Virus record (IMG/VR): IMGVR_UViG_3300046163_000073
Coordinates: 1 to 39,181 of that record
Length of the DNA: 39,181 nucleotides
Origin: a virus
Direction: 5' to 3' (one strand)
Shown: positions 1 through 39,181 of the stretch, in pieces
Layout: the number at the start of each line of letters is the position of its first letter
Numbering within the stretch: position 1 is the stretch's first letter
The notes under the pieces: model-generated
What the model was told of the DNA's origin: nothing
The model's input: the letters and a program-made list of their open reading frames with translations, nothing else
Databases searched by the model: none
Position numbers and translations under genes: made by a program

Positions 1-5
1 AGCGT

Positions 6-254
6 TTATTTTACTATTTCAGTATAAACGCTACTTTGGTAGTTGTCTTTTTCATTCCATTGGTTTAATATTTCAGTATCATATATATTTAAAAATTCAT
101 TTATTAATTTGCTGTATTTTTTTATTTCTATTTTAGTACCTCTAATTTCATACCAATTTTGCCTATTGTCAAACCTTATTTTTAAATTAGTTAAAAAGCC
201 TAAGCTTTTCACTTTTGATTTGGGTATCTCTTTTGATATTGCTAAAAACTCCAT
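6..254 (-). CDS. hypothetical protein (82 aa)
   Basis: No family recognised. The protein is small, charged and predicted soluble, with no signal peptide or membrane segment. I chose the ATG at 254 because GGTGAG lies about six bases upstream; in-frame TTG (269) and GTG (266) starts would overlap the end of the gene before it. It is the second gene of a leftward pair with the ribbon-helix-helix-like gene and lies at the window edge, so further leftward partners could be missing. Confidence 0.6.
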   Translation of the reverse strand: MEFLAISKEIPKSKVKSLGFLTNLKIRFDNRQNWYEIRGTKIEIKKYSKLINEFLNIYDTEILNQWNEKDNYQSSVYTEIVK

Positions 255-258
255 AACT

Positions 259-543
259 CTACTCACCAAATGGGATATTTTCTACTGTATAAATATAATT
301 ATCTATTTGTTCTTTAGTCATTTTCCCATTGTCATTTCTTGAATCTAATTCTTTTGAAATGTCAGCAAATACAGCTATTAATACATCATTGCTATATTCT
401 TCTACATCAAAAAATAAACCATTTTCTAAATTTAATACAATATCCTGCACAAAGTCTTTTAAAGTCTTGCCTTTAGATGAAGCCATTGTTTTTAAATCTT
501 TATGAGTGCTTACTTCGACTTTGATTATTTTATCTTTTTTCAT
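259..543 (-). CDS. ribbon-helix-helix-like small protein (94 aa)
   Basis: The N-terminus reads as a short basic strand (IKVEVS), a helix (HKDLKTMASSKG) and a second helix (TLKDFVQDIVLN), the layout of Arc/CopG-type ribbon-helix-helix DNA-binding proteins. The C-terminal half is acidic and unknown. This is a shape-based call, not a full family match. The start ATG has AGAGG upstream. The gene is transcribed away from the replication genes, and the intergenic region upstream holds AGTATA sequences (TATACT on its strand) that could be its -10. It could be a transcription regulator or the antitoxin-like partner of the downstream gene; it is one candidate for the protein binding the repeated GTAAC operators. 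Confidence 0.55.
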   Translation of the reverse strand: MKKDKIIKVEVSTHKDLKTMASSKGKTLKDFVQDIVLNLENGLFFDVEEYSNDVLIAVFADISKELDSRNDNGKMTKEQIDNYIYTVENIPFGE

Positions 544-667
544 TAGTTACCTCTTTATATTAAGTATAAAAGTATAACTAATATAACTTTAAGTATTAAT
601 AAAATATAATTCATTTGCTACGTAGTTTTATTAAATTGATTAAATAATTTAATATTTAAGTACAATA

Positions 668-676
668 TGATATAAT
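668..676 (+). promoter_or_regulatory. extended -10 promoter, rightward
   Basis: TGATATAAT is a perfect extended -10 (TGnTATAAT). It would start transcription near 683 and read the structured leader and the replication genes. No GTAAC-type element lies 60 or 10 bp upstream, unlike many other promoters here. Confidence 0.6.
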
Positions 677-682
677 ACTGTT

Positions 683-960
683 GTTTGATTTTAATGATAT
701 ACTGGTTTAAGTTCTTAGGATTTTAAATCACTGTGTTTAGTACGACACTTTAAACAATGCACTACTATTATAAATTAATTCTTTTATGAGTGTCCTACTC
801 CTTGAAGTTCGTGCCACTTGGTACGGACATTCATAAAGGTATTAACTTAAAAGTTCATTTAACTAAGCCTACCAAAGCTACCAAGTTTTAGGCTTGGTTA
901 AGTGAATCTTGAAATAAAGATAGTTTAGTTTTGGTAGGCTTACTCTCTTATATTTCTTCA
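683..960 (+). ncRNA. structured leader or non-coding RNA upstream of replication genes
   Basis: This gene-free stretch holds strong inverted repeats. At 784-796 and 826-838 a 13-bp stem with one G-T wobble encloses a smaller hairpin, CGTGCC-ACTT-GGTACG (811-826 approximately). At 853-870 and 890-907 there is an 18-bp stem with a few wobbles. The segment 865-876 can instead pair perfectly over 12 bp with 930-941, which excludes the 18-bp stem. Two mutually exclusive folds suggest a bistable 5' leader, an antisense-controlled RNA or part of an origin. No open reading frame of note is present. The function is unknown. Confidence 0.5.
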
Positions 961-1012
961 AAATATTTTTTACTTAAATTTATGAAAGCACCAATGTTAA
1001 ATGAGGTTTTAT

Positions 1013-1489
1013 GTGCCAAACTGTACATATTGTAAGCATGATAGAAAAGAATGTGACATCTATCGCAATATTAGAAATTCTTTTAAAAGTGTTAAATGTG
1101 AAGATGCAAAAAGTATAAAAATAAATTGTAAAAAGTTTGAGCCTAAAGCGGTTCAAGGCGATTTGATACAATTTGAAATGAATGGCGAATTAATTACAAG
1201 ACCAGTTTTTTATCCATCAAACGATAAAACTTTTTTTGTTTTAACTTCAAATAATCAAAGAAATAAAGATATTTTTACAAGATATACCTACGGTTATAAT
1301 GGAGATGAATTTGTAAAGACATACTATAGTGATGAAAAAAGATGTGATATCAATGATAATCTTATGCTTGGGATAGTAAACTATAAATTTATAAGAAAAG
1401 TTGTCAAGAAAGTAAAAATTCCGAATATGGATAAAAATGTAAATCCATCAACTTTTAATATTAGGTCATGTATTGAAAGGTTTATTTAA
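1013..1489 (+). CDS. hypothetical protein with Cys-rich N-terminus (158 aa)
   Basis: Unrecognised phage protein. The N-terminus has C-x2-C, then Cys residues about 7, 22 and 32 positions further on, which suggests a small zinc-binding site; the rest is mixed alpha/beta. I prefer the GTG at 1013, giving a start MPNCTYCKHD, because ATGAGG sits six bases upstream. The ATG at 1001 is in frame but has no good ribosome binding site. It is the first gene after the structured leader and overlaps the replication initiator by one base, so it is probably co-expressed with it. Confidence 0.6.
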   Translation: MPNCTYCKHDRKECDIYRNIRNSFKSVKCEDAKSIKINCKKFEPKAVQGDLIQFEMNGELITRPVFYPSNDKTFFVLTSNNQRNKDIFTRYTYGYNGDEFVKTYYSDEKRCDINDNLMLGIVNYKFIRKVVKKVKIPNMDKNVNPSTFNIRSCIERFI

Positions 1490-2118
1490 TGGCAAATAAA
1501 TACAAAGGTTACAAAATGGCAACTAGATTTATAACAGTATCTATTGAGATAATGCACGATAACAATTTAAATCAAAGTCAAAAGTTTATACTTGCAGAAA
1601 TTGAACAATTATCACAACTAGACAAGGGTTGCATAGCTTCAAATAAACACTTTAGTGACTTAATAGGGATAACTAAAGAAAATGTATCAAGAAACATAAA
1701 TGAACTTGAAAAAAAAGGATATATTTCTATTGAAATAGTTAAGGGTAGTCGTAACCATAATAGAATAATAACCCTTACTACTTTAGTAAGACCCCCTTAT
1801 CAAAGTAGTAAGACCCCCTTACTAAAACAGCAAGAGACTAAAGAGAATAAAACAATTAATAAAACAAAGAATACTTATGACGCCTTTTTAGAGTACTTAG
1901 AAAGTAAAGTTTCTTATAAGACAAAAGTTACAAAGACTAAAGAAGGCGAAGAACTTTTTAAAAAGATAGAAGATAAAAAACAATTAGCAATTGACTACTT
2001 AAAACACCAACAAGATAAAGAAGGATATGCAGTAAGAATAACTGCATATATGAAAGACTATGAAACTGTACATAAACAGCAAACAATTAACAGTAAATTT
2101 GGTGACTGGTGTGAATAA
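1489..2118 (+). CDS. phage replication initiator, HTH_36-type
   Basis: Residues about 25-95 form a winged-helix unit (NLNQSQKFILAEIEQL, then a recognition segment around GITKENVSRNINELEKKGYI), as in HTH_36/lambda-O-like initiators. The C-terminal part (about 125-209) is basic and helical with a DWCE tail, as in DnaD-like or helicase-recruiting domains. The linker (residues about 95-115) is encoded by an array of dyad repeats, the arrangement seen when an origin lies inside the initiator gene, as in lambda. It overlaps the helicase N-domain gene. An in-frame ATG at 1516 is an alternative start. Confidence 0.75.
   Translation: MANKYKGYKMATRFITVSIEIMHDNNLNQSQKFILAEIEQLSQLDKGCIASNKHFSDLIGITKENVSRNINELEKKGYISIEIVKGSRNHNRIITLTTLVRPPYQSSKTPLLKQQETKENKTINKTKNTYDAFLEYLESKVSYKTKVTKTKEGEELFKKIEDKKQLAIDYLKHQQDKEGYAVRITAYMKDYETVHKQQTINSKFGDWCE
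1774..1824. repeat. iteron-like dyad array, candidate replication origin
   Basis: Five half-sites of TAGTAAG or its complement CTTACTA lie at 1774, 1784, 1796 (CTTATCA variant), 1806 and 1818, with spacings 10, 12, 10 and 12. The unit TAGTAAG-ACCCC-CTTACTA repeats with a 22-bp period. It lies in the linker-coding part of the initiator gene, where lambdoid phages keep their origin. Origin function is inferred. Confidence 0.55.
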
Positions 2119-2482
2119 TTATCAAATACATAGAATTCACATAGAGCAGTTAATACTAAGCACTTTATTAAATGCTCATTTAAGCCATCCTATGGACGAA
2201 TTAGAATTAATCCAATACAAAGTACCTTTTAAGCTATTTAAAGCAAATAAGACACATAAGCTTGTTGCTAAAGCGATATATAATCTAAGAGAAGAAAATA
2301 AGAACATAGATGATATGCAAGTTATTAGTTACATAACGAAACACACAACTTTAAATGAACAAGAATTTTTAGAAATTTCTTCTTATACATGGACTACTTT
2401 TGATATGATGATTAAATGGGTTAAGCAATTAAAAGAAATGGAAGAAGAGCAAAATAAAATCAATATATTAAAAGGGTTGTAA
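2111..2482 (+). CDS. DnaB-like helicase N-terminal domain protein (123 aa)
   Basis: The order IEQLILSTLLNA, then FKLFKANKTHKLVAKAIYNL, then NIDDMQVISYI matches the alpha-helical N-terminal domain of DnaB-type replicative helicases, which mediates hexamer assembly and primase contact. There is no ATPase domain; that is in the next gene, whose ATG overlaps this stop (TAATG). I chose the GTG at 2111 with GGTGA upstream, overlapping the initiator stop; the ATG at 2060 would overlap by 59 bases. The pair looks like one DnaB divided into two proteins. A separate loader-like role is possible. Confidence 0.65.
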   Translation: MNNYQIHRIHIEQLILSTLLNAHLSHPMDELELIQYKVPFKLFKANKTHKLVAKAIYNLREENKNIDDMQVISYITKHTTLNEQEFLEISSYTWTTFDMMIKWVKQLKEMEEEQNKINILKGL

Positions 2483-3381
2483 TGATTGAGCAGTTACAAA
2501 AAGAAATAAAAGAGTTAAAAATATCAGTACATAATGAAACAAGTGTCGATATTCAAATAAAATTAAAAAAACAAATGTATGGCAAAAAGCTAGAGCTACT
2601 AGACTTAATACATGAAAAAGACAAAGCAAGAGCAGGATTAACAGCAAGAGAGTTGATATTAAAAGTTGATAGTATGCCAAGATTACCAAAGTTTGAAACA
2701 GGTATGTTTAAAATAGATCATGTTTTTGGAGGTGGTTTTGAAACAGGGCTGTTTATAAATCTAGCTGGAGAATCAGGAGCAGGAAAAACTACTTTACTAA
2801 TGAACTTGTTGGCAAACTTATCGGAGGGCAGAAAAACAGTATTTTTCAACTTTGAAATGGGGGATAGATTATTTGTAAAAAAACTAAAAGATTTAAAATT
2901 AAGTGACAATCAATTAGATAATTTAATCATAGATAGTGACACTAATAATTTAAATGATTTAATTATGGAAATAGAATTATATGCAGAAGATGGCATAAAG
3001 TTTTTTGCAATTGATTCTAAGATGAAAATAGTAAATAATAATGGGGATAATGAATATCAGCAAATCTCTAATATGAGTAAAGGATTAGCAAGATTATCAG
3101 CAAGAAAAGATATCGTAATTTGTTTAATTAATCAGATGAATGAATCAGATATAAAAGATAAAAGACTAGCTTTTAAAGGCTCAGGGGATCAAAAATATGA
3201 TAGTGATATTGCTTTATTCTTAGTGAAAGATAATGACCAAAGAAAGCTTATCTGTACTAAAAATAGAATGAATGATAAATTATTTGCAATAGATATAGAT
3301 TTAAATGACTATTCAAATAAGCCTATTATGGTTGAATTTGATAATGATATTGGAAATGTAAATATGCCATCAATTTTATAA
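2482..3381 (+). CDS. DnaB-type replicative helicase, ATPase domain
   Basis: A RecA-fold motor: Walker A GESGAGKT at residues 96-103, Walker B IKFFAID ending at D178, a LINQ motif with Q218 as sensor, and KGSGDQKYDSDIALFL matching the DnaB gamma-phosphate/arginine region. The first 70 residues are a charged helical linker that replaces the normal N-domain. At 299 aa it is shorter than a full DnaB (about 450-470 aa). It should unwind DNA as a hexamer at the phage fork, together with the N-domain protein encoded just upstream and the initiator. Confidence 0.85.
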   Translation: MIEQLQKEIKELKISVHNETSVDIQIKLKKQMYGKKLELLDLIHEKDKARAGLTARELILKVDSMPRLPKFETGMFKIDHVFGGGFETGLFINLAGESGAGKTTLLMNLLANLSEGRKTVFFNFEMGDRLFVKKLKDLKLSDNQLDNLIIDSDTNNLNDLIMEIELYAEDGIKFFAIDSKMKIVNNNGDNEYQQISNMSKGLARLSARKDIVICLINQMNESDIKDKRLAFKGSGDQKYDSDIALFLVKDNDQRKLICTKNRMNDKLFAIDIDLNDYSNKPIMVEFDNDIGNVNMPSIL

Positions 3382-3384
3382 TTA

Positions 3385-3399
3385 GTCACCACCAGTAAC
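3385..3399 (+). promoter_or_regulatory. repeated operator-like element GTCAC-N5-GTAAC (site A)
   Basis: GTCAC CACCA GTAAC lies just after the helicase stop. Its right edge is 60 bp upstream of the -10 box at 3459, the spacing seen at eight other promoters in the window. It is probably a binding site for a dimeric regulator, because the half-sites are 10 bp apart, one helical turn. Confidence 0.6.
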
Positions 3400-3430
3400 A
3401 CAAACAAAATAAACCCCAAAAAACACGATA

Positions 3431-3480
3431 AGAAATAGACTTGTTTTTTTATGGGTGCTATAATTAAAGAAAAGGATTAG
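3431..3480. repeat. promoter region duplicated from a gene tail (second copy 3691-3736)
   Basis: This segment matches the last 46 bases of the following gene (3691-3736): AGAAATAGACTTGT, TATGG, GGTGCTAT and TAAAGAAAAGGATTAG are shared in order. In this copy, small insertions turn GCTATTAAAG into GCTATAATTAAAG and create a TATAAT. It looks like a duplicated coding tail that became a promoter. Confidence 0.6.
3456..3464 (+). promoter_or_regulatory. extended -10 promoter with site A upstream
   Basis: TGCTATAAT (-10 at 3459-3464), with TAGACT at 3436-3441 as a plausible -35 at 17 bp. It reads the accessory operon beginning at 3482. AAAGGATTAG (3471-3480) is the ribosome binding site. Confidence 0.65.
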
Positions 3481-3481
3481 A

Positions 3482-3736
3482 ATGAATGATGAAGAGAGTT
3501 TTATAGATGAATCAAAATGTTATGACTTTATTAAAGAGATAGAAAAGTTAGATAGAGTTTTAGGTGTGGCAAGTTTTGAAAATATGACCATTAATGAACT
3601 AAAAGAAGTGCTACATTGTGCAGATGAAGTAACCAAAGAATGGGGTTATCTATCAGGTGATATAGATGATATGATTAAGACAGTAGAAAAAGAAATAGAC
3701 TTGTGTTTTTATGGTGCTATTAAAGAAAAGGATTAG
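3482..3736 (+). CDS. hypothetical protein, mosaic gene (84 aa)
   Basis: Unrecognised. The first residues (NDEESFIDESKC) match residues 9-20 of the YopX-like protein encoded at 4376 (NDEERFIDESKC); at DNA level 3485-3520 and 4400-4435 differ at one position. Its 3' end is duplicated in its own promoter. The body is acidic and helical. The gene ends AAGGATTAG, which also serves as ribosome binding site for the next gene. It appears assembled by local recombination; whether it has a function is unknown. Confidence 0.6.
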   Translation: MNDEESFIDESKCYDFIKEIEKLDRVLGVASFENMTINELKEVLHCADEVTKEWGYLSGDIDDMIKTVEKEIDLCFYGAIKEKD

Positions 3737-3739
3737 AGA

Positions 3740-4129
3740 ATGGGAAATATAATTAGTAAAGAGTTATTTAGCGAGGTTTTAGGCATTGAGTTCCTGCAAA
3801 TAGTAACAGATAGTAAAGTTATTGAGAATAATTTAAAAAGGGGATTGAGTTCTTCTATGATAGCATACAGAGAGGGGATAGAGTGGAGCTATATAAATAT
3901 CCACGAACTAGCACATAAGTGTAAAGAATGGGCATTAATCAGGGGGCATTGTTTGCAAAGTTGCATACATGATAATGGTTCTTATGAGGGAGTGTATTGT
4001 GTATGCGAAATTCTTACTCCTATATATGGTAGTTCTAGTTTGTTTGATGCATTATTAAAGACAACAGATGCAGAAACAGAACCCGAAGCAATATTTAAAG
4101 CTTGTCAATGGATACTAAATAATGGATAA
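3740..4129 (+). CDS. hypothetical phage protein (129 aa)
   Basis: Contains WSYINIHELAHKCKEWA and several Cys residues (around 77-91), a pattern I associate with uncharacterised phage proteins of Campylobacterota. The HELAH string resembles HExxH in part (HELAH fits H-E-x-x-H), but no other metalloprotease signature is visible and the protein is too small to be sure. No signal peptide. It is translated from the ribosome binding site formed by the tail of the gene before it. Confidence 0.65.
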   Translation: MGNIISKELFSEVLGIEFLQIVTDSKVIENNLKRGLSSSMIAYREGIEWSYINIHELAHKCKEWALIRGHCLQSCIHDNGSYEGVYCVCEILTPIYGSSSLFDALLKTTDAETEPEAIFKACQWILNNG

Positions 4130-4379
4130 ATTAAACTTAACACAAATAAGCCAAGAGCTATACAGAAAACTGATACATCACGAAATATTCGCAGTATCAA
4201 ATAATATAATTTTAGCAAAAAATAAAGACACAGAAGAGTGGTGTATCGCAGAATTTCAAAGAGGTAGTTTTGAGTTTCATTATTGCGATAAAAACGAAGC
4301 AAATCTAATATTTAACGATTATTTAAATCAGTTGATATATTCAGATGAAGCAAAAATTAATTTGGAGTTGTTGAAATGA
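4122..4379 (+). CDS. hypothetical protein (85 aa)
   Basis: Unrecognised. It overlaps both neighbours by a few bases (ATGGATAA at the start, TGAATG-type junction at the end), typical of translational coupling in this operon. The composition is mixed alpha/beta, with no membrane segment and no motif I can name. Confidence 0.6.
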   Translation: MDKLNLTQISQELYRKLIHHEIFAVSNNIILAKNKDTEEWCIAEFQRGSFEFHYCDKNEANLIFNDYLNQLIYSDEAKINLELLK

Positions 4380-4753
4380 ATAAGTTTATAGTATGGGATA
4401 ATGATGAAGAGAGATTTATAGATGAATCAAAATGTATGTGGAGGGTACTTTATTTTCATAGAAATGAAAAAGATTTTGTAAATGAGGTAAGTGATGATTT
4501 AGATATGTTTCAATCAATAGGAAAGCAAGATGTATACGGAAAAGAAATATATCCTGATTGTAGTATTGTTGAGTTTATAGAAGAAGATACTAATGTATTC
4601 GCAATAGGATATCTATGTTTCGATAAAAAGAGATTGTGTTATAGAGTGTATGATTTGGATGAGAAAAAGTATTATAAATATAGTGAATTCATGAGTTATG
4701 ATATCAGGGTTATCGACACAATACAAGAAAACAAACTAGGATTAATAAAATGA
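4376..4753 (+). CDS. YopX-like phage protein (125 aa)
   Basis: The pattern matches YopX-family proteins: an N-terminal FIVWD segment, then QSIGKQDVYGKEIYPDCSIVEF (the family has a TGLKDKNGKEIYEGDIVEF-like block), and a C-terminal VIDTIQENKLGL resembling the IGNIYENPEL end. The family is common in phages and prophages and has no firmly known function. Its N-terminal coding sequence is partly duplicated in the gene at 3482. Confidence 0.75.
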   Translation: MNKFIVWDNDEERFIDESKCMWRVLYFHRNEKDFVNEVSDDLDMFQSIGKQDVYGKEIYPDCSIVEFIEEDTNVFAIGYLCFDKKRLCYRVYDLDEKKYYKYSEFMSYDIRVIDTIQENKLGLIK

Positions 4754-4956
4754 CTGACTTAGAAAAACTAAGAAAAGCACTAATGAAACAAATTGACACT
4801 ATAGATAAAGGTAACGCAGATACAGAAACAGTAAACAATTTAGTATCTGCTTCGAATGCTGTTATTAAATCTTACAATGTAGAATTAAGAGCGGATGAAC
4901 TAAAACAAGATGCAGAGTCACAGTTAATAAAAAATAGTGTATTTAAGGAATCTTAA
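4750..4956 (+). CDS. hypothetical helical protein (68 aa)
   Basis: Short, highly helical, with LRKALMKQIDTID followed by polar stretches, reminiscent of small phage proteins that oligomerise through coiled coils. It overlaps the YopX-like gene by four bases (ATGA) and ends next to the GTG of the following zinc-ribbon gene. No function can be assigned. Confidence 0.55.
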   Translation: MTDLEKLRKALMKQIDTIDKGNADTETVNNLVSASNAVIKSYNVELRADELKQDAESQLIKNSVFKES

Positions 4957-5343
4957 GTGTACTGTTCTAAATGCAAAGAAAATAAAGATATAAAATACTT
5001 TTGGAAAAAGTCAAGCACAAAAACTGGTTATAATAATTGGTGCAAAGAATGCTGTAAAATATCAGCAAGAGTATCAAATAAGACACCAAAGCAATTGTTA
5101 GAAGCTTCACTTAAAAATGCAACGGTTTTAGAAAATAAGATACTTAAAAAAGATGGCAAGAAAATTTGTTCTACCTGTAAAGAGATTTTTGAGTTTAAAA
5201 AAGCAACTGAAACTAGATGCAAGAAATGTGAAAGTATTAAATATAAAAAGTATATTGCAAAAAACCCAAGAAAAGTTGATAAAGAATATCATAAAGAGTA
5301 TATGAGAGAATACAGAAAAAATAAAAAAGGATTAGTAAAATGA
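4957..5343 (+). CDS. double zinc-ribbon protein (128 aa)
   Basis: Two Cys clusters: CSKCKENKDIKYF...CKECC near residues 3-33 and CSTCKEIFEF...CKKC near 71-88. The first is the CxxC-K-x2-F-CKxC pattern common at the N-terminus of phage HNH-type proteins, but no HNH motif follows. The C-terminus is strongly basic (KEYHKEYMREYRK), suggesting nucleic-acid binding. The start is GTG, with AAGGAA six bases upstream. It heads a run of small Cys-rich genes. Confidence 0.65.
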   Translation: MYCSKCKENKDIKYFWKKSSTKTGYNNWCKECCKISARVSNKTPKQLLEASLKNATVLENKILKKDGKKICSTCKEIFEFKKATETRCKKCESIKYKKYIAKNPRKVDKEYHKEYMREYRKNKKGLVK

Positions 5344-5471
5344 GTTACATTGAAGAAATGCAAGAACAAAACGAAAGATGTTTAAAATGCAGATGGTGTT
5401 ACAGTGGAGAGTTAATATGCGTAAACCCTGCAAGTGAATTTCATAACATGGATACATACAGAGGAGATTGA
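5340..5471 (+). CDS. small Cys-rich protein (43 aa)
   Basis: Begins MSYIEEMQEQ and contains CLKCRWCYSGELIC, a compact possible zinc ribbon. The start overlaps the previous stop (AAAATGA), and GAGGAG near its end serves the next gene. Small proteins of this pattern are frequent in phage accessory operons; the role is unknown. Confidence 0.55.
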   Translation: MSYIEEMQEQNERCLKCRWCYSGELICVNPASEFHNMDTYRGD

Positions 5472-5473
5472 TT

Positions 5474-5725
5474 TTGAATAGAGAAGAAGCAGGAAACAGT
5501 TTAGTTATAACAGCACATAGTGAACTGGGGGTGATATGCAAAGTAAATGCAGTTGATGAACTTATTGATAAAATATATAATGATTTTGAAAGCAGAATTT
5601 GTGGGAATTGTGAATTTTATGAAAAATATAATAGTGTGTGTTGCAATGGGGATAGTCCACTTTGTAGTGAGGTAGTAGATAAAAATTTTGGCTGTAATGA
5701 ATTTGAAAGAAAAACAAATGAGTAA
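5474..5725 (+). CDS. Cys-rich hypothetical protein (83 aa)
   Basis: The C-terminal half has CGNCEFYEKYNSVCCNGDSPLC and a final FGCNEFE, a zinc-ribbon pattern (CGNC...CxCNF-like) known from many uncharacterised phage proteins. I chose the TTG at 5474 because GAGGAG (5461-5466) lies seven bases away; the in-frame TTG at 5468 is too close to it. It is coupled to the preceding small gene. Confidence 0.6.
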   Translation: MNREEAGNSLVITAHSELGVICKVNAVDELIDKIYNDFESRICGNCEFYEKYNSVCCNGDSPLCSEVVDKNFGCNEFERKTNE

Positions 5726-5957
5726 AAACAACGGAGGAGATACAGACTATTATCAAATTCCTAAAAATAGCGAAACGCTACAAGACTTAATAGAGTACAA
5801 AGAGCTTAATTTTAGTCAAGGGAATATCTTAAAAGCTATTTACAGAATGAATGACGATAGTCACAGCTCAAAAGAAAGAGAGCTGAATAAGATTATTTGG
5901 TTTGCACAAAGAGAGTTAAAAAGGATTGAAAATTGTACACAAAAGAACAACAGTTAA
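5718..5957 (+). CDS. DUF3310 (SaV-like) family protein (79 aa)
   Basis: DYYQIP..., then LQDLIEYKELNFSQGNILKAIYRM, then ELNKIIWFAQRELKRI follows the DUF3310 layout (H/YY...I...F..GNalKYi.R...DL.KA.WY...L). The family is small, widespread in phages and of unknown function. I chose the ATG at 5718 rather than the upstream GTG or ATG codons inside the previous gene because it matches the family's usual N-terminus. Confidence 0.7.
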   Translation: MSKNNGGDTDYYQIPKNSETLQDLIEYKELNFSQGNILKAIYRMNDDSHSSKERELNKIIWFAQRELKRIENCTQKNNS

Positions 5958-6499
5958 AGCATAATAAAAAGCCAAAGCTAAGAAAAAGAAAATGCAAAAC
6001 TTGCAAAGCTTGGTTTGAGCCTAAAACTTCATGGCAGATGGTTTGTGGAAAAATTGAATGTGCAGTTGAGTATGCAGGTAAAGAAATGACCAAACAACAG
6101 AATCAAGCAAAAAAAGCATTTAATCAGAGTGATAAATCAAAGCTCAAAGAAGATGCTCAGAAATGGTTTAATAAGTTTATTAGACTAAGAGATCAAGATT
6201 TACCTTGTATTAGCTGTGGACATATACAAGGTCGCCAATTTCATGCAGGACACTATAAGCCAGTTGGGAACAATCAGCAATTACGATTTAACGAATTGAA
6301 TTGTCATAAGCAATGTTCAATCTGTAATAATTACAAAAGTGGAAATTTAGCAGAGTATAGAATTAGCCTTATTAAAAAGATTGGTTTAGAAAATGTTGAA
6401 GCCCTAGAACAAGATACAAGCACAAAAAAATATAGTGTTATAGATTTAAAAGAAATTATACAAACATATAAACAAAAATGTAAAGATTTAGAATCTTGA
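5933..6499 (+). CDS. ninG: NinG-family recombination protein (188 aa)
   Basis: Zinc-binding N-terminus (CKTCKAWFEPKTSWQMVCG), then PCISCGH, QFHAGHYKPVGNNQQLRFNELNCHKQCSICNNYKSGNL. The GHY-x-P-x-G, LRF-x-E-x-N and CN-x-Y-x-SGN signatures belong to NinG (lambda Rap-like) proteins, which act in phage recombination on branched DNA. The start is TTG at 5933 with AAGGAT upstream. It lies upstream of the ERF annealing protein, with which it probably acts. Confidence 0.85.
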   Translation: MYTKEQQLKHNKKPKLRKRKCKTCKAWFEPKTSWQMVCGKIECAVEYAGKEMTKQQNQAKKAFNQSDKSKLKEDAQKWFNKFIRLRDQDLPCISCGHIQGRQFHAGHYKPVGNNQQLRFNELNCHKQCSICNNYKSGNLAEYRISLIKKIGLENVEALEQDTSTKKYSVIDLKEIIQTYKQKCKDLES

Positions 6500-6684
6500 A
6501 ACAAAAACAAAAGATAATACGAAACTGTAACGAGTGTACAGAATCAATACAGCACGAAAGCAATTTATATTGCAGATTAAAATATCAGTCAATACCAACA
6601 AAAAGTGCTTTGACTGATATTAGAGAATGTGGATATTTTAGGAAAGTAACCAACAGTAACACCAAGCAAGAAAATATTAAATAA
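6496..6684 (+). CDS. small Cys-containing hypothetical protein (62 aa)
   Basis: Contains NCNECTES and YCRLKYQSIP...ECGYF, another small putative zinc site. The TTG start overlaps the ninG stop (TTGA), and no strong ribosome binding site is visible. The last 13 codons overlap the repeated GTAAC-N5-GTAAC element (6646-6660). Confidence 0.55.
   Translation: MKQKQKIIRNCNECTESIQHESNLYCRLKYQSIPTKSALTDIRECGYFRKVTNSNTKQENIK
6646..6660 (+). promoter_or_regulatory. repeated operator-like element (site B)
   Basis: GTAAC CAACA GTAAC, inside the 3' end of the preceding gene. Its right edge is 61 bp upstream of the -10 at 6721. Confidence 0.55.
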
Positions 6685-6697
6685 TTTAACGATTTTA

Positions 6698-6726
6698 TTT
6701 ACAAAGTTAGATATAAATGTTATAGT
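6698..6726 (+). promoter_or_regulatory. promoter of the ERF-Gp157-SSB operon
   Basis: -35 TTTACA (6698-6703), 17-bp spacer, extended -10 TGTTATAGT (-10 at 6721-6726). Site B lies 61 bp upstream of the -10. It reads the recombination operon starting with the 23-codon peptide at 6754. Confidence 0.65.
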
Positions 6727-6753
6727 TTGAGTAATTAAAAACAAAGGATTAAA

Positions 6754-6825
6754 ATGTACACTTACAAAGATTTAGAGGGTAAAAGTTTTGAAGAACAGAT
6801 TAGAATTATTGAGGGGTCAAAATGA
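6754..6825 (+). CDS. short leader peptide (23 aa)
   Basis: MYTYKDLEGKSFEEQ... with an ideal ribosome binding site (AAAGGATTAA) and a stop overlapping the ERF start (ATGA). GAGGGG near its end is the ERF ribosome binding site. It may simply couple translation into the ERF gene; no family recognised. Confidence 0.45.
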   Translation: MYTYKDLEGKSFEEQIRIIEGSK

Positions 6826-7394
6826 AATTAAATGAAGCAATTATTAATATTAGAGTTGAGTTGCAAAATGCTAAACTTAAACAAAGTGGTAAAAATACTT
6901 TTGCAGGATTTACTTATTTTGAACTAAGTGACTTTTTACCAAAACTTAATGAGTTAATGTTGAAATATAAAGTTAATGATCATATTATAATTTGTAAAGA
7001 ATCAGCAGAATTAACATTACTTTTAGGAGAAGAAAGACAAACTTATACTATTCCATTTACAGTTTATGAAACGCCAAAAAACAAAAATGGGTTTGATAGT
7101 ATGCAGCATATTCAATATTTAGGAGCTTTAAATACTTATTACAAAAGATACTTATATTTAAATGCTTTTGGTATTACAGATGGAGAGGTAATTGATGCAA
7201 TGGAACAACCTCAACAGAAGCAACAACCAAGTCAACAAAATGCACAAAAAATAACTATTGATAAAGTTATTGAGTTAGCAGATGTTAAAGGAATTGCAAC
7301 AGTTAAGATATGTGAAGCGTACAAGATAGAAACATTGCAACACGCTACAAGTCAAGAACTTAACACGATTTACAATCAATTACTAAAAAAGTAA
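6822..7394 (+). CDS. erf: ERF-family single-strand annealing protein (190 aa)
   Basis: The block KLKQSGKNTFAGFTYFELSDFLP and the later MQHIQYLGALNTYYKRYLYLNAFGI are hallmarks of ERF (essential recombination function) proteins, which bind single-stranded DNA and anneal complementary strands during recombination-dependent phage replication. A Q-rich linker (residues about 128-142) leads to a C-terminal helical domain. It is followed by Gp157-like and SSB genes, a common early recombination cluster. Confidence 0.88.
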   Translation: MKLNEAIINIRVELQNAKLKQSGKNTFAGFTYFELSDFLPKLNELMLKYKVNDHIIICKESAELTLLLGEERQTYTIPFTVYETPKNKNGFDSMQHIQYLGALNTYYKRYLYLNAFGITDGEVIDAMEQPQQKQQPSQQNAQKITIDKVIELADVKGIATVKICEAYKIETLQHATSQELNTIYNQLLKK

Positions 7395-7423
7395 ATAGTG
7401 TACACCTTTGCAATTTAAAGGGT

Positions 7424-7510
7424 GTGCCTTGTGTTAAATACTGTGAAAGCAAGTATTATAAAAATGAATGTGGGATTAAAGAAAGGTATAAATATGCTAA
7501 ATACATTTGA
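7424..7510 (+). CDS. possible very short Cys-rich peptide (28 aa)
   Basis: In another frame between the ERF and Gp157-like genes, GTG-CCT-TGT opens a frame with three Cys residues (PCVKYCESKYYKNECG) that resembles the local zinc-ribbon proteins. The start is uncertain: the frame is open about 30 bases further upstream without a start codon. It overlaps the Gp157-like start by 17 bases. It may be a remnant. Confidence 0.3.
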   Translation: MPCVKYCESKYYKNECGIKERYKYAKYI

Positions 7511-8000
7511 AATACAACAAGAATACAGAGCATTGGAAGATTTATTAAATGAAGTAGATCAAGAAACGGGAGAGTTTGTTAACTCAAAAGAAGATATTAA
7601 AGAGTATATTGAGAGCTTAAAAGCTGATAGAGATACAAAATTAATCAATATTGAAAGGTTAAGAAGAGAAAAGAAAGGACAAGCAGATACTATTGACGCA
7701 GAAATAAAAAGATTACAGTCATTAAAAAAGCAGGTCACTAATAACATTAACAGCTTAATAGATTTACAATTTGTTTTAACTGGCGGGGATAAATTAGACT
7801 TAGGTATTTTTAAATTTAGCAAGAGAAAAAGTAAAAGTGTTGTGATAATTAATGATAATGACATTCCTGATAAATATTGCGATTTCAAGAAAGTTCCAAA
7901 TAAAACAAAAATCAAAGAAGCTATACAATTAGCAAATAAAAATGGAGAGTCTTTTTTTGGTGCAATTATTGAAGAAAAAGTAAGTTTAGTAGTTAGATAG
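7494..8000 (+). CDS. Gp157-like (siphovirus Gp157 family) protein (168 aa)
   Basis: A long N-terminal coiled coil (residues about 5-95, rich in E, K and R), then TGGDKLDLGIFKFSKRKSKSVVIIND, DIPDKY, VPNKTKIKEAIQLANKNGESFFGAIIEE; this coil plus beta-domain order is that of the siphovirus Gp157 family. Some members are linked to phage resistance in streptococci; the molecular role is unsettled. I chose the ATG at 7494 with AAAGG upstream, not the GTG at 7422. Confidence 0.75.
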   Translation: MLNTFEIQQEYRALEDLLNEVDQETGEFVNSKEDIKEYIESLKADRDTKLINIERLRREKKGQADTIDAEIKRLQSLKKQVTNNINSLIDLQFVLTGGDKLDLGIFKFSKRKSKSVVIINDNDIPDKYCDFKKVPNKTKIKEAIQLANKNGESFFGAIIEEKVSLVVR

Positions 8001-8354
8001 ATGCAGATAAACGTTAGATTTTCGCGTTTTTACCATTCAGTATTAAACGACTTGCTAAGAAAAAGCAATAAACTAGTATTCAGAGATTTAATGGATACTA
8101 GAAGCAACGGAGCTTTTTCTTTGACTAAGCATGAAGATTTTAACGACTTAGAAGATTTAAAACAGTTGCTAAAAATACTAAATGTTAATTACTCAGTAAA
8201 TGAAAAAGAAGATAAGAAAACATCAACTAAAGATGTGGATAATAAAGAGCTTTTAAGCCACTTGGAATGGATCTTCAAGTTAGCTAGTGATAATGCCATT
8301 ACTTTAGATGTAATCGAAGCAGAATGGCAATATTTAATTAATTACTATAAATAA
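8001..8354 (+). CDS. hypothetical protein (117 aa)
   Basis: Unrecognised. A basic N-terminus, a charged linker (residues about 70-80, EKEDKKTSTKD) and a helical C-terminus ending EAEWQYLINYYK. Its start directly abuts the Gp157-like stop, and it lies inside the recombination operon. Confidence 0.6.
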   Translation: MQINVRFSRFYHSVLNDLLRKSNKLVFRDLMDTRSNGAFSLTKHEDFNDLEDLKQLLKILNVNYSVNEKEDKKTSTKDVDNKELLSHLEWIFKLASDNAITLDVIEAEWQYLINYYK

Positions 8355-8364
8355 AAGGGAAAAA

Positions 8365-8478
8365 ATGTACACAAATGAAGAATTAGAAAAACTTACTTTA
8401 CAATGGGGTGAAGATAAGAAAAGGCTACTTATCAGAAGATGGGTGTTTTATAAAAGAAGAGGAGAAATAAAATGTTAG
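8365..8478 (+). CDS. small basic protein (37 aa)
   Basis: MYTNEELEKLTLQWGEDKKRLLIRRW..., with AAAGGG upstream; the stop overlaps the SSB start. The basic C-terminus could bind nucleic acid. No family recognised. Confidence 0.45.
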   Translation: MYTNEELEKLTLQWGEDKKRLLIRRWVFYKRRGEIKC

Positions 8479-8939
8479 CAAAAGTACAAGGACTATTTAG
8501 ACTTACAAGGGATGCAGAGTTGCGTTATTCAAACAACGGGAGTGCGATTTTAAAATTAGGTTTAGCGTGTAGTGAAAAATTCAAAGACAAAGAAACTCAG
8601 TTATTTTTAGATGCAGTTGCATTTTCAAAACCAGCTGAGATAATTAATCAATACTCAGGAGCTAAAGGAAGTCAATTATTCTTATGTGGAAAATTAGAAA
8701 CCCAACAATGGGAAGATCAACAAGGACAAAAAAGGTCAAAAGTAAGCATGACTATTGAATCATTTGAATTTGTAGGGTCAAGAGATAACAATCAACAGCC
8801 ACAACAAAGCCAACAGCAATACAATCAAAACCCACCAGTGCAATACGAGCATAACGGACAAAACCAAGGGAATTATAATCCAAGTCAAATTCCTCAGATT
8901 GACATTGATGAGGACGAAATACCTTTTAATCAAGGTTAG
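8472..8939 (+). CDS. ssb: single-stranded DNA-binding protein (155 aa)
   Basis: An OB-fold SSB: LAKVQGLFRLTRDAELRY, AILKLGLACSEK, DAVAFSKPAEII, GSQLFLCGKLETQQWEDQQGQKRS. A Q/N/P-rich linker (residues about 106-140) leads to an acidic tail, DEDEIPFNQG. It coats single-stranded DNA for phage replication and for ERF-mediated annealing. The IPF tip is followed by three extra residues instead of ending the protein, which may weaken contact with host SSB partners that read the terminal Phe. Confidence 0.9.
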   Translation: MLAKVQGLFRLTRDAELRYSNNGSAILKLGLACSEKFKDKETQLFLDAVAFSKPAEIINQYSGAKGSQLFLCGKLETQQWEDQQGQKRSKVSMTIESFEFVGSRDNNQQPQQSQQQYNQNPPVQYEHNGQNQGNYNPSQIPQIDIDEDEIPFNQG

Positions 8940-8967
8940 ATAGCACCTTTATCCAAGCTATAAATAT

Positions 8968-8987
8968 TTAGAGATTAATTTCTCTAA
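8968..8987. terminator. palindrome after ssb, possible terminator
   Basis: TTAGAGA-TTAATT-TCTCTAA is a perfect 20-bp palindrome, but no clear T-run follows. It lies in the otherwise gene-free 160 bases after ssb. Confidence 0.4.
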
Positions 8988-9065
8988 GTGTTAAACTATT
9001 TAATAAATTCTACAAATAAATGCAAATCCTACACTAAATTAAGCTATCTTTAAAACTAAGTATAC

Positions 9066-9071
9066 TATAAT
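9066..9071 (+). promoter_or_regulatory. -10 box of the 9100 operon
   Basis: A perfect TATAAT upstream of a strong AAGGGGATAAG ribosome binding site for the gene at 9100. No GTAAC element at the usual distance. Confidence 0.5.
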
Positions 9072-9099
9072 TCTTATACAAACAAACAAAGGGGATAAG

Positions 9100-9273
9100 A
9101 TGGAAGCAAGTTTTAATTTTAATGGAGATGTTTACGGAGTTAAATCACGAACAGAGTATGGAAAAGAAATGTTTGATGATTATTTTGAAACTTTATTAAG
9201 CTTAGAAGATTTCTTATTTAGTAATGATTCTAAAGAGAATCTAGAAGTAACTCTTCTAGTAAAGGGGTGCTAA
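9100..9273 (+). CDS. hypothetical acidic protein (57 aa)
   Basis: MEASFNFNGDVYGVKSRTEYG..., acidic and with no known motif. It has its own TATAAT promoter and a good ribosome binding site, and its stop abuts the next start. Unknown role. Confidence 0.55.
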   Translation: MEASFNFNGDVYGVKSRTEYGKEMFDDYFETLLSLEDFLFSNDSKENLEVTLLVKGC

Positions 9274-9435
9274 ATGCACCTTAAAGAATTAGAAAACGAA
9301 AATTATATAGCTATTGACAAAGATGGGACTAAGTGGAAATGCAAAAGAAAACCTTTTAATAATGGTTTAGGGAATTGGTTTGTAGAGTTGAAAGATTTTA
9401 CAGAAAGTTACGAAATGTTTATGGAGAAAATATAA
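9274..9435 (+). CDS. hypothetical protein (53 aa)
   Basis: MHLKELENENYIAIDKDGTKWKC... looks like a small beta-rich domain with two Trp residues. GGGG precedes the start, and the stop overlaps the following ATG (TAATG). Unknown role. Confidence 0.5.
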   Translation: MHLKELENENYIAIDKDGTKWKCKRKPFNNGLGNWFVELKDFTESYEMFMEKI

Positions 9436-9599
9436 TGAGTATTAACAAATTGAAAGAAACAATACAAAATGAAAGTATTTTATTGGAATATCAAAAAGAT
9501 TATGTTGATGACAATATCAACTCTTTTCAAAAAGACTTTGAAAAGCATATTAATTTAAAAATAAATCTTTGCGAAGCCAAAAATAAATGCAATAATTGA
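9435..9599 (+). CDS. hypothetical helical protein (54 aa)
   Basis: MSINKLKETIQNESILLEYQ... is predicted helical. I chose the ATG at 9435, overlapping the preceding stop. Its C-terminal coding sequence (about 9564-9599) is repeated at 9998-10033 as part of a promoter. Confidence 0.55.
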   Translation: MSINKLKETIQNESILLEYQKDYVDDNINSFQKDFEKHINLKINLCEAKNKCNN

Positions 9600-9628
9600 A
9601 TATACAAACAAACAAAGGATTAGAGATG
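9564..9628. repeat. 60-bp direct repeat, copy 1 (copy 2 at 9998-10058)
   Basis: The 3' end of the gene at 9435 plus the following leader (AAGCCAAAAATAAATGCA, then ATAATTGAATATA, then AACAAAGGATTAGA) recurs at 9998-10058. In copy 2, CTTTGCGAAG has become CTTTACAAAG, which creates a TTTACA -35 with a 17-bp spacer to AATAAT. Copy 1 could be a weaker promoter for 9626. Confidence 0.65.
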
Positions 9629-9847
9629 AGAAATAAAACAATAATAGAAATCAACAGAACGAAATACGAGTTAGAGGGGTTAAGAGATACTTATATTCCA
9701 GAATATATAAATAGGCTTACAGATAATGAAGCATTTAAAAAAGAAATATTTGAAGTAGTAATGGAAGAGTTAAGCACAAAAGAAGATAAAAAGTATTTTA
9801 AAGATGAGTGTACAAGAATTTTAGAATTTTTAAAGGATAGAGAATGA
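9626..9847 (+). CDS. hypothetical helical protein (73 aa)
   Basis: Unrecognised acidic, helical protein. I chose the ATG at 9626 because AAAGGATTAG lies just upstream. It overlaps the small HTH gene by four bases. Confidence 0.55.
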   Translation: MRNKTIIEINRTKYELEGLRDTYIPEYINRLTDNEAFKKEIFEVVMEELSTKEDKKYFKDECTRILEFLKDRE

Positions 9848-9987
9848 AACCAACAAATAAAAATCTATCTCAATTCTTTGAGGTAGCAGAAAAAACAATC
9901 CACAACTGGAAAACAGAAAGACCAAGAGTTTACAAAGCTTTAAAAGAGCATTACAAAAAGTTACACCCAGTTAAAAAGATTAAATAA
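9844..9987 (+). CDS. small HTH-like protein (47 aa)
   Basis: MKPTNKNLSQFFEVAEKTIHNWKTERPRVYKALKEHYKK: SQFFEVAEKTIHNWK fits a helix-turn-helix with a recognition helix, followed by a basic helix. Similar in sequence and length to the AUU-start gene at 14002 (both PTNKNL). It overlaps the previous gene (ATGA) and contains operator-like site C. A DNA-binding regulator is likely; its target is unknown. Confidence 0.6.
   Translation: MKPTNKNLSQFFEVAEKTIHNWKTERPRVYKALKEHYKKLHPVKKIK
9950..9964 (+). promoter_or_regulatory. repeated operator-like element (site C)
   Basis: ATTAC AAAAA GTTAC lies within the small HTH gene. Its right edge is 60 bp upstream of the -10 at 10024. This is the most divergent of the ten sites. 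Confidence 0.45.
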
Positions 9988-10000
9988 TTTAACAAAAATC

Positions 10001-10029
10001 TTTACAAAGCCAAAAATAAATGCAATAAT
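10001..10029 (+). promoter_or_regulatory. promoter derived from repeat copy 2
   Basis: -35 TTTACA (10001-10006), 17-bp spacer, -10 AATAAT (10024-10029) preceded by TG. It reads the operon starting at 10056, whose ribosome binding site is AAAGGATTAG. Confidence 0.55.
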
Positions 10030-10055
10030 TGAATATATAAAAACAAAGGATTAGA

Positions 10056-10205
10056 ATGTTTGAAGAAATGGTTAAAAACTTACGAGAACAATTAGCAAGA
10101 GATTTAGAATATTACAGAAAATGGAATGTAAAAAGCCCAAATCTTGCAAGAGGTCAGAAGTTGTTAGGTTTAGATGATGAAGAACTAAAAGCAGTTAGGG
10201 GTTAA
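10056..10205 (+). CDS. hypothetical helical protein (49 aa)
   Basis: MFEEMVKNLREQLARDLEYYRKW... is a short amphipathic helical protein with an ideal ribosome binding site. No family recognised. Confidence 0.5.
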   Translation: MFEEMVKNLREQLARDLEYYRKWNVKSPNLARGQKLLGLDDEELKAVRG

Positions 10206-10207
10206 TT

Positions 10208-10360
10208 ATGGAAGAAATAAACGAATTATTAGAAATAATAAAGAAAGACGACAAAATTAGCAAAGATGATATTTTAGACTTAATACAAATAATGTTCGCC
10301 AGTAAAGACAATATACAGTCGCTACAAGACTTTTTAAGAGAATGGGGATACGATGAGTAA
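10208..10360 (+). CDS. hypothetical acidic protein (50 aa)
   Basis: MEEINELLEIIKKDDKISKDD... is acidic and helical; AGGGG lies upstream. It overlaps the next small gene. Unknown role. Confidence 0.5.
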   Translation: MEEINELLEIIKKDDKISKDDILDLIQIMFASKDNIQSLQDFLREWGYDE

Positions 10361-10457
10361 GCAAAGAGAATTAATGATAACTTATGTAAGTGAGGGCTGG
10401 TTTAAAACTTCGCTTACATTTGAACAGTATTCACAATTGAGGGGTTACTTATGTTAG
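10353..10457 (+). CDS. hypothetical peptide (34 aa)
   Basis: MSKQRELMITYVSEGWF... overlaps both neighbours; GAGGGG near its end serves the ATG at 10451. It may be a coupling peptide. Confidence 0.4.
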   Translation: MSKQRELMITYVSEGWFKTSLTFEQYSQLRGYLC

Positions 10458-11050
10458 ACCTTAATATACACAACGCACTAAAACATCAAAACAAGGAAAG
10501 TTTAAAGATGAAAGATATATTAGAAAAAAAGGAAATAGAGTTTATTAAAAACTTATCTCATGAAATGAAAACACAAGACACTAGATGTACAGCTCAACCT
10601 TATGCTCTAGTGATTAGAGAAGATGTGACCAGATTAGTTCCTGATGGCTATGGGGGTGAGCTGGCGTGTTATTGGGATGAAACAGAATATTGTGAGTGGG
10701 ATGATTTTATAACGGACTTAAAAGAATATTATGAATATGGTGAGCAGTCTTTTAGTGATTGCAATATTAAAGATGAATTAGAAGAAATATTTGAAATGAA
10801 TAGTTTTGATGACTTAAGAAATAGTTATGCAGAAGGTAAAATAGAAGCGAATATTCAAAATATAGTTACTGAAAAAGAAATAAAAGAATATGGTGTTAAT
10901 TTTTTTCTTACAGAAAAAGCATATCACGAGCATATTAGAATTAATGGTCACAATTTAAACAATCCTGATTCTTGCGGGATTCATTTAGGTAGGAATAAAG
11001 AAATGGAAGATTTAATTAATATCATTCATAAATTAGCCAAGGAGCTATAA
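10451..11050 (+). CDS. conserved phage hypothetical protein (199 aa)
   Basis: Contains MKTQDTRCTAQPYALVI and the C-terminal pattern FLTEKAYHEHIRINGHNLNNP...HLGRNKEMEDLI, which I recall from large uncharacterised families in phage early regions. No catalytic motif is evident. GAGGGG seven bases before the ATG at 10451 supports that start; ATG 10508 is an alternative. Confidence 0.6.
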   Translation: MLDLNIHNALKHQNKESLKMKDILEKKEIEFIKNLSHEMKTQDTRCTAQPYALVIREDVTRLVPDGYGGELACYWDETEYCEWDDFITDLKEYYEYGEQSFSDCNIKDELEEIFEMNSFDDLRNSYAEGKIEANIQNIVTEKEIKEYGVNFFLTEKAYHEHIRINGHNLNNPDSCGIHLGRNKEMEDLINIIHKLAKEL

Positions 11051-11051
11051 A

Positions 11052-11789
11052 ATGGCAAGTAATGGAAAACTTAAAAAACAATTCCTGAAAGCTTTTTATA
11101 AAAATGATATTAAGACTATGGATAGATTGAAAAAGAAAAGTGTATGGTTAGTTTGGCATACACTAAGACCTCTTAAAAGAGTCAAATATAATACAGTTGA
11201 ATTTAAAAAGCAATACTTAGGAAATTTTGAGTATAAAGTAAAACGAATGAGTATACCAATATTCAAGATGCCAAAAATAATACACTCTAGTGTAAAAGCA
11301 AGAAAAGAGTTTATCATAGACTTAATCTGTATTTCATTTGGAGAAACTACACTAAGGCTAAGCATTAAAGATGAATACAATGTTTCAGATGGTGTAAACG
11401 CTTTGCATCCAAACAAAGACAGAAAACAATTAAAAAAGATTAATGAAGCTTATGAATATTTATATAGCAAAAAGATAGATATACTTCATAGGTTATCTAT
11501 TGAAGATGCAAAAACAGTTGAGTATAAAGTAAAGCAGTTAAGTAAATTGTTTGTAAGTGAAATTGGATCAACTTCTCATGTAGTTAATTTAGAACTAATG
11601 GCTATTTGCTTTTTAGACTATGGATTAACTGGGAGAAAGAGAAAAGCCAAAAGAAATACAGTTTTAGACAGTTTCTGCAAAATGGATATTTTATACAAAC
11701 AAATTGGTGCTAATGTAGAAAAAGCAGGATACACAATAGCTAAAGAATGGGATTTAGTTAAAAGTTTTATAGATAAAGTGAGGTATTAA
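11052..11789 (+). CDS. hypothetical protein (245 aa)
   Basis: A basic protein with repeated K/R patches (KLKKQFLKAF, MDRLKKKS, RKRKAKRN). Unrecognised; possibly nucleic-acid binding on charge alone. It follows the previous gene by one base and probably shares its transcript. Confidence 0.6.
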   Translation: MASNGKLKKQFLKAFYKNDIKTMDRLKKKSVWLVWHTLRPLKRVKYNTVEFKKQYLGNFEYKVKRMSIPIFKMPKIIHSSVKARKEFIIDLICISFGETTLRLSIKDEYNVSDGVNALHPNKDRKQLKKINEAYEYLYSKKIDILHRLSIEDAKTVEYKVKQLSKLFVSEIGSTSHVVNLELMAICFLDYGLTGRKRKAKRNTVLDSFCKMDILYKQIGANVEKAGYTIAKEWDLVKSFIDKVRY

Positions 11790-11790
11790 A

Positions 11791-11994
11791 ATGGAAAATT
11801 ATGAGCAAGATATAAAATTTGGTTTAGTTTTAATTGTTATAGCGTTAGGGATATTCTTTTTTTTAACCGGATGTTCTAAGAGTTCAATTAACGGTTATAC
11901 ACAGGAGTGTAGAAATGGTTACTACTACTTAGTAAGTGAAAGTAGTATGGAAATACTAGAAACTGATAAAGGGTTTAAGAAATGTCAAAACTAA
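11791..11994 (+). CDS. small membrane protein, possible lipoprotein (67 aa)
   Basis: One hydrophobic segment (FGLVLIVIALGIFFFLTGC, residues 10-28) ends in a lipobox-like LTGC. The N-terminus before it is acidic (MENYEQDIK), unusual for a signal peptide, so a simple membrane anchor is equally possible. Two further Cys lie in the short exported part. It may act at the host envelope. Confidence 0.55.
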   Translation: MENYEQDIKFGLVLIVIALGIFFFLTGCSKSSINGYTQECRNGYYYLVSESSMEILETDKGFKKCQN

Positions 11995-12044
11995 GATTAA
12001 GTGAAAGATTAAAAGAATTGTTTGGGACAGACTGGAACATCTAG
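11982..12044 (+). CDS. possible 20-aa peptide
   Basis: MSKLRLSERLKELFGTDW..., overlapping the previous gene's end and predicted amphipathic. Weak support; no clear ribosome binding site. Confidence 0.3.
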   Translation: MSKLRLSERLKELFGTDWNI

Positions 12045-12055
12045 AAGTCTTTGAA

Positions 12056-12075
12056 TAGGAGTTTAATTACTCCTA
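12056..12075. terminator. hairpin between convergent genes
   Basis: TAGGAGT-TTAATT-ACTCCTA, a perfect 7-bp stem with a 6-base loop, lies where the early rightward operon meets the leftward DUF1353 gene. No strong T-run on either side. Confidence 0.4.
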
Positions 12076-12479
12076 TAGTAATCTTTACCAAATAATCTAA
12101 CACTTAGAAAAACTACCCATCTTCCTAACGCATTAAATCCCTCAACTTTTAAAGCACCTAAATATAGCCAATCTCCGACAATTCTTTTTATTATACTATG
12201 CTTACTATAAAGTCCATCATGTAGAATTGAAGGATATATCAATTTTTTGTTATCAGGTTTTATTATCCAATGCAGTACCTTCGGGATAGATGATAAGTTA
12301 GTAATAAATACACCTGATTTATCTACTTTTTTAATCACTATTTGTTTTTTACCAGTCCAGTATATTAAATCATCCGCTAAAGAATAGTATTTAAATCCAT
12401 CTCTTTCATATTCAAATATCAGTTCGGGCTTATGTATAAATCTTGGTTTGTTTTTAAAATCTTCTTTTAAATAGTTCAT
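12063..12479 (-). CDS. DUF1353 family phage protein (138 aa)
   Basis: FITNLSSIPKVLHW, YPSILHDGLYSK and ADWLYLGAL-like (GDWLYLGALKVEGFNALGRW) blocks match DUF1353, a phage family with a T/N-x-L-SIP and HD-x-LY signature. The paired His-Asp in SILHDGLY suggests a metal site, but no activity is established. The ribosome binding site is AAGGGGTGA, overlapping operator-like site D. It is the only leftward gene in the early region. Confidence 0.75.
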   Translation of the reverse strand: MNYLKEDFKNKPRFIHKPELIFEYERDGFKYYSLADDLIYWTGKKQIVIKKVDKSGVFITNLSSIPKVLHWIIKPDNKKLIYPSILHDGLYSKHSIIKRIVGDWLYLGALKVEGFNALGRWVVFLSVRLFGKDYYRSN

Positions 12480-12482
12480 TTT

Positions 12483-12497
12483 GTCACCCCTTGTAAC
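12483..12497. promoter_or_regulatory. repeated operator-like element (site D)
   Basis: GTCAC CCCTT GTAAC. Its right edge is 60 bp upstream of the rightward -10 at 12557. It also covers the ribosome binding site of the leftward DUF1353 gene. Confidence 0.55.
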
Positions 12498-12517
12498 AGT
12501 TTGTTAATTCTTTATTT

Positions 12518-12526
12518 ATTTTAGCA
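12518..12526 (-). promoter_or_regulatory. leftward promoter of the DUF1353 gene
   Basis: On the minus strand, TGCTAAAAT (extended -10) with TTGTGA at about 17 bp. It does not show the 60-bp spacing to site D, which lies downstream of it. Confidence 0.45.
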
Positions 12527-12553
12527 AAAAGTTATCACAAATGGAGGTTATTT

Positions 12554-12562
12554 TGTTATAGT
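12554..12562 (+). promoter_or_regulatory. rightward promoter of the 12592 gene
   Basis: TGTTATAGT, extended -10 (hexamer 12557-12562), 60 bp from site D. A weak -35 (ATCACA) lies at 17 bp. Confidence 0.55.
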
Positions 12563-12591
12563 TTATTAAGAAAAAGATTAAAGGATTTAAA

Positions 12592-13263
12592 GTGAAGCCA
12601 ATAGTATTTAATACAGAAATGGTTGAAGCCATTTTAGATGGTAGAAGGTCACAATTTAGAAAAGCAATTAAATTTGGAGAGTATATCTATGACATAATGA
12701 ATGAAAACTGTATTGAAGTATCTAAAAATTATTGTGATATGGATAAGGAGAATCATCCTGAGCTTAAAAAAGAAATGATAAAGCATTCAAAATATCAAGT
12801 CAATGATATCATTTATGTGAAAGAAACATTTTTAGAAGGCTATATAGAATCAGGATACGACACTCCACATGAAGATGATTATGGAATATTTAATGGTGAC
12901 AATGGAGTAATTATTTACAAAGCAGACCATGTTGACAATACTTATTTTAACAATTTGGATGCAGAAGATAGAGAAGATAGACCAACTTGGAAACCATCTA
13001 TCCATATGCCAAAAGAATACTCTCGTATCTTCTTAAAAGTTAATAATGTAAGAGTTGAGAGATTAAGAGATATAACATATGAAGACAAGATAAAAGAAGG
13101 AATTTTATGTGATGGAGAGATTGGTACTCGGAGTCATATAGATGATGTTGAAGAATCTTGGTATAACCTTTGGAACAAAACAGCAAAACAAGGCTACAAA
13201 TGGGAAGACAACCCTTATGTATTTGTATATGAATTTGAAATTGCCAAAAAATCTATTAAATAA
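12592..13263 (+). CDS. ASCH/PUA-like phage protein (223 aa)
   Basis: KPIVFNTEMVEAILDGRRSQFRKAIK, YQVNDIIYVKETF, IIYKAD, TWKPSIHMPKEYSRIFLKVNNVRVERLRDIT and NPYVFVYEF match a widespread phage and prophage family related to ASCH/PUA-like RNA-binding folds (often called morphogenetic or hypothetical protein). The GTG start is preceded by AAAGGATTT. Role unknown; RNA or nucleotide binding is inferred from the fold. Confidence 0.75.
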   Translation: MKPIVFNTEMVEAILDGRRSQFRKAIKFGEYIYDIMNENCIEVSKNYCDMDKENHPELKKEMIKHSKYQVNDIIYVKETFLEGYIESGYDTPHEDDYGIFNGDNGVIIYKADHVDNTYFNNLDAEDREDRPTWKPSIHMPKEYSRIFLKVNNVRVERLRDITYEDKIKEGILCDGEIGTRSHIDDVEESWYNLWNKTAKQGYKWEDNPYVFVYEFEIAKKSIK

Positions 13264-13295
13264 TTTAACATTTTAAGTAAAAACATTAAATATTT

Positions 13296-13304
13296 TGGTA
13301 TAGT
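13296..13304 (+). promoter_or_regulatory. extended -10 promoter
   Basis: TGGTATAGT (hexamer 13299-13304), upstream of AAAGGATTAG and the gene at 13327. No GTAAC element at 60 bp. Confidence 0.5.
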
Positions 13305-13326
13305 TTATTAAGAAAAAGGATTAGAA

Positions 13327-13938
13327 ATGGAAAAAGAATATTATAGAATATGCTTAAGACATATGGGTTGGAATGATAATTGTTTCTTATTTTGGGGAGA
13401 AAATTCATTAGGATATTCAAGAGCTATTGAGAGCATAGGGACATACGAAGAAAATGAAACAAGTAAAGACGACCCTGTTGTGCCTAAAGAAGTTGTGGAA
13501 AAATATAAACAAAAAGTTAGACTACCTATTTATGGGGAGAAAGTAGAAAAGTATGGAGGGCTTAATGAATTTTATGTTTTGCCAAATACGGGACAAGTTA
13601 GAAAGGCTTTAGGTATTACAACTTTAGATATTCGTTTAGAAGGAAATAGAAATAGTTTTGATGCTTATTTTAAAAATGAGATTATAGAGCAGTTCAAGCA
13701 AGTAAAAAGTAAAACGCACTTTCATGTTAAAGCTAAAAATCATGTATTAGAATTTTGGTATTTAGATGGGGAGTTTGAAGCAGAAAATAGAAACCAAGCA
13801 ATACTAAAAGCTTTTAATGAGTGGATGCCTTATGAGTATGATAATTATATTGAATTTAAAAAAGATGTGACTTGTTCAAGAGTTAAAACTACCGTTTTTG
13901 ATAAATGGGTAAATCTATTAAATAATTTAACAATTTAA
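13327..13938 (+). CDS. hypothetical protein (203 aa)
   Basis: Unrecognised. YYRICLRHMGWNDNCFLFWGENSLGYSRAI at the start and a Trp-rich C-terminus (HVLEFWYLDGEF, FNEWMPYEYDNY) suggest a compact alpha/beta fold. It sits alone between two promoters. Confidence 0.6.
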   Translation: MEKEYYRICLRHMGWNDNCFLFWGENSLGYSRAIESIGTYEENETSKDDPVVPKEVVEKYKQKVRLPIYGEKVEKYGGLNEFYVLPNTGQVRKALGITTLDIRLEGNRNSFDAYFKNEIIEQFKQVKSKTHFHVKAKNHVLEFWYLDGEFEAENRNQAILKAFNEWMPYEYDNYIEFKKDVTCSRVKTTVFDKWVNLLNNLTI

Positions 13939-13957
13939 GTAAAAAGATTAAATATTT

Positions 13958-13966
13958 TGATATAAT
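13958..13966 (+). promoter_or_regulatory. extended -10 promoter of the AUU-start gene
   Basis: TGATATAAT (hexamer 13961-13966), upstream of AGGAG (13991-13995). Confidence 0.6.
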
Positions 13967-14001
13967 AGTGTATGTGAAAAAATAAACTATAGGAGCAGAA
14001 G

Positions 14002-14169
14002 ATTGAAAAAAACAAAACTGTAAAACCAACTAATAAAAATCTTGCGGAACTCTTTAACACATCTTCTGTAAGTATTAGTAGTTATAGAAATTCTAAAGAT
14101 GAAGGTATTAGAAATAGATATCTAGCATTTAAAGAGTTTTTTGAAAAGCAAAAGGGAAGCAATGAATAA
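14002..14169 (+). CDS. small HTH-like protein with apparent AUU start (55 aa)
   Basis: The frame TVKPTNKNLAELFNTSSVSISSYR is clearly related to the HTH protein at 9844 (PTNKNL then a helix-turn-helix). Between the upstream in-frame TAG (13990) and the domain there is no ATG, GTG or TTG. An ATT at 14002 lies six bases from AGGAG (13991-13995). A TTG one base later begins only a 6-codon frame across a 7-A run. Either AUU initiates, as in infC, or the A-run carries a frameshift. The stop overlaps the next gene. Confidence 0.5.
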   Translation: MEKNKTVKPTNKNLAELFNTSSVSISSYRNSKDEGIRNRYLAFKEFFEKQKGSNE

Positions 14170-14389
14170 TATTACATTTAGTCAAGAAGATGTAGATTTT
14201 ATGAAAAAAGTATTTAATCATTTAGAATCAGATAATAAGAAGCTACAAGCTGAAAACGATGATTTAAGGTTAGAGAATATGGAACTAAAAGCAAGTTTAG
14301 AGCCTAAACCAATAGATAAAGAAATTGATTTGTCGGGTTTTCGTGCAATGTTTTTAGGGAAAAACGATTTAATAGAGGAAGTAAATTAA
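14162..14389 (+). CDS. coiled-coil hypothetical protein (75 aa)
   Basis: Residues about 10-45 (KKVFNHLESDNKKLQAENDDLRLENMEL) form a leucine-spaced coiled coil, followed by a short tail. I chose ATG 14162 with AAAGGGAAG upstream; it overlaps the end of the HTH gene. Possibly a dimerising partner of that HTH protein. Confidence 0.55.
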   Translation: MNNITFSQEDVDFMKKVFNHLESDNKKLQAENDDLRLENMELKASLEPKPIDKEIDLSGFRAMFLGKNDLIEEVN

Positions 14390-14577
14390 TGCATTTAATT
14401 TTAGAAGAAAAAAAAGAAGTTGTAGTTATCCCGGTAAGTGGAATTGAGCTAAGATTAGAAAACGGTTTACCAGCAGATGAAATATCAAAAGCTATTTTCC
14501 CATTTATTGAAGCACAGTTAAATCCAGTTGAAACAGAAGAAGAGCTAGATAATATCATAAACGAGTACGAAGGTTAA
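14389..14577 (+). CDS. hypothetical protein (62 aa)
   Basis: VVVIPVSGIELRLENGLPADEISKAIFPFI: a beta hairpin and a helix with an acidic C-terminus. The start overlaps the previous stop (TAATG). Unknown. Confidence 0.55.
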   Translation: MHLILEEKKEVVVIPVSGIELRLENGLPADEISKAIFPFIEAQLNPVETEEELDNIINEYEG

Positions 14578-14579
14578 TT

Positions 14580-14682
14580 AATCGGCATAGCTTGACTTGT
14601 AAGTCCGATTTACTAACCCACCCATCTAGTTTAACTTTGATTTATCCTACACCTTAAACACTACAGGGGGTAGGAGTAAGTT
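14580..14682 (+). other. structured intergenic leader
   Basis: About 120 gene-free bases. AATCGG (14580) pairs with CCGATT (14605), enclosing GACTT/AAGTC; TCCTAC (14645-14650) pairs with GTAGGA (14670-14675) inside AACTT (14633) / AAGTT (14678). The second hairpin ends a few bases before the AAAGGATTAG of the next gene. No promoter is clear. It may be a translational control element. Confidence 0.35.
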
Positions 14683-14697
14683 AAAAAAAGGATTAGA

Positions 14698-14868
14698 ATG
14701 GCACAGTTAAAAATTGAAATAAATATGAATTCTCTTATAAGAAAAGGCAAGTATCTGCAAATTAAAAAGAATAGAAAAGGTAAAAGAGTGACAAGAAGTT
14801 ATCTGAAGCACTTTTTTAAAAGTAGATTGACTAGAACAAAGATATCAAGAAGGATTAGAAAATGTTAG
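14698..14868 (+). CDS. very basic small protein (56 aa)
   Basis: MAQLKIEINMNSLIRKGKYL... with a K/R-rich second half (KKNRKGKRVTRSYLKHFFKSR); likely nucleic-acid binding from charge. The ribosome binding site AAAGGATTAG is ideal. It overlaps the membrane peptide gene. Confidence 0.5.
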   Translation: MAQLKIEINMNSLIRKGKYLQIKKNRKGKRVTRSYLKHFFKSRLTRTKISRRIRKC

Positions 14869-14969
14869 AAATACTTAAAATAGTAACAATGGTTTTTATA
14901 ATAATCGGTTCAATAGGTTCACTTATTGCATACAGAGCAATTAAAAGAGTTGAAAGGGACAACAAATGA
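14862..14969 (+). CDS. small membrane peptide (35 aa)
   Basis: MLEILKIVTMVFIIIGSIGS...: one membrane helix and a basic C-terminus (YRAIKRVERDNK) that would stay inside. AAGGATTAG precedes it; the stop overlaps the exported-protein gene (ATGA). The pair may act together at the inner membrane. Confidence 0.5.
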   Translation: MLEILKIVTMVFIIIGSIGSLIAYRAIKRVERDNK

Positions 14970-15244
14970 AAAAGATTATATTAATAGGATTATTAGCATT
15001 ATACGCAAAAGCTGATTTAATTGATGGGGATATGTGTAATTACTGGTCTAACAAAGTAAAAGATGAAAACACAAGACTTCAAAAAGCATCTAAACATAAT
15101 ATTAGATCACAAATGATTACAAGCATAAGGATGGTTGGGTATTATCTTGATAAAATGATTATAGAGTGTCCTGAGGATAGTAGTTATTATAAAATAGCTG
15201 TAAGAACTAAGAAAGCTATGAAAGAAGCAAGTAAAAATGACTAA
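14966..15244 (+). CDS. exported small protein (92 aa)
   Basis: A classic Sec signal peptide, MKKIILIGLLALYAKA, with AKA-D as cleavage site, then a polar helical mature part of about 76 residues with two Cys (near residues 28 and 71) that could form a disulphide in the periplasm. No family recognised. A phage-coded periplasmic protein in the early/accessory region suggests envelope modification or superinfection exclusion; this is inference. Confidence 0.6.
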   Translation: MKKIILIGLLALYAKADLIDGDMCNYWSNKVKDENTRLQKASKHNIRSQMITSIRMVGYYLDKMIIECPEDSSYYKIAVRTKKAMKEASKND

Positions 15245-15617
15245 TGTTAATAATGTAAAAGAAATAGACTTGCAGGTAACTGGAACACGATTAGCATTTT
15301 GCTATGGTTCTAAAGCATATAGAAAATATATGGAAGAACAGTTTGGCTTAGAATCAGAAATAACAGCAAGTGGGCACACTCAGGTAGTTACAAATAATAA
15401 TACTGGTGCATTTAGGTTAGTTATATGTGTAAAGAAGATAAAAGATATTTATGAGCTTAAAGGTTTAGTTGTTCATGAGTTAAATCATGTAGTAACAGAG
15501 TGGTTTAACCATTTCGGCTTTAATTGCGATGAATTGAGAAGTTATACATTGCAATATTTATATCAAGAAATAATGGTGTCTTTAGATAAAAAACTAGAGA
15601 AGAAAGCAAGTAAATAA
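15237..15617 (+). CDS. putative phage metallopeptidase-like protein (126 aa)
   Basis: ELKGLVVHELNHVVTEWFNHFGFNCDELRSYTLQYLYQEI: HELNH fits the zincin HExxH motif, and the DE in NCDELRSY could supply the third ligand. This pattern recurs in uncharacterised phage proteins sited between early genes and terminase. The fold is short and the target unknown, so peptidase activity is inferred. It overlaps the exported-protein gene by eight bases. Confidence 0.6.
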   Translation: MTNVNNVKEIDLQVTGTRLAFCYGSKAYRKYMEEQFGLESEITASGHTQVVTNNNTGAFRLVICVKKIKDIYELKGLVVHELNHVVTEWFNHFGFNCDELRSYTLQYLYQEIMVSLDKKLEKKASK

Positions 15618-15622
15618 AATTT

Positions 15623-15631
15623 TGGTACTAT
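15623..15631 (+). promoter_or_regulatory. possible extended -10 promoter
   Basis: TGGTACTAT at the start of a gene-free 117-base stretch (15618-15734) that otherwise holds only a small hairpin, GTTTC-CAGT-GAAAC (15709-15722). It could serve the ParB-like/Dam/terminase operon. Confidence 0.35.
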
Positions 15632-15734
15632 AGCACATAGCCAAACAAATTAACAATCTGCAGAAGCCTATTATGGGTTGTCTTACGCTTAATTTTATCT
15701 AAATTTAAGTTTCCAGTGAAACAACAGTGAAGCA

Positions 15735-15821
15735 ATGACAGTATTAAGCATATTAGAAAAAGGTTTATATTTAGTAATGTTATTTAGTGTGATAGTTTAT
15801 TTAAGTAAAGGGGTTTATTAG
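15735..15821 (+). CDS. small membrane peptide (28 aa)
   Basis: MTVLSILEKGLYLVMLFSVI... is a single hydrophobic helix. Its stop overlaps the GTG start of the ParB-like gene, and AAAGGGG near its end is that gene's ribosome binding site. It may be mainly a coupling peptide. Confidence 0.4.
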   Translation: MTVLSILEKGLYLVMLFSVIVYLSKGVY

Positions 15822-16342
15822 TGGAAATAATATATAAGAAAATAGATGATTTGATGCCGTATGCTATGAATCAAAAAGAGCATCCACAGGAGCAAATAGA
15901 AAAAATAGCGAATAGCTTAAATCAGTTTGGCTTTAAACAGCCTATAGTAATAGATATAAACAATGAAATAATTGTAGGACATGGAAGATTTGAAGGTGCT
16001 AAAAAATTAAACTTGCAAGAAGTGCCATGCTTAATAGCCAATGATTTGTCTAGTGCAGAAATAAAAGCTTATAGACTCGCAGATAACAAACTAAATGAAT
16101 CAGATTGGAATGAGGATTTTGTTAATCTAGAATTACAAGTGCTAGATGATCTAAATTTTAATTATAGTGATTTGATGGAGTTTAATTTTGATTTAGAAGA
16201 TGAAGAAATTGATGATGATTTTTTTGAAGATGATATAAAAGAAGATACAGACAAAATAAAACTAAGCGTAGAGTGTGCGAATGACACAGATAAGCAACAG
16301 TTAAAAGAAGAATTACTAAGTAGGGGATACATATGTCAATAA
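15821..16342 (+). CDS. ParB-like nuclease-domain protein (173 aa)
   Basis: IDDLMPYAMNQKEHPQEQIEKIANSL, GFKQPIVID, EIIVGHGRFEGAKKL, VPCLIANDLSSAEIKAYRLADNKL is the ParB/Srx-type domain often fused to DNA methylases in phages. Here it is separate and followed, with overlap, by a Dam-type methylase, so the two probably form one modification module. An acidic linker (residues about 127-150) and a small C-terminal domain (KLSVECAND...LLSRGYICQ) follow. GTG start after AAAGGGG. Confidence 0.8.
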   Translation: MEIIYKKIDDLMPYAMNQKEHPQEQIEKIANSLNQFGFKQPIVIDINNEIIVGHGRFEGAKKLNLQEVPCLIANDLSSAEIKAYRLADNKLNESDWNEDFVNLELQVLDDLNFNYSDLMEFNFDLEDEEIDDDFFEDDIKEDTDKIKLSVECANDTDKQQLKEELLSRGYICQ

Positions 16343-17274
16343 CAGGGTTAGGAATGCCTTATATGGGCAGTAAAAGAAAGTTAGCACCCAAGATACTAAC
16401 TCACATAATAAAAGAGAATCCAAAGGCAAAATATTTTTATGATTTATTTGGTGGAGGTGGTAGTGTTTCAATGATGGCTTTACAAGTAAAACAATTTAAA
16501 GAATGTCACTATAACGAATATAATCCTGCAATAGCTAATCTATTAAAATATATTGTTGGAAATGGAATAACAGATGATATGTACAAATGGGTAAGTAGAG
16601 ATGAATTCCACAAAAATAAAAATAGAACTGATTGGTATGGTGGATTATTAAAAACAGTTTGGAGTTTTGGGAATAACCAAAATACATATTTATTTGGGAA
16701 AGACTTAGAATCAGATAAAAAAATACTTCACAGGATAGTGGTAGATAATAGAATCGAGTATATAGAAAAATTCAAAAAAAAGTTCGGGTTCGATTTTAAT
16801 TGTAATACTATACATAATACCTTAAAAGAAAAAGACATTGAAACAAGAAGAACAATAATAGCGAGAATTATAAAGAGTAAAAACAATAGATCCGACATAC
16901 AACAGTTAGAGAGATTACAACAGTTAGAGAGATTAGAACAGTTGCAACAATTAACACAACTTGAACAACTTTCAAGGATTGAACAACTTTCAATTACTAA
17001 TTTATCTTATGAGCAAGTAGAAATAAACACCCCAATAGAGGAAACTATACTTTATCTTGACCCACCGTACAAAAATACTGCAGGTTATAATAAGGTTATT
17101 GATTTTAATAAGCTAAAATATTTCATAGATAACAGCCCGTATAAAATATACTTGAGTGAATATAATAATACCTATGATATGAAATTGGTTAAACAGTATA
17201 AGCATAGAGGTTTATTAAGTGGAAGGGCTAATAATGAAGTTATCGAAAAGCTATTTTGCAATAAGGGAAGATAG
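16333..17274 (+). CDS. dam: D12-class DNA adenine methylase (313 aa)
   Basis: PYMGSKRKLAPKI and DLFGGGGSVS (residues 37-46) form the SAM-binding motif; YLDPPYKNT (DPPY 243-246) is the catalytic loop; NEYNP and YLSEYN support the D12 class. It should methylate adenine N6, probably at a GATC-like site, to protect phage DNA or adjust regulation. A Leu/Gln-rich insert at residues 190-220, from short tandem repeats, interrupts the fold before DPPY; similar L-Q-x-L inserts occur in other phage methylases of this class. Confidence 0.88.
   Translation: MSITGLGMPYMGSKRKLAPKILTHIIKENPKAKYFYDLFGGGGSVSMMALQVKQFKECHYNEYNPAIANLLKYIVGNGITDDMYKWVSRDEFHKNKNRTDWYGGLLKTVWSFGNNQNTYLFGKDLESDKKILHRIVVDNRIEYIEKFKKKFGFDFNCNTIHNTLKEKDIETRRTIIARIIKSKNNRSDIQQLERLQQLERLEQLQQLTQLEQLSRIEQLSITNLSYEQVEINTPIEETILYLDPPYKNTAGYNKVIDFNKLKYFIDNSPYKIYLSEYNNTYDMKLVKQYKHRGLLSGRANNEVIEKLFCNKGR
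16900..16992 (+). repeat. tandem Leu-Gln-x repeat in the methylase gene
   Basis: Repeats built on CAACAGTTAGAGAGATTA (18 bp) and diverged versions encode QQLERL-type units. Changes in copy number would keep the frame. Confidence 0.7.
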
Positions 17275-17769
17275 ATGCCAAGACCAAGTAAATACAACTG
17301 GGAAGCAATAAAAGAAGCTTATGAAGGCGGACTAGATGTTAAAGATATTTCTAATAAATTCAATCTTGAAGTTAAAAAAATAAATGAACGAGCAAAGCTT
17401 AAAAAATGGATAGTAAAAGACCTTATAAACAACGATATAAACGAGTTTAAGACCACTATTAAAAAAACGGTCGAAAACGGTATTAAACATCAAGATGTAG
17501 AAGAAATGTTTTATGATAAAATTAATACAATAATAGAAGACAATGAAATAATAGGCAACAATAGAAAGTTAGCAAAAGCATTTCAAGGATTAATATTAAG
17601 TGGTGTAAGGTCGAAGACTATGTTTAAGACAGCACAAGACATTAAGTCGGGAGTTAGTAGCTTAAAAGATATTGAATCAATGTCTAATCCAAGCGTAAGT
17701 AATAAAGTTGAGTTTAATAATGCTAATATGCAGCAGAATAATACACAAATTGAAATAGTAGTGGAGTAG
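17275..17769 (+). CDS. terS: terminase small subunit (164 aa)
   Basis: The N-terminal YNWEAIKEAYEGGLDVKDISNKFNLEVKKINERAKLKKW is the HTH of small terminases, which recognises the packaging site; the helical middle (about 60-125) would oligomerise and the polar C-terminus contact the large subunit. It lies directly upstream of terL and directly downstream of the methylase. Confidence 0.8.
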   Translation: MPRPSKYNWEAIKEAYEGGLDVKDISNKFNLEVKKINERAKLKKWIVKDLINNDINEFKTTIKKTVENGIKHQDVEEMFYDKINTIIEDNEIIGNNRKLAKAFQGLILSGVRSKTMFKTAQDIKSGVSSLKDIESMSNPSVSNKVEFNNANMQQNNTQIEIVVE

Positions 17770-17807
17770 AGAATGGAGTTATATTTCAACACAAGGAGGT
17801 CTCCCAA

Positions 17808-19046
17808 ATGAAAATTAGTTTAAATCAAAAACAGATGAATTTTTTAAAATCAACTGCGATAAATACTGGTTTTTGTGGAGGACTTGGTAGTGGCAAATCT
17901 TATGTAGCTACACTTAAAACAATCATAAAGAAAATTAAACACCCTGAGCTTACAGTAGCTTATTATTTACCTACTTATGGACTAATTAGAGATATTGCTT
18001 TTGATAAATTCCCTACTATGCTTAGTGATATGGGGTATACTTATAAGCTTAATAAATCAGATAAAGAAATTCATATCGATAACTTTGGTAAAATCATATT
18101 TAGATCAATGGATAATCCCGAAACAATCGTTGGATATGAAGTATTTTATTCAATCATAGATGAGTGTGATATTCTAAACCTTGATAAAATGTCAATAGCA
18201 TATAACAAGATAATGGCAAGGAATAGGCAAAAATGTCCTAATGGTACTATTAATCAAATTGATGTAGCTTCAACTCCTGAGGGCTTCAAATGGTTCTATC
18301 AAAGATATGTAAAAGAGTTCAACAAAGAAACTGATTTATTAGTAAGGGCTTCAACTTATGATAATAAACATTTACCTGCTACATATATACAAGGTTTAGA
18401 ACAACAGTACCCACCAAATTTATTAAAAGCTTACCTGATGGGTGAGTTTGTAAATCTAACAAGTGGAGTAGTATATAATTACTTCGACAGAAATAAGCAT
18501 CATACAGATAGGGAAATATTACCTAATGATGTTCTTCATATTGGTCAAGATTTTAATGTTGGTGGTTGTTGTGGTCGTGTTCATGTAATAGACAATGGAA
18601 TACCAAAATTAGTTGATGAGTATTCAGTACATGATACACAAAATATAATATTACATTTACAAGATAGATATTCAAAACATAAGATAATTATATACCCTGA
18701 TGCTTCAGGAGATAGCAATAAAACCAATTCAAGCAAAACGGATATAAGACTTTTAAAAGATGCAGGATATACAATAGATGCACCATTAGAAAACCCAATG
18801 GTTAAAGATAGAGTTAATACAGTCAATAATAAGTTTTACAAAGATGAGTATTTTGTTAATACTGATAAGTGTCCTGATTCAGCACAAGGATTCGAACAAC
18901 AAGCCTATGATAAAAACGGAGTTCCTGAGAAATTTGATAGAGCTAATACTGTAGATGATAGTAATGATGCAATAGGATATTTTATACATAGAAGATTTAG
19001 GATAGACAGGTCAATAGTTAAAGAAGGTGTAAACCCTTTTAACTAG
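17808..19046 (+). CDS. terL: terminase large subunit (412 aa)
   Basis: Packaging ATPase/nuclease. Walker A GGLGSGKS (24-31), Walker B YSIIDECD (D118, E119), coupling motif ASTPEGF; the RNase-H-like nuclease has D248 (HIGQDFN), D298 (IIYPDASGDS) and the DDSNDAIGYF end (D383-D387). The length is normal. A perfect AAGGAGGT precedes the start, and a 12-codon peptide (17773-17811) overlaps it. It cuts concatemers and drives DNA into the prohead through the portal. Confidence 0.93.
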   Translation: MKISLNQKQMNFLKSTAINTGFCGGLGSGKSYVATLKTIIKKIKHPELTVAYYLPTYGLIRDIAFDKFPTMLSDMGYTYKLNKSDKEIHIDNFGKIIFRSMDNPETIVGYEVFYSIIDECDILNLDKMSIAYNKIMARNRQKCPNGTINQIDVASTPEGFKWFYQRYVKEFNKETDLLVRASTYDNKHLPATYIQGLEQQYPPNLLKAYLMGEFVNLTSGVVYNYFDRNKHHTDREILPNDVLHIGQDFNVGGCCGRVHVIDNGIPKLVDEYSVHDTQNIILHLQDRYSKHKIIIYPDASGDSNKTNSSKTDIRLLKDAGYTIDAPLENPMVKDRVNTVNNKFYKDEYFVNTDKCPDSAQGFEQQAYDKNGVPEKFDRANTVDDSNDAIGYFIHRRFRIDRSIVKEGVNPFN

Positions 19047-19249
19047 CCTTTAGTCACTAAGAGCGATTGCAATTCATTTATCTCTTCATTTAGAGATAAA
19101 TTATCCATCATGATTTTATCGTAGTCTAAAGTAATTATTTTGTGATAAGCTATTTCTAACACCATGTTTTGCTCTTTTAAATTATTAGGCTTGTGCTCTA
19201 AAAGCTCTTTAGTAATTATATGCTTGAATTCCTCTAATGTTATTTTCAT
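19043..19249 (-). CDS. hypothetical protein, moron cassette 1 gene 2 (68 aa)
   Basis: A helical, acidic protein (MKITLEEFKHIITKELLEHK...) on the opposite strand to terminase and head genes, overlapping the terL stop by four bases. No family recognised. It forms a leftward two-gene unit with the gene at 19249, sharing one base at the junction. Confidence 0.6.
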   Translation of the reverse strand: MKITLEEFKHIITKELLEHKPNNLKEQNMVLEIAYHKIITLDYDKIMMDNLSLNEEINELQSLLVTKG

Positions 19250-19488
19250 TATTTACCCTTTAAAGCATCGCTGCAATGTTCAATTAAATCAATTAAATTT
19301 TCTTCACTCATATCCTTCACCATACAAGCTAAGAAACCACTTGTTTTAAAATCAATATCAGCTTTAAACTCAGCAACAACAAAAGCTTCATTTGTTTCTA
19401 TGTTTACATTTACTTCTTTGATGTTCATATAATCGGTCATGTCGTAATTACGAAAGTAGATGCAATTATTCTTTATTTTAAATGGCAT
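19249..19488 (-). CDS. hypothetical protein, moron cassette 1 gene 1 (79 aa)
   Basis: MPFKIKNNCIYFRNYDMTDYM... looks beta then alpha; two Cys, no known motif. AAAAGGG is the ribosome binding site. Its promoter lies at 19505-19510. Such opposite-strand genes within structural operons are usually accessory; anti-defence or lysogenic roles are possible but unproven. Confidence 0.6.
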   Translation of the reverse strand: MPFKIKNNCIYFRNYDMTDYMNIKEVNVNIETNEAFVVAEFKADIDFKTSGFLACMVKDMSEENLIDLIEHCSDALKGK

Positions 19489-19504
19489 AAACCCTTTTTA
19501 TTTA

Positions 19505-19533
19505 ATTATACTAAAACCTCAACCTTAAACCAA
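19505..19533 (-). promoter_or_regulatory. leftward moron promoter 1
   Basis: On the minus strand, -35 TTGGTT (19533-19528), 17 bp, -10 TATAAT (19510-19505). The repeated element at 19571 lies 61 bp upstream. Confidence 0.6.
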
Positions 19534-19570
19534 AGAAAAGCCCAAAAAATACTAAATAATTTAATCTAAT

Positions 19571-19585
19571 GTTACGAACTTACCC
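19571..19585. promoter_or_regulatory. repeated operator-like element (site F), shared by divergent promoters
   Basis: GTTAC GAACT TACCC on the plus strand. Its right edge is 10 bp from the rightward -10 (19595), and its left edge is 61 bp from the leftward -10. Confidence 0.6.
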
Positions 19586-19591
19586 AAAATA

Positions 19592-19600
19592 TGCTATAAT
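19592..19600 (+). promoter_or_regulatory. late promoter 1
   Basis: TGCTATAAT, extended -10, preceded by CCCAAAATA as in the two promoters at 23166 and 23339. It reads the head operon from 19619. Confidence 0.7.
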
Positions 19601-19618
19601 AAAGGAAAAAGTAAATTT

Positions 19619-20176
19619 ATGAGTAGTTTTAATGTTTGGAAAGATATATATAATAGATTAAGAAATGCTAAACTCCTTTTAGGAAGTGATAACATTGTGC
19701 CCATGATAACCAAAGCACGAGGTGTCACAACTGATGAAGCATCACTATTGGTTAGAAAAAGTATCTCAATATCAACAACCGAAACGATATTAGTATCACT
19801 AAAAAATCAAAGCGCCAACAGAACAATAGTTTTAAGTACACTAACTCTCCATGACTTAGGAAATAAATCAATGGATATAGCAATATACAAGAATGGCATA
19901 ACTGGTGCTACTTTTAATCAATGGTGTATTAATAAAATAGGACATATCGCAACAGATGGAACACTAAATTTAACATCTAACACAGTTTCAGGAATAACCA
20001 AAATAGAAGAACAAGTAGATAGCAACATCTTAGCCAAAGATGAAAAAGAAAGAATAAATCTACATGATGGAGATATCCAAATAGAAGCAAGTCCAAACGA
20101 TATTATAACTATCACAGCTACCGCAATCGGTGGAGCAACTACAGCAACAATTAACTTAAGATGGAGAACATTATAA
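19619..20176 (+). CDS. putative virion protein between terminase and portal (185 aa)
   Basis: After a helical N-terminus (about 1-50), the protein is Thr/Ser/Ile-rich and beta-strand-like (TETILVSLKN, RTIVLSTLTL, DIITITATAI). It has its own late promoter and a good AAAGGA ribosome binding site. Position and composition suggest a structural or decoration protein; no family recognised. Confidence 0.55.
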   Translation: MSSFNVWKDIYNRLRNAKLLLGSDNIVPMITKARGVTTDEASLLVRKSISISTTETILVSLKNQSANRTIVLSTLTLHDLGNKSMDIAIYKNGITGATFNQWCINKIGHIATDGTLNLTSNTVSGITKIEEQVDSNILAKDEKERINLHDGDIQIEASPNDIITITATAIGGATTATINLRWRTL

Positions 20177-20177
20177 A

Positions 20178-21512
20178 ATGACATACCCTCAGCCTATAGA
20201 TGAATATATAGCTCATCAAGAACAAATACAAGCAGTAAACAATATTTACAATGGTTCAGACTCATCTGTAGTTTATTTAGATAAATACGGTCGTGAAGAA
20301 GATGAAGTATTTAATACTAGAAAGAAAAGAGCTACATTAAACAACTATGTTAAAAGAGCTATTGAAACTAGAAAAAATATCATCTTTAGAAAACCAATCA
20401 CTATTGAAACTAAAAATACTCAACTAGAAGAATTAGTTAAAAATATAGATATCAAAGGCACTAGCTTAAATGAGTTTCTAAAAGAGTGTGCAGTATCAGC
20501 AGACAAAGACGGTTATGTATTTGCAATTACAGATACACCAATAGCAAATGAAGAAATTAAATCAATAGCTGATGAAAAGAAAAACAATATAAGACCATAT
20601 GCTACTATGATTAAGCGAAATGATGTAATTTACTGGAGAAAAGACTCATTTGGTAATTTTACAGTTATTGCATATTTAGAAAGCTATGAAGAAAATGACG
20701 GTACTACTTTTGGGTTTAAAGTCAAACAACAAATTAAAGTATTATTTGATACTGGTACTGTTCAAATATATAGAGATAATGAACTATATGACACTTTTGA
20801 CAAATCAGTAAAACAAATCACTATTAAACAACTAGGTAGCCAAAAAATACCTATGTTCTATGATATGGCTAAAGATACTATTATCGCATTAAATAGGGAA
20901 AGCGAAAAACAATCATACTTAAGACAATCTTTAGTTGCTGTACCACTTTTATGGAGAGATACACCTCCTGATTCAGAGAGCAAAGTAGTTGTAGGCTTAA
21001 ATAATGGTTTTGTATTTGGTAATAAAACAACTGAGGACTTCCAAATTAGAGAAGTTTCGGGAAATAACTACAAAATAGCACAAGAAGAACTAAATGAAAT
21101 TACTAAAAAGATAGAATTAGATTCGATTAAATTCGCTACAGAATCAACTGGGAATAAAACAGCATACGAGGTTTCAAAAGATGCTACGGTAGATGAAGCC
21201 AAGCTAAGCGATAGAGCTATTCAGATAGAAGAGTTCGCAAATGGCATTCTCCAAGACTTTAACCTGTTAAAAACCGATTTAAATCTAAGTGAAGATGATA
21301 AAGTAATAGTTAATAAAGACTTTTCTACTAATAAGTTATCGCATGAACAGGCTAGAATGCTGCAGGAATTATATCTTAATGAGATTATATCTTGGGATAG
21401 AATTATATCAGCATTAGAAGATGGGGAGATTTTAAAAGTATTATCATCAGATGAAAGAGAAGTTGAGAAAACTAACTTAAGTAATTCATCTTTAGGGAGT
21501 GATTTAGAATAA
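20178..21512 (+). CDS. portal protein, DUF4055-like (444 aa)
   Basis: NNYVKRAIETRKNIIFRKPITIE, IDIKGTSLNEFLKECAVSADKDGYVFAITD, then LVAVPLLW and ESTGNKTAYEVSKDATVDEAKLSDRA match the DUF4055 group of siphovirus portals. It forms the dodecameric ring for DNA entry and tail attachment and binds terminase. Length and position (after terminase, before the minor head protein) fit. Confidence 0.82.
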   Translation: MTYPQPIDEYIAHQEQIQAVNNIYNGSDSSVVYLDKYGREEDEVFNTRKKRATLNNYVKRAIETRKNIIFRKPITIETKNTQLEELVKNIDIKGTSLNEFLKECAVSADKDGYVFAITDTPIANEEIKSIADEKKNNIRPYATMIKRNDVIYWRKDSFGNFTVIAYLESYEENDGTTFGFKVKQQIKVLFDTGTVQIYRDNELYDTFDKSVKQITIKQLGSQKIPMFYDMAKDTIIALNRESEKQSYLRQSLVAVPLLWRDTPPDSESKVVVGLNNGFVFGNKTTEDFQIREVSGNNYKIAQEELNEITKKIELDSIKFATESTGNKTAYEVSKDATVDEAKLSDRAIQIEEFANGILQDFNLLKTDLNLSEDDKVIVNKDFSTNKLSHEQARMLQELYLNEIISWDRIISALEDGEILKVLSSDEREVEKTNLSNSSLGSDLE

Positions 21513-21700
21513 TGCATAAAGAAGGCAAATTTAAAAAGAATAAGACACTAGAAGTAGGAAAGTCAACGGGAAGAGATATAGAGTTAAACCGTGAGCATCA
21601 AAAAGCTGATCATGTAGACATTTATATGAGTGCGAATGACCTATGGAAATATGAAGATGAATTCTTAAAAAAAGAAAAGAAGAATAATGACTCTAAATGA
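21512..21700 (+). CDS. hypothetical protein (62 aa)
   Basis: A small charged protein (KEGKFKKNKTLEVGKSTGR..., DLWKYEDEFLKKEKK) between portal and minor head genes, overlapping both. Role unknown. Confidence 0.55.
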   Translation: MHKEGKFKKNKTLEVGKSTGRDIELNREHQKADHVDIYMSANDLWKYEDEFLKKEKKNNDSK

Positions 21701-22697
21701 TTATAATCTAGCGTCATCAACACTATTAGACCAATACAAGTCACAAGGCTACTCAGATTATATCTCAGCTTTAAAACTTGCATTAGTTCAAATTGAATTA
21801 GCTATATTAAAAACTAACGGTCAATGGACAAAGTCAAAGAAAAGAGAAATAAAAAAGCTTATTGAAATAGAGATAGCTAAGTCATATGGTGGATTATTTC
21901 AAACAATAGCAGATGAAAGCACACAAATTGCAACAGTTACTTATGCAGGTGCTATGAGCTTAATAGGTATGGAAAAAACAATCAACACAAGTGTAATAAA
22001 AGATTTAATATCAAGCACAAGAGAAATCCAAGGTAATTACGATATTAAAAAGAATAAAGTGTCCAGGTATGAGTTTAAAGACTTATTTCAGCTACAAGAA
22101 AAACAAGCTCATGATTTAAAAAAGATTATTGCAGGAAGTGAAGCACAAAGAAAGACAGTACAACAAATAGTACAAGATATTAGAGTTGCAAGTAAAATAT
22201 CAGCCAAGACACTTAAAAAGAATGTGTTTACAGTTTTAGCAGATAGTAGAAGCAAAGTAATATATGATTCTTATAAAGAAATAGAAAAAGCAGGTCTTGA
22301 TGTATATTATGAGCATTTATCTGTATTAGATCAAAACACAAGTAGAACTTGCAAGGAATTAGATGGAAGAAAGTATTATCTAGCATTAGAAGAAATACCA
22401 CCTTATTTAAGACCTCCCATTCATATTTCGTGCAGGAGTCAATTACAACAACTAATTAAAGGCGAAGATTATAAAGGCTTAAGAAGCTCAGCATTTGGAG
22501 CAGTACCAAGTGATATTAAATATCCTGATTGGTTTAAAACTTTATCAGATGATAATCAGAAAATGTTTCTAGGTAAAAAAAGATATGACCTTTACAAAAG
22601 AGGTGCATATAAAATAAACTCACTCCCTGATGTATCAAATGCAAGAGAAATTAATCTTAGTACTTTTGAAAGCAATATTAATAAAATAGCTAAATAA
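21687..22697 (+). CDS. minor head protein, SPP1 gp7 / Mu F-like (336 aa)
   Basis: The C-terminal domain has YEHLSVLDQNTSRTCKELDGRKYYL and PPIHISCRSQL, the diagnostic D-x-R-T-C...H-x-x-CR block of the SPP1 gp7/Mu F family, which binds portal and DNA in the procapsid. The N-terminal two-thirds are helical. The Cys and His residues probably bind metal or form a disulphide. Confidence 0.85.
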   Translation: MTLNDYNLASSTLLDQYKSQGYSDYISALKLALVQIELAILKTNGQWTKSKKREIKKLIEIEIAKSYGGLFQTIADESTQIATVTYAGAMSLIGMEKTINTSVIKDLISSTREIQGNYDIKKNKVSRYEFKDLFQLQEKQAHDLKKIIAGSEAQRKTVQQIVQDIRVASKISAKTLKKNVFTVLADSRSKVIYDSYKEIEKAGLDVYYEHLSVLDQNTSRTCKELDGRKYYLALEEIPPYLRPPIHISCRSQLQQLIKGEDYKGLRSSAFGAVPSDIKYPDWFKTLSDDNQKMFLGKKRYDLYKRGAYKINSLPDVSNAREINLSTFESNINKIAK

Positions 22698-22714
22698 GCT
22701 GTTTTATTCTTAAA

Positions 22715-23050
22715 TTACCCTTCCCATTTTTTTAACAAATTTCTTGCATAGGCTCGAATATCTTCTCTTTTTTCTTTGTCCGATAATAACTGCTTAATAT
22801 CCGTTGATAATTCTTGAGCTAATTTATTAGATACTTTATCTGCAAGGTCTTTTTCTAAATTTTCAGCCATATGGTGCTTTACTTTTTCTTTGTCTACTTT
22901 TTCCCACACACTAGCAAAAAAATCGTTTGGAACTTGAAATTTACTCTGATAAGGTATAGAAACCCCCTCATCCAAATGTTTAATAATTGCTTTTGTAGCA
23001 CTTTTTACCATTTGCTCGCTTAATTCTTTTACCATATTTTCTGTATTCAT
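22715..23050 (-). CDS. hypothetical helical protein, moron cassette 2 (111 aa)
   Basis: All-helical and charged (MVKELSEQMVKSATKAIIKHLD, EKVKHHMAENLEKDLADKVSNKLAQEL). AAAGGATTAG is its ribosome binding site. It is transcribed against the head operon from its own promoter at 23080. No family recognised; an accessory role is inferred from its position. Confidence 0.6.
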   Translation of the reverse strand: MNTENMVKELSEQMVKSATKAIIKHLDEGVSIPYQSKFQVPNDFFASVWEKVDKEKVKHHMAENLEKDLADKVSNKLAQELSTDIKQLLSDKEKREDIRAYARNLLKKWEG

Positions 23051-23079
23051 ATTTCTAATCCTTTAAATTAAATTACTCA

Positions 23080-23108
23080 ACTATACCAAAACCCACAAAA
23101 AACATCAA
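23080..23108 (-). promoter_or_regulatory. leftward moron promoter 2
   Basis: On the minus strand, -35 TTGATG (23108-23103), 17-bp spacer, extended -10 TGGTATAGT (hexamer 23085-23080). Site G begins 60 bp upstream. Confidence 0.65.
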
Positions 23109-23144
23109 TAATATTAAACTTTTTAATAAAAAACCATTCTAACT

Positions 23145-23159
23145 GTTACTAACCTACCC
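23145..23159. promoter_or_regulatory. repeated operator-like element (site G), shared by divergent promoters
   Basis: GTTAC TAACC TACCC: 10 bp before the rightward -10 (23169) and 60 bp from the leftward -10 (23085). Confidence 0.65.
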
Positions 23160-23165
23160 AAAATA

Positions 23166-23174
23166 TGATATAAT
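23166..23174 (+). promoter_or_regulatory. late promoter 2 (small RNA promoter)
   Basis: TGATATAAT, extended -10, hexamer 23169-23174. The transcription start is expected near 23181. Confidence 0.7.
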
Positions 23175-23180
23175 ATCATT

Positions 23181-23264
23181 GTATTAGTACTATGATTAGC
23201 AATTAATTATAGTTTCAACTATAAGTAGAAACTTAAGCCAATAAGTATCTACTTTCTTTTTTTT
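23181..23264 (+). ncRNA. candidate phage small RNA (about 84 nt)
   Basis: It lies between a strong promoter and an intrinsic terminator and contains no coding frame of note. The 5' part folds as ACTATGATT (23189-23197) with AATTATAGT (23205-23213); alternatively TATAGTT (23208-23214) pairs with AACTATA (23217-23223), so two 5' folds are possible. The 3' end is the terminator stem plus U-tract, as in Hfq-type or other regulatory RNAs. Its target is unknown. Confidence 0.6.
23223..23264 (+). terminator. intrinsic terminator of the small RNA
   Basis: AAGTAGA (23223-23229) pairs with TCTACTT (23248-23254) and, after one A-A mismatch, ACTTA pairs with TAAGT around an AGCCAA loop; TTCTTTTTTTT-type tract follows at once. 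Confidence 0.8.
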
Positions 23265-23317
23265 AAACCTAAAAACATCAATAATATTAAACTTTTTAAT
23301 AAAAAACTAATCTAAGT

Positions 23318-23332
23318 GTTACCAACTTACCC
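23318..23332 (+). promoter_or_regulatory. repeated operator-like element (site G2)
   Basis: GTTAC CAACT TACCC, 10 bp before the -10 at 23342. No leftward promoter at 60 bp; the small-RNA terminator lies there. Confidence 0.6.
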
Positions 23333-23338
23333 AAAATA

Positions 23339-23347
23339 TGATATAAT
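23339..23347 (+). promoter_or_regulatory. late promoter 3 (scaffold/capsid)
   Basis: TGATATAAT, hexamer 23342-23347, reading the scaffold gene at 23375 and the major capsid gene. Confidence 0.7.
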
Positions 23348-23374
23348 AAGTAAATTTAAATTGGAGTATTTAAA

Positions 23375-24109
23375 ATGTTAGAAGATATTATTAAAGAATT
23401 ATCGGACGATAATCATGTTGCCTATATTAAAGGCTTAGACGAAAAAGCTCAAAATGTGGATACATTAACTACTGAAGTCAATGACTTAGAAAATGAATCT
23501 AATACATTTAAAAACAAAGCTCAAGATGCAATTGAGAGCAGAGATAAGGTCAAGACACTTATTAAAAATGAATTAGGTATTACAGAAATTAGCGGTGAGA
23601 GCTTAAGAGAAATAGCAAACAATAAAGGCACTAAAGGAGATGAAAAACTTTTAGCAGAAATTGAAAACTATAAATCTCAAATGGAAAGCATATCAAATGA
23701 CCATAAGTCTAAAGAGAGTGAATACATTTCGCAGATTAGAGATTTAAAGCTAGGATCAACTTTATCTGATTTAGTTAATTCATCTAATATAATTGATGAT
23801 AAAACAGCTAGAGCAGATGCAATGAATATTGTTAAATCACAGTTAAGCTATGATGACAATAACAATCCAGTATTTAAAAATGAAGATGGTACTACTAAAT
23901 TTAATAGTAACGGTCAAGCATATACTATTCAAGATGGGATTAATGATTTGATATCAAGCAGACCATATTTAGCAAAGCCAACAACGGAAAGTGGTGCAGG
24001 AACTCAGGGAAACCAACAACCGCAAACACCACCAGTTAATCAAGTTGCACAAGATGCAAAACAAAAAGGCGACTTAAACGGTTTTTTAAGTGCTTCAATA
24101 CAAAAATAA
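23375..24109 (+). CDS. putative scaffold protein (244 aa)
   Basis: Residues about 20-125 form a long coiled coil with many E, K, S and N; the C-terminus (about 200-244) is Q/P-rich and ends in a basic helix (AQDAKQKGDLNGFLSASIQK), the usual capsid-binding end of scaffolds. It is directly upstream of the major capsid gene and starts from its own late promoter. It should guide capsid assembly and be absent from the mature head. Confidence 0.75.
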   Translation: MLEDIIKELSDDNHVAYIKGLDEKAQNVDTLTTEVNDLENESNTFKNKAQDAIESRDKVKTLIKNELGITEISGESLREIANNKGTKGDEKLLAEIENYKSQMESISNDHKSKESEYISQIRDLKLGSTLSDLVNSSNIIDDKTARADAMNIVKSQLSYDDNNNPVFKNEDGTTKFNSNGQAYTIQDGINDLISSRPYLAKPTTESGAGTQGNQQPQTPPVNQVAQDAKQKGDLNGFLSASIQK

Positions 24110-24120
24110 GGAAAATATAA

Positions 24121-25269
24121 ATGAATTCAAATGAACTATTGGCATCCCTAAACGCGGATGTAATGAATGAAGCTTTTGAGATAGCAAGAACAAACATACC
24201 AGGTGTTATTGGTACTATTAAAATGGGTGCAAGTAGAATTCCAGAGTCGGGCTCTAAATTATCTTGGATGGATATGCAAATTTCAGCAGGTGGAGATACT
24301 GTAAATGGTGCTATTGCTAACAACGTAACAACTTTAGTTGTAGATGATGGTTCTAAGTTTAGAGCAGGTATGCAAATATCGGTTAAAGATTCAGATGAGG
24401 TTATGCTAGTTACAGCAGTATCAACTAATTCACTTACAGTTACAAGAGGATTTGGTGGAACAACAGCAGTTGCAATAGTAGATGATGCAGTTGTTACAAT
24501 TGATTCAGTTGGTAGAGGCGAAAACTCACTAGGAGAAGATGATGGGATTGTTGAACCAACACCAAAAGATAACTTATTCCAAACATTCGATACACAGTTA
24601 AACTTCTCTAGAAGAATGATGGCAACAGCACAGCATGGGAACATGAACTCAATCACTACTCAAATTAGTGAAAGAATGAAGCAATTAATGATTCAAATGA
24701 ATAGAGCATTAATTAAAGGTAGAAAAGCAACTGCTACTGTAGGTTCAGATTCAGTAACTTTTGTTGGTGGTGTAAAATATTACTTAGATCAAACTGGTGC
24801 TTTAAATGTTGATAACTCAGGTGCAGTTTTAACAGAAACTAAACTTGATGATTTATCAGAGGCTATTTTATTAGCAGGTGGAACTTCAGATACTATTGCA
24901 GTAAACACTAGACTTGGAAGAAAACTGACTGCTTTAATGAGAGCTAATTTCCAATCTCAAAGATTATCAGAGTCACAAGATGATAAAGGTGCAGTTTCAA
25001 GAATTGTTTCAGACTTACCATTAGTTGGAAATGTAAACCAAATTGTTATTGATACAAACCTAAATGATGATGAATTAATTATGTATGATTCAAGCATGAT
25101 TGAAATTATCCCTATGGGGGCAGGTAATGGAGAGCAAGACGGTAATTGGCAGACTAAAGATGCTACAGCCCAAGGTCAAGATGGTGTTAAAGTTAGAATT
25201 ATCGGTGACTTCTCATTTGAGATTAAACAAGCGGAAACACATTTCCATAGATTATATAATATTGGCTAG
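24121..25269 (+). CDS. major capsid protein, HK97-fold (DUF5309/SU10-like) (382 aa)
   Basis: Placed right after the scaffold and AAGGAAA. The layout resembles SU10-type capsid proteins: N-terminal arm, an inserted beta-domain (about 60-135, TLVVDDGSKFRAGMQISV...LTVTRGFGG), then LFQTFDTQLNFSRR, ISERMKQLMIQMNRALIKGRK, and a C-terminal QTKDATAQGQDGVKVRIIGDFSFEI. Dense Thr/Val/Ala use is typical of a highly expressed structural protein. Confidence 0.82.
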   Translation: MNSNELLASLNADVMNEAFEIARTNIPGVIGTIKMGASRIPESGSKLSWMDMQISAGGDTVNGAIANNVTTLVVDDGSKFRAGMQISVKDSDEVMLVTAVSTNSLTVTRGFGGTTAVAIVDDAVVTIDSVGRGENSLGEDDGIVEPTPKDNLFQTFDTQLNFSRRMMATAQHGNMNSITTQISERMKQLMIQMNRALIKGRKATATVGSDSVTFVGGVKYYLDQTGALNVDNSGAVLTETKLDDLSEAILLAGGTSDTIAVNTRLGRKLTALMRANFQSQRLSESQDDKGAVSRIVSDLPLVGNVNQIVIDTNLNDDELIMYDSSMIEIIPMGAGNGEQDGNWQTKDATAQGQDGVKVRIIGDFSFEIKQAETHFHRLYNIG

Positions 25270-25271
25270 TC

Positions 25272-25523
25272 ATGGCTAAGTTTAAATCTACGAAATTGGA
25301 CAAGCAGATAGCAGTACCTAATACTAGGACTGTTATCAAGTTTAAGAAGGGCTTCTACGCAACAACAAAAAAAGTTGAACTAGAGGCTATTCGAAAAGCA
25401 AAAGGTGTTGAAGAAATAAAAGATACACCAGAGGCTATTCGAAAAGCAAAAGGTGTTGAAGAAATAAAAGGTGTTGAAGAAATAAAAGGTGTTGAAGAAA
25501 TAAAAGATACACCAGCAGGATAA
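25272..25523 (+). CDS. repeat-containing head-region protein (83 aa)
   Basis: A basic N-terminus (about 1-37) is followed by near-identical repeats EAIRKAKGVEEIKDTP and shorter GVEEIK units. Located between capsid and neck genes. The repeats may form a rod or be a slippage-prone linker. No family recognised. Confidence 0.6.
   Translation: MAKFKSTKLDKQIAVPNTRTVIKFKKGFYATTKKVELEAIRKAKGVEEIKDTPEAIRKAKGVEEIKGVEEIKGVEEIKDTPAG
25383..25514 (+). repeat. nested tandem repeat in the head-region gene
   Basis: A 48-bp unit (25383-25430) is followed by the first 39 bp again (25431-25469), then two exact 18-bp copies of GGTGTTGAAGAAATAAAA (25470-25487, 25488-25505), and GATACACCA closes the array. All units are multiples of 3, so the frame is kept. 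The identity implies recent slippage. Confidence 0.9.
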
Positions 25524-25573
25524 AGTTTATAGTGTCCTTTTTTAAGGGCATTATTAAGCCTTAAAGGAACAAA

Positions 25574-26050
25574 ATGATATTTAATGAGATAAAAAAACCT
25601 GTTTCCTTAGAAACTACACTATCTGTAGCTAAAGGTTCTGCACAAGGCTTAGGACAAGCATTATTAGCTAATGATGGACAACCAGCTAAGACTGTCTTAG
25701 CTGTAGGATATACCAATACAGGCAAGGTACAAGGCGTATCTTTAGGTGATGGGAATGTTGTTGAGGTTAATGGGGTTGCTGTAAGCAGTATAAATGACTT
25801 TAAAGCAACTATACCAACAGATAGTACAACTGATTTAACACCCGTATTAACTGCTATAAGTAATTTAAACGATATAACACCTGCAGATGCTAGAAGTGCA
25901 TTTAATGAAGCTGATTTTAAAGACAAAAATACAGAACTTGAAATACACAACTGGCTAGATAGTTACACGAATAAAGACAACTGGAAGGAAAGTGCTACAG
26001 TTGATGCAGATGTAGTAGCTACAGCAGTATGGGATAAGGTAATAGAATAA
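25574..26050 (+). CDS. putative virion protein (158 aa)
   Basis: LETTLSVAKGSAQGLGQALLAND, a beta-rich N-domain, then a linker and LEIHNWLDSYTNKDNWKES...VVATAVWDKVIE. The AVWD ending resembles phage head-fibre or decoration proteins. Unknown function. Confidence 0.55.
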   Translation: MIFNEIKKPVSLETTLSVAKGSAQGLGQALLANDGQPAKTVLAVGYTNTGKVQGVSLGDGNVVEVNGVAVSSINDFKATIPTDSTTDLTPVLTAISNLNDITPADARSAFNEADFKDKNTELEIHNWLDSYTNKDNWKESATVDADVVATAVWDKVIE

Positions 26051-26256
26051 TGACTTATGCAGAGAAATTATCATCATTAAGTAATGTTAGTAATGTAACA
26101 GCTAAAGAGCATTTACATAATATTACTTTTGAAGTTAGAAAAATACCAACAAACGAAAATTACTCATTAAGTACAAGCTTAAAAGGTATAAGCACCAATA
26201 CTAACTTAAAATCTATAAATACAAGTGCTTCATTAACAATTATAAAAGGAAAGTAA
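26050..26256 (+). CDS. hypothetical protein (68 aa)
   Basis: Ser/Asn/Thr-rich, with a helical start (MTYAEKLSSLSNV). It shares one base with each neighbour's stop or start. Probably a small structural protein; unrecognised. Confidence 0.5.
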   Translation: MTYAEKLSSLSNVSNVTAKEHLHNITFEVRKIPTNENYSLSTSLKGISTNTNLKSINTSASLTIIKGK

Positions 26257-26582
26257 TGGATAAATTAGAAAGTATAACAAGGGGTGATAGCATTCCTGAG
26301 ATAAATTTCACATTAGAAAGTATTGATAGTGTGGCTGGATGGAGTGCTACAGCTTCATTTTTTGACAATCAAGGAAATAACCCCGTAGAAATAAACCTAG
26401 ATGATAGCGTAGCTGTTGAGAGTGGTAATTTAGTATTTAAAGGACACCTAACATCTACGAATTCAATGTTGTTAGTAGCAAATAGTTATAAAGTATCATT
26501 TAAAGCTATTAACCCTACTGCAAATGATACATCTATAGAAGATATTTATAGCATAGATATCAAAGACAATTTACAAGATTAA
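26256..26582 (+). CDS. putative beta-sandwich structural protein (108 aa)
   Basis: ITRGDSIPEINFTLES...GWSATASFFDNQGNNP...YKVSFKAI looks like an immunoglobulin-like/BppU-type small domain found in head or tail accessory proteins. Inferred from strand pattern only. Confidence 0.5.
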   Translation: MDKLESITRGDSIPEINFTLESIDSVAGWSATASFFDNQGNNPVEINLDDSVAVESGNLVFKGHLTSTNSMLLVANSYKVSFKAINPTANDTSIEDIYSIDIKDNLQD

Positions 26583-26590
26583 GGAATAAA

Positions 26591-27010
26591 ATGTCATTAA
26601 TTATTTACCCAGCAGCAGATTATGATTCATTTTGTAGTGTTTCAGATGCTACTACTATACTTGATAACAACTTATTAAGTATTAGCGAATGGACTGCACT
26701 TGACAACACGAACAAAGAAAAGCTTTTAAGACAAGCTACATTATTGATATCAACTAGAATTAAACTACCTGATACACTAGAAACAAATCTAAAAAAAGCA
26801 ACTGCATATTTAGCTAATTACTCTATCGGTAAAGATATGACTAACTCGTCAAGCGATAGTAATGTAAAGATTGAAGAAATAGCAGGTACTATTAAAACAG
26901 AATATTTCAGCCCAAATAAAAGCGACAATGATTTTCCCGACATTGTAGATATGTTACTAAGTAGTTATGGGATTGTTCAAAGTGGTAGCTTTGTAATGGA
27001 TAGAGCGTAA
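26591..27010 (+). CDS. head-tail adaptor, DnaT-like/gp6-like (139 aa)
   Basis: YDSFCSVSDATTILDNNLLSISEWTALDNTNKEKLLRQATLLIST matches the helical DnaT-like/gp6 connector family (aromatic-s-v-x-eA...W...eeKE.LLr.At...). Its place directly before stopper and neck genes supports a connector role under the portal. Confidence 0.65.
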   Translation: MSLIIYPAADYDSFCSVSDATTILDNNLLSISEWTALDNTNKEKLLRQATLLISTRIKLPDTLETNLKKATAYLANYSIGKDMTNSSSDSNVKIEEIAGTIKTEYFSPNKSDNDFPDIVDMLLSSYGIVQSGSFVMDRA

Positions 27011-27381
27011 TGAGTTACATTGCTAAAATTGAAAAAGCTTTAAGTAAGCACGGTTCAAGTGGTCGAATTATTACTAAAGGTCAAGAGCTTTCTCTTGGGG
27101 ATGCTGGTTATGATGATATGGATACTGATAATAATAAAGGTACTCCAACTTATACAGATGTTGACATTTTGCCAACTAAAAACGATACCCAAAAGCTTCA
27201 AAGCATTTCAAGTGATTTAGTTGGTAAAGAGGTAGTAACATTTTTATTTTATAGCGATATGGATATAAATAGAGTTGATCACAATATAGAATTTAATTCG
27301 AATGTTTATTCATTAGTAGATATAGAAAAAACGATATATCGAGATGAACTATTAATTTATAAGGTCATTGGTGCTAACTAA
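27010..27381 (+). CDS. putative head-tail stopper (123 aa)
   Basis: A beta-rich protein (TYTDVDILPTKNDTQKLQS, KEVVTFLFYSDMD, NSNVYSLVDIEKT). The fold pattern and the gene order adaptor-stopper-neck-tail terminator indicate head-closure function, though the sequence alone is weak. Confidence 0.6.
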   Translation: MSYIAKIEKALSKHGSSGRIITKGQELSLGDAGYDDMDTDNNKGTPTYTDVDILPTKNDTQKLQSISSDLVGKEVVTFLFYSDMDINRVDHNIEFNSNVYSLVDIEKTIYRDELLIYKVIGAN

Positions 27382-27704
27382 TGGGTTTAAATGAAGAACT
27401 AAGTGTTATACTAAGTGCTACTGATGAAGTGGTTTTTAAAAAGGCTACTAAACTAAGAGTTCAACTAGTAAAGGCAACTCCAAAGCTTACAGGTCAATTA
27501 GTTTCTTCATGGACACCATTAAAGAAAAAAGGCGAGGGTCATTATGTTTTGACTAATACGCAAGATTATGCAGAGATTAGATTGCAAAAATATAGAAAAG
27601 TCAAGGGCATTACTTACGGGTCTTTAAAATTCCCAAATGGTATTAATCCAATAATCGCACAAATGAATAATGAAATAGAAAAAAGTTTAAAAGGTATAAA
27701 ATGA
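27381..27704 (+). CDS. HK97 gp10-like neck/tail-completion protein (107 aa)
   Basis: KLRVQLVKATPKLTGQLVSSWTPLKKK...YVLTNTQDYAEIRLQ contains the V-x-x-TP-x-x-TG-x-L-x-x-S-W and N-x-x-x-YA signatures of HK97 gp10-like proteins that join head and tail. Confidence 0.75.
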   Translation: MGLNEELSVILSATDEVVFKKATKLRVQLVKATPKLTGQLVSSWTPLKKKGEGHYVLTNTQDYAEIRLQKYRKVKGITYGSLKFPNGINPIIAQMNNEIEKSLKGIK

Positions 27705-28111
27705 GTGTATCAATATTAGAAACAGCAGTTACAATACAAAGATATGTAGTGCAAAATATCGCAGAAACTGGATTAACTGTATCAGATATCAATGTGTTTG
27801 ATGATAAATTCGATGATAGCAATAAAAGCAAATGGATAGCTTTAGATACTTACCCAGTTGCTAATAATTTAATAGCTGTAAATGGAACAGTAGCAGGTGT
27901 ACAAGAGCTTTTAACAACTGTAGATATATATTGTTACAATACTAATAAAAAGAATACTTATGGTTTAGTTGATGATGTAAAATCTATGCTAGAGAATAGA
28001 GAGCTAGATAATGGTGTTATTGTTAGGCTTGGAACACCACAACCACCAAACAAATTACAAAATAATGTTTGGGAATGTGTAGTTTCTTTTAGTGTTACTC
28101 AGAGCGGATAA
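27701..28111 (+). CDS. putative tail terminator protein (136 aa)
   Basis: Order and size match siphovirus tail terminators (gpU-like): a helical start, KWIALDTYPVANN, GVQELLTTVDIYCYN, and a final [10 protein letters not shown] strand. It ends tail-tube polymerisation and connects to the neck. Its 3' end overlaps a convergent leftward gene by 17 bases. Confidence 0.65.
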   Translation: MSVSILETAVTIQRYVVQNIAETGLTVSDINVFDDKFDDSNKSKWIALDTYPVANNLIAVNGTVAGVQELLTTVDIYCYNTNKKNTYGLVDDVKSMLENRELDNGVIVRLGTPQPPNKLQNNVWECVVSFSVTQSG

Positions 28112-28550
28112 AGCTTATAACTTCATCTTTATCAATATTAAACATATTAGTTTTTACGTTTAGTTTTTTAATGTAATTCAAAATAGTATACCTACTCTTA
28201 TTGTTTTGAGTTGCAAATTTTCTAACAGATAACCATTTGTTCTTAACTATTGTTTCTAAAATATCTACTTCTAATTTTCTTATTTTAAAAGATTTATCAT
28301 TTTTAGTTAAGATTCTATCTACTCTATTTAATACAAAGATATGACCATTTATAATAAATCTATAGTTTCCTAAGCTTACTCTGTTTTCTATCATTTCAGC
28401 ATATAATTGTGATACTTTAGATATATTTCTTTTATTACCTCTGTAATCCCAAATAGTTTTTCTTGCAATTTCTAAGAAATCAGCTAACTTAACATCCGTA
28501 TCTATGTCATGATAATACTTGATTATGTTTAATGTTTTATTATTGTTCAT
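28095..28550 (-). CDS. HTH DNA-binding protein, moron cassette 3 gene 2 (151 aa)
   Basis: Two possible helix-turn-helix units: [21 protein letters not shown] (about 21-41) and [23 protein letters not shown] (about 105-130). In between lies a beta-hairpin ([17 protein letters not shown]). The combination suggests a regulator or homing-type DNA binder. It is co-transcribed with the pentapeptide-repeat gene (4-base overlap). A candidate for the protein that binds the repeated GTAAC elements. Confidence 0.6.
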
Positions 28551-28966
28551 TCTTCATCCTTTAATATATCAGTATATAGAAATATTAATTTTTCATAGTT
28601 ACTGCCATTACCATATTTCCTCCCAACTGCTTCTATAGCTTCATTGGTATCACCCCAAAAGCAACCTAATTGAAACATTACACAGTCTTTATACTTTACT
28701 GCTGTACATAATCTATTAAACTCACCTGCAGTAAATGACTTTATATTTTTAGCTCCAAAAAGGTTAGCTCCTCTAAGGTCTGCTCCATAAAGGTCTGCTC
28801 CATAAAGGTCTGCTCCATAAAGGTCTGCTCCTCTAAGGTTAGCTCCAAAAAGGTTAGCTCCTCTAAGGTTAGCTCCTCTAAGGTTAGCTCCTCTAAGGTT
28901 AGCTCCTCTAAGGTTAGCTCCTCTAAATATTATTTCCCCTTCCAAATTTGTAATTATCATTTTCAA
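28547..28966 (-). CDS. pentapeptide repeat protein, moron cassette 3 gene 1 (139 aa)
   Basis: Residues 15-74 are twelve pentapeptides (RGANL x5, [15 protein letters not shown] x3, [10 protein letters not shown]) matching A(N/D)LXX, which fold as a right-handed beta-helix. Some such proteins mimic DNA and bind gyrase, but this one is short and other roles are possible. The C-terminal 65 residues ([38 protein letters not shown]) form a distinct domain seen with pentapeptide repeats in phages. Ribosome binding site AAAAAGGATTG. Confidence 0.8.
28745..28924 (-). repeat. 15-bp tandem repeats coding pentapeptides
   Basis: Twelve 15-bp units based on CTCCTCTAAGGTTAG (plus strand), several exact. 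Codon choice is identical across units, so expansion was recent. Confidence 0.9.
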
Positions 28967-28978
28967 TCCTTTTTCATA

Positions 28979-29007
28979 ATTGTATAATAAAGAAACTATT
29001 TTATCAA
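28979..29007 (-). promoter_or_regulatory. leftward moron promoter 3
   Basis: On the minus strand, -35 TTGATA (29007-29002), 17-bp spacer, -10 TACAAT (28984-28979). Site H begins 61 bp upstream. Confidence 0.6.
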
Positions 29008-29044
29008 CAAAACAAAGGAAGTAAATATATTTTTATAAAGTAGT

Positions 29045-29059
29045 GTCACGATTAGTAAC
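29045..29059. promoter_or_regulatory. repeated operator-like element (site H), shared by divergent promoters
   Basis: GTCAC GATTA GTAAC: 10 bp before the rightward -10 (29069) and 61 bp from the leftward -10. Confidence 0.65.
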
Positions 29060-29065
29060 AATTAA

Positions 29066-29074
29066 TGCTATAAT
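29066..29074 (+). promoter_or_regulatory. late promoter 4 (tail tube)
   Basis: TGCTATAAT, hexamer 29069-29074, followed by AACAAAGG and the ATG at 29096. Confidence 0.65.
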
Positions 29075-29095
29075 TATAAAAAACAAAGGTATAAA

Positions 29096-30067
29096 ATGAA
29101 AAATAGTAGAAAAACCGCCTTGCTTTTAACAAGTGGAGCAACAGCACCAACAATATCGCAACAATTTATCACAGATAGTGCAGTAGTAGTCAATCCTCAA
29201 ACGGATGACGATAACTATAAAGTTTTAACAGGTTCGCTTGGTGGTGGAAATGTAACTTACACAGATGCAAACAAGGTTACATTAAATCAATCACTTAATC
29301 ACATTATGATTGCTTCTAATCCTGACGGAACATCACTTGCAACACCTCCTCAGTATGGAGAAGCTTTAAAGATATGTGGATTTACTGAAACTATTGATAC
29401 AGCTACAGCAGGACAAGAAACGGTAACTTATACAAACACACAAAGCCCAGCTAAGGGGTCGGTAACTGTTTATCAAGATGGTCATAAATTTTCAGCTACA
29501 AACTCTGTAGTAGGTTCTTTAACTATTGATGGTCAAGCAGGTAGAAAAATGACAATGGGTGTAGCCTTACAAGGTTATTACGATAATGCAGGTATCCCAG
29601 TAGTTGAAGCAACTCCAACACTACCAACTAAAGATAACACTTCACAAGTAGGGTTCACTACAGTTGATTTAGTTACTTTTGATGGTACAGCAGTGACAGC
29701 AGATGCTTTTAGAATTAATATGAATCCTGAAATCGGAAATACTTATGCAACAGGCACAAAAGAATTCAACATTGATGACTACAGTCCAACGATTGAAGTA
29801 GATTTTTTCACAACTAACGCAAACTACTTAACAGCATTTAATGATAGAGCAGATAAAACTGTAAAAGAAATTATCATCCAAACTAACAAAGATGCTTCGG
29901 GAAATATGGTAAGCGGTAAATCTATTCAAATCAAAGCTTCAAGAGCATCTGTGGCAGGTATTAATGATGGTGATACTGATAATAAAATTAAAAGAACATT
30001 AACATTTAATCTAGGTTTAGATGGTTCTCAAATGGCTTTAGAGATTAAGCACGGATACTTTTCTTAA
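29096..30067 (+). CDS. major tail tube protein (323 aa)
   Basis: A Thr/Ala/Gly-rich, beta-strand-rich protein directly before the G/GT chaperone genes, the fixed siphovirus position of the tail tube subunit. AFRINMNPEIGNTYATGTKEFNIDDYSPTIEVDFF and the C-terminal IKRTLTFNLGLDGSQMALEIKHGYF fit tube-protein beta sandwiches. Own late promoter. Confidence 0.78.
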   Translation: MKNSRKTALLLTSGATAPTISQQFITDSAVVVNPQTDDDNYKVLTGSLGGGNVTYTDANKVTLNQSLNHIMIASNPDGTSLATPPQYGEALKICGFTETIDTATAGQETVTYTNTQSPAKGSVTVYQDGHKFSATNSVVGSLTIDGQAGRKMTMGVALQGYYDNAGIPVVEATPTLPTKDNTSQVGFTTVDLVTFDGTAVTADAFRINMNPEIGNTYATGTKEFNIDDYSPTIEVDFFTTNANYLTAFNDRADKTVKEIIIQTNKDASGNMVSGKSIQIKASRASVAGINDGDTDNKIKRTLTFNLGLDGSQMALEIKHGYFS

Positions 30068-30080
30068 TCTAAATTAATTA

Positions 30081-30158
30081 ATCGGTCAAGGTTTTAAATT
30101 CCCTTTTGCTACTTGACCGATACTGTAAAAGCAAAAGGGTAACAACAGCAGAAAAGGG
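30081..30158 (+). promoter_or_regulatory. pseudoknot-like RNA element with decoy Shine-Dalgarno
   Basis: Two interlocked perfect 10-bp stems: ATCGGTCAAG (30081-30090) with CTTGACCGAT (30112-30121), and CCCTTTTGCT (30101-30110, inside the loop of the first) with AGCAAAAGGG (30130-30139). The real ribosome binding site AAAAGGG (30152-30158) can also pair with CCCTTTT (30101-30107). This is an H-type pseudoknot topology in the leader of the tail-chaperone gene; translational control is inferred. Confidence 0.65.
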
Positions 30159-30163
30159 AAAAT

Positions 30164-30625
30164 ATGCTATTAACTATAAAAGAAAAAGAATCAATTAATA
30201 AATTCAAAATTGAAGTACCGCAAGAAGATGGAGCACTTCACGAAATTAACGGAAAAATCAGAGAGCTTACAGAAGATGAACAAACTCTATATGATGCAAG
30301 ATATAAGGATGATATTGAAAAAGTCGTTAGTATCTCAAAGCTATCAGAAGAAATACAAGAGCTTACACTTATTAAAGATATCGCTTTAGAAGATAAAGAC
30401 AAGAGAAAAGCTGTAGAGATTATCACCAAACTAAAACCTATGCAAGAAGAATTAAAAGGTTTATTAGTTGGTTTTGATATGGAATTAATTACTGAAACAA
30501 TGATTAAAGATAGGTATGATATCGCACTAACAGAAGGCAAAGAAGAAATACTTTCATTATGTGAAAAGTATGGCTATTCATTAGTAAATGATACTTTAAT
30601 TAAAGCAGTCAAAGAGGGAAAGTAA
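30164..30625 (+). CDS. tail assembly chaperone G-like (153 aa)
   Basis: A small acidic helical protein between tail tube and tape measure, the position of lambda gpG. Its last codons GAG-GGA-AAG-TAA contain the slippery heptamer GGGAAAG. It should bind the tape measure protein and help recruit tube subunits; it is absent from the finished tail in related phages. Confidence 0.75.
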   Translation: MLLTIKEKESINKFKIEVPQEDGALHEINGKIRELTEDEQTLYDARYKDDIEKVVSISKLSEEIQELTLIKDIALEDKDKRKAVEIITKLKPMQEELKGLLVGFDMELITETMIKDRYDIALTEGKEEILSLCEKYGYSLVNDTLIKAVKEGK

Positions 30626-30948
30626 CAAGAGTAGAAAATCTTTTAGTCTGGGCGGAACAATACGCTCAGGGAGATGATTTTACTAAACTACAAAGCTACG
30701 AAATAGAAGAATATAAGAATCATCCAAACAATAGTTATGTAATATTTGATAAAGAAGATTTGGAGTACGATTTAGTACATATTTTTAAATCAATCCCTTA
30801 TGAATATAGTTCGATAAGTGGAAAGCCTTTGAAGTTAGATTTTGACCGTATGAGTTCAAGACTTAAAAGCCGTGATTTAGATGTAGATTATTATTCAGAA
30901 TTACTAGATGCTTTGTTTGCTCGTTTCGTAGCTTATCTTCCAAAGTAG
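30164..30948 (+). CDS. G-T tail assembly chaperone made by -1 frameshift (261 aa)
   Basis: The -1 frame is open from 30604 to the stop at 30946-30948 and reads VENLLVWAEQYAQGDDF...LDALFARFVAYLPK after the slip, about 108 residues without a good start codon near its beginning. A shift at G-GGA-AAG (30616-30622) joins it to the G protein, as in lambda gpGT. In lambda, the ratio of G to GT sets correct tail assembly. Confidence 0.78.
30616..30622 (+). other. programmed -1 frameshift site GGGAAAG
   Basis: In phase as G-GGA-AAG (X-XXY-YYZ), identical to the heptamer used by lambda G-T, three bases before the zero-frame stop. Confidence 0.85.
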
Positions 30949-30970
30949 GATTAATTTCCTACTTTTTCTA
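30942..30970 (+). terminator. intrinsic terminator after the tail chaperone
   Basis: AAAGTAGGA-TTAATT-TCCTACTTT, a perfect 9-bp stem, followed by TTCTATTTTTC. It overlaps the GT stop and separates the tube/chaperone transcript from the tape measure transcript. Confidence 0.8.
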
Positions 30971-30975
30971 TTTTT

Positions 30976-31228
30976 CTAATCCTTTAATTTTGCTTGGATT
31001 TTAATTTGAGAAGTTGAAATTCCTAAACCAACATGTAAGATGTGTTCAATCTGAAATTCAAAAGATGTATGTGCTTTCTGAAGTTTATTAAAGAGTTCTA
31101 AAAGTTTATTATGGCAGAATTCAATTACCAGTTAAATAGTGCGCATAAAAATTTCTTTTAGAAATTCTTTATGTGTTACTTCTTATTTATAATTATTTTA
31201 ATATTAACACTGATCATTCATCTCCCAT
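30976..31228 (-). pseudogene. decayed leftward moron (cassette 4)
   Basis: On the minus strand a good promoter (31258-31286) and AAAGGATTAG (31242-31233) lead to ATG codons at 31228, 31221 and 31217 that stop quickly. Further on, one frame reads EFCHNKLLELFNKLQKAHTS...HVGLGISTSQIKIQ and ends KD-stop at 30976, preceded by in-frame TAA codons and a frame change. The end AAAGGATTAG (30985-30976) is a second ribosome binding site without a gene after it. It looks like a two-gene moron that has lost its second gene and the frame of its first. Confidence 0.5.
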
Positions 31229-31257
31229 TTTTCTAATCCTTTAATTTTAATATTCAA

Positions 31258-31286
31258 ACTATAACAAGATAAATTAAAAACATCAA
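31258..31286 (-). promoter_or_regulatory. leftward moron promoter 4 (now without intact gene)
   Basis: On the minus strand, -35 TTGATG (31286-31281), 17-bp spacer, extended -10 TGTTATAGT (hexamer 31263-31258). Site I begins 60 bp upstream. Confidence 0.6.
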
Positions 31287-31322
31287 GAAAAACTAAAATT
31301 CTAAAAAATAAACTAACCAACT

Positions 31323-31337
31323 TTTACTAACAGTAAC
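31323..31337. promoter_or_regulatory. repeated operator-like element (site I), shared by divergent promoters
   Basis: TTTAC TAACA GTAAC: 10 bp before the rightward -10 (31347) and 60 bp from the leftward -10. Confidence 0.6.
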
Positions 31338-31343
31338 AAAATA

Positions 31344-31352
31344 TGGTATAAT
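31344..31352 (+). promoter_or_regulatory. late promoter 5 (tape measure)
   Basis: TGGTATAAT, hexamer 31347-31352, upstream of AAAAAGGG and the tape measure ATG at 31376. Confidence 0.65.
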
Positions 31353-31375
31353 ACTAATAAAAAAGGGTTTTTCTT

Positions 31376-34291
31376 ATGGCTGTTCTTGATATTAATGTAA
31401 AGACAAATGGAATAAGCAAAGCTACAAGAGAGATAAAGACCCTTGATGCTCAACTAGACAAGACATCCAAAACAACATCAAGAACCAACTTGGCTATGAC
31501 TAAGTTAATTGGGACAGTAGCAAGTCTAACACTAGCTTATAAAGCTTATGATATTGTAATGACAAATGTTATCAAAAATGGTTTAGAATATAATAATATC
31601 ATGGAGCAACAAACACAAGGCTTAACAGCCTTAATAGTTGCTACAAGTGCAGATATAGACAGCAAAGGTAATGCCTTAACACTTCAAGAGAAGTACAATA
31701 TAGCTCAACGAGAAAGTATATCTACATTAAAAGAGCTTACTGTTTTAAATGCACAAACTCCACAAACTTTAGCTCAAACAGTACAAATATATAAAACATT
31801 ACTTCCCACTTTTGCAGAAGCTAATGCCAGTCAAGAAGATTTACTTAAAATCACTAAGTCTTTAGCAAATGCAAGCGCAAGTGCAGGAATTGAATTTAAT
31901 AGTTTGTTAGCAGGTGTTGATGGTTTAGCAACTGGTACAGTTCTAGCAAATAGTGACTTAGGAAGATTCTTAAAGCCTTTAGGATTAACAAATAAAGCTT
32001 TAAAAGAAACAAGTGATGTAACAGCATTAGTAATCGAAAAATTAAAAGATTTTGATGTACAACTCGATAACCTACAAACAAGGCAGTCGAATTTTACTAA
32101 TAGTTGGAATGATTTAACTGCAACATTGACCAAAGATATATTTGAAGCTCAAAAAACAAGCTTAAAACAATTAACGACACTAATAGATAATATTGCGAAA
32201 AACAAGGGATTAACAAAAGACCTGACAGATGTTATTAATAGTGTAGCCAAGGGAGCAGTTACAACGATTGAGCTTTTGGTACAATTTGTAAATGGAATGA
32301 GATATACTTTCAACGAGATATCTTTCCTAATAGAAAGCGTTGTAAATGGCGGAATTAACGCATTCTATGGGTTGAGTACAGTAATGCTTGAAACCTTATC
32401 AACGGTTGAAGAATCTATCAATAATGTACTTGATAAGTTTAATTTGAAGTTCAAAGGCGAAGATGTAAGAGTTTCGCTAGTAGATGAATCTAAGTTAGAA
32501 ATCTATAGAAAAATCATAGAAGATACATACAAAGCACAAGACAAGGCTAGGGAAGCTTACGAAGGTCAAAACAAAGCACTTATTAAACAAATAGGTCTAG
32601 TATCTTCAATAGCTGACTTAATAAGAGAAAATATAGATACTACAAAAATTATTATTAAAGGCGGAGATGATAAGGATTTAAAAGGGCTTGGCAAGAATGA
32701 AAAAATCGAATTTGATGTTAAGATCAATGGAATCAGCGAAGCCAAAGGGGATTTATCAAAAGTCATAGGTAGCCTTGATGACATGCAAAAAAATCAAAAT
32801 AAATATAATAAATTTCTAAAGCAAACAGGGAATACAGAAAAAGAAATCGCAGAAGCAAAAGCATTATATGGAGAAAATCAAATAAACGGCATACAGAGTC
32901 TTGCTTCTGCGTCAAAGACTTTTTTTGATGAAGAGTCAACTGCTTATATGACTCTAATGGCACTTGAAACTGCTTTAAGTGTTCAAAAAGGATTGACAGC
33001 TATTGCAAATGCCATGGCAAAAGGTGACGGGTACACAGCTGTAGCGAGAGGTTTAGCTGTGGCGTCTTCCTTAAACTCCTTTGGTATAGCTCTAAGTGGT
33101 AGTGGTGCTTCAAGCCCTGAGAGTCAGGCAAGACAGGAATATGATAATTTTTCAGATGCAGTTGATAAAATGGTAGATGCTTTAGAAGAATTCGGAAACC
33201 AAGGAACTGCAACAGCTACAGTACTTGAATCAAATCTTGCAAAAATAGCTTCATTGCAAGTTGCAAAAGAACAAGCAAATTACAATATAACAAGTCGTTA
33301 TAGAGAGGAGTTTAACGACTATCTCACAGGGGGTAGATATGGCGGTACCAGATATATAGCACAAAGACCAACGAGCGAAGCAGGTGTTGCTGATGTTACA
33401 GGCCAAATAAATAGTACTATAGACTATACACTAAGTCTATATAGGGATGCGGTATCTGATGAATTAAGAAAAAGCATTGCAGGAGATATTGACTATTCAT
33501 TAGTATCAGAAGATTATATTTTAGATGAAACTGGATTATCAGATTTTACAGATTTTAGTAATCAATTTACTTCAATGCAAGAGGGTTTGAGTCAAATCGG
33601 TTTAAAAGTAAAAGAAATGTCAAGAAATTTCGCAAGTGAATCAGAAATTAACAGTTATCTAAATAATGGAAAAGTTTTGATTGAAGGTATCGGTTCATTA
33701 AGTGCAGTTGATATCTATACATCTGATATTTATAAGGCTGGGATAGATTATGAAGAAGCAATTGAAAATATTAACGAACTAAGAGAAGAGGAGATGCAAA
33801 CATTAGCAGACTTGGCAGAAGCAACAAAAGAAGCGGACAAAAGTATTCAAGATACAATCAATAGCATACTAGGTCTTAGTGGTGCTTATGATGATGATGA
33901 CACAGAGTTTAAAAGATTAAGCGAATTTAATCGACTTATTGCAGAATACGGAAGCACAACGGGAGAGGATAAAGCAGATGTACTAGATGATATTCTTAGT
34001 TTGAGTACAATATTAAGTTCAAATTCTAATATACAAGGTGCTATCGTTTCAAGGTTACAAGGCTTACAGTCAACTAGCGATTCACAAATATTAAGTGATG
34101 TTGTTTCAGCAGAAGCACAAACATTAGAATTAGAACAAGCATCTAATTTAGAACTTGAAAAAGTAAATGCAAATTTAGAGGAGAACAATATCAACACTTT
34201 AAGTTTAGAGCAAAGAATGAGGAATATCGAGGATCTATTATTACAACTTTCAAACGGTGGTCAATCTTTAAAAATGGAGATGGTAGGATGA
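31376..34291 (+). CDS. tail tape measure protein (971 aa)
   Basis: The longest gene, directly after the chaperones. N-terminal helical segments (about 1-45), a Thr/Gln/Ser-rich SLKELTVLNAQTPQTLAQTVQIYKTLLP block typical of tape measures, hydrophobic helices near residues 285-325, an Ala-rich central part (about 525-580) and C-terminal coiled coils. It sets tail length; at about 1.5 Angstrom per residue this predicts a tail near 145 nm. It is probably wrapped by the G/GT chaperones before tube assembly. Confidence 0.85.
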   Translation: MAVLDINVKTNGISKATREIKTLDAQLDKTSKTTSRTNLAMTKLIGTVASLTLAYKAYDIVMTNVIKNGLEYNNIMEQQTQGLTALIVATSADIDSKGNALTLQEKYNIAQRESISTLKELTVLNAQTPQTLAQTVQIYKTLLPTFAEANASQEDLLKITKSLANASASAGIEFNSLLAGVDGLATGTVLANSDLGRFLKPLGLTNKALKETSDVTALVIEKLKDFDVQLDNLQTRQSNFTNSWNDLTATLTKDIFEAQKTSLKQLTTLIDNIAKNKGLTKDLTDVINSVAKGAVTTIELLVQFVNGMRYTFNEISFLIESVVNGGINAFYGLSTVMLETLSTVEESINNVLDKFNLKFKGEDVRVSLVDESKLEIYRKIIEDTYKAQDKAREAYEGQNKALIKQIGLVSSIADLIRENIDTTKIIIKGGDDKDLKGLGKNEKIEFDVKINGISEAKGDLSKVIGSLDDMQKNQNKYNKFLKQTGNTEKEIAEAKALYGENQINGIQSLASASKTFFDEESTAYMTLMALETALSVQKGLTAIANAMAKGDGYTAVARGLAVASSLNSFGIALSGSGASSPESQARQEYDNFSDAVDKMVDALEEFGNQGTATATVLESNLAKIASLQVAKEQANYNITSRYREEFNDYLTGGRYGGTRYIAQRPTSEAGVADVTGQINSTIDYTLSLYRDAVSDELRKSIAGDIDYSLVSEDYILDETGLSDFTDFSNQFTSMQEGLSQIGLKVKEMSRNFASESEINSYLNNGKVLIEGIGSLSAVDIYTSDIYKAGIDYEEAIENINELREEEMQTLADLAEATKEADKSIQDTINSILGLSGAYDDDDTEFKRLSEFNRLIAEYGSTTGEDKADVLDDILSLSTILSSNSNIQGAIVSRLQGLQSTSDSQILSDVVSAEAQTLELEQASNLELEKVNANLEENNINTLSLEQRMRNIEDLLLQLSNGGQSLKMEMVG

Positions 34292-35199
34292 CAATTTGCG
34301 AGAACAAAATAGGAAGCTATTTATCTGTTAATGTAACAGAAGATGAAGTTTTATGGGATGTAAATTCTACTTATAATAATGGAGATGAAGCAAGAGATAA
34401 TAATTATATCTATAAATATGCCGGTATTGATGGATACAATAGTACTTTAAGTCCTGAGAATGAGCGTGATATTTGGATAATTGACAGACCAACTAACTAT
34501 TGGTCAATGCTTTCAGAAAACTCTGAGCTTGTAAAGAATACTGGATATCAAACTCAAAAAACAGATAGTACAGATTTAGTAGTAGAGTTTACATTAAGTA
34601 ATTACAATACTTTAGCATTATTAAATGTAACAGCAAGTACTGTATTAATTGAATTAATAAACACTTCTACAAGTGAAGTAATAGAAACAACTACTTACGA
34701 CATGATAGATAGGGATAGTTTAACAGATGCTTATTTGCATTACTTTTCAGAGCCTGATTTTAAATACTCAATATATCATCCTATCCAAGTGATTAGCGGA
34801 ATTAAAGTTAAAATAACAGTATCTCCGCTATATGGAACAGCTGGAATAGGTAGAGCAGTATTAGGGTTTTCAAATTATTTAGGTGAAACACTATTTAAAA
34901 TCAAGCCTATACAGACATCTTATACCAGCGATACAGTTAATGAATTTGGAACAACCATATCAACAGTTAATCCTGTTTACAATCCTACGTATACAATAAA
35001 GATACCATCTTATAGGATGAATGGCATAATGAAAAAATTTAAAAATTTAGCAGGAAAACCACTTTTATTTATAGGAGATGAAACAGATGGAAGTCTATTT
35101 GAAAACTTATTAACATATGGATTGTGGTCAAAAGCACAGCCGACAATTACAAATTTAAAGCGTGGGGATTTAGAAATTTCCATCCAAGATTTAACATAA
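34288..35199 (+). CDS. putative distal tail / tail-tip protein (303 aa)
   Basis: Beta-rich with many aromatic residues: an N-terminal VLWDVNSTYNNGDEARDNNYIYKYAGIDGYN segment resembling small binding modules, a central jelly-roll-like region (about 90-190), and a C-terminal NLKRGDLEISIQDL. Position after the tape measure suggests a tail-tip or baseplate component. Overlaps the previous gene by four bases. Confidence 0.6.
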   Translation: MTICENKIGSYLSVNVTEDEVLWDVNSTYNNGDEARDNNYIYKYAGIDGYNSTLSPENERDIWIIDRPTNYWSMLSENSELVKNTGYQTQKTDSTDLVVEFTLSNYNTLALLNVTASTVLIELINTSTSEVIETTTYDMIDRDSLTDAYLHYFSEPDFKYSIYHPIQVISGIKVKITVSPLYGTAGIGRAVLGFSNYLGETLFKIKPIQTSYTSDTVNEFGTTISTVNPVYNPTYTIKIPSYRMNGIMKKFKNLAGKPLLFIGDETDGSLFENLLTYGLWSKAQPTITNLKRGDLEISIQDLT

Positions 35200-35208
35200 A
35201 GGAAAAGA

Positions 35209-36198
35209 ATGTCAACAATAACACAAGTTATATCTGAATTTACAACAGATGAACAACCATTAAGGACTGAGCCTGATTTTAGTTTAAAAACAGATAATTA
35301 CCATGTCAAGCTAAACACGGTAATACCACAAATAAATACATGGTCAAGCCAAGTAAACACGGTTAAGGATGAAATTAATACTAAAGCTGAACAAGTAGCA
35401 AATCAAGCTGTAGATGGTGGATACAGCCAAACATATATTAATGATACTTTTGCAACTATTTCTGATTTAAACACTACCAATACTAATTTAAACACTACCA
35501 ATAGTAATTTAAACACTACCAATATTAATCTTACAGCACTAGACGATGAAGTAGCAGTATTAGAAAAAAAGAATTTAAGCGTAGCCCACAATATCACATC
35601 TGATGCAGATTATACATTAACAGCAGATGAGAATGATTATGGAAGAATTGAGATAACTGATACAAGCACAGTTTTAACTGGTGCTATAAGTATCATTACA
35701 GATAATCAGGACAGCACTTTTTTATTTGTGAACTCTACAGCTCAAACTTTGACAGTAAAGACAAGTGCAGGAGCGGGTATTGATGTTTTAACTGGGGAAG
35801 CATATCATTTGTTTAATGATGGGGTTGATATATTCAAATCAAACACAAGAACAGACAGCGGTAATGTTAAGATAGTCAGTCTAGGAACTATATATAACAA
35901 CAACAGATATGTAATAGACAACCCATTTGGTAATGAAAACTACGAAGGTTGTACTGTTAGGGCTGAAGTTTATTTAAATGGCCTATGGAGCGACACTGGT
36001 TTTGACGGTAATGCAGGGACAGGTCTTAAAGGTTACGGTACCAAAGCTCACTCAAACTTAGAAGGCATAGTTGTACAAACAGGGAATATATCGCTGGTTG
36101 TACAATCTTATTTAGCTGGTGGAGGACATGGTTATACGAGTACTTCCACTTCTGCACTAGCAAGAGTAATAGTAATATACCACGGAGAAGCAAAATGA
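35209..36198 (+). CDS. tail fibre / receptor-binding protein (329 aa)
   Basis: The N-terminal part (about 1-125) is a shaft-like coiled coil with three LNTTN(T/S/I)N heptads (87-107). After a beta region, the C-terminal head (about 215-329: VIDNPFGNENYEGCTVRAEVYLNGLWSDTGFDG...LARVIVIYHGEAK) resembles phage fibre tips. It probably binds the host receptor. Confidence 0.7.
   Translation: MSTITQVISEFTTDEQPLRTEPDFSLKTDNYHVKLNTVIPQINTWSSQVNTVKDEINTKAEQVANQAVDGGYSQTYINDTFATISDLNTTNTNLNTTNSNLNTTNINLTALDDEVAVLEKKNLSVAHNITSDADYTLTADENDYGRIEITDTSTVLTGAISIITDNQDSTFLFVNSTAQTLTVKTSAGAGIDVLTGEAYHLFNDGVDIFKSNTRTDSGNVKIVSLGTIYNNNRYVIDNPFGNENYEGCTVRAEVYLNGLWSDTGFDGNAGTGLKGYGTKAHSNLEGIVVQTGNISLVVQSYLAGGGHGYTSTSTSALARVIVIYHGEAK
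35467..35529 (+). repeat. 21-bp tandem repeat (x3) in the fibre shaft
   Basis: TTAAACACTACCAATA(C/G/T)TAAT three times; each unit codes one coiled-coil heptad, so changes in number would alter shaft length in frame. Confidence 0.9.
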
Positions 36199-36611
36199 TA
36201 AAACAACAAGTATATATAAATGGGTTACCTAAAATGGTACTTCAGACAGAATTAGCAAAAGATGACAATGGAATGTATTATAAGCATTACAATGAGGATA
36301 TGACAGTAGATATTGCAACTATAGAAGCTGAAGCTACAGAACAACAATATCAAGAAGTAAAGAAGCAAAAAATAGCTGAATTAGGAAGGCTAATCGTAAC
36401 TATTTCAACGGGAAAAAGATTCTACGCAGATCCTGAAAGCAGAACAGACTTAGTATCAGCAGCAATGGAAACATTAGAGAACAATATCCCTGATAGCTAC
36501 GAGATAGAGTGGAAAACACCGGACGGGATAATGAATGTGACAGCATCTGAAATCAGAGAAGCTAAAAGAAAAGCACTAGAAGAAAAAGCAAGAATTATAG
36601 GAGTAATTTAA
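36195..36611 (+). CDS. DUF4376-like tail-region protein (138 aa)
   Basis: LGRLIVTISTGKRFYADPESRTDLVSAAMETLE...EWKTPDGIMNVTASEIREAKRKALEEKARI follows the DUF4376 pattern found in phage fibre-associated proteins and fibre chaperones. Placed right after the fibre gene with a four-base overlap, so a fibre assembly or attachment role is likely. Confidence 0.7.
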   Translation: MIKQQVYINGLPKMVLQTELAKDDNGMYYKHYNEDMTVDIATIEAEATEQQYQEVKKQKIAELGRLIVTISTGKRFYADPESRTDLVSAAMETLENNIPDSYEIEWKTPDGIMNVTASEIREAKRKALEEKARIIGVI

Positions 36612-37150
36612 TGTTTAAAGACCCAAGCAATGAAATTAGTCATGAGGAAGTAATAGAAAGAATTGAAGAGGCACAACAAGCAGGAGAAGCCGTTTTAAAT
36701 AATGAAGGAAGATGGGAAATTGATACTAAAGAAGGCTCACAAGATAGCGAAGAAGTTACACCTGAAATTAAAGAGCTTGAACAGCTAGTAGATGAAGCAA
36801 TCAAAGATTTTACTAATGAATCAAATGACGAAATAGATGAAGAAACAATAAAAGAATTTGAGGAGTTAAATAAAATGCCTATTTCTAACGAGAAGATATT
36901 AGAGTCTATACTGGATGTTAATAAATCTTATATTTCAGCAAAAAGAGAAGAGCTAATTATTGATAATAAAATATTTAGAGCTATAGAGAACAATGAGAAA
37001 ATAGTAACTGAATTAAATGGAAAGCATAATAGAACAATTTATATCCTGCATATGCTTTTCACTTTAGTAGGTATTGGAATTGGTGCGAATTTAGAAACAT
37101 TTAAACCATTCATGAAAGAGCTGTTTAATTTCGCAATAAAATTAGTATAA
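36611..37150 (+). CDS. acidic protein with C-terminal membrane segment (179 aa)
   Basis: Residues 1-105 are very acidic and helical; a hydrophobic segment near 145-165 (IYILHMLFTLVGIGIGANL) could span the membrane. It lies between the fibre and holin genes, so a lysis-accessory or membrane-anchored role is possible; unrecognised. Confidence 0.55.
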   Translation: MFKDPSNEISHEEVIERIEEAQQAGEAVLNNEGRWEIDTKEGSQDSEEVTPEIKELEQLVDEAIKDFTNESNDEIDEETIKEFEELNKMPISNEKILESILDVNKSYISAKREELIIDNKIFRAIENNEKIVTELNGKHNRTIYILHMLFTLVGIGIGANLETFKPFMKELFNFAIKLV

Positions 37151-37160
37151 AGGATAATAT

Positions 37161-37523
37161 ATGTTTGGTTGGCTAGGATTAGGAAAAATCGTAGGAGAAG
37201 TTGCAAAAGAGTGGATAGACACTCCTGAAGAAAAGGCACAAGCCTTTAATTTGAAATTAAAGACATTGGATCCTAACGGGATAATGAGGAGAGAGTTAGC
37301 AAGATTTGCAAGTATCGCATATGCTTACTATCTGACAATAACTTCCATATTAGCTTTAATGATGGCATTTGCTGTAGGTGATGGGGATGGTGCAAAAATT
37401 GCTATGGAGGCGATGACTGACTTATTCTTGCCTATAACTGGTTCATGGACTGCAATCGTTACAGCTTCTTTTGGTGTAAATGTTTCTAATAATTGGAAAG
37501 ATGCAAAGACTATGGGAAAGTAG
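37161..37523 (+). CDS. holin, 3TM-type (120 aa)
   Basis: KIVGEVAKEWIDTPEEKAQAF, then RRELARFASIAYAYYLTITSILALMMAFAVG and a final hydrophobic LFLPITGSWTAIVTASFGVN: the layout of the 3TM holin family. It sits directly upstream of the endolysin. It would form inner-membrane lesions at lysis. Confidence 0.75.
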   Translation: MFGWLGLGKIVGEVAKEWIDTPEEKAQAFNLKLKTLDPNGIMRRELARFASIAYAYYLTITSILALMMAFAVGDGDGAKIAMEAMTDLFLPITGSWTAIVTASFGVNVSNNWKDAKTMGK

Positions 37524-37555
37524 CAACAAGCTTTCAAAAAGTAAAAAGGAAAGAA

Positions 37556-38053
37556 ATGAGAGTAAAATTATATTATGGAATGACAAAAAGAACAGATTTG
37601 GTAGCTATTGCTCAAGAAGTGTGTGAAGTGTTAGGAAATGGTACAAATGGTACAGCAGTTGATTTATTATTAGAAACTTGTGCAAGTGAAACAGGAATGG
37701 GACAAATCGAAGATAAAACTAAAAATCTTGCAAACGGAATCCAGCAATTTGACAAGCTGCCATTTGAAGATACTAAATTAAGAGCTTCAAAAAGTGATAA
37801 ACTAAAAATATATAATTACTATGGTATTAATATTGATTGGGTTGAGTGGAGTGATTTAAGATACAATCCCCTATTAAGCTTCATTTTTGCAAGATTAAAA
37901 TACAAAAAGATACCTGCTGAAATTCCATTATTAAGAAATGAAAGATATGACTATTATAAAAAGTGGTATAACAGTTACTTAGGAAAAGCAACAAGAGAAC
38001 ATTTTTTAGAAATGTGCGAAGTTTATTTAGACAACGGGTTTAAATACGCTTAA
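37556..38053 (+). CDS. endolysin, lysozyme-like/transglycosylase-like (165 aa)
   Basis: LLLETCASETGMGQIEDKT carries a Glu-centred lysozyme-like motif (ET-x3-ETG), followed by GIQQFDKLPFEDT, WVEWSDLRYNPLLSFIFARLKYKKIP and KKWYNSYLGKATREHF, a pattern I associate with cell-wall hydrolases of Campylobacterota phages. No signal peptide, so holin release is needed. I chose the ATG at 37556 with AAAAGGAAAG upstream. Confidence 0.75.
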   Translation: MRVKLYYGMTKRTDLVAIAQEVCEVLGNGTNGTAVDLLLETCASETGMGQIEDKTKNLANGIQQFDKLPFEDTKLRASKSDKLKIYNYYGINIDWVEWSDLRYNPLLSFIFARLKYKKIPAEIPLLRNERYDYYKKWYNSYLGKATREHFLEMCEVYLDNGFKYA

Positions 38054-38241
38054 TGAATAAACTAAAGCAAATATATGAATCATTTAAGCAAATGCTCTCT
38101 AGGCTATTTAAATTGATTCTATGGCTATCTTTTATATCTGTTTTAATCATGGCTTTATACTGGAGTCCATTTGTCGATGTAAATTATGACAATGATGGAA
38201 TATTAATTTTAATTGATACTAGCTTTTTAAGTAAATCTTAG
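38053..38241 (+). CDS. small membrane protein, lysis-associated (62 aa)
   Basis: A basic amphipathic N-terminus (MNKLKQIYESFKQMLSRLFK) and one membrane helix (about 20-40) followed by a short exported tail. Its start overlaps the endolysin stop. It could be a spanin-like or other lysis accessory protein. Confidence 0.55.
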   Translation: MNKLKQIYESFKQMLSRLFKLILWLSFISVLIMALYWSPFVDVNYDNDGILILIDTSFLSKS

Positions 38242-38252
38242 TTATAATTACC

Positions 38253-38279
38253 TTGCAATTTATCTTGCAATATTTTTTT
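38253..38279 (+). terminator. intrinsic terminator 1 of the late operon
   Basis: TTGCAA-TTTATC-TTGCAA (6-bp stem) followed by TATTTTTTT. Confidence 0.7.
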
Positions 38280-38295
38280 AACTCTTTCATTAATG

Positions 38296-38325
38296 GGCGG
38301 TTTAACTAATCCTTAACCGCCTTTT
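38296..38325 (+). terminator. intrinsic terminator 2 of the late operon
   Basis: GGCGGTT (38296-38302) pairs with AACCGCC (38315-38321), followed by TTTTATTA. One of the few GC-rich stems in the window. Confidence 0.8.
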
Positions 38326-38340
38326 ATTACTATTCGTAAC
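38326..38340 (+). promoter_or_regulatory. repeated operator-like element (site E)
   Basis: ATTAC TATTC GTAAC, starting just after the second terminator. Its right edge is 61 bp upstream of the -10 at 38401. Confidence 0.5.
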
Positions 38341-38376
38341 ACAATCACAAATTTTTATTACTATTTATAGCTTTAA

Positions 38377-38406
38377 TTGATTTTTAAGCATTACTTTTAT
38401 TATACT
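38377..38406 (+). promoter_or_regulatory. promoter of the zinc-finger/HTH gene pair
   Basis: -35 TTGATT (38377-38382), 18-bp spacer, -10 TATACT (38401-38406). It restarts transcription after the tandem terminators. Confidence 0.55.
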
Positions 38407-38431
38407 TTCTTAAATACATGAAAGGATTAGA

Positions 38432-38944
38432 ATTCTAGAAGAAAAAATATGCGGTAAATGCAAAGAATTCAAGCCACGAAACGAATATTATTTTAATGAA
38501 TTTGGTCAAATAGATTCAAGTTATTGCATGGGCTGCAAAAAAGAAGCCATGAAAGAAAATCAAAGAAAAAGAACAAATAAAAATCTTGCGGAAGTTAGAT
38601 TAAAAAAACAAGAAGAGAATAAGATAGCTTTATCTAACTTTAAAAGATACGAGCCTGTAATGGATGCAGATTGGGAAATTAGAGTTCCATTACTTTATGC
38701 TGTAGATGCTTTAGATAGAAACCATGTTGCTCAAGCTTTTAGGAAGCTAGGCATTACAACGAAAAGAGATACAACAGAAGCAACAAGAAATCTTAAAATC
38801 ATTTTAGTAAGCGCAAAGGATATTATGCCTCTAATAAGAGATTTTGAAGAAAAATACAAAACTGGATTAAGTATCGTACATAAAAACGGGATTAGTAGAT
38901 ATAAAAGAATTATTAAACAAATATTAGATTATGTAAAGGATTAA
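38432..38944 (+). CDS. zinc-finger protein with apparent AUU start (170 aa)
   Basis: The in-frame ATG at 38528 gives 138 residues but cuts a zinc finger in half. Upstream the frame stays open and reads CGKCKEFKPRNEYYF...YCMGCKKEAMKEN, the CxxC-K-x-F...YC-x-x-C finger of phage HNH-associated proteins. The only plausible initiator upstream is ATT at 38432, in the exact place of ATG after AAAGGATTAGA. Residues after the finger are basic and helical, with no HNH motif. It is the second AUU candidate here. Confidence 0.6.
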   Translation: MLEEKICGKCKEFKPRNEYYFNEFGQIDSSYCMGCKKEAMKENQRKRTNKNLAEVRLKKQEENKIALSNFKRYEPVMDADWEIRVPLLYAVDALDRNHVAQAFRKLGITTKRDTTEATRNLKIILVSAKDIMPLIRDFEEKYKTGLSIVHKNGISRYKRIIKQILDYVKD

Positions 38945-38946
38945 AA

Positions 38947-39168
38947 ATGCAACTAACACCACAACAACAAAGAGTATTAAACTACATGAAAGAAAACGGA
39001 AGCATCAACCCGCTTCAAAGTCTTATGGATTGTTCAGTTTACAGATTATCAGATGTGATCTACAAGCTAAGAGAGCATTTTAAAATAGATACTAAAATGA
39101 CTACTTCAAAGAATAAATATAATGAAGATTGTAAATACGCAACTTATGTTTTTAAAGGTGTTAAATAA
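38947..39168 (+). CDS. phage HTH domain protein (73 aa)
   Basis: TPQQQRVLNYMKENGSINPLQSLMDCSVYRLSDVIYKLREHFKIDTKM...YATYVFKG matches the phage helix-turn-helix family (t-x-QR-x-IL-x-YL...I-x-x-xA...YRLSa-x-I-x-LR...YA-Y-L). AAAGGATTAA is the ribosome binding site, overlapping the previous stop. Probably a regulator; target unknown. Confidence 0.75.
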   Translation: MQLTPQQQRVLNYMKENGSINPLQSLMDCSVYRLSDVIYKLREHFKIDTKMTTSKNKYNEDCKYATYVFKGVK

Positions 39169-39181
39169 TCTAGGGAAAAGT

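Follow-up and report, generated by a model that had tools for sequence, protein, structure and literature searches.

The window, by which we mean the whole 39,181-base virus record analysed here, has a G+C content of 30% and encodes the large terminase (Terminase_6N/Terminase_3 in Pfam), portal, Mu F-like, scaffold-like, SU10-type major capsid and tape measure proteins. The equivalents of the scaffold-like protein P0001 in Vibrio phages are annotated as 'coil containing protein', and the major capsid protein P0002 is at most 51% identical to those of Vibrio phages. No DNA similarity to the window was found among annotated phages and plasmids. The Mu F-like gene, when searched for elsewhere, was found only in a near-identical phage (contig IMGVR_UViG_3300048109_000311; 99.2-99.9% identity across large aligned blocks), and this phage is also the only match in IMG/VR of the minus-strand accessory gene P0003, which has no match in Pfam or PHROG. 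The region between P0003 and the scaffold-like gene contains two copies of a promoter segment, with an intrinsic terminator between them (Table 1).

The two copies of this 78-bp repeat are 94% identical and spaced 173 bp apart. Each contains an extended -10 element, TGATATAAT (23166-23174 and 23339-23347), and ends one base further, and GTTACNAACNTACCC occupies the -35 position of both. The 30-base core of the repeat, GTTACNAACNTACCCAAAATATGATATAAT, is present with at most 3 mismatches at three sites of the window (19571, 23145 and 23318), compared with an expectation of 0 in shuffled sequences. Diverged or related versions are found before the tape measure gene and before the gene at 29096, the promoter of which contains a related box, AGTAACAA, whereas the promoter-like sites in the early half of the genome (668, 3456 and 13958) possess the extended -10 element and lack the box. 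An exact search of all viral contigs with the core pattern returned the near-identical phage only. Given the positions of its members, it is reasonable to regard the P1/P2 type as a late promoter class, and P1 itself is probably active. With regard to the late expression in the head operon proposed in the first-pass annotation, the late class of the promoter, as judged by position, and the adjacency to P0001 and P0002 are supported.

Table 1 Features of the locus and related promoters elsewhere in the window
Feature	Position	Strand	Remarks
Late promoter before portal operon, same class	19562-19617	+	86% match; pattern match with 1 mismatch
P0003, accessory gene	22715-23050	-	111 aa; ORF with AAAGGAT Shine-Dalgarno-like leader
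Putative bidirectional control region (minus-strand P0003 promoter and plus-strand P1)	23052-23175		124 nt, 75% identity to 31230-31353
Repeat copy 1, late promoter P1	23098-23175	+	-10 TATAAT at 23169-23174
Predicted short untranslated RNA from P1	23181-23264	+	Downstream of P1, through terminator; no ORF
Intrinsic terminator ahead of scaffold promoter	23223-23264	+	-10.1 kcal/mol, z -3.9 vs 1000 shuffles
Repeat copy 2, late promoter P2 of scaffold/capsid operon	23271-23348	+	-10 TATAAT at 23342-23347
P0001, scaffold-like protein gene	23375-24109	+	Directly 5' of capsid gene
P0002, major capsid protein gene	24121-25269	+	Pfam SU10_MCP, E 5.1e-30
Late promoter before tape measure gene, same class, diverged	31275-31353	+	75% match

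The terminator, which consists of a stem formed by AAGTAGAAACTTA and TAAGTATCTACTT and the T-rich tail TCTTTTTTTT, lies outside the repeat, between the -10 element of P1 and the start of copy 2. It was missed by a consensus terminator scan and by a first, stricter scan, due to the low G+C content of the stem and a C in the T tract, and was detected by a looser scan. A similar terminator (AAGTAG..CTACTTT, AAAGTAGGATTAATTTCCTACTTT) occupies 30942-30965, before the tape measure gene, and two of the late promoters of the window are preceded by terminators.

As a sequence feature, the unit that extends from P1 to the terminator is real. P1 probably gives rise to a short RNA of about 84 nt; a transcript start near 23181 is plausible given the extended -10 element upstream. 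The 84-nt RNA is predicted to fold at -18.9 kcal/mol (z -4.1), better than all 200 shuffled sequences. Most of this structural signal comes from the terminator, and the 42-nt 5' part taken alone is marginal (p = 0.02). The 25 top-ranked suboptimal structures, which lie within about 2.2 kcal/mol of the optimum, all combine the terminator with a single dominant stem (about 10 bp). No ORF of at least 20 aa overlaps the segment on either strand, so that a small peptide was rejected, and a search with the Rfam covariance models gave no match, so that a known RNA family was rejected as well. The AGTTTC/GAAACT antiterminator pairing reaches -9.4 kcal/mol, compared with -18.9 kcal/mol for the terminated form, and, with this deficit of 9.5 kcal/mol, an attenuator fold was rejected too. 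The first-pass annotation thus described the duplicated promoter segment, the terminator, the absence of a coding frame and the complete unit of about 84 nt correctly, whereas the second of the two alternative 5' hairpins that it assigned to the RNA does not appear among the 25 structures.

P1 is not merely a copy of P2. By sequence comparison, the control region in front of P0003 shares homology over its whole length with the region that precedes the tape measure gene; the left part of the P0003 control region, with the core promoter excluded, yields a score of 37, compared with 10.7 +/- 4.4 in 1000 shuffles. Just 5' of the late promoters located at 19571 and 29066, there are minus-strand genes as well. 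One further minus-strand gene (about 80 aa) is present in the near-identical phage just 5' of the portal-operon late promoter, at a site that corresponds to 19488-19506 of the window (L006:11578-11790), and this phage is missing about 310 bp (30966-31278 of the window) just 5' of the tape-measure late promoter. At the tape-measure locus of this phage, the terminator is followed by the late promoter, with the late -10 element within about 70 bases of the terminator. Comparison of the two genomes shows that minus-strand segments 5' of late promoters are gained or lost between them, through insertion or deletion. The segment 30966-31278, which in the window separates the terminator from the tape-measure late promoter, contains no clear minus-strand ORF and is possibly a degraded accessory gene.

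The explanation of this layout that we favor, with moderate confidence, is a combination of transcriptional punctuation and duplication of a late promoter through cassette insertion, such that the terminator shields the capsid promoter and the RNA is mainly a by-product. A cassette consisting of P0003 and the shared control region would have entered between the Mu F-like gene and an already existing terminator-P2 pair, and P1 would be the plus-strand half of the bidirectional control region brought in with P0003. With the older terminator-P2 pair still in place, transcription from P1 would now cover only about 84 nt before it is stopped ahead of P2, and the RNA would accordingly be mainly a by-product, devoid of a trans function. 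The terminator, which is best read as punctuation ahead of P2, would end plus-strand transcription there and keep transcription from P1 or from further upstream from running over the scaffold/capsid promoter. As no genome that lacks P1 but otherwise resembles the window was found, the order of insertion is one that we infer. As the simpler reading, a terminator and a promoter duplicated by cassette insertion explain the layout better than a regulatory or packaging role of the RNA.

Several observations argue for the insertion of a cassette and the by-product status of the RNA, namely, the homology of the P1 control region, the variable segments next to late promoters, the marginal fold of the 5' part, the lack of a target signal (see below) and the order of terminator and promoter in relatives. 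Among the relatives gathered via the capsid protein, a terminator followed by a promoter-like box is found 5' of the scaffold gene in L021, L022, L023, L070, L081, L097 and others. On the opposite side, among large gaps, those that precede scaffold genes do not contain a terminator significantly more often than the others (8/13 vs 34/88, p = 0.14), and a second comparison of scaffold gaps with other gaps gave a trend only (9/43 vs 44/365, p = 0.15). In addition, a single crossover between the direct repeats could remove the unit, yet both known genomes keep it; this retention is weak evidence because the two phages belong to nearly the same lineage. Finally, in L021, the nearest capsid relative (61% capsid identity, 31% G+C), the terminator is preceded at a distance of about 100 nt by a TATAAT box, and the intervening sequence is unlike that of the window. 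This box could reflect a shared RNA slot or chance, given that, by our own estimate, TATAAT is not rare in AT-rich DNA.

Among the alternatives, the one that fares best, with a low but appreciable probability, is a dedicated trans-acting small RNA that would be expressed late and act on phage or host mRNAs by base pairing or by protein binding. Intrinsic terminators with a U-rich tail are typical of many Hfq-type small RNAs, and the unit has such a terminator together with its own predicted promoter, no ORF and a fold better than that of all shuffled sequences. The RNA is also kept in both genomes, the only other copy, in the near-identical phage, being identical across the 325 bp examined, within surroundings that are 99.9% identical. 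However, the fold signal mostly stems from the terminator, and, in duplexes predicted with 69 translation starts of the phage, neither the RNA without the U tail (P 0.93) nor its 5' part (P 0.11) paired better than shuffled RNAs. Besides the lack of an Rfam match, no diverged homologue was detected in viral contigs, where an exact search with the terminator stem returned the near-identical phage only, and no recognisably homologous RNA is present in L021 or in L009, the one terminase relative that reaches the scaffold gene. A trans-acting small RNA is therefore possible but unsupported, and the dedicated regulatory or packaging function suggested in the first-pass annotation is not supported by these searches. 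If functional, the RNA would be a late phage small RNA of a new family, adjoining the capsid genes.

A related and less probable scenario is that phages of the capsid group use the stretch from the portal operon to the scaffold promoter as a slot for short RNA genes, which would be occupied by tRNAs in L071 and L081, by an orphan late small RNA in the window and, possibly, by another RNA in L021; on this view, the RNA of the window would belong to a new family and function as a late regulator. The tRNA genes that fill the matching slot (Gly and Trp in L071:287-442; Ser and Thr in L081:3897-4064) lie directly before a terminator and the scaffold promoter. No tRNA genes were found within the window.

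Slightly behind in probability comes a leader with a regulated terminator, whereby P1 and P2 would both serve the scaffold/capsid operon and late antitermination would let the P1 transcripts through. In phage lambda, the late promoter pR' is followed by the terminator tR', which results in a short untranslated RNA (6S RNA leader). The locus is broadly similar to this arrangement in that a late-class promoter is followed by an immediate terminator in front of a structural operon. Unlike in lambda, a second, near-identical promoter 3' of the terminator can serve the operon directly and alone, no antiterminator protein was identified, and the antiterminator pairing is far less stable than the terminated form. 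It is highly improbable that the RNA has a packaging-related role like that of the phi29 pRNA: the one point of support is the position near the head genes, whereas the window encodes a large terminase and not a packaging ATPase of the phi29 type, the RNA has a length of 84 nt and a location beside the scaffold gene, and the terminase relative spanning this region has no homologue of it.

Phage accessory genes with their own promoters are known as morons. The minus-strand accessory genes of the window resemble morons in possessing their own promoters, residing between late operons and varying between close relatives, but the P0003 cassette differs in sharing a control region with a late promoter. 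The nearest described phenomenon, going by the account in PMC4503421, is the PeSL, a promoter/stem-loop cassette of T4-like phages (Arbiol 2010; Comeau 2014, as cited in PMC4503421), in which promoter and terminator motifs are repeated at the borders of gene modules and are said to mediate modular shuffling (PMC4503421). In the window, the promoter recurs at several module borders, and the terminators that precede two of the promoters lie outside the 78-bp repeat. Compared with the PeSLs as described there, the promoter precedes structural genes instead of being an early one, and the phage is not T4-like but has an SU10_MCP-type capsid and a genome of about 39 kb. The locus resembles a PeSL in its logic but, given the late class of its promoter and a phage that is not T4-like, is not a PeSL on that description. 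If the RNA is indeed a by-product of cassette insertion, the locus illustrates that, in phages other than the T4-like ones, the boundaries of exchangeable gene cassettes can be marked by duplicated late promoters, and it cautions against taking a promoter-terminator pair in a phage genome, on its own, as evidence of a regulatory RNA.

Four terminase relatives (L007:1487-2707, L008:4052-5272, L009:10001-11221 and L010:1443-2627) are 59-67% identical. In L009, the gene at the capsid position is apparently unrelated, so that head modules seem to have been exchanged. Elsewhere in the window, a pentapeptide-repeat protein with tandem repeats (28547-28966, minus strand; Pfam Pentapeptide, E 7e-25) is encoded between late operons and adjoins the gene for an HTH-like protein (28095-28550), and a D12-class adenine-specific DNA methyltransferase gene (16333-17274, plus strand; Pfam E 2e-17) is located 5' of the terminase gene.
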